Virus record (IMG/VR): IMGVR_UViG_3300027734_000325
Coordinates: 1 to 23,287 of that record
Length of the DNA stretch: 23,287 bases
Reading direction: 5' to 3' (one strand)
Source: a virus
The notes under the pieces are model-generated. The model made no database searches and was not told the origin of the DNA. It saw only the letters and a list, made by a program, of their open reading frames with translations. This document shows, piece by piece, positions 1-23,287 of the stretch. Made by a program: the position numbers and the translations under genes. Position 1 is the first letter of the stretch; every line of letters starts with the position of its first letter.

Positions 1-476
1 TTGCCCTTAGGCGTACCACCAAACACCGCCCAACCTAGCCGGTCTGACAATGTGGGTCGAATGACGTTACCCCAAACGCTAGGCTTGAAGTCACCGTATT
101 CGTCAAGGTAAACGCCGTTAAAGCCCAGCCCCCGCATGGCATCAGCGTTATCTGAGCCAAACAGCATAATCTTTGCACCGTTCAGCAGCTCTACCGACAA
201 ATCGGATTCATTGATGGTCTTTGTGATTGGTGCGGCGTAATATTTGAGGTAATCCCACGCCACCCGCTTGGCTTGGCTTCTAAATGGGGCAATGTAGGCA
301 TATTGGGCTGATCTGTTGCCCTCGGTGATACCGCGCTTTATCAGGTCGTTGATTGCCGCTACGGTCTTTCCAGCTCTACGGTGTGCTACTAAGCAAGACC
401 AGCGCTCGGTGCGCTCATGGAATGGCATAAAAGCCGCCCTTGGGGAATAGGGCAGTATTACTTCACGCCGCCCCAT
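1..476 (-). CDS. terL: Terminase large subunit, N-terminal part (C-terminus beyond window)
   Basis: This is the ATPase end of the phage DNA-packaging motor, which pumps DNA into the prohead and cuts it. The 158 complete codons visible start at ATG 476. A Walker A motif, HRRAGKT, lies at residues 32-38, preceded by the usual aromatic/Arg-rich adenine-binding stretch. A Walker B motif, GVYLDEYGD, lies at residues 121-129, with the catalytic Glu after the Asp. The nuclease domain would lie off the left edge. The start overlaps the end of the small-subunit gene by 19 bp, the normal terS-terL order. The frame stays open to position 1. Family membership is secure; the packaging type (cos, pac or other) cannot be told from this part. 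Confidence 0.95.
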   Translation of the reverse strand, partial: MGRREVILPYSPRAAFMPFHERTERWSCLVAHRRAGKTVAAINDLIKRGITEGNRSAQYAYIAPFRSQAKRVAWDYLKYYAAPITKTINESDLSVELLNGAKIMLFGSDNADAMRGLGFNGVYLDEYGDFKPSVWGNVIRPTLSDRLGWAVFGGTPKG

Positions 477-769
477 GTCACCACCATTTCTACCGGCCCA
501 TCGTCTTTGCCAGTAATCTCAGTCCTTGCCAATTTGGGTACATGGTATTCAACTACCGATTGGAATAGCTCAAAGGCTTTGGCAGGGTTGGGTTTAATGT
601 CGTGGTCAGGAACGCCGTTAGCGACCTGATCAAGCCAATGCTCTAGCCGGTGTGAGTTGTTGTCAACAAACATGGCTATGGCCTGCCTAGCCTCGACTGT
701 GCGCTTGTTTGGCAGTCCCGCGGGTCGTCCTGGGCCTGCTGTTGTTTTATCGCCTTTTTTAAACGCCAT
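458..769 (-). CDS. terS: Terminase small subunit
   Basis: This is the likely DNA-recognition subunit of the packaging terminase, 103 aa. The N-terminus has the basic GRPAGLPNKRT-type stretch (about residues 14-24) seen in many phage small terminases. It is followed by a helical region (EARQAIAMFVDNN, HRLEHWLDQVA) and a proline/lysine segment, AKAFELFQSVVEYHVPKL, also typical of the family. It lies directly upstream of, and overlaps, the large subunit. The ATG at 769 has only a weak upstream SD. It diverges from the small plus-strand gene at 811 across 41 bp. The assignment rests on the N-terminal motif and the neighbour and is quite secure. Confidence 0.85.
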   Translation of the reverse strand: MAFKKGDKTTAGPGRPAGLPNKRTVEARQAIAMFVDNNSHRLEHWLDQVANGVPDHDIKPNPAKAFELFQSVVEYHVPKLARTEITGKDDGPVEMVVTWGGVK

Positions 770-810
770 AAGTTAAGGATGCTTTACAATATGGTTTTGG
801 AGGTGTCATC

Positions 811-1020
811 ATGAATATTTACTCACCAATTGTCAATACAGATGTTGTCATGCCGCAAGAAATGTTAGATGGGTTAACAGCTCATGAAACTTTTTGTATT
901 ATGTCAAAAATTAACGCCGTTACGGTTGACCACGTTAAATCTTTTTTGTCATCCCATTACGGTGATGAGTTAGCCAACCAATTTAAACCTGAGTATTTGT
1001 TTAGTAACCCAACGCTTTGA
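811..1020 (+). CDS. Small protein of unknown function, inserted against the strand of its neighbours
   Basis: A 69-aa reading frame preceded by a strong SD, GGAGGTG, 5 bases before ATG 811. A TACAAT hexamer at 785-790 could be a -10 box, but no good -35 is visible. The protein is mixed helical with no TM segment or recognised motif. It is the only plus-strand gene in a long minus-strand block, sits between the large virion-type protein and terS, and its end overlaps the convergent gene by 20 bp. It looks more AT-rich than its neighbours. This layout is typical of a phage moron. Function unknown; the SD makes the gene itself credible. Confidence 0.65.
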   Translation: MNIYSPIVNTDVVMPQEMLDGLTAHETFCIMSKINAVTVDHVKSFLSSHYGDELANQFKPEYLFSNPTL

Positions 1021-2446
1021 GCAGGTCTGCGCTGATTACCCCTGCATAGGGTTTCATTTGTAAAGCTCGCAAATCCTGTGGGCTTGGGTTTTTTGGGTCA
1101 ACAATACCTCGTTGCTTAACAACTTCAGGCAACAATTCAAAAATGTTTCTATCTTCAGCCGCTACGCCCAAACCTTGGCCTGGCACTCCTCGCGGGTAAG
1201 ACACATGGCCTGATTGCATGACCATTGGTTGACCAGCAAAGATTTCGCCAATGTTTTGGATGCCGCCCTCTTGTGCGGTGTATTGCTTGGGGTCGGTTAC
1301 AGCTAATCGGGCTTCACCAATGTTAAGCCCACCCATGTCTCTAAATTGCACATCCATCATGTTTTTCAAAGCTTTGCGAGTTGTGTCCGGTGCATCGCGG
1401 TATTGAGCTATCCCTTGCGGTGTTCCAAGGCCAGCCCAATCAGGAATCAATTTTTTTATTTCTCGGTTAACTTTATTTTTTGCGCCCTTGCCCATAACGG
1501 TGTCAGCGTAACCAAGCATGGTCTCACCGGTCATGTGAGCAAAGTCACCACCAGTTGGAGCCATGCGCCAAGGAATGTACAAAGGATTTTGTCCAGTTAC
1601 ATCTTTAATAATTTCTGCATTGTTAAGTATTTGCTTGACAGGCTGCTCCGCAGATGCCCACACCTTGCCAGGATTGTTAAACATATAGTCTTGACCGCCC
1701 AAATAGTCAACCGGTACGTTTAAAGGAATATTGTTGATACCTGTTAATTGACCGCCAGCCGCAGTCCTGTCTGACATACTAGTAATAAATGGCCTGCCCT
1801 CTAAATCCACCAATGAAATAGTTGGCGGCGTGGCTGTGGATTTTGGGTTTACTTGCAAAGTCAAGGCTTGCAACCTAGCTTGTTCTTTTGCCCTTGGGTC
1901 AAACCTTGGGTCATATTCAACAATATTTTTAGGCTTTGGCGTAATGTCACCCAACAATGACCGTGTGGGTTGGCCTGTCATGGCAACATTGATCTCTTGC
2001 CCCGCTAATTTTGCATACCCTGTCATCGCCGGTTTAGCTATTTTGCCTAAGGCTGGAGCCATGTACCCGCCCAGCTCTTCCATGCCTGCTGTTTCGGGTC
2101 TTGCTACCGTTTTTCTTGGCATCATGCCCAAAATGTCTGTGGTGGTTGGCAATACAGGGGTTTCGTTAACACTTACCCCGCCCGCGCCAAATGCTTTGTT
2201 TATGCCCACCCGAGCCAAGCCCTCTAGGTCGCCACCCGCGCCAGGCACTTGCGCTACGCTTCCCCGAATTAGCGATTCAAGGTTGCTTAACGACCCCGAG
2301 CCAATGGCTTTGAGCATTCCAAGCAGGTCGGATGCGCTGGCTTTCTTGCCGTTCTTTAGCGTGATCAGCGTGTCAGGCGTAATGCCGCCGGTATCTTGTC
2401 CATACCCACCACCAAGCGCCGCAGCTAAGTCTCGGTAATCAGCCAT
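1001..2446 (-). CDS. Large virion-associated or polyvalent-type phage protein
   Basis: A 481-aa protein without membrane segments. The start is ATG 2446 (the codon before it, TTG, is in frame but less well placed), overlapping the glycosyltransferase stop by 8 bp. The N-terminus is Gly/Ala-rich and low in complexity, like internal or ejected virion proteins. The middle holds a conserved-looking stretch with GRPFITSMSDRTAAGG (roughly residues 220-240) and LGGQDYMFNNPGKVWAS, a pattern I recall from large polyvalent proteins of phages and mobile elements. No catalytic residues can be named with confidence. The position next to terS fits a late gene. It may be a protein injected with the DNA, but this is inference. 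Confidence 0.6.
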   Translation of the reverse strand: MADYRDLAAALGGGYGQDTGGITPDTLITLKNGKKASASDLLGMLKAIGSGSLSNLESLIRGSVAQVPGAGGDLEGLARVGINKAFGAGGVSVNETPVLPTTTDILGMMPRKTVARPETAGMEELGGYMAPALGKIAKPAMTGYAKLAGQEINVAMTGQPTRSLLGDITPKPKNIVEYDPRFDPRAKEQARLQALTLQVNPKSTATPPTISLVDLEGRPFITSMSDRTAAGGQLTGINNIPLNVPVDYLGGQDYMFNNPGKVWASAEQPVKQILNNAEIIKDVTGQNPLYIPWRMAPTGGDFAHMTGETMLGYADTVMGKGAKNKVNREIKKLIPDWAGLGTPQGIAQYRDAPDTTRKALKNMMDVQFRDMGGLNIGEARLAVTDPKQYTAQEGGIQNIGEIFAGQPMVMQSGHVSYPRGVPGQGLGVAAEDRNIFELLPEVVKQRGIVDPKNPSPQDLRALQMKPYAGVISADLLKALGY

Positions 2447-3119
2447 CAACTGTTTCCCGCATTTTGATCAAGCCATTCATCATACGGCTTTTAGTGTTAA
2501 ACCATTGCTTGCTAAAGTCGCAATTTTGGTAATGGTCAAACTCGGGGATGCCTAGCGTGTAATGGGCAATCTTGGCGTTCTTGTTCTCTTGCTCGCCAAC
2601 CAGTACGTTCCATTCTTTCGGTAACTCACCGATTAGCGAATCAGGCAACCAACCGAATCGGTGAAGCTCTGAGCCGCTGTGGTCATCCACAAAATCAGGC
2701 GTTAAAACTCTGTTTCTGAGGTGATCGCAATTCCAAAGTATTAAACTTGACCAATTCTTTCGGGAATAGTCCCGATTTGCCGATTCCATCGGTGTACCAA
2801 TATATTTCCTTGGGTGCTTGGTCTGATACTCATGCTTGACCACTTGCACCGCCTTGGTCGGGTCAAATAGCTTGTTAAGGTTGTCTATGTTGGCAAGCAT
2901 CAGCATATCGCTTGCATCCATGAATATCGCTCTGCCAGTGAAATTAGTGAAGTAGGGTACAAGAAACCGCTGATAGGTAAATGCGTTTGTGCCGTCCCGC
3001 TGTGTGCCATATAACGGTGTTATGGCTACTGGCTCGCTGGTGCGCTCAATCAGGCTTTGGCAAAACACATGGTAGCCAATAGCCTCCCTTGGGTCGTAAC
3101 CAGCAAATATCCTGATCAT
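2439..3119 (-). CDS. Glycosyltransferase, GT-A type
   Basis: A 226-aa protein with the pattern of a nucleotide-sugar glycosyltransferase found in phages and bacteria. It opens with IRIFAGYDPREAIGYHVF, followed by RDGTNAFTYQRFLVPY. The metal-binding DxD-like motif is MDASDM at residues 67-72. Later come RKNWSSLILWNCDH and a HRFGWLPDS/IGELP segment. It should transfer a sugar from a nucleotide donor; the acceptor is unknown and could be host envelope glycan, phage protein or DNA. It starts at ATG 3119 with an ATGA overlap to the upstream gene. The family call is confident, the substrate is not. Confidence 0.85.
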   Translation of the reverse strand: MIRIFAGYDPREAIGYHVFCQSLIERTSEPVAITPLYGTQRDGTNAFTYQRFLVPYFTNFTGRAIFMDASDMLMLANIDNLNKLFDPTKAVQVVKHEYQTKHPRKYIGTPMESANRDYSRKNWSSLILWNCDHLRNRVLTPDFVDDHSGSELHRFGWLPDSLIGELPKEWNVLVGEQENKNAKIAHYTLGIPEFDHYQNCDFSKQWFNTKSRMMNGLIKMRETVDG

Positions 3120-3472
3120 TTGAATGACAATAAATATATTGTGCTGTCAATCAACGCGGCAATCTCGTCCACAATGTTTTGCAGCTCGGTGTCATCAGGC
3201 AAAGCTTGGCGGTTTTTGTAAACGTAATCTTTGATGCTGGTCAGATACTTAACAGGGTCTTTGGCATTGTGGAAGTTCTCAGGAAAATCCTTGATCTTCT
3301 CGTAACAACCCGAATAAGCCTCTGCATAACTGTCAGCCAGCTCAACAATGGCAGGGTAATACTTACCCAAAGCCTTATGCGTAGCGTATGAATCGGTACT
3401 CAGGTGCATAAAATGCGTCACCGTTGAGCTGTGAAACAACGTGGAAATGAAGTCGGCAACGTCTTTTTTCAT
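3116..3472 (-). CDS. DUF5856-type, Dps/ferritin-like phage protein
   Basis: A 118-aa all-helical protein. The core, FHSSTVTHFMHLSTDSYATHKALGKYY followed by IVELADSYAEAY (roughly residues 12-52), has the spacing of His, Asp and Glu seen in DUF5856 and resembles Dps-like four-helix proteins. I chose ATG 3472, which has AGGG upstream, over an in-frame TTG at 3499 that would lie inside the hairpin of the terminator just upstream. The stop forms an ATGA overlap with the glycosyltransferase start. A role in iron or oxidant handling is only suggested by the fold resemblance; metal binding has not been shown by anything visible here. Confidence 0.65.
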   Translation of the reverse strand: MKKDVADFISTLFHSSTVTHFMHLSTDSYATHKALGKYYPAIVELADSYAEAYSGCYEKIKDFPENFHNAKDPVKYLTSIKDYVYKNRQALPDDTELQNIVDEIAALIDSTIYLLSFK

Positions 3473-3481
3473 GTTTACCCT

Positions 3482-3508
3482 AAAAAAAGCAGGGGTCAAT
3501 GCCCCTGC
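3482..3508 (-). terminator. Intrinsic (rho-independent) terminator on the minus strand
   Basis: Read on the minus strand, GCAGGGG at 3508-3502 pairs perfectly with CCCCTGC at 3495-3489 around a 6-base loop and is followed at once by seven T at 3488-3482. The stop codon of the upstream HNH gene lies inside the loop (3498-3496). The next gene starts only 10 bases after the T run. It should end or attenuate transcription coming from the replication operon. Confidence 0.85.
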
Positions 3509-3849
3509 GAATGAGACAACTGCACATCTATTGTAAACGTAGGAATGGGTACGTCAACAGGCCAAGCGCCTTGATTAAAAAGTTTTGCAACGGTTGCAAT
3601 GTGGGCGTGATGCCATTTTCTTTGCCTTTCCTCTTTACTTAACTCTTTGCCTTGGTCAATCTCGTAATGGCACTTCAAGCATAAAGCCGCCACTAGGTTG
3701 TCATCAGCTTTAACCCCTCGACCCTTGCCACCACCCCAATTGGTGTGCGCGGCCTGCACCATATTGCCCGACCCGCAGGCTTGGCAGTCAAGTCCCGCCA
3801 CCAGCTTTAGTAGTTTTTTGCTTCTTATGTATTGATGTTTTTGGTACAA
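3496..3849 (-). CDS. HNH-type nuclease-domain protein (DUF1364-like)
   Basis: A 117-aa protein with a zinc-finger HNH layout: C22-x2-C25, the AAHTNWGGGKGRG block containing H35, then KADDNLVAALCLKCH with C57, C60 and H61. This matches the DUF1364 nuclease-domain family common in phage early regions. No ATG is available; TTG 3849 has a well placed GGAG upstream (spacing 7), so a TTG start is proposed. The gene overlaps the zinc-ribbon gene by 62 bp in another frame. It probably cuts or nicks DNA, in packaging, recombination or host takeover; the exact role is unknown. An intrinsic terminator surrounds its stop codon. Confidence 0.82.
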   Translation of the reverse strand: MYQKHQYIRSKKLLKLVAGLDCQACGSGNMVQAAHTNWGGGKGRGVKADDNLVAALCLKCHYEIDQGKELSKEERQRKWHHAHIATVAKLFNQGAWPVDVPIPTFTIDVQLSHSQGH

Positions 3850-3973
3850 GTATTGTCTCCAATGTGGTAAATCTGTGCTCGTTAGCGCATTCCAAACGCC
3901 GCCTGCGTGTGTTTCCTGTTGAAGTTCTTGTTTCTTTGACTATTGTCCAAGTCCCGCATTCGGGACATTTCAT
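3788..3973 (-). CDS. Small NrdR-like zinc-ribbon protein
   Basis: A 61-aa protein starting at ATG 3973, which forms an ATGA overlap with the upstream gene. A longer TTG-started form from 4021 is possible but less likely. The N-terminus, MKCPECG then RRRRLECANEHRFTTLE, closely follows the zinc ribbon of the bacterial repressor NrdR (CPxC, RRRRxC, RFTT). The fourth metal ligand is His instead of Cys. The ATP-cone that NrdR uses to sense nucleotides is absent. It may bind DNA and interfere with or imitate NrdR control of ribonucleotide reductase, or be a plain zinc-ribbon DNA-binding protein. Fold likely, function inferred. Confidence 0.65.
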   Translation of the reverse strand: MKCPECGTWTIVKETRTSTGNTRRRRLECANEHRFTTLETILVPKTSIHKKQKTTKAGGGT

Positions 3974-4299
3974 TGGTGTGCCTTGTCTTGCATTCTGTTT
4001 GTTGCCTCTCGTGTTCGCCAAATCTCTATGTCAAGCCTTGCCGCCTCAATCTCCCATTTGAGGGTCTCTTCTTTTTCAATTGCCGCAGCCAATCCCCTTA
4101 ACAGTTTGGCATAAATAGGGTCGGCGTAGGCTTCACGTTCTTGTGCATTTGCCGCCTCAAAGCCCATTTCTAAAGCATCTTTCATTAACAAGGCTTTTTG
4201 GCTTTTGCGAAATTCCTCAAGGTAAACCCTTTGGGCTTTAGCCTCACCGTAAGCTGGCGCTTTGTCTCGGATGGCTTGCGCCGCTTCTTCGGGTTTCAT
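3970..4299 (-). CDS. Helical phage protein of unknown function
   Basis: A 109-aa protein, almost entirely helical and rich in Ala, Glu, Lys and Arg, with no Cys or TM segment. Phrases such as AYGEAKAQRVYLEEFRK and AAAIEKEETLKWEIEAA suggest a coiled-coil. It resembles small hypothetical proteins I recall in phage replication regions, without a known activity. The start is ATG 4299, with AGGA upstream and an ATGA overlap with the PAPS-reductase-like gene. Its end forms another ATGA overlap with the zinc-ribbon gene, so the three are translationally coupled. Confidence 0.7.
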   Translation of the reverse strand: MKPEEAAQAIRDKAPAYGEAKAQRVYLEEFRKSQKALLMKDALEMGFEAANAQEREAYADPIYAKLLRGLAAAIEKEETLKWEIEAARLDIEIWRTREATNRMQDKAHQ

Positions 4300-5021
4300 T
4301 TGTAATCCTGCTCTGCCATTTGGCAAAAAATAGAACATTCAATGTTTTGCTCAGATGGATAATGCCCATCAGTTGGTTTTAGCTCATCTAAATATCGGTC
4401 TTTAAAAACTGTTTGGCTTTTAGAACGTTCTAACTTTGCCATTCGGTCAAAATGTTCAGGAAAATCAACCTTAATTTTATTCCAATAGCCCATTCCACCT
4501 TTGACACAACCAATGCAATTGTTGTTGTGATAACCAAGGCGATACATTGCTGGCAATTCAATATTGGCGTTTTCTAGCATTGCCAAACAATCTTCTTTAG
4601 AAAGCCCTTTGTCAATCAATGGTATCCAAATGTCAACATCATTGTTGGCATCAATAAACCTATCTAATCGGGCTTGTTCTTCAGCTGTATAACCAAACAC
4701 TTGCCTGTCATTAGCCAATTCAAATCTTTGACGCACTTGCTTTTTTAAGGCCCTCGTGCATGGTGCGCCCTTGGGGGTGCGAATGTAATTTTTCTCAAAC
4801 ACTCGATAAATTGACCCCTCATAAAATTCATTACGCAAAATTTGTATTTCTTGGCCAAACCAAGTTTCACAATCTTTAAGAAATCTCTTGTTGTCGGGAT
4901 GTTCTTCTGCAACTTCGGTGTAAGCAATGATTAAGGGCAATTTGCCATCATTTTCAGCAATCGCTAGTTTTGTAGCCACCGCACTTGCTGCACCGCAACT
5001 AAACCAGCAAACTATTCTCAT
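4296..5021 (-). CDS. PAPS-reductase-superfamily (PP-loop) protein
   Basis: A 241-aa protein of the adenine-nucleotide alpha-hydrolase fold. The PP-loop is SCGAAS at residues 8-13 rather than SGGxDS. Then come TPKGAPCTRALKK (C88), NNNCIGCVKGG (C169, C172) and ECSIFC (C229, C233). Five cysteines in these places could hold an Fe-S cluster, as in sulfur-handling members such as DndC-like proteins. The ECGLH signature of true CysH is not seen. It probably activates a substrate with ATP, perhaps to modify a base or transfer sulfur. The neighbours are nucleic-acid enzymes, not sulfate-assimilation genes. Start is ATG 5021 with an ATGA overlap. Confidence 0.8.
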   Translation of the reverse strand: MRIVCWFSCGAASAVATKLAIAENDGKLPLIIAYTEVAEEHPDNKRFLKDCETWFGQEIQILRNEFYEGSIYRVFEKNYIRTPKGAPCTRALKKQVRQRFELANDRQVFGYTAEEQARLDRFIDANNDVDIWIPLIDKGLSKEDCLAMLENANIELPAMYRLGYHNNNCIGCVKGGMGYWNKIKVDFPEHFDRMAKLERSKSQTVFKDRYLDELKPTDGHYPSEQNIECSIFCQMAEQDYK

Positions 5022-5284
5022 TTTAATATTCCAATCATGCGTAAAGCCGCATCAGGGCTGTCAATCTTTGCCAAGGTACTTCCTCCCCAACTTTCAAAAA
5101 AGTCTTGCTGTAGGGCTGTTAAACGCTTTTTAGCGTCTGTTTTGATCTCCACTAAGAACGTGTGCCCCTTGTAACCAACCAGCAAGTCAACCGGCAGGCT
5201 AATGATCCACACATTGGCGCCAGCAGCTCGTAAGGCAACCACAATTTGATCTTGGTTTGCGTCCACCCTTTTAGCGTGTCTCAT
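5018..5284 (-). CDS. VRR-NUC-type endonuclease
   Basis: An 88-aa protein with the compact PD-(D/E)XK nuclease pattern of the VRR-NUC family: D33 in PVDLLVGYKG, then LVEIK giving E46 and K48, and downstream LTALQQDFF with the family's Gln. These phage nucleases act on structured DNA such as Holliday junctions or flaps, and are about this length. It lies in the replication operon between an unknown gene (14-bp overlap) and the PAPS-reductase-like gene (ATGA overlap). The start is ATG 5284; the SD is weak, and translation probably depends on coupling. Confidence 0.85.
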   Translation of the reverse strand: MRHAKRVDANQDQIVVALRAAGANVWIISLPVDLLVGYKGHTFLVEIKTDAKKRLTALQQDFFESWGGSTLAKIDSPDAALRMIGILK

Positions 5285-5540
5285 TCATTCGCTTTCTGAG
5301 GTTAACGGCGGCCGCTGATCCACGGCGTTTTTCTATGTCTAAGTAAACCTGTGACCACCATGCCGATGCTTTGGTTTTCCCAAGGTCTCTCACTTTCTTG
5401 CGGTATCTCTGCACCCACTCCCGCGCTTCCATCGTCCTCATAGTCTCCAGTAGCTCTAAGCGCAGCTGTGGTGTCAACGTGGCTAAGTTGGTAGGTTTCT
5501 TTATGTCGGTCAAGGAGCTGGTTTGCTTCAATTCGGTCAT
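5271..5540 (-). CDS. Small phage protein of unknown function
   Basis: An 89-aa protein, helical and basic in its second half, with MEAREWVQRYRKKV and SAWWSQVYLDIEKRR (about residues 37-72). Similar small proteins sit beside nucleases in phage replication regions, but I know no function. The start is ATG 5540, a few bases after the TAA of the replication gene, with AGGGG upstream. Another ATG at 5544 opens an unrelated frame of 80 codons that I regard as a shadow. No cysteines or membrane segments. Confidence 0.7.
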   Translation of the reverse strand: MTELKQTSSLTDIKKPTNLATLTPQLRLELLETMRTMEAREWVQRYRKKVRDLGKTKASAWWSQVYLDIEKRRGSAAAVNLRKRMNETR

Positions 5541-5543
5541 TCA

Positions 5544-5888
5544 TTATCTGCCCCTTAACGCATCAAGTTTGGCTTTTATGTCCGCAGGCATTGGGACTGC
5601 TCTTGCACGATCTTGGGCAATTTTTTCAAGGATGTGAGTGGTCTTTTTAACCTCGGGTATCTCAGCCCCATCCCAGCGCCGTTGGTTAAGGTAAACAGCG
5701 GGTGAGGGTATATAAGCCCCACCGTCTTTACGCCATTGGTCGGTAGTTTTCATCCATTCAATGTGCTTAATTATTTGATCAACGCAGCTATCACAATAAT
5801 ACTTTTCCCAACGCTTGAGGCAATCAGACTTGCCCCCTTTGCGGGTACTGACAGGCCATATAGACCAAAATTGTTCAAAGTTTGTCAT
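5544..5888 (-). CDS. Short phage replication protein (O/DnaT-like C-terminal domain)
   Basis: A 114-aa protein starting at ATG 5888 with a very good SD (AAGGGAG, 5 bases away). It consists of a single domain: FEQFWSIWPVSTRKGG near the start, then helices with WEKYY and IEWMKTT, then GGAYIPSPAVYLNQRRWDG (about residues 69-87). This signature occurs at the C-terminus of phage replication-initiation or helicase-loader proteins. The usual N-terminal winged helix of O-like proteins is missing, so it may work as a primosome or loader part rather than as the origin binder. It is the first safe gene downstream of the promoter at 6305-6332. Confidence 0.75.
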   Translation of the reverse strand: MTNFEQFWSIWPVSTRKGGKSDCLKRWEKYYCDSCVDQIIKHIEWMKTTDQWRKDGGAYIPSPAVYLNQRRWDGAEIPEVKKTTHILEKIAQDRARAVPMPADIKAKLDALRGR

Positions 5889-6313
5889 CTCTTCTCCCTT
5901 ATTGCTCTTTGGTGAATGTTGGAGCAAAGCACAGCCTTACCGTGATCAAAATCAAAGTTCGCCTGTGCCTCGATGTTGCTCTTCGGAGCCATGTCATCGC
6001 ATCGCACTGTCTCAGACTGTTTCAACCACCGCGCTCTAAGACTAAGCCCACGCTCCCCGATTTGGCTTGCTCGTGTATCGGGGTATCTCAATCGCAACCA
6101 TCGACGTACCGCATTGCGTTGTCCAAAAGCAAAAACCCCGCAAGATGCTCTGTGGTCTTGGCTCTTGGCGAGAGCAGCAGCAAAGCGATTTGTCAAAAGA
6201 GAAAAATCCCAATCGCTAACTACACGACAAGACCACACAGTACCCTGCGGGGTTGTAAATCTCTTTTGACGTTCATCGCCTAGATGCCACTCTAGACGGT
6301 TTGGATTATACAT
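5885..6313 (-). CDS. Doubtful open frame over a structured tract
   Basis: A 142-codon frame from ATG 6313 that ends in an ATGA overlap with the replication gene. For it: length, and coupling to a real gene. Against it: no SD before ATG 6313; a strong promoter has its -10 box inside the first codons, so that promoter's RNA would begin after the start codon; the product is Arg- and Trp-rich with many AGA/CGA codons and no recognised domain; and the DNA is dense with long inverted repeats. Two other long frames lie over the same bases on the plus strand, suggesting low stop density rather than coding. A real protein cannot be excluded. Confidence 0.3.
   Translation of the reverse strand: MYNPNRLEWHLGDERQKRFTTPQGTVWSCRVVSDWDFSLLTNRFAAALAKSQDHRASCGVFAFGQRNAVRRWLRLRYPDTRASQIGERGLSLRARWLKQSETVRCDDMAPKSNIEAQANFDFDHGKAVLCSNIHQRAIREKR
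6055..6083. repeat. Inverted repeat in the leader of the replication operon
   Basis: CCCCGAT at 6055-6061 pairs perfectly with ATCGGGG at 6077-6083 around 15 bases. No T run follows on either strand, so it is not a simple terminator. It lies between the candidate small RNA and the replication gene. A weaker repeat, GCACAG with CTGTGC, flanks about 5930-5970. The stretch 5889-6125 otherwise holds no safe gene, only the doubtful frame described separately. Confidence 0.6.
6125..6298 (-). ncRNA. Candidate structured small RNA or leader
   Basis: Transcription from the promoter at 6305-6332 should start near 6298. The RNA can close with a 9-bp helix (6254-6246 with 6142-6134), an 8x8 internal loop, and a 10-bp helix (6237-6228 with 6160-6151). 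Inside are a 7-bp hairpin (6217-6211 with 6190-6184) and a 5-bp hairpin (6175-6171 with 6165-6161), making a three-way junction. The 5' leader at 6270-6260 pairs perfectly for 11 bp with 6202-6192 in the loop of the 7-bp hairpin, a pseudoknot. The closing helix is followed by TTTTTGCTTTT (6135-6125), like a terminator tail. No known RNA family is recognised. It could instead be a 5' leader or a DNA-level origin. Confidence 0.45.
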
Positions 6314-6332
6314 AATTTTTTTAGCTTGTAAA
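6305..6332 (-). promoter_or_regulatory. Sigma-70-type promoter reading leftward
   Basis: On the minus strand, TTTACA (6332-6327, five of six matches to TTGACA) is followed after 16 bp by a perfect TATAAT (6310-6305). The spacer carries an A-rich run. Its -35 box lies in the last codons of the Cro-like gene. The expected start near 6298 precedes the structured tract and the replication operon. It is the best promoter match I found in the window. Confidence 0.7.
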
Positions 6333-6476
6333 CCACTCAGGCCGCAAGTCCTTAAGCTGGCGCATTCGCAGCTCAGGCACGTTTTTCCACATAGAAACCG
6401 CCGCCCTAGAAATCTTCAATAGCCTAGCAAGCTCACTTTGTGAGCCTGCCAACTGGATAATCTGTTCTTTTGTCAT
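6321..6476 (-). CDS. Cro-like helix-turn-helix repressor
   Basis: A 51-aa protein starting at ATG 6476, with one helix-turn-helix: SQSELARLLKISRAAVSMWK, about residues 12-31, of the P22 Cro/lambda Cro class, followed by a short basic tail. Usual Cro proteins are 60-70 aa, so it is minimal. It diverges from the plus-strand early operon, and two palindromes lie just upstream. A TACAAT at 6488-6483 would place transcription start almost on the ATG, so the message could be leaderless like that of lambda cI from PRM; there is no SD. A longer form from TTG 6503 is possible. No separate CI-type repressor is seen in the window. Confidence 0.82.
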   Translation of the reverse strand: MTKEQIIQLAGSQSELARLLKISRAAVSMWKNVPELRMRQLKDLRPEWFTS

Positions 6477-6484
6477 GCTGAAAT

Positions 6485-6502
6485 TGTAAAGGCAAATTAA
6501 CA
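6485..6502. promoter_or_regulatory. Candidate operator, copy 1
   Basis: TGTAAA-GGCAAA-TTAACA: two 6-bp arms in inverted orientation around 6 bases, one mismatch from perfect. It overlaps the TACAAT box (6488-6483 on the minus strand) just upstream of the Cro-like gene. Binding here would repress or tune that gene. It shares arms and spacing with the copy at 6539-6556, centre to centre 54 bp. Confidence 0.6.
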
Positions 6503-6538
6503 AATAAGCGACATTAGGGAAAACACCTAGAAAATAAC

Positions 6539-6556
6539 TGTTAATTTAGCTTAACA
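6539..6556. promoter_or_regulatory. Candidate operator, copy 2
   Basis: TGTTAA-TTTAGC-TTAACA: a perfect 6-bp inverted repeat with a 6-bp spacer, in the gap between the Cro-like gene and the plus-strand early operon. It probably controls the plus-strand promoter, which I could not place with confidence. The sequence between the two copies (6503-6538) shows no further clear site. Confidence 0.65.
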
Positions 6557-6604
6557 ATGCACCCATGCCCCAGCAATTTCGCACAGGGTCTTTTAGGAGA
6601 AGTT

Positions 6605-6727
6605 ATGTTTGAAATAGAAAAATACAAAAAACCCACCGACTGGTCACAAGTCGCTTTATGGGTTGTATCTATAACCGCCATCGTAGTGGTTGCTCTTGAC
6701 CTATTTGTTTGGAGAGCATCATGCTAG
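6605..6727 (+). CDS. Small single-pass membrane protein
   Basis: A 40-aa protein, first gene of the rightward operon, with a strong SD (AGGAG, 5 bases before ATG 6605). After a charged N-terminus (MFEIEKYKKPTDW) comes a hydrophobic helix, about residues 17-36 (ALWVVSITAIVVVALDLFVW), then a short end with one Cys. The next gene starts inside its last codons (7-bp overlap). Function unknown. The SD and coupling support that it is translated. Confidence 0.65.
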   Translation: MFEIEKYKKPTDWSQVALWVVSITAIVVVALDLFVWRASC

Positions 6728-6993
6728 ATGACGGCGATGAGGGTGAATTTATCACCTATTTAATTTGGGATGAGGTCACCGTTAAATGGTCTTGGTCTGA
6801 GGGTGACGATTGGGAAACAGATGGCTACTTTGACATTTTTGTTTACAAAGATAACTTAGACATTACTTACGACATTCCCAAACTTCATTTCAAGTGGATT
6901 GAAGAAGAAGTCAAAAAACAAGCAGGCTATGAGCCACCAAGCCATCAGCGTGTTGCATCTGCCATTAACGGCTATTTCAACAAAACTTTTTAA
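6721..6993 (+). CDS. Acidic protein of unknown function
   Basis: A 90-aa protein from ATG 6721, with GGAG six bases upstream. It is strongly acidic, with many aromatic residues, especially in the first half (LDDGDEGEF, WSWSEGDDWETDGYFD). No recognised domain. Small acidic early phage proteins sometimes imitate DNA or bind host nucleic-acid proteins, but that is only a thought here. A TTG-started form 4 codons longer exists; ATG is preferred because of the SD. Confidence 0.7.
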   Translation: MLDDGDEGEFITYLIWDEVTVKWSWSEGDDWETDGYFDIFVYKDNLDITYDIPKLHFKWIEEEVKKQAGYEPPSHQRVASAINGYFNKTF

Positions 6994-7001
6994 GGATACT
7001 C

Positions 7002-7244
7002 ATGAAATACGCACTTTTACTTTTGGTGCTGGTCGGCTGCGCCAGCGAACCAAAGATGACCGAACAAAAACTCATTATGGACAAAGAAATCCAAGCAATG
7101 GGCAGAAATGAGGTCATTGATGCCGTGAAGCAATGCGAAACCTCAGGGCTTCGCGCCATAACAATTTATGGCAAACGCAAGATCAATGGCTATACCGCAG
7201 AGACCATCGTAGATGTGACCTGTGGCCCCAAATGGTACTACTAA
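7002..7244 (+). CDS. Small putative lipoprotein
   Basis: An 80-aa protein with a short lipoprotein signal peptide: MKYALLLLVLVGC, lipobox LVGC with the Cys at residue 13, which would be lipidated after cleavage by signal peptidase II. The mature part is about 67 aa, with two further Cys (in KQCE and VTCG) that may form a disulfide. A good SD (AAGGA) precedes ATG 7002. Early phage lipoproteins often block superinfection from the host envelope; this role is an inference from class and position. Confidence 0.72.
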   Translation: MKYALLLLVLVGCASEPKMTEQKLIMDKEIQAMGRNEVIDAVKQCETSGLRAITIYGKRKINGYTAETIVDVTCGPKWYY

Positions 7245-7253
7245 GGAAAAATC

Positions 7254-7856
7254 ATGGAAACACCCATCGGAAACAAAATCGCCGCAGCATTTGTCAAGGC
7301 TCAACGCCAATTTGGGCCAGCTCTGAAAACCTCCACAAACCCGCATTTTCGGTCTAAGTATGCTGACCTGTCTAACTGCATTGAGGCCGTCATTGACGCT
7401 TTAAACAGCAATGGCATCGGTCTTATGCAACGCACTTATGAATCCAAAGACGGCGTGATGGTTGAAACAATCTTTGTCCACGAATCGGGCGAGGTCATGG
7501 AATGCGGTCTTTTGCACGTTCCTGCCAGCAAGCAAGACCCACAAGGTTACGGTTCGGCATTGACCTATGCCAGGCGTTACAGCCTATTAGCCGCAACAGG
7601 GTTAGCCCCTGAGGATGATGATGGCAACAGCGCCAGCCGCCGCACCGAGATTAAGTCCACGGTCAATGAAAGCCAAATAGCCGACCTGTTGGCGGCAATG
7701 GATGAAGTAACCACCATCAAAGAGCTACAGCAAGCCTACAAAGACGCTTATAAGGCCACAAATGGCGAGCAAGCATGGCAGACCAAGGTCATCAACAAAA
7801 AAGACGCTAAAAAGGCGCATTTGGAAGCAACATTGTCTAAGGAGTTAACCAAATGA
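7254..7856 (+). CDS. erf: ERF-family single-strand annealing protein
   Basis: A 200-aa recombinase of the ERF family (P22 Erf), which coats single-stranded DNA and anneals complementary strands during phage recombination and repair. The family core is plain: KTSTNPHFRSKYADLS near residue 25, DGVMVETIFVHESG, then DPQGYGSALTYARRYSL and GLAPEDDDGN (about residues 96-125). The C-terminal third is Lys/Glu-rich helix with lower complexity. SD AAGGA precedes ATG 7254. It is followed by its usual partner, a YqaJ exonuclease, two genes downstream. Confidence 0.95.
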   Translation: METPIGNKIAAAFVKAQRQFGPALKTSTNPHFRSKYADLSNCIEAVIDALNSNGIGLMQRTYESKDGVMVETIFVHESGEVMECGLLHVPASKQDPQGYGSALTYARRYSLLAATGLAPEDDDGNSASRRTEIKSTVNESQIADLLAAMDEVTTIKELQQAYKDAYKATNGEQAWQTKVINKKDAKKAHLEATLSKELTK

Positions 7857-8053
7857 ACGCATTTCCTAACCCTAACCGCACCGACCAAACTGGTATGACC
7901 CTGAGAGATTACATGGCAGCAAAGGTTTTACAAGCACAACTATCAATGCCTGAAATTGCTATTGCCATATCAACTAACAAAATAACATTTCAAGATATTT
8001 GTGGTGGTTGTTATGAATGGGCAGATGCAATGCTGAAAGCGAGGGAAGCATAA
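7853..8053 (+). CDS. Small phage protein of unknown function
   Basis: A 66-aa protein between ERF and the exonuclease, with an ATGA overlap to ERF and a TAATG overlap to the next gene. It has the phrase GMTLRDYMAAKVLQAQ and ends EWADAMLKAREA, a pattern I recall in many small phage proteins near recombination genes, with no known role. No TM segment; three Cys are not arranged as a clear metal site (CGGC near the C-terminal part). Confidence 0.72.
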   Translation: MNAFPNPNRTDQTGMTLRDYMAAKVLQAQLSMPEIAIAISTNKITFQDICGGCYEWADAMLKAREA

Positions 8054-8658
8054 TGGAACAGCGTACAGAAGAATGGTTTGCCGCTAGGTGCGGTAAGGTC
8101 ACCGCCAGCCGCGTGGCAGACATCATTGCCAAGACCAAGACAGGGCCAAGCGCCAGCCGCGAGAATTACCTTGCCCAATTGGTCTGCGAAAGGTTAACAG
8201 GCAAACCTGCCGAGTCCTATAGCAACGCAGCAATGGCTTGGGGAACGGATACTGAGCCTTTTGCTCGCGCCGCTTATGAGGCAAGGATGGACATCTTAGT
8301 AACAGAGGTGGGGTTTATCGACCACCCTTGGATAACCATGTCGGGTGCGTCACCGGACGGCTTGGCCTCCGAGGGTATGGTTGAGATCAAATGCCCCAAT
8401 ACCGCAACCCACTTGCAAACCCTGTTAGACCGCAAAGTGCCTGAGAAATACATCACGCAAATGATGTGGCAAATGGCCTGTGCCGACCGCCCTTGGTGCG
8501 ACTTTGTAAGTTTTGATCCTCGGTTGCCCGAGAAACACCAGCTATTCATCAAGAGAATCAACTATGACCCCGAAATGGTTAATTTGCTTGAGAATTCAGT
8601 CATCCAGTTTTTGGGTGATGTAGACCTAAAAATCCAACAATTAGAAAGCCTGCCATGA
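8053..8658 (+). CDS. YqaJ-like viral recombinase (lambda-exonuclease fold)
   Basis: A 201-aa nuclease that should degrade one strand of linear double-stranded DNA to expose single strands for ERF annealing. Conserved features: RTEEWFAARCGKVTAS at the N-terminus, WGTDTEPFAR (E68), SPDGL with D102, VEIKCP with E111 and K113, and the QMMWQMAC motif at about 136-143. The start is ATG 8053, with a GAGGGA SD, rather than an in-frame ATG at 8017 inside the previous gene. Length is normal for the family. It ends in an ATGA overlap with the SSB-like gene. Confidence 0.94.
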   Translation: MEQRTEEWFAARCGKVTASRVADIIAKTKTGPSASRENYLAQLVCERLTGKPAESYSNAAMAWGTDTEPFARAAYEARMDILVTEVGFIDHPWITMSGASPDGLASEGMVEIKCPNTATHLQTLLDRKVPEKYITQMMWQMACADRPWCDFVSFDPRLPEKHQLFIKRINYDPEMVNLLENSVIQFLGDVDLKIQQLESLP

Positions 8659-8891
8659 AGAAATTTAAAAACATCGTTGTCATTACCGGCACATACAAAA
8701 CCCGCGAGGGTCAGGAAAAGAAACGTTACCAAAACATTGGGTCGGTGTTTTTAGACGATAACGACAACCTCAAGATTAAGATGGATTCAATGCCGCTTGT
8801 AGACGGTGGCTGGAATGGATGGGCAAACTGCTATGACTTGGAGGAAAAGGCAAATAAACAGGAGGATAGACATGATGACATCCCTTTTTAG
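8655..8891 (+). CDS. Small ssDNA-binding-like protein with SSB-type C-terminal tip
   Basis: A 78-aa protein, largely beta-rich, with basic early strands (KKFKNIVVITGTYKTREG, KKRYQNIGSVFLDD). The last residues DDIPF match the acidic C-terminal tip of bacterial SSB (DDDIPF), which recruits many host repair and replication proteins. It follows the exonuclease by an ATGA overlap. It may be a minimal single-strand binder, or a protein that taps SSB partners through its tail. I cannot confirm an OB fold by eye. Confidence 0.65.
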   Translation: MKKFKNIVVITGTYKTREGQEKKRYQNIGSVFLDDNDNLKIKMDSMPLVDGGWNGWANCYDLEEKANKQEDRHDDIPF

Positions 8892-9177
8892 AGCTAGAGG
8901 GCTTGACCCCGCCACCAGCCACGCCGCCGCAGATCAATCAATAGACCTTGCCAAGCAGCACTTTGAAAAGATTGTGGAGTGCCTGCGCCGCTTTGGGCCA
9001 ATGGGCAAAGATGGCATTGCCGAGCTGGTGGGGCTTGATGGCAACCAAGTGGCTAGGCGCATGAAAGAGCTTGAAAAGGATGGGCGTGTTGAGCTTACAG
9101 GGCGCACCACCAAATCCAACTCAGGCAGATCAGAAAGAGAATGGCAGTTTGTGCCAGTACAAAGGGAGTTAATTTGA
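8872..9177 (+). CDS. Winged-helix DNA-binding protein
   Basis: A 101-aa protein starting at ATG 8872, with an ideal SD (AGGAGG, 6 bases); a second ATG follows directly. It overlaps the SSB-like gene by 20 bp. After an RARGLDPATSHAAA segment it shows a winged-helix pattern: FGPMGKDGIAELVGLDGNQVA, then RRMKELEKDGRVELTG and a GR-rich wing. This type of protein is frequent in phage early operons and could regulate them. An upstream in-frame ATG at 8806 lacks an SD. Confidence 0.75.
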   Translation: MMTSLFRARGLDPATSHAAADQSIDLAKQHFEKIVECLRRFGPMGKDGIAELVGLDGNQVARRMKELEKDGRVELTGRTTKSNSGRSEREWQFVPVQRELI

Positions 9178-9806
9178 GCTATCTTGTTTCATCATTGCCA
9201 CCCATTAAATGCTTTGTTAAGGCTGAGTTTCTTTATAACCACACCAAAAGGCATGGCGAGCTTGTGCCTTGTGTGTGGGTCAGCCTCAAAGCTCTTAGAG
9301 GCCAAGTGTTCAGAATTGAGTCGCTGCTGACCGAATACGGTGCTTTGTACGACAAGCTACCCATCCACGCTTATGTGTGGAAAGAGGGCGCAAGCGACTT
9401 ACCCATTGACATTCTTCAACTATGGGACTGCATGGGTTATCGATTTACCATGGTTGAAAAGATCAGCTTGCGTAATCTTGGTGTAAAGTTTCTTGGCAAG
9501 GATAAGCAATGGCACTTTGGTACATACCTGTTCACCGTGGATTTCTGTGCTGATGGCATGGATTTAGACACCGGCTTTACAGAGACCGCCGAGGAGCACA
9601 AGAGCTTTAATTTTATTAAACTTGAGTCAGGTCAGTTTGCTTGCCAGCCCAACAATCGATGCCTGTGGTATGACCAAAGCCTTGTGCCTACCGAGACAAA
9701 GTTTCCCGATTTCCAAGCCGCGCAACATTTATGGTCTGTGGATGGCACACGCAAATGGTCGGCTGAGGATGATTGGTTTTACACAATAGAAGAAAAGAAT
9801 GACTAA
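9174..9806 (+). CDS. Phage protein of unknown function, TTG start
   Basis: A 210-aa protein. The frame starts best at TTG 9174, which overlaps the upstream TGA (TTGA) and has GGGAG at the right distance; an ATG at 9141 lies inside the previous gene without an SD. It begins SYLVSSLPPIKCFVK, a beginning I recall from a conserved family of phage hypothetical proteins. Further on are VSLKALRGQVFRIESL, LPIDILQLWDCM and QPNNRCLWYDQSL. The protein is mixed alpha/beta with no TM segment. Activity unknown. Confidence 0.75.
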   Translation: MSYLVSSLPPIKCFVKAEFLYNHTKRHGELVPCVWVSLKALRGQVFRIESLLTEYGALYDKLPIHAYVWKEGASDLPIDILQLWDCMGYRFTMVEKISLRNLGVKFLGKDKQWHFGTYLFTVDFCADGMDLDTGFTETAEEHKSFNFIKLESGQFACQPNNRCLWYDQSLVPTETKFPDFQAAQHLWSVDGTRKWSAEDDWFYTIEEKND

Positions 9807-9948
9807 AGCACAACAGGTTTTTGAGGCCATGATGCGATCCAAAGGTTATGCCGACCTTAACCAAGTTAAAGGAAAATACACAAATCCCAGCGTTGTTATG
9901 CGTTGGAATTACTTTCTTTTAGGTTGGGAAATGCGAGGTGTGCTGTGA
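9799..9948 (+). CDS. Very small phage protein of unknown function
   Basis: A 49-aa frame from ATG 9799, overlapping the previous gene by 8 bp. It reads MTKAQQVFEAMMRSKGYADL and then a basic/aromatic end with MRWNYFLLGWEMRG. It may form two short helices. Its end forms a GTGA overlap with the following gene. The SD is weak (AGAAAAG), but the coupling on both sides supports it. Confidence 0.55.
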   Translation: MTKAQQVFEAMMRSKGYADLNQVKGKYTNPSVVMRWNYFLLGWEMRGVL

Positions 9949-10142
9949 TTGCCACGGTTTTAGCCCTGTTGATTGGCGCAATTATTGGGGTTGGGACGCT
10001 TGTTCTGTTTGCTATGTTTTTGGCACACGTTCAAAGTGTGGACAATCCACAAGATTGGAGAAATTCCCTCCCCAACGATTCTTTGGATGAAGAGTCTCCC
10101 AATAAGCGCCAAGAGGAGCAAGGATTTCCTTACTCCAAATAA
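9945..10142 (+). CDS. Small membrane protein overlapping the endolysin gene tail-to-tail
   Basis: A 65-aa frame from GTG 9945, which overlaps the upstream TGA and has GAGG six bases before it. Residues 3-27 form a clear TM helix (TVLALLIGAIIGVGTLVLFA and on), followed by a polar, acidic tail. The last 131 bp overlap the convergent endolysin gene, which is unusual, so the C-terminal half may simply be antisense sequence. The N-terminus looks genuine because of the SD and coupling. It could also be a remnant of a longer gene cut by the inversion boundary. Confidence 0.5.
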   Translation: MIATVLALLIGAIIGVGTLVLFAMFLAHVQSVDNPQDWRNSLPNDSLDEESPNKRQEEQGFPYSK

Positions 10143-10356
10143 TTTTGCCATCCTTAAAAAAGTTAAGGTCAATGGCGCAGCGCTTGAGGTGAATGCTGTT
10201 CATGGTTTTAGATCGACCTGTTTTAAAATAAATAGCCTGTTGCTCGGGCGTTCTAGCCAACTCACCGCCGGTAACTACAAAACCTTGATCTGTAGCGTAT
10301 TGAATTAGTTTGCAGGCATCTAATAGAAAAGCCGCTTGTTCTGTGCTTAAGCTCAT
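10012..10356 (-). CDS. Endolysin: M15-family L-alanyl/D-alanyl peptidase
   Basis: A 114-aa peptidoglycan peptidase of the M15 (VanY/endolysin) family. Zinc ligands: H56 and D63 in SIHLKRCAIDLNFF, and H107 in DCPHFER. GELARTPEQQ at about 31-40 and NRWGGNF at about 93-99 are further family signs. It should cut peptide cross-links of the cell wall at lysis. It has no signal or SAR segment, so it needs the holin encoded just upstream (ATGA overlap) for release. It is a single domain without a wall-binding module, typical of phages of Gram-negative hosts. Confidence 0.92.
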   Translation of the reverse strand: MSLSTEQAAFLLDACKLIQYATDQGFVVTGGELARTPEQQAIYFKTGRSKTMNSIHLKRCAIDLNFFKDGKIIWSKEILAPLGAYWETLHPKNRWGGNFSNLVDCPHFERVPKT

Positions 10357-10865
10357 TTTTTACCTCGCATATCAGCAAGTTTTTCAATTGTGCGCCCACC
10401 AAAATAAGCGCCCATGATCAGCATTCCCCATTGCCCAAGAAGCTGCACATAGCTTTCGTTTGCGTTGTAACCATAGGCGCTCATCATGGCAAACAGGAAA
10501 TAGCCTAAGAAGATGGCTATAAGGCTCATGGGGCGTATGTTTTTAGAAAGCCAAGAGTCTGACCCCATATCAGACTTCCAGCGGTCTGTGACGTTGTTAT
10601 CCTCATTCTTAACGGCATCGGCAAACAATTGCAATTCAGCCAGTTCCATCTTGGCTTTTTCAATACCCAATTCCAATAGGCGTTCTTCATGCTCAAACTG
10701 AAGCTGGCGCAACTTGGATACATCTTCAGGGGTTGGGTTATCAGGAATCTTTACGCCAAGGGTGTTTTCAACTACTTCCTTGCCTTTGGCTTGGATGGCG
10801 CTAGACAGTAGTGTTAACCCGTTTTGGGCAAGACTACCAAGTAGGGATGCAACTATTGGAATCAT
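10353..10865 (-). CDS. Holin of the three-TM (GTA-release) type
   Basis: A 170-aa protein with a hydrophobic N-terminus (residues 3-23), a long charged helical middle (about 48-100), and two C-terminal TM helices (about 112-132 and 139-157) ending in GGRTIEKLADMRGKK. This layout matches the 3TM holin family associated with gene-transfer-agent release. It should open the inner membrane for the endolysin, with which it is coupled by an ATGA overlap. The charged middle is long for a holin, but I recall such forms in phages with M15 endolysins. Confidence 0.82.
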   Translation of the reverse strand: MIPIVASLLGSLAQNGLTLLSSAIQAKGKEVVENTLGVKIPDNPTPEDVSKLRQLQFEHEERLLELGIEKAKMELAELQLFADAVKNEDNNVTDRWKSDMGSDSWLSKNIRPMSLIAIFLGYFLFAMMSAYGYNANESYVQLLGQWGMLIMGAYFGGRTIEKLADMRGKK

Positions 10866-11209
10866 TTATCTTCCTTTTTGAATGTGGTTTTCATTCCTGC
10901 TCTATCTTCCAAAATGGCAATGTGCAGGCGGTTGACTTGAATGTCGTCCCTATTCTTTTGGATTTCTTTCTCCAAGTCCTGCCGCAATTTCTCCCTTGCC
11001 AATTCTGCGCCTGTATTGCTGGCTTGTTTGTTGTCTGAAGTCACAACCAAGCTAATTTTGCTGTTTAGGATGGTCACCTCATGGGACAAGTTAGACAGCG
11101 CCGACATAAGGTAAACAACGCAAGAAAACAATAAAGGCAACAAAGCAAACGTGATTTTTTCAACCAAAGCACTTTTGGTTTCCATTGCTTGTATTTTTTC
11201 CTCACTCAT
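10862..11209 (-). CDS. Membrane-anchored coiled-coil protein of the lysis block
   Basis: A 115-aa protein with one TM helix (about residues 19-37, FALLPLLFSCVVYLMSAL), then a long coiled-coil-like segment with SHEVTILNSKI and a Lys/Glu-rich part to the end. A single N-terminal TM helix followed by a periplasmic coiled-coil is the shape of an inner-membrane spanin or a holin accessory protein. No matching outer-membrane lipoprotein is found next to it. It overlaps the holin gene by ATGA, which supports a lysis role. Confidence 0.65.
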   Translation of the reverse strand: MSEEKIQAMETKSALVEKITFALLPLLFSCVVYLMSALSNLSHEVTILNSKISLVVTSDNKQASNTGAELAREKLRQDLEKEIQKNRDDIQVNRLHIAILEDRAGMKTTFKKEDK

Positions 11210-11495
11210 TTTCTTTTTCCTTTTTAACTTGGTTAATCATGCGCTGCACTTGTTCTTGCTGGCGCTTAGTTTCTTTTTTGGCTTCAAGAATGTCAAGATA
11301 CATTGCGCCAATTATTGGCAGTAACAATGCAAACACTATGACCATACTAAGAAAAGCAATCAAGAATCCCATCTCGTTATTGTCATTTGTCGGATTGCTT
11401 GGAACAATAGGTGGAGGTATATAGTAACTATCATTACCGCCCCGATTATTAGCGCTTTGTCTTGCAGATTGTTTAGCATTTGCTTTCGTTGCCAT
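11202..11495 (-). CDS. Single-TM protein whose start overlaps the upstream gene
   Basis: A 97-aa frame. Residues 1-40 are polar and Asn/Pro-rich (SYYIPPPIVPSN); a TM helix follows at about 43-65 and then a basic/acidic helix. ATG 11495 has AGGG 7 bases upstream. The first 136 bp overlap the upstream gene in another frame. An alternative start at ATG 11372 gives a 56-aa protein (MGFLIAFLS on) that avoids most of the overlap but has a weak SD. Same-strand nested overlap is reminiscent of Rz/Rz1 spanin pairs, but no lipobox is present. Confidence 0.55.
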   Translation of the reverse strand: MATKANAKQSARQSANNRGGNDSYYIPPPIVPSNPTNDNNEMGFLIAFLSMVIVFALLLPIIGAMYLDILEAKKETKRQQEQVQRMINQVKKEKENE

Positions 11496-11899
11496 AATGC
11501 AACCCTATCCTTTGCTTCTTGCGCTAATCTTTCCTTTTCTTGTTCAGCTTGCAATCTTTCAAACTCTTCTTGAAACCTTGTCCAAACCGCACCCAATGCA
11601 GGGTCAACGCCGTAGATCAATAATTCCCTCAACTCAACGGCTTGGCGTTCCAACTCCATTTCTTGAAAGATGTTGTCAAGCGCTTGCGCTTTTAGTGACT
11701 TACCCTTTGGCGGGTTTTTCTTTTGTTCGGCTGAAACGGCTTTGACTTGTTCGTGGGCATCAAAGAATTTACCGATGTAACCCGATATTTCCATTGTGAT
11801 GCTGGTGACATCCTTGGAAGCCGCTTTGCAGTCCTTATAAAACGATACGGCCTGCTTGATAGCGGCAATGGCGGCAAGGGCTGCGGTGAACGGATCAAT
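11360..11899 (-). CDS. Helical protein with C-terminal TM helix; probable ATT start
   Basis: A 179-aa protein if read from ATT 11899, or 144 aa from ATG 11794. The ATG has no SD. The extra 35 residues (IDPFTAALAAIAAIKQAVSF and on) look like a genuine N-terminus of this kind of phage protein, and GGGG stands 6 bases before the ATT, directly after the stop of the upstream gene. Then come KKNPPKGKSLKAQALDN, a helical LLIYGVDPALGAVW segment, a Glu-rich coiled-coil, and a TM helix near 147-169. It may be a tail-anchored lysis or spanin-like protein. Start codon inferred. Confidence 0.6.
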   Translation of the reverse strand: MDPFTAALAAIAAIKQAVSFYKDCKAASKDVTSITMEISGYIGKFFDAHEQVKAVSAEQKKNPPKGKSLKAQALDNIFQEMELERQAVELRELLIYGVDPALGAVWTRFQEEFERLQAEQEKERLAQEAKDRVALWQRKQMLNNLQDKALIIGAVMIVTIYLHLLFQAIRQMTITRWDS

Positions 11900-12094
11900 T
11901 TACAGCCCCAATAGCTTTTTAACAAAATCTGCCGCCACGCCAGGCCCAAACAACACCACCGCCATCACCGCATACAAAAGGTATTCAATGCGGGTCATGC
12001 GTTTGTCGCCAGCAATAAAAGACTTTTCAATGGCCTCGTACCTTTGGGCGCAAATAGCTTCATGCACAGCAAAATCTTTTTCTAAATCGCTCAC
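11900..12094 (-). CDS. Small tail-anchored membrane protein
   Basis: A 64-aa protein starting at GTG 12094, which forms a GTGA overlap with the upstream stop and has GGAG seven bases ahead. A helix with DLEKDFAVHEAICAQRYEAI is followed by a TM helix (about residues 37-55, YLLYAVMAVVLFGPGV) and KKLLGL. Small proteins of this shape are common in phage lysis regions; whether it is a holin partner, antiholin or something else cannot be said. Confidence 0.65.
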   Translation of the reverse strand: MSDLEKDFAVHEAICAQRYEAIEKSFIAGDKRMTRIEYLLYAVMAVVLFGPGVAADFVKKLLGL

Positions 12095-12378
12095 CAAGGT
12101 ACTCCAGTTGCGGTTGTTGGGGCTTTCTGTGCTTCAATATGAGATTCCAAGCCTACCTCAATATTTTCAACTTCTATTGCAGACTTAACCCAATCAAGAA
12201 CTTGATCTTGGGTAAGATTTTCATAGGGCGTAAAAGTTTCTCCACGTTCAAATCCAACTGAGCCATAATTACTTGCAGACAAATCACCATCCGTGGCTGT
12301 ACAACACCAATGTACATTGGTCACCAAACCATCTAATAAATTACGCTCAAGTTGAGCAATAGACCAAGTAATTAACAT
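12091..12378 (-). CDS. Small phage protein, probably virion-related
   Basis: A 95-aa soluble protein with SD AAGGA ahead of ATG 12378. It has NVHWCCTATDGDLSAS, then NYGSVGFERGETFTPYENL and QDQVLDWVK (about residues 21-65). I recall similar short proteins after tail-fibre genes in several phages, without assigned function. It sits between the tail fibre and the lysis block and is coupled to the next gene by GTGA. Confidence 0.65.
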   Translation of the reverse strand: MLITWSIAQLERNLLDGLVTNVHWCCTATDGDLSASNYGSVGFERGETFTPYENLTQDQVLDWVKSAIEVENIEVGLESHIEAQKAPTTATGVPW

Positions 12379-12391
12379 GATTTATCCTTAA

Positions 12392-13540
12392 TTAAACTAA
12401 ACGATAAAGAACAAAAGTGTTTGCCGCTGTTCTGCGAATGCGGAAATGGGCAGATGTACCTGTTGCAATAGTCATTGAACCCAATGACGTTACGCCGGTT
12501 ACTGTTCCATTTATTGTGATTGTTCCTGATGCGGTATTGATGATAAAAAAGTCATATCCAATACCTGTTGTTGCCCATGTTGCCAATGTCTCTAATGTCG
12601 AACCAACTTGCATTGTTATTGAGTATGTCGTGCCAGTGGTGTTAATTATTTGCGTTTGAAGTTGTGCATTGGTAAATGTTGTTGCGGCGGCAATTGATGT
12701 AGGAGCAGGTGCATAAGGCATGACTGCCCCACCTTGCATTTGTAAGTTACCGCTGGAGTCGATACGCATACGTTCAGTGGCGCTTCCAATGCCGCCGCCA
12801 GAAGCAAACTGAAGCGTGTTTGCCGTTGTGCTGTAAACCTGTGGCCCTCCACTATTCAATTCAATGACGGGGTTTGCAGCGGAAAAACGCAAATTTCCAG
12901 ATACGTCTAATTTTGTCCCCGGCGAATTCGTACCAATCCCCACATTACCAGCCGTATCAATCCTGACTCTCTCACTACCTCCTGTGTAGAAGGTCATTGG
13001 CAGGTTTGAACCAGCGCCAAGCTGCCCAGAATTTATTCTCCCCTCACTTGCGTTAACCAAAAGTTGAATGAAAGATGAATTTGTGGGGTCGCCATTGCCG
13101 TATGCAATAAATTGAGCTGTGTTACCGGTTCCTAGTGGAATAGCGCCAATTGCTGTATTTGAGTTAGCGGTGCTTGTTTGAAATAACGCACGACTAGAAT
13201 GTGTCGCATTGCTAAAGTCACCAGTGATGCGGTTGCCTGTGCCTGCAAATGATAAATTTGTGCCAATATATGCCGTTTTTGCTATACCTACCCCGCCTGA
13301 GGTAATGATTGAGCCTGTAGCGGTGCTTGTGGAGTCTGTGGTTAGGCTTGAGTTAATACCAGCGGCAAAGGGTATGCGAGCCGTTGTGGTGGTCTGACCG
13401 TCCTTAGTGATAGCCGTGGATAGACCTGTCGCCAAGTCCGCTGTAAGGGCGTTAAAGGCGGTCGAGGAAATGACTGTTCCCGCGACTACTGGTTGCCCCG
13501 AGGTGTTTATTTGAAATGTTCCACTGCCGTTGTAACTCAT
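12392..13540 (-). CDS. Tail fibre-like protein
   Basis: A 382-aa Ser/Thr/Gly/Asn-rich protein of low sequence complexity with repeated beta-strand phrases: TAGNVGIGTNSPGTKLDVSG at about 195-214, RIDSSGNLQM, and TGSIITSGGVGIAKTAYIGT. These are hallmarks of trimeric beta-structured phage tail fibres. The C-terminus (TSAHFRIRRTAANTFVLYRLV) looks like the domain found at fibre tips, and there is no SGNH or chaperone domain. It probably contacts the host surface. Start ATG 13540, SD GGGGG, with an ATGA overlap to the upstream gene. Confidence 0.8.
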   Translation of the reverse strand: MSYNGSGTFQINTSGQPVVAGTVISSTAFNALTADLATGLSTAITKDGQTTTTARIPFAAGINSSLTTDSTSTATGSIITSGGVGIAKTAYIGTNLSFAGTGNRITGDFSNATHSSRALFQTSTANSNTAIGAIPLGTGNTAQFIAYGNGDPTNSSFIQLLVNASEGRINSGQLGAGSNLPMTFYTGGSERVRIDTAGNVGIGTNSPGTKLDVSGNLRFSAANPVIELNSGGPQVYSTTANTLQFASGGGIGSATERMRIDSSGNLQMQGGAVMPYAPAPTSIAAATTFTNAQLQTQIINTTGTTYSITMQVGSTLETLATWATTGIGYDFFIINTASGTITINGTVTGVTSLGSMTIATGTSAHFRIRRTAANTFVLYRLV

Positions 13541-15126
13541 TGTTGTCCCCCAATTGCGTATGGATTAGATTGCGCCCCTAATAGTGCCGCTAATCTAGCT
13601 TGTTTGGCTGTCATAGGTGTTGCTCTAGAAGCCGCTTGTTGACCTTGTGTTAGAGCGTTTGCAAGCTGACCATATTTATAAGATGCCTCGCCTGCCAATT
13701 TAGGCGATGATGCCAAAAGATCAAGTGTTGCCAATGCTGGCCCACCAGCTCCATACGCCAAAAGAGCAGATGGAATATTGGTTGCGCTTTGCAAGCCTCT
13801 AGGCAATTTACTGCTTAACGCTTGACCCGCTAAAGCAGGCATTAAATCTCTACCACCAGCGCTTTCTAATTGTTGGGCAAGATTAAGTCTTTGACCATAG
13901 TTTGTGTTTACGTTGTTACGCATTAACGATTGAAGTTTACGCATTGCTGTGTCAGCAGATGCGTTTTGTCCAAGCGACAAGGCTCGTTCAATTTCTTTGG
14001 TTAGATCGCTTGCATCGGTGTATTCTTTCATCACCTTTGCGTAAGTAGGCGCTTGTTTGCCAATTTCGTTTTTTACAGAATCATAGATTTGTTTGCCAAC
14101 GGAATAAGCTAATTTTTCGTCTTTGCCTAGCTTGCCAAAATCTTCCCAAAGGCTTTGCTTTAGGTAATCAAGACCCTCAGGCGTATGGTATTCAGCGGGA
14201 TCAAGATTTTTCCATTTATCTACTTTTGCTTTTATATTTTTTAAAACCTCAACCGCTTTTGCATCTTTAGGTATACCTGATTGCTTAAAACCAATTGTAT
14301 TTTCTGCATTTATCAAAGCATTTTCAACATTAGAAAGATCAAGCACAGATTTATCGTTCTTTATGTTAACCATGCCTGAACGATAATTTTTTTGCTTGTT
14401 CAAATTCATTTGAGCAAGATTAGCTTGTGCATCATCAAGCACATTAGTCATCGGCACATCACCGCGCATATTTTCAAGAAATGTCGTATTTCCTTGGCGA
14501 CCTGATTGCACCGCTTGCTCAATTGCTTCTATTCCAACACCGGTTTTCATTCCAAGCCCTGACTTAGCCAAACCGCCTGCCAAATCATAAGTTGTGCCGA
14601 TAGCTTTACCAGTTAAATTGATTGGGTCAACCATGCTTGCCGCTTTACCCAATGCAGGGGCAGCTTTTGCCAACAAAGGCGTTCTAGCAGCCACACCCGC
14701 GCCGCCAGTTAACAGTAAAGATAAGTCACCAGCCGCACCTACAGGGTCTGTAGCAAATGTTTTCTTGATGGCCTCCTCGCTACCATAACGATCTTTTAAC
14801 ATCCCGCCAGCAGCATTTGCCGCTTGAACAGCACGTTGCGCCGCTTGAGGATCAGCATCAAACTTATTGACAAAATCAACTATGGGCTTTGGCAAAGCAT
14901 TTTGTAAGCTACCAGCGGCAACATCCATAACGCCCGAAACTGTTTTAACAGGGCTGGTTACAGCTTCGTATAAACCCGATGCCATGTTTCTTGCGCTTGG
15001 CAAAATATTGGAAAACGCCTCGCCTGGCACATCTGTCCATGACCGTTTTTTAGGCGCAAATGGATCAATGTCAACCGCCTTGGGCTGAACTGCAAATGGG
15101 TCATATTCAACAGGTGTGCCAGCCAT
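13537..15126 (-). CDS. Large internal virion or ejection-type protein
   Basis: A 529-aa Ala/Gly/Lys-rich, mostly helical protein. The N-terminus repeats DPFA motifs (YDPFAVQP, IDPFAPKK) before WTDVPGEAFSNILPSA, a beginning I associate with podovirus internal virion proteins that are ejected into the cell. Hydrophobic Ala/Gly stretches around 120-200 could help membrane passage but are not clean TM segments. It lies between the tail fibre and another internal-type protein. The class is supported by composition and position only. Confidence 0.62.
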   Translation of the reverse strand: MAGTPVEYDPFAVQPKAVDIDPFAPKKRSWTDVPGEAFSNILPSARNMASGLYEAVTSPVKTVSGVMDVAAGSLQNALPKPIVDFVNKFDADPQAAQRAVQAANAAGGMLKDRYGSEEAIKKTFATDPVGAAGDLSLLLTGGAGVAARTPLLAKAAPALGKAASMVDPINLTGKAIGTTYDLAGGLAKSGLGMKTGVGIEAIEQAVQSGRQGNTTFLENMRGDVPMTNVLDDAQANLAQMNLNKQKNYRSGMVNIKNDKSVLDLSNVENALINAENTIGFKQSGIPKDAKAVEVLKNIKAKVDKWKNLDPAEYHTPEGLDYLKQSLWEDFGKLGKDEKLAYSVGKQIYDSVKNEIGKQAPTYAKVMKEYTDASDLTKEIERALSLGQNASADTAMRKLQSLMRNNVNTNYGQRLNLAQQLESAGGRDLMPALAGQALSSKLPRGLQSATNIPSALLAYGAGGPALATLDLLASSPKLAGEASYKYGQLANALTQGQQAASRATPMTAKQARLAALLGAQSNPYAIGGQQ

Positions 15127-15137
15127 TTCAATCCCTT

Positions 15138-15887
15138 TTAATATTGCAAGTATTTGCCAGGTCTAGCAGGATCAGGCGCATACCATTTGCCATCAGGTGC
15201 TTGTTTGGCAGTAGGAGGTGCGCCTGCTGGTGGATTGTTGCCTAACTTTACTTCAGGTACAAGTTTGGCAGCACGACCAGCTTGAAGCCTTACAGATTCA
15301 ATAGCGGTCTCTAATCGTTTTTGTTTGTCTTTAATGGTAGGCGGATCATCCCCAATTTGCGGAAAAAGAAATTCTTTAAATTCCTTAAATTGTTGTGCGG
15401 TATATGAAGCACCTGTGCCCGCCGTCAAAGCCGCATCCACAATATCTTTTTGCGCCGTTTCTATTTGTTGGCGAGGCGTTGATCTTATTAAATTAGCGGC
15501 AGGCTCACTAATTCCTTGCACAAAACTTGACAAATATTCAGGTTTTGCAGCATCAGGATATTTTGTTAAAACGTCTTGCAATTGTTTTGTGGAAGATTGC
15601 ATCCTTGTTAGTAAGGTACTAGCCTTACGCTCACCCTCTGTTAGTGATGCTTGTGGATTTTCTTCTTTGCGTTTTTCTTCTTCTCTTTTTAGCGCTTCCG
15701 CAGCCAATCGATTTTTTTGCGCCAAGTCAAACGATCTTTGATCTTGTGGCGGTAAAAACATATTGGGCGCTGCACCTACAGGCGCAACAGCAGGCGGCAC
15801 TAACGCATTGACCAATGCAGGATTGACCTTAGGTGTAGCGCGACCTTGAGGTTTTTCGTAAATTACTTCACCAGTATATTCAGCCAT
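15138..15887 (-). CDS. Putative internal virion protein
   Basis: A 249-aa protein. The first 85 residues are Pro/Ala-rich and then charged (KREEEKRKEENPQ); the core carries LTEGERKASTLLTRM, a helical block, AALTAGTGASYTAQQFKEF and FPQIGDDPPTIKDKQ (about residues 150-185). The C-terminus is Pro-rich, with DGKWYAPDPARPGKY. I recall this core in phage structural proteins, sometimes at the end of much larger ones next to lysozyme-like domains; no catalytic domain is present here. TAATG overlap with the upstream gene. Confidence 0.6.
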   Translation of the reverse strand: MAEYTGEVIYEKPQGRATPKVNPALVNALVPPAVAPVGAAPNMFLPPQDQRSFDLAQKNRLAAEALKREEEKRKEENPQASLTEGERKASTLLTRMQSSTKQLQDVLTKYPDAAKPEYLSSFVQGISEPAANLIRSTPRQQIETAQKDIVDAALTAGTGASYTAQQFKEFKEFLFPQIGDDPPTIKDKQKRLETAIESVRLQAGRAAKLVPEVKLGNNPPAGAPPTAKQAPDGKWYAPDPARPGKYLQY

Positions 15888-16921
15888 TATTCCCCCACAT
15901 ACTTTTTGCCGTTTAACTCATAAACGTCTTTGCCATCAGGAGATTTTCCAATTCGCTTTGACCCAACCGGTACACCTTTAGGTAGTCTTTCAAAGACAGT
16001 AGGTTTGCGACCCACATCTTGAGCTTTGTCAGCTTCTACCTTTGCTTGAAACAGTTTTAATTCAGCATCTAGACGTTGAGGCTCTGTCATCTCGGGCTTG
16101 GTGGCGCCACGCACAAATGAGTTAGGAATATCAGGCGCATTGGTGTTTACCCAGCCTGTTACCTCTTTGCCATTTTCGTAAATGCTTGATTTTTCCCATT
16201 TGGGCGTTGCTTTAGGTTTGCCAGCGGATACAACTTCGTATTTACCATTAACAACTCTGTATAAATCTTCTTCGGGGTTGCGAGATTTAACTTCTAACGC
16301 TCTTTGCGCCGCAGCTTGTTCTTGTGTTCTTTGTTGCATCAAAGCCTGCGCCAACATCATGCGACCAGCGTTTGTTTTCATAAAATTAGGATCACTCAAC
16401 GCTTCAGCTCTAAGCATAGAAACTTGACGATCAGGCTCTCTTACCTCGGGCACAGCAGCCGTGCTGGTGGGTAGATTTTGAATCTGTTGCATATCCTGAG
16501 GTTGCATCAAATTTCTGCCAATTGCGGCTTGTGCTTCAAAGCCAGCCTCGGGTTGGTTTAATCTTGCCAATTCTGCTTGTCGTGCAACATTTTCGGGAAT
16601 AGGTGCGCTTGGTACAGCAGGCGTTGTTACCCTGCCAGGCACGGTCTCTGTTTGGCCCATAACTCCATAAAGCTTGGCAAAGTCTGCCATTGTGTTGGCT
16701 TCCAAGGCTTTTTGTTCTTCTACAGCTCTTTGACTCATTTTTGATGCGCCGTATGCCTGCAACATTTTAGCCAATCCACTCAAAGGGCTAACCCGCACCC
16801 CAGGCATGGTAGGCAATTCAATAGGTTGCATTGCTTGTTGCTGTAAAAGCTCTGCCATCCTTAGCTTTTTGGCTATGGCCTCACTTTCGGCGGTGTAAGG
16901 ATTGAGGTTAATGTCAGCCAT
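15887..16921 (-). CDS. Virion-type protein of unknown function
   Basis: A 344-aa, Gln/Ala/Pro-rich protein, start ATG 16921 with GGGAG six bases ahead (the TTG before it is in frame but less suitable). The N-terminus NLNPYTAESEAIAKKLRMAE continues into helices with LSGLAKMLQAYGASK. The middle is disordered-looking; the C-terminus, GKSPDGKDVYELNGKKYV, resembles a small beta motif. It is adjacent to the Q/N-rich repeat protein and the putative ejection proteins, so a structural or injected role is likely. Confidence 0.6.
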   Translation of the reverse strand: MADINLNPYTAESEAIAKKLRMAELLQQQAMQPIELPTMPGVRVSPLSGLAKMLQAYGASKMSQRAVEEQKALEANTMADFAKLYGVMGQTETVPGRVTTPAVPSAPIPENVARQAELARLNQPEAGFEAQAAIGRNLMQPQDMQQIQNLPTSTAAVPEVREPDRQVSMLRAEALSDPNFMKTNAGRMMLAQALMQQRTQEQAAAQRALEVKSRNPEEDLYRVVNGKYEVVSAGKPKATPKWEKSSIYENGKEVTGWVNTNAPDIPNSFVRGATKPEMTEPQRLDAELKLFQAKVEADKAQDVGRKPTVFERLPKGVPVGSKRIGKSPDGKDVYELNGKKYVGE

Positions 16922-16943
16922 CAAAGTCTCCCATAATCAACCA

Positions 16944-18314
16944 TCAGAAACCTACTAATTTTCTGATTTCAGGAATGTTTGCTACACCCGCAGATCCTAA
17001 ACTGAATAATCCTGCAGTGTTAGCATTTTGCCCAGCCACTTGCTGGTTATACAAATTTTGGTTATATGCACCTTGTTGAGCCGCCGCATTAGCAATAGGC
17101 GCTGCCGCAATGTTTTGACCTTGATAAGCGCCAAATTGAGGATTTTGAATTTGTGAACCCGACATCAATGCACTAATTTCATTCAAAGGCAATTGACGCT
17201 GTTGGAGAGCCTGCGCCAGCGCCTGCTGTTGGGCGGTATTGCCAAACTGAGCCGCTTGCAAGCCTTGGTTGTATCTTTGTGCCTCTGTAGCATTTTGTGC
17301 TTGAGCCGAGGTCATGCCTTGACCATAATTTTGACTAATTGCCTGATTTTGCAATTGTTGGGCAGTTGTTCCTTGACCAAAATTTTGGGCAATAGCTTGA
17401 TTTTGCATTTGTTGGGCAGACATTCCTTGACCATAGTTTTGAGCAATGGCTTGATTTCTAGCTTGTTGATTTTGCAAACCCGCACCAAACTGCGACAACT
17501 GAGCCGCGTTGCCAAACTGACCGCCTTGTAACGCCTGATTAAAGCCTTGTTGATTTGCGCCAATATCTAAGTTTAAACCTTGTAAAGCTGCCTGACTTCT
17601 AAGGTCGTTTTCTTGTTCCCCAAGCAATCGGGCAGCGTTGTTGTATGCCTCTGTGCCTGGTCGCAAACCTTGATTGATTAATTGAGTCTCTGTGCTTGTA
17701 CGTTGCCTAGCCAATGACGGCTCTAAACGTCGCATGATTGCTTCTTGTGCCGTTGTGCCTGCGTTTACAGGCATTTTGGCAATATTGCTTAAATCTAATT
17801 TTGAATTTATATTAGGAGCATTAACACCGCCTTGAGCTAATCCATAAGCATTTGGATTTATTCCTGCCGCTGAACCATAAGCGCCTGCATTAACACCGCC
17901 AGCTAAACCATATTGCCCTGCGCTAGGTGCATTTTGTAATGCGCCACCTTGATTGAATTGGGTTTGTACTTGTGGGCCACCAAACGAAAAAGGTGATGAC
18001 AACGTACCAAAAGCATTTGTGTAGGCTGTACCGCCCAATCGAGCCAAATTACCTTGTAGAGCCTGCTGTGCCTCTAAAGTTCTTTGAGCCTCAGGCGTAA
18101 GGGTTTGCCTAATAGTTGGCACATCCCCCTCATAACTAACTAATTGAGTCCCATAAGGACTGTAAACATTTGGGTTGGATAATTTTGCAGATGCCCTTGC
18201 GGTTTCTACGTTAGCCGCACCTTGAGCTACTGCCGCACCCGCATAATCGGGCGCTGCTGGTGGAGCCGGTGGTGCACCAAAAACCGCTTCTTTTAATTCA
18301 GTTAAAAAACCCAT
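16944..18314 (-). CDS. Q/N-rich repeat structural protein
   Basis: A 456-aa protein low in charge and rich in Gln, Asn, Ala and Gly. The N-terminus has MGFLTELKEAVFGAPPAPP; the middle has NPNVYSPYGTQLVSYEG and IMRRLEPSLARQRTSTE; residues about 279-350 hold 18-residue repeats of the type NQAIAQNYGQGMSAQQMQ. Such proteins occur in podovirus-like virion operons next to the connector genes. They may form elongated bundles inside the capsid or tail. Function not known; a DNA-ejection role is inference. Confidence 0.65.
   Translation of the reverse strand: MGFLTELKEAVFGAPPAPPAAPDYAGAAVAQGAANVETARASAKLSNPNVYSPYGTQLVSYEGDVPTIRQTLTPEAQRTLEAQQALQGNLARLGGTAYTNAFGTLSSPFSFGGPQVQTQFNQGGALQNAPSAGQYGLAGGVNAGAYGSAAGINPNAYGLAQGGVNAPNINSKLDLSNIAKMPVNAGTTAQEAIMRRLEPSLARQRTSTETQLINQGLRPGTEAYNNAARLLGEQENDLRSQAALQGLNLDIGANQQGFNQALQGGQFGNAAQLSQFGAGLQNQQARNQAIAQNYGQGMSAQQMQNQAIAQNFGQGTTAQQLQNQAISQNYGQGMTSAQAQNATEAQRYNQGLQAAQFGNTAQQQALAQALQQRQLPLNEISALMSGSQIQNPQFGAYQGQNIAAAPIANAAAQQGAYNQNLYNQQVAGQNANTAGLFSLGSAGVANIPEIRKLVGF
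17265..17480. repeat. 54-bp tandem repeat inside the Q/N-rich gene
   Basis: Three clear units starting TTGACC at 17319, 17373 and 17427, plus a decayed unit from 17265, all in a 54-bp period. It encodes 18-residue blocks on the minus strand. Units differ at many third positions, so the repeat is old rather than a recent expansion. Confidence 0.8.
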
Positions 18315-18325
18315 GATTTAATCCT

Positions 18326-19873
18326 TTACAACACGCCACCAGTTTCAAACACTAGATCGGTAGCGACCCATTGCAATTGTATGCCCTGCGTAGCAGTTTT
18401 GATCAGCGGGGCAAACGTATATCCAATATTTGTGACCCCCTGCCAATCAGCGCTAGGCACTAAACCCGATCCCCAAATAGCAGAATCCCACAATCCTGTG
18501 TCCCATATTCCATAACTACTAGGTGAAAAGTTAAGCTGAGCCGATTCATCTGCTAAGTTGTAGTCCACATTTACGTTTCCAAAGACAGATGGCGAACCAT
18601 TTGATTGGAGGTGGTAGCGGATCATCTTGCATTGTTTTTGTAAGGCTGTGCCATAGGATTGAAAGCTCTGCAGCCCAAATCCAGCAATGTCAGCGGTGTC
18701 ATCTGTGTTGCCATTCCAAGCCAAGCCCACATAGCCATCCCCACCAAAGTAAGGGTCATCAATGTGCAATTCCCAACAATTGGCATACCAGCCTGTAAAG
18801 TTACACCAGCTCTTAGTGATGTTGTTCATCACAAATTGCTGTTGCTCACCCTCGTCATAAGGGACATTCAAGATTAATTGATTTTCTTTAGGGTAATACA
18901 GCAAACACCACCCAAAATTAGACCCATACGCCGATATTGCCGCGCTCATGGCATATTGAATCTTGTTGGTGATAGACACCCTTGGATCAAGCCTTGAGCT
19001 TTGCAATGCCCCACTCATAGGCACTACGCCATCTTGAGTAATGATCAGCAAGTCCCCGCCAAACTTTGTATAGCAACGCCTACCAATAGGTGCGCCAACT
19101 TTATAAAGTCCAATCTGTGAAATCCCTGTTGGTGTGGTTGGGTCTGTTAATCGCCAAACAAGAGCCTCGCCGTTGCTTGTGATAAACACCAAGTAATCGT
19201 CCACGCCATAACCAGCATCCAGCGTCCAAGTCATCCCCGCCATGATGTAGCCACCAAGCTGGAAAACACTGGTCATATCTAACGCAACCGCCGCACCGCC
19301 AATAGAGTTAACAGGCAAATACCATGCTTTTAAAGTGTTAGAAGTTGTAAGCCAAATGCGGTTTTTAAATAGAATGATGTTTGAGACCGTTGCCGTATCC
19401 ACATTGGTAATGTCATAAGGCGCCCCATCGCCATCTTTATGCCAATTTGTGCCATCAAAGGTGCGTAATTTATCTGCGCCGTTAACCGCCATCAAATAAG
19501 AGCCGCCTGTTGTGGTGATGTTTGTGTACTGAAATTTTGAATTTGTAAGACCACTTACAGCCGCAGCGCCAACAGCGCCAGTATTGGTGGCATCATAAAT
19601 TTTGCCATCAGAAACAGCAAATAACTTGTTTGACGTTCCCGAGCTGTACGCCATCAGCGTTTGTACTTGAGCTGGCAAGCCTGTTGCGTGTTTGGTGTAG
19701 CCGTTTCGCAGGATGACCGAGTTAGTGCCAGGCCAAAAGTTCTGCAACGTCACCGCGTCCAAAGGGTCCATTGCCCCCAACGCATCCCGAGCATTCCACC
19801 CACCAATGGGCGCAGCAACAGTAACTGTTTGCGATGCTTGCGAACGCGGGATTCGGGCAAATGAATTTAACAT
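18326..19873 (-). CDS. Virion structural protein, probably tail/connector beta-propeller type
   Basis: A 515-aa protein, beta-rich with many Trp and Tyr. It starts with an IGGWNARDALGAMDPLDAVT block (about residues 23-42) and LQNFWPGTNSVILRNGY, followed by repeated sheet phrases (KLFAVSDGKIYDAT, YLMAVNGADKLRTFDG). This pattern belongs to a widespread phage structural family comparable to the P22 gp10-type stabilisation proteins that close the portal and tail. It lies near the gp4-like adaptor. TAATG overlap with the upstream gene. Exact virion position uncertain. Confidence 0.7.
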   Translation of the reverse strand: MLNSFARIPRSQASQTVTVAAPIGGWNARDALGAMDPLDAVTLQNFWPGTNSVILRNGYTKHATGLPAQVQTLMAYSSGTSNKLFAVSDGKIYDATNTGAVGAAAVSGLTNSKFQYTNITTTGGSYLMAVNGADKLRTFDGTNWHKDGDGAPYDITNVDTATVSNIILFKNRIWLTTSNTLKAWYLPVNSIGGAAVALDMTSVFQLGGYIMAGMTWTLDAGYGVDDYLVFITSNGEALVWRLTDPTTPTGISQIGLYKVGAPIGRRCYTKFGGDLLIITQDGVVPMSGALQSSRLDPRVSITNKIQYAMSAAISAYGSNFGWCLLYYPKENQLILNVPYDEGEQQQFVMNNITKSWCNFTGWYANCWELHIDDPYFGGDGYVGLAWNGNTDDTADIAGFGLQSFQSYGTALQKQCKMIRYHLQSNGSPSVFGNVNVDYNLADESAQLNFSPSSYGIWDTGLWDSAIWGSGLVPSADWQGVTNIGYTFAPLIKTATQGIQLQWVATDLVFETGGVL

Positions 19874-20160
19874 TAGTCTTTGTTTCTGCGTGATATGGCT
19901 TTGGATTTCGCCCTAGCGTCTTCTTTTGAACTAGCCCCCCAAGCCTTAAGTGACAACGCTAATCGGGTTGGCTCGCCGTTCTTTTCCATTGGGCCAGGCA
20001 TATTGCCCATCCGCGCTAAGAATGATGCTCGGCGTGGGTTGTCTCCTGACTTTACAGGCGGCTTTAAATCCATGCCCTCTGCCTTTGCCGAGGCTCTGCC
20101 CTTGGCGTTTAGACCGCCCTCAGGATTCTTACCCTCTTTGCGTTGCCAAGCCGCTGTCAT
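19873..20160 (-). CDS. Small basic phage protein (DUF6321-like)
   Basis: A 95-aa, very basic protein. It has a well-known arrangement: AAWQRKEGKNPEGGLNAKG at the start, LKPPVKSGDNPRRASFLARM in the middle, and LALSLKAWGASSKEDAR near the end. The family occurs in tailed-phage head/tail operons and looks like DUF6321. Function unknown; the charge suggests contact with DNA or acidic virion surfaces. ATGA overlap with the upstream small gene. Confidence 0.75.
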   Translation of the reverse strand: MTAAWQRKEGKNPEGGLNAKGRASAKAEGMDLKPPVKSGDNPRRASFLARMGNMPGPMEKNGEPTRLALSLKAWGASSKEDARAKSKAISRRNKD

Positions 20161-20315
20161 TTCTTCTTCTCAGGCTTTGCAGTCTTAGCAGCTTGTTTAA
20201 AGTCAGCCGCTGTGGGTGCGTTTTTAGACCCCACTTTGTTCATCTTCTCGCCTGATCCAGCCTTGATGCGCTCGCGCTTGGCGTGGATGTTTGCATACAG
20301 TCCATCTAATTTCAT
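20157..20315 (-). CDS. Very small basic phage protein
   Basis: A 52-aa frame starting at ATG 20315, with an excellent SD (AAGGAG, 5 bases). It reads MKLDGLYANIHAKRERIKAG, followed by a SGEKMNKVGS turn and a Lys-rich end. It ends in an ATGA overlap with the next gene. I recall homologous short proteins paired with the DUF6321-like protein in other phages. No known activity; the basic, Lys-rich composition would suit a capsid- or DNA-associated role. Confidence 0.8.
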   Translation of the reverse strand: MKLDGLYANIHAKRERIKAGSGEKMNKVGSKNAPTAADFKQAAKTAKPEKKK

Positions 20316-20324
20316 GTTATCTCC

Positions 20325-21242
20325 TTAAACACTAGGCCAATTGCCGTCTTGCACACTCCAAGGCCCAACAAGTTGATTCATGCCAACTGGGGCAAGTGAC
20401 ATTGCTGAGACCGGTACATCCTGCGCTTTGCAATAAGAAAGCGATCTTGTAAATTCACCCAACTCCACGGTGAAATCAAGTTTTTTGGCTTTTAAAAAGT
20501 AAAACTTTAAGCCAGCCAACATCAGGTCATCAGGGAAAATTGATGTATCTGTGTCCGCTGTATATGTTGACTTTGAGCCTTGATCTGAGCCTGCCGCGCA
20601 AATCCAGTAGTTAGAAACATACTCAAAAGAGAAGTTATAAACCGTGGTCAAAGCTTGGAAAATCCTAAACTTGTTGTTGTATATCCGATAGCGCTCGCGT
20701 GGGCCAATAGAGATAATGCCGCCCTGCAAGAATTGCCAATCCTGAGATGACTTAGTTCCAAGGTTGCGCCAATGGTCTGTCCTGTCCCAATTGGTGTCCG
20801 AAATCATGCGGTCGTAGCCATCGGGCAAGTCATAGTCCTGTTTGGCAAACGTCATTGAAACTGATGCCGTTGAGGTGGTGACGGGCGTGTTTAGTGTTAC
20901 CTGTGTTGAGCTATCAATGGTCAGAATCTCAGCATAAGGCGCTTGCCCTGTGCCTGTAATTACGTTGCCAACTTGCAAAGCCGCTGTGCTTGGAATTGCC
21001 GTGATAACTCTAGAGCCTGCCGTGATAGTGCCGGTGGTGCTCACCGCAAGCTCAGTCTGCCAAATATACGCTTGCACCAAACGCTGCCATTCAAAGTCCC
21101 TGACCAAATCCCTGCCCAACCGGTTAGCCAAAGCAAGAATTTGGATGGTCTGATTGTTAGATGAGCCAATTACTGACGGTGGCTGAGTTAAGCCCAGCTC
21201 TGCGGACATTTGATCAACCAGCTGCAGTAATGTGTAGCTCAT
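20325..21242 (-). CDS. Head-tail adaptor, P22 gp4-like
   Basis: A 305-aa structural protein. The N-terminal helices TLLQLVDQMSAELGLTQPP and then LALANRLGRDLVRDFEWQRL (about residues 4-55) are typical of the gp4-like tail accessory factor that binds under the portal ring. A beta-rich insert (about 65-135, with TTGTITAGSRVI) follows, then a helical C-terminal part. GAGGA is placed just before ATG 21242. Its position between the propeller-type protein and assembly genes fits a connector. Confidence 0.72.
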   Translation of the reverse strand: MSYTLLQLVDQMSAELGLTQPPSVIGSSNNQTIQILALANRLGRDLVRDFEWQRLVQAYIWQTELAVSTTGTITAGSRVITAIPSTAALQVGNVITGTGQAPYAEILTIDSSTQVTLNTPVTTSTASVSMTFAKQDYDLPDGYDRMISDTNWDRTDHWRNLGTKSSQDWQFLQGGIISIGPRERYRIYNNKFRIFQALTTVYNFSFEYVSNYWICAAGSDQGSKSTYTADTDTSIFPDDLMLAGLKFYFLKAKKLDFTVELGEFTRSLSYCKAQDVPVSAMSLAPVGMNQLVGPWSVQDGNWPSV

Positions 21243-21243
21243 A

Positions 21244-21822
21244 TCATTCCTCTACGGTTTCTTTTTTAGGTCTTCCGGCTTTTTTGTTGATCATCGCACG
21301 AAGCTCAGCCAATTCAGCCTCTTGAGCTTCCATTTTTTTATCCATCTCTGCGCGAATCTTGTCCATCATCTGCGAATCTTGAGCCGCCATGATGAAAGCC
21401 CGAGCCTTTGATCTCAAATCGTTAAAGCCCATAATCTTGTCGCCAGCCACATCAGGCAAGTTAGCAAACTGGTCAATGGTGAAAATGTTAAGCGCTTTGA
21501 ACTCTGCTTTTTGTGTTTCTGAAATTGCCATCCATGCGTCTATGGGTGTGCCAGCTACTTTTTGTTCTTTCTTTTGCTCGTATCTTGCCCACTCAATGGG
21601 GTAATCTTCCATGTCTTGCTCGCGCATGGGGCGGTCAACAACCAAGGTCGAATCGCCTGGCACTAACTTCTTGATAAAGATGCGTTCTTCAAAGATTGGG
21701 CGCTTTTCTGCGTCTGATTTAAAGTTATTACGCACCTGTACAGCATGAAAAAACACCGCCATCTTGCCACGGTTGTCTTCCATGAAGCTCTCGTTTGTCC
21801 AGCCTGCCACTTCGTTTTTCAT
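21244..21822 (-). CDS. Virion-operon protein of unknown function
   Basis: A 192-aa protein. The N-terminal half is beta-rich (MAVFFHAVQVRNNFKS, FIKKLVPGDSTLVVDRP); the middle holds IEWARYEQKKE and a GTPIDAWMAIS phrase, then a helical region with LNIFTIDQFANLPD that resembles a small helix-hairpin-helix, and a C-terminal coiled-coil ending AGRPKKETVEE. I recall this order from conserved proteins in phage head/tail operons, of unknown role. It could be a scaffold or assembly factor. Confidence 0.62.
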   Translation of the reverse strand: MKNEVAGWTNESFMEDNRGKMAVFFHAVQVRNNFKSDAEKRPIFEERIFIKKLVPGDSTLVVDRPMREQDMEDYPIEWARYEQKKEQKVAGTPIDAWMAISETQKAEFKALNIFTIDQFANLPDVAGDKIMGFNDLRSKARAFIMAAQDSQMMDKIRAEMDKKMEAQEAELAELRAMINKKAGRPKKETVEE

Positions 21823-22556
21823 GTTAATTCCTTGAGTTTGAAAGCAGTTTCCTGCATAAGACCATCGCCGTAAAACACCACTTCAGCATCCTGCGTTTCA
21901 ATGAATTTTTCCATTTCAATTGCCGCTTGGAGCATCTGCTGTGTTGTTTGGAAAGTTCTCAAACCAACTCTGACCATGATTTTAATCTGATCTTTGCCAG
22001 TATGAGCACCCGCGTGGCGGTTATTTGTATATGAACAATCCATGCCATGAATGTCAAACCGGCGAAACCCTAAAGCTGCCGAAACATTCATTGCCCTCAT
22101 GCCTACACTAGAACCGCCACCAATTAGGCTTTCCATGCCCTCGGGGTGGTGCTGGGCTACCCATGCCACCGTCTCGAAATCATCTCCATTTACCAAATGC
22201 CATACCTTAACATTTTTCCCTTTGAGAGTCTCCCAAAAAGTTGGGTGGCAAACCGAGGCCATCAGATACTTAGTGGCTTTCTGTGGCTTTCTTAACATTT
22301 CAGCTTTGTGCGGCCTTGGGTCGCAGTCAACATGAAAGTCAGGAATAACGCCCCTTTCCACCAAGTAATCATGTGCTCCTGAAACCGTCATTATTGGGCG
22401 TTTGAGCTGTTTCCAAGTGTCTGCAAGGCTTGGCCCATAACAAGCAATGGTCATGCGCCGGTCGTTGAATTTGCCCTTTTTCTTTAGCAGGGGCAAGTGA
22501 ATTGACTTTGCCATCTGCTCATGGCGCTCGGCGTTAGTTAAGACCCCTTTGAGCAT
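21819..22556 (-). CDS. MptE-like / DUF115-type protein
   Basis: A 245-aa protein with the signature of the 6-hydroxymethylpterin pyrophosphokinase MptE-like (DUF115) family: ACYGPSLADTWKQL, VSGAHDYLVERGVIPDFHVD, CDPRPHKAEM, IGGGSSVGMRAMNVSAALG and HGMDCSYTN. In bacteria the family includes motility-associated glycosylation proteins that act on flagellin. In phages it commonly travels with glycosyltransferases and methyltransferases, as here. It may help glycosylate virion or host proteins, but the substrate is unknown. SD GAGGG precedes ATG 22556. Confidence 0.8.
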   Translation of the reverse strand: MLKGVLTNAERHEQMAKSIHLPLLKKKGKFNDRRMTIACYGPSLADTWKQLKRPIMTVSGAHDYLVERGVIPDFHVDCDPRPHKAEMLRKPQKATKYLMASVCHPTFWETLKGKNVKVWHLVNGDDFETVAWVAQHHPEGMESLIGGGSSVGMRAMNVSAALGFRRFDIHGMDCSYTNNRHAGAHTGKDQIKIMVRVGLRTFQTTQQMLQAAIEMEKFIETQDAEVVFYGDGLMQETAFKLKELT

Positions 22557-23140
22557 TCCACCCTCATGTCTCTAAATGGGAAATGGTATCTAGGCTCGCA
22601 AAAGGTAATGTTCTGCATTCCTACTGATTGCAACATATCATGCAATGGGCGCTGAAACCAACCCCATCGATGGCACATAGCCTCGGCTTTATACTTAGGA
22701 TCACCCCACAAGGCAAAAGTCGTCATAAATGGCTGCAATGGCTCTTTGCTGACCACGCAATTGTGGACGTAGGCAAACACCTTATCCATGCAGGGAAGCT
22801 CTAAGATCATCTTGCCGCTTGGCTTTAACACCCGCTTCCACTCGGTCAACAAGTCGTAAGCTTCCCATTCATAAAAGTGCTCTAAAACGTGAATTGCCGC
22901 TACCGCATCGGCTGAGTCGCTTGCAATCTCTAGTTTTCTAAGGTCGCATTTGATGTCGGAAATATCAGAATGCAGGTCTACGTTTATCCAACCGTCCCAT
23001 TTCTTTGATCCGCATCCAAGGTTGTAGGCCGTCTCGTAGCGCTCTTCCACTTGTCGATCAGTATTTGAGGCGAGAATTCTGCCGTCACGAATTTCTGCGC
23101 CTTGGATATGAGTTCGTTCATGTTCTGCTGTTTTGTCCAT
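22538..23140 (-). CDS. SAM-dependent class I methyltransferase
   Basis: A 200-aa protein from ATG 23140, which has GAGGG six bases upstream. Motif I is YNLGCGSKKWDGWINVDL, about residues 39-56; further motifs are CDLRKLEIASDSADAVAAIH, HVLEHFYEW and LKPSGKMILELP. It should transfer methyl from SAM to an unknown acceptor, perhaps a sugar. The N-terminal about 30 residues overlap the end of the glycosyltransferase in another frame and do not look conserved; a GTG at 23050 would start closer to the domain but lacks an SD. Its end overlaps the MptE-like gene by 19 bp. Confidence 0.85.
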   Translation of the reverse strand: MDKTAEHERTHIQGAEIRDGRILASNTDRQVEERYETAYNLGCGSKKWDGWINVDLHSDISDIKCDLRKLEIASDSADAVAAIHVLEHFYEWEAYDLLTEWKRVLKPSGKMILELPCMDKVFAYVHNCVVSKEPLQPFMTTFALWGDPKYKAEAMCHRWGWFQRPLHDMLQSVGMQNITFCEPRYHFPFRDMRVECSKGS

Positions 23141-23287
23141 TCGATGCCCTCTTTGATGTTGCCGATATAAATGGGAAAATCTTTTAAGGCTGGGTGCGGC
23201 TCTGCAACCACAAAACAACCCTGTCTGATCGCCTCAATTGCCCTGTTTGCGCTTTTGTAAGAAGCAGTGGTAGGGATCACCACTATA
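22984..23287 (-). CDS. Glycosyltransferase, C-terminal part (start beyond window)
   Basis: The frame is open to the right edge and ends with TAA at 22984. About 100 residues are visible: PTTASYKSANRAIEAIRQGC then FVVAEPHPALKDFPIYIG, the donor-binding C-terminal Rossmann pattern of GT-B glycosyltransferases (GT1/GT4 type), followed by LIDKWKSATRR. The N-terminal acceptor-binding half is outside. It overlaps the methyltransferase gene by 157 bp if that gene starts at 23140. It forms a carbohydrate-modifying trio with the methyltransferase and the MptE-like gene. Confidence 0.72.
   Translation of the reverse strand, partial: IVVIPTTASYKSANRAIEAIRQGCFVVAEPHPALKDFPIYIGNIKEGIEWTKQQNMNELISKAQKFVTAEFSPQILIDKWKSATRRPTTLDADQRNGTVG

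Follow-up and report, generated by a model that had tools for sequence, protein, structure and literature searches.

The start of a 179-codon frame

Where does translation begin when a reading frame extends 35 codons beyond the ATG chosen by a standard gene caller and opens with ATT? The question was raised by a gene on the minus strand of a freshwater phage, the virus record IMGVR_UViG_3300027734_000325, all 23,287 bases of which were analyzed (the window). The frame (11360..11899, minus strand) is open for 179 codons, with its stop at 11360. The proposed start codon, ATT (AUU) at 11897..11899 (minus strand), abuts an in-frame TAA (11902-11900). The minus strand reads TTGGGGCTGTAA|ATTGATCCG at this site, with AAGCTATTGGGGCTGTAA followed by ATT GAT CCG TTC. 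A Shine-Dalgarno (SD)-like GGGG (11906..11909, minus strand) is separated from ATT by the six bases CTGTAA and has a dG of -4.7 to the anti-SD. The ATG at 11792..11794 (minus strand) is codon 36 and is unconserved; it has nothing more than AGGA, far upstream (dG -3.9 from -20 to -3, versus -4.7 for ATT). A sequence-only reading had proposed an AUU start from these features, and each was found as it described: the 35 codons ahead of ATG 11794 contain no ATG, GTG, TTG or CTG, ATT stands directly after TAA with GGGG six bases upstream, and ATG 11794 has no SD at proper spacing.

ATT is conserved at the start position of close homologues

The first IMG/VR scan, with the 179 residues as query, gave 68 relatives, of which 66 had ATT and one (L067) had ATC at the start position; one was truncated. 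The set was widened by more scans, three of which kept the best 80 of 176, 145 and 91 matches, so the survey is a sample. It comprised 252 records (251 loci and the window), all of which matched the family profile. L069, which is the window, was left out, L068 (truncated) and L180 (contig edge) were dropped, and the remaining records gave 134 distinct sequences once those with identical DNA between -20 and +500 were merged. The start codon of these 134 distinct sampled homologues was ATT in 113, GTG in 15 and ATC in 6, with no ATG or TTG; the counts are not independent, because the sequences are related. The 15 GTG-started sequences formed a single clade. They began precisely at the position of the window ATT, which settled the homologue check suggested earlier in favor of the longer protein. 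Because 113 of the 134 distinct homologous DNA sequences carry ATT at the equivalent place, its presence is beyond chance or a sequencing error, the latter having been named as something that could undo the proposal. The conserved AUU suggests that a weak start signal has been kept by evolution in most of the close relatives examined.

The space upstream of ATT was also inspected. In the first 67 intact loci and the window, an in-frame stop lay 0-6 codons before the start, with no ATG, GTG, TTG or CTG between them. In some members of the 134 set this stop lay up to 22 codons before the start. The same four codons were absent between the in-frame stop and ATT/ATC in 118 of the 119 distinct ATT/ATC sequences, the exception being L182, with an upstream in-frame GTG and TTG.

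The downstream gene was used as a control. It is a 97-aa membrane-protein ORF with ATG 11495 (11202..11495, minus strand), which overlaps the ATT gene by 136 bases. Its homologues, present in 131 of the 134 sequences, started with ATG in 123 and GTG in 7, and one had no standard start. The downstream gene mostly uses ATG, indicating that AUU starts are not general in these phages. The single case without a standard start (L184, about 2899) has ATC for ATG, with no standard start within six codons on either side.

The first 35 codons evolve as coding sequence

Diversity was computed on 133 sequences (L067 left out). At codon positions 1/2/3 it was 0.216/0.146/0.576 for codons 2-35 and 0.226/0.151/0.497 for codons 36-140; the 36 bases upstream of the start were flat (0.616/0.610/0.552). 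From this pattern, codons 2-35 are therefore protein-coding, and the 35 residues before codon 36 do make a normal N-terminus, as had been supposed. Six internal Ile columns contained a mixture of ATT, ATC and ATA, whereas the start position was ATT in 113 of 118 ATT/ATC sequences. Substitutions were counted on a tree from which the first codon had been excluded. For the third base of the start codon, 3 changes were counted; the six Ile columns had 11-29, and 13 fourfold sites had 10-35 (mean 20.7), with 21 inferred T-to-G changes altogether. By both comparisons, the non-canonical start codon was conserved beyond drift, and 3 changes against 10-35 indicated that ATT persists through selection rather than because too little time has passed for it to change.

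A structure was modeled from 41 sequences (mean pLDDT 86.5, pTM 0.66). Helices were predicted at residues 3-26, 32-61, 69-98 and 100-177, with a hydrophobic stretch near 148-168. The first helical blocks had model pLDDT values of 89-94 (about 90 for helix 3-26); given these high values, the stretch ahead of codon 36 seems to be part of the predicted fold. The best match in the viral fold library was A0A6J5LM43, an uncharacterised protein of 144 residues with 89% identity. As 144 is 179 minus 35, its annotation was probably cut at codon 36. Other matches to the 179-aa protein were limited to unnamed phage proteins in the viral fold library and to weak or unknown families in Pfam and PHROGs, and no solved structure in the PDB matched the model at E 0.001 or better.

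SD signals accompany ATT and ATC starts

The SD signal was measured as the binding energy to the anti-SD between -20 and -3, and -4 kcal/mol or below was taken as a match. ATT starts had a mean of -5.88 kcal/mol; of the 113, 104 reached -4 or lower and 9 were weaker than that. The six ATC starts averaged -4.63 kcal/mol and all were at or below -4 (6/6). The mean for GTG starts was -0.70 kcal/mol, with 0 of 15 at or below -4; in-gene windows had a mean of about -2.9 kcal/mol. An SD at working distance was present for 110 of the 119 ATT/ATC starts. The commonest cores were GGGG, AGGAG and AGGGG, and the commonest spacer was 6 bases. Bases -10, -9 and -7 were conserved amid otherwise variable neighbours.

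Other ways of reading the frame

Translation could begin at ATG 11794, with the preceding 35 codons untranslated. In the window no other standard start is close to the N-terminus, a standard gene caller would pick this ATG, and an annotated relative of 144 aa exists. Conservation contradicted this start, and it was rejected as extremely improbable. If the AUU proposal were wrong, the homologues should start there, and they do not: codon 36 is ATG in just 43 of 134, Lys or Arg in 90 (74 and 16, respectively) and Ser in 1, and the mean dG over the 43 homologues having ATG is -1.35. Furthermore, in 27 of the 119 distinct ATT/ATC sequences no standard start occurs before codon 90, codons 2-35 show coding-type evolution, and no SD is properly spaced from ATG 11794. 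Other sequences, including most of the IEPIT-starting group, have a standard codon at codon 6, 8 or 18. These sites are probably not the start, because they are at least 15 bases further from the SD and because the rest of the family lacks a standard codon there. A different possibility is that ATTG is kept for the TTG of an overlapping +1-frame ORF and that ATT is incidental. In 42 of the 134 sequences, the window among them, the +1 frame stays open for 68 codons, and its mean length is 37 codons versus 11.7 in simulation. However, it is closed within 23 codons in 47 of 134, the six ATC sequences have no TTG, codons 2-35 show no lowering of third-position diversity (0.576 versus 0.497), and such an ORF would leave the main frame without a start. 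The overlapping ORF was rejected and has hardly any probability. Slippage from the UUG in ATTG was also rejected, as UUG is absent from the ATC sequences.

Ribosomes translating the upstream gene might also enter the frame by stop-codon readthrough or frameshifting, with no start needed. In the window, the upstream gene is a small membrane-protein ORF with a GTG start (64-65 aa; 11900..12094, minus strand), whose TAA at 11902-11900 abuts ATT. It shares the ATT frame with one TAA between, and TAA|ATT is common to 45 of the 134 sequences. For the whole set, the upstream gene was defined as the longest ORF ending between -45 and +13. In every one of the 134 sequences its stop fell between -16 and +2 of the start, and its frame relative to the start was 0, 1 or 2. 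The upstream proteins were of at least seven kinds, as judged from C-terminal ends compared by eye (including ...KKLLGL, ...SHWVGKN, ...LTLVLKL, ...VTPGEG, ...WFYFDKKG, ...LDSKQDK and ...RIVNIVK). With upstream genes of several kinds and frames, no one readthrough or frameshift mechanism fits. Readthrough would also leave the SD matches at near-fixed spacing unexplained, and one clade has GTG in place of ATT. A fusion of this kind was rejected and is most unlikely. The closeness of the upstream stop suggests translational coupling of the AUU start to the upstream gene.

Strong support for AUU as the start codon comes from the homologues, from the SD matches, and from the coding pattern and rate of evolution. 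The 179-aa protein very likely begins at AUU, and initiation there is very likely real and under selection.

Codon strength and SD strength in distant subfamilies

The annotated phage records MW202462 and MW202484 contain distant relatives with an annotated ATG inside the frame. In MW202462.1 and MW202484.1 (L255 and L256), the annotated starts are 9 and 7 codons, respectively, inside likely upstream GTG starts. Scans with these relatives gave subfamilies B and C; one scan kept the best 80 of 505 matches. The start was assigned by a rule of our own, as either of the two codons immediately ahead of the DP motif. For subfamily B, a closed frame was obtained in 71 of 81 loci, 2 were dropped, and 60 distinct sequences had ATG (32), GTG (24), ATT (3) or TTG (1) starts. 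For subfamily C, the frame was obtained in 42 of 42 loci, 2 were dropped, and 36 distinct sequences had GTG (31), ATT (3), ATA (1) or ATG (1) starts. The seven AUU/AUA starts of B and C occupied about five separate places in the tree. All seven had an SD, versus 7 of 55 GTG starts.

Among all 230 distinct sequences, SD energies at or below -4 were found for 117 of 126 AUU/AUC/AUA starts versus 11 of 104 canonical starts (Fisher p 1.8e-40, relatedness ignored). Our main new finding is that codon strength is exchanged for SD strength across the superfamily. That the family never uses ATG is true of the 134 close homologues; it was rejected for the superfamily, in which 33 of 96 distinct distant sequences have ATG. 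The frequency of ATG in a distant clade (32/60 in subfamily B) indicates that AUG is not intolerable everywhere.

Two further observations concern the bases next to the start. The GTG starts in L102-L119 (15/15) and L338-L378 (31/31) are preceded by AT, which creates an out-of-frame ATG (ATGTG). This ATG, two bases upstream of GTG, could be a decoy start. In one member of subfamily C only (L338, about 1498-1503), ATG ATT GAT is present, with an in-frame ATG directly before ATT.

A possible mechanism

The initiator tRNA would decode AUU as fMet, giving MDPFTAALAAIAAIK... A ribosome fresh from upstream termination, or a new 30S subunit, would be held by the SD at AUU. Initiation there would be inefficient, because IF3 discriminates against AUU. 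Selection would hold total initiation low, and lineages would do so in one of two ways, by combining a weak codon (AUU, AUC or AUA) with a good SD or by using a better codon (usually GUG) behind hardly any SD. Expression would therefore be low under both arrangements. Output should go up when IF3 is limiting. PMC5472188 describes repression of non-canonical starts by IF3, and PMC2268962 reports that overexpressed IF3 reduces re-initiation, less so when an SD is present.

It may be instead that AUU is real yet merely tolerated as a weak start, through drift or relaxed selection, and has no control role. GTG, and ATG in a distant clade, do occupy the equivalent start position. Drift of this kind is unlikely, as the start codon has hardly varied at its third base (3 changes versus 10-35) and codon and SD co-vary in a compensating direction. 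We consider an AUU start that is held by the SD, inefficient, and giving low, IF3-sensitive expression to be the best explanation overall, with a probability of about 0.93 on the sequence comparisons. Low expression that is perhaps IF3-sensitive is likewise the best mechanism that we can infer. That the AUU gene senses host free IF3 during infection, as an IF3-gated translational switch beside the lysis cassette that would turn on the protein when ribosomes and initiation factors come into a different balance, is rather doubtful.

L117, a relative that also has AGGAG and ATT, comes from a 275-kb contig in a Comamonadaceae MAG. The infC gene (IF3) of this MAG reads TGA ACC ATC GCT ACT..., with an ATC start; the host evidence is thin, consisting of this one MAG. 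A search of 399 genomes of its family gave 2 matches, one of which was the MAG itself.

Gene neighborhood

The assignment of the gene to a lysis region is supported by a holin-like and an endolysin gene downstream. Downstream of the 97-aa ORF are a 115-aa ORF with an N-terminal hydrophobic stretch and a weak spanin-like profile match (10862..11209, minus strand; E 0.095), a 170-aa holin-like protein (10353..10865, minus strand; phrog_3427, E 3.5e-13) and an M15-type endolysin (10012..10356, minus strand; Peptidase_M15_4, E 1.6e-07; phrog_465, E 6e-16). The 179-aa protein itself had no convincing holin, antiholin, spanin or endolysin match in Pfam, PHROGs, the viral fold library or the PDB. The gene and its overlapping neighbor do not form an Rz/Rz1 overlapping spanin pair, as the 97-aa protein contains no cysteine and hence no lipobox cysteine. 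What the start pattern primarily suggests is expression stabilised at a low level; the lysis timing proposed earlier would be one possible purpose.

Elsewhere on the minus strand of the window are a protein with internal repeats (16944-18314), among them 2.7 copies of a 54-base unit (17313-17457) and a unit of 33 bases (17818-17912), a PAPS-reductase-like protein (4296-5021; E 5.8e-4, just under the Pfam cut-off), and an MptE-like protein (E 5.7e-18) adjoining a methyltransferase (E 7e-9) at 21819-23218. No Rfam family was found in the window.

Comparison with known AUU starts

AUU starts are already known (infC, pcnB and cvfC1), and the phage-family AUU is a variant of these. Binns and Masters are said to have reported in 2002 that the AUU start codon limits expression of E. 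coli pcnB. The start codon is the same, whereas pcnB is a cellular gene and AUU here occurs across a phage family, in which it alternates with GUG accompanied by loss of the SD. Phage T4 gene 26 has an internal AUU start and is likewise a case of AUU initiation in a phage; that start is a second, internal one in one phage, whereas AUU here is the main start of a family.

The infC gene of Escherichia coli, encoding IF3, is described in PMC5472188 and PMC9410913 as having an AUU start, of a codon class against which IF3 discriminates. The phage gene shares AUU and this codon class. Unlike infC, which is cellular and autoregulated by its own product, it encodes a phage protein that is not IF3. 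According to PMC13009471, cvfC1 of Staphylococcus aureus has a conserved AUU and an extended SD, with a reporter yield below that of AUG. Both genes combine AUU with a strong SD, kept among relatives; cvfC1 is the first gene of a chromosomal operon, whereas the gene here is in a phage cluster and abuts or overlaps the upstream stop. PMC5472188 also describes an IF3-repressed GTC start of Streptomyces sigR that holds the protein below its partner's level. Both genes have a non-canonical start; the sigR codon is GTC and its product a sigma factor, unlike the AUU gene here.

AUU starts are very rare: the PMC5622118 survey gives one switch to AUU each from 61,358 ancestral AUG and 5,080 ancestral GUG starts. 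It also describes a general tendency for GUG/UUG to be traded against SD. Searches of open-licence PMC papers found no family of phage genes in which an AUU start is conserved. In the phage family described here, AUU is the predominant start, hardly changes and reappears in distant subfamilies.

Gene finders limited to ATG, GTG and TTG would remove the N-terminus of such proteins (35 residues here), a systematic annotation error, and would lose about half the protein or more in 27 of the 119 distinct ATT/ATC sequences. The naturally occurring combinations of start codon and SD in the family form a series suited to testing stabilising selection on initiation rate. If the IF3-gated switch were real, a large phage protein superfamily would set low translation by trading codon against SD, under a control like that of host infC.
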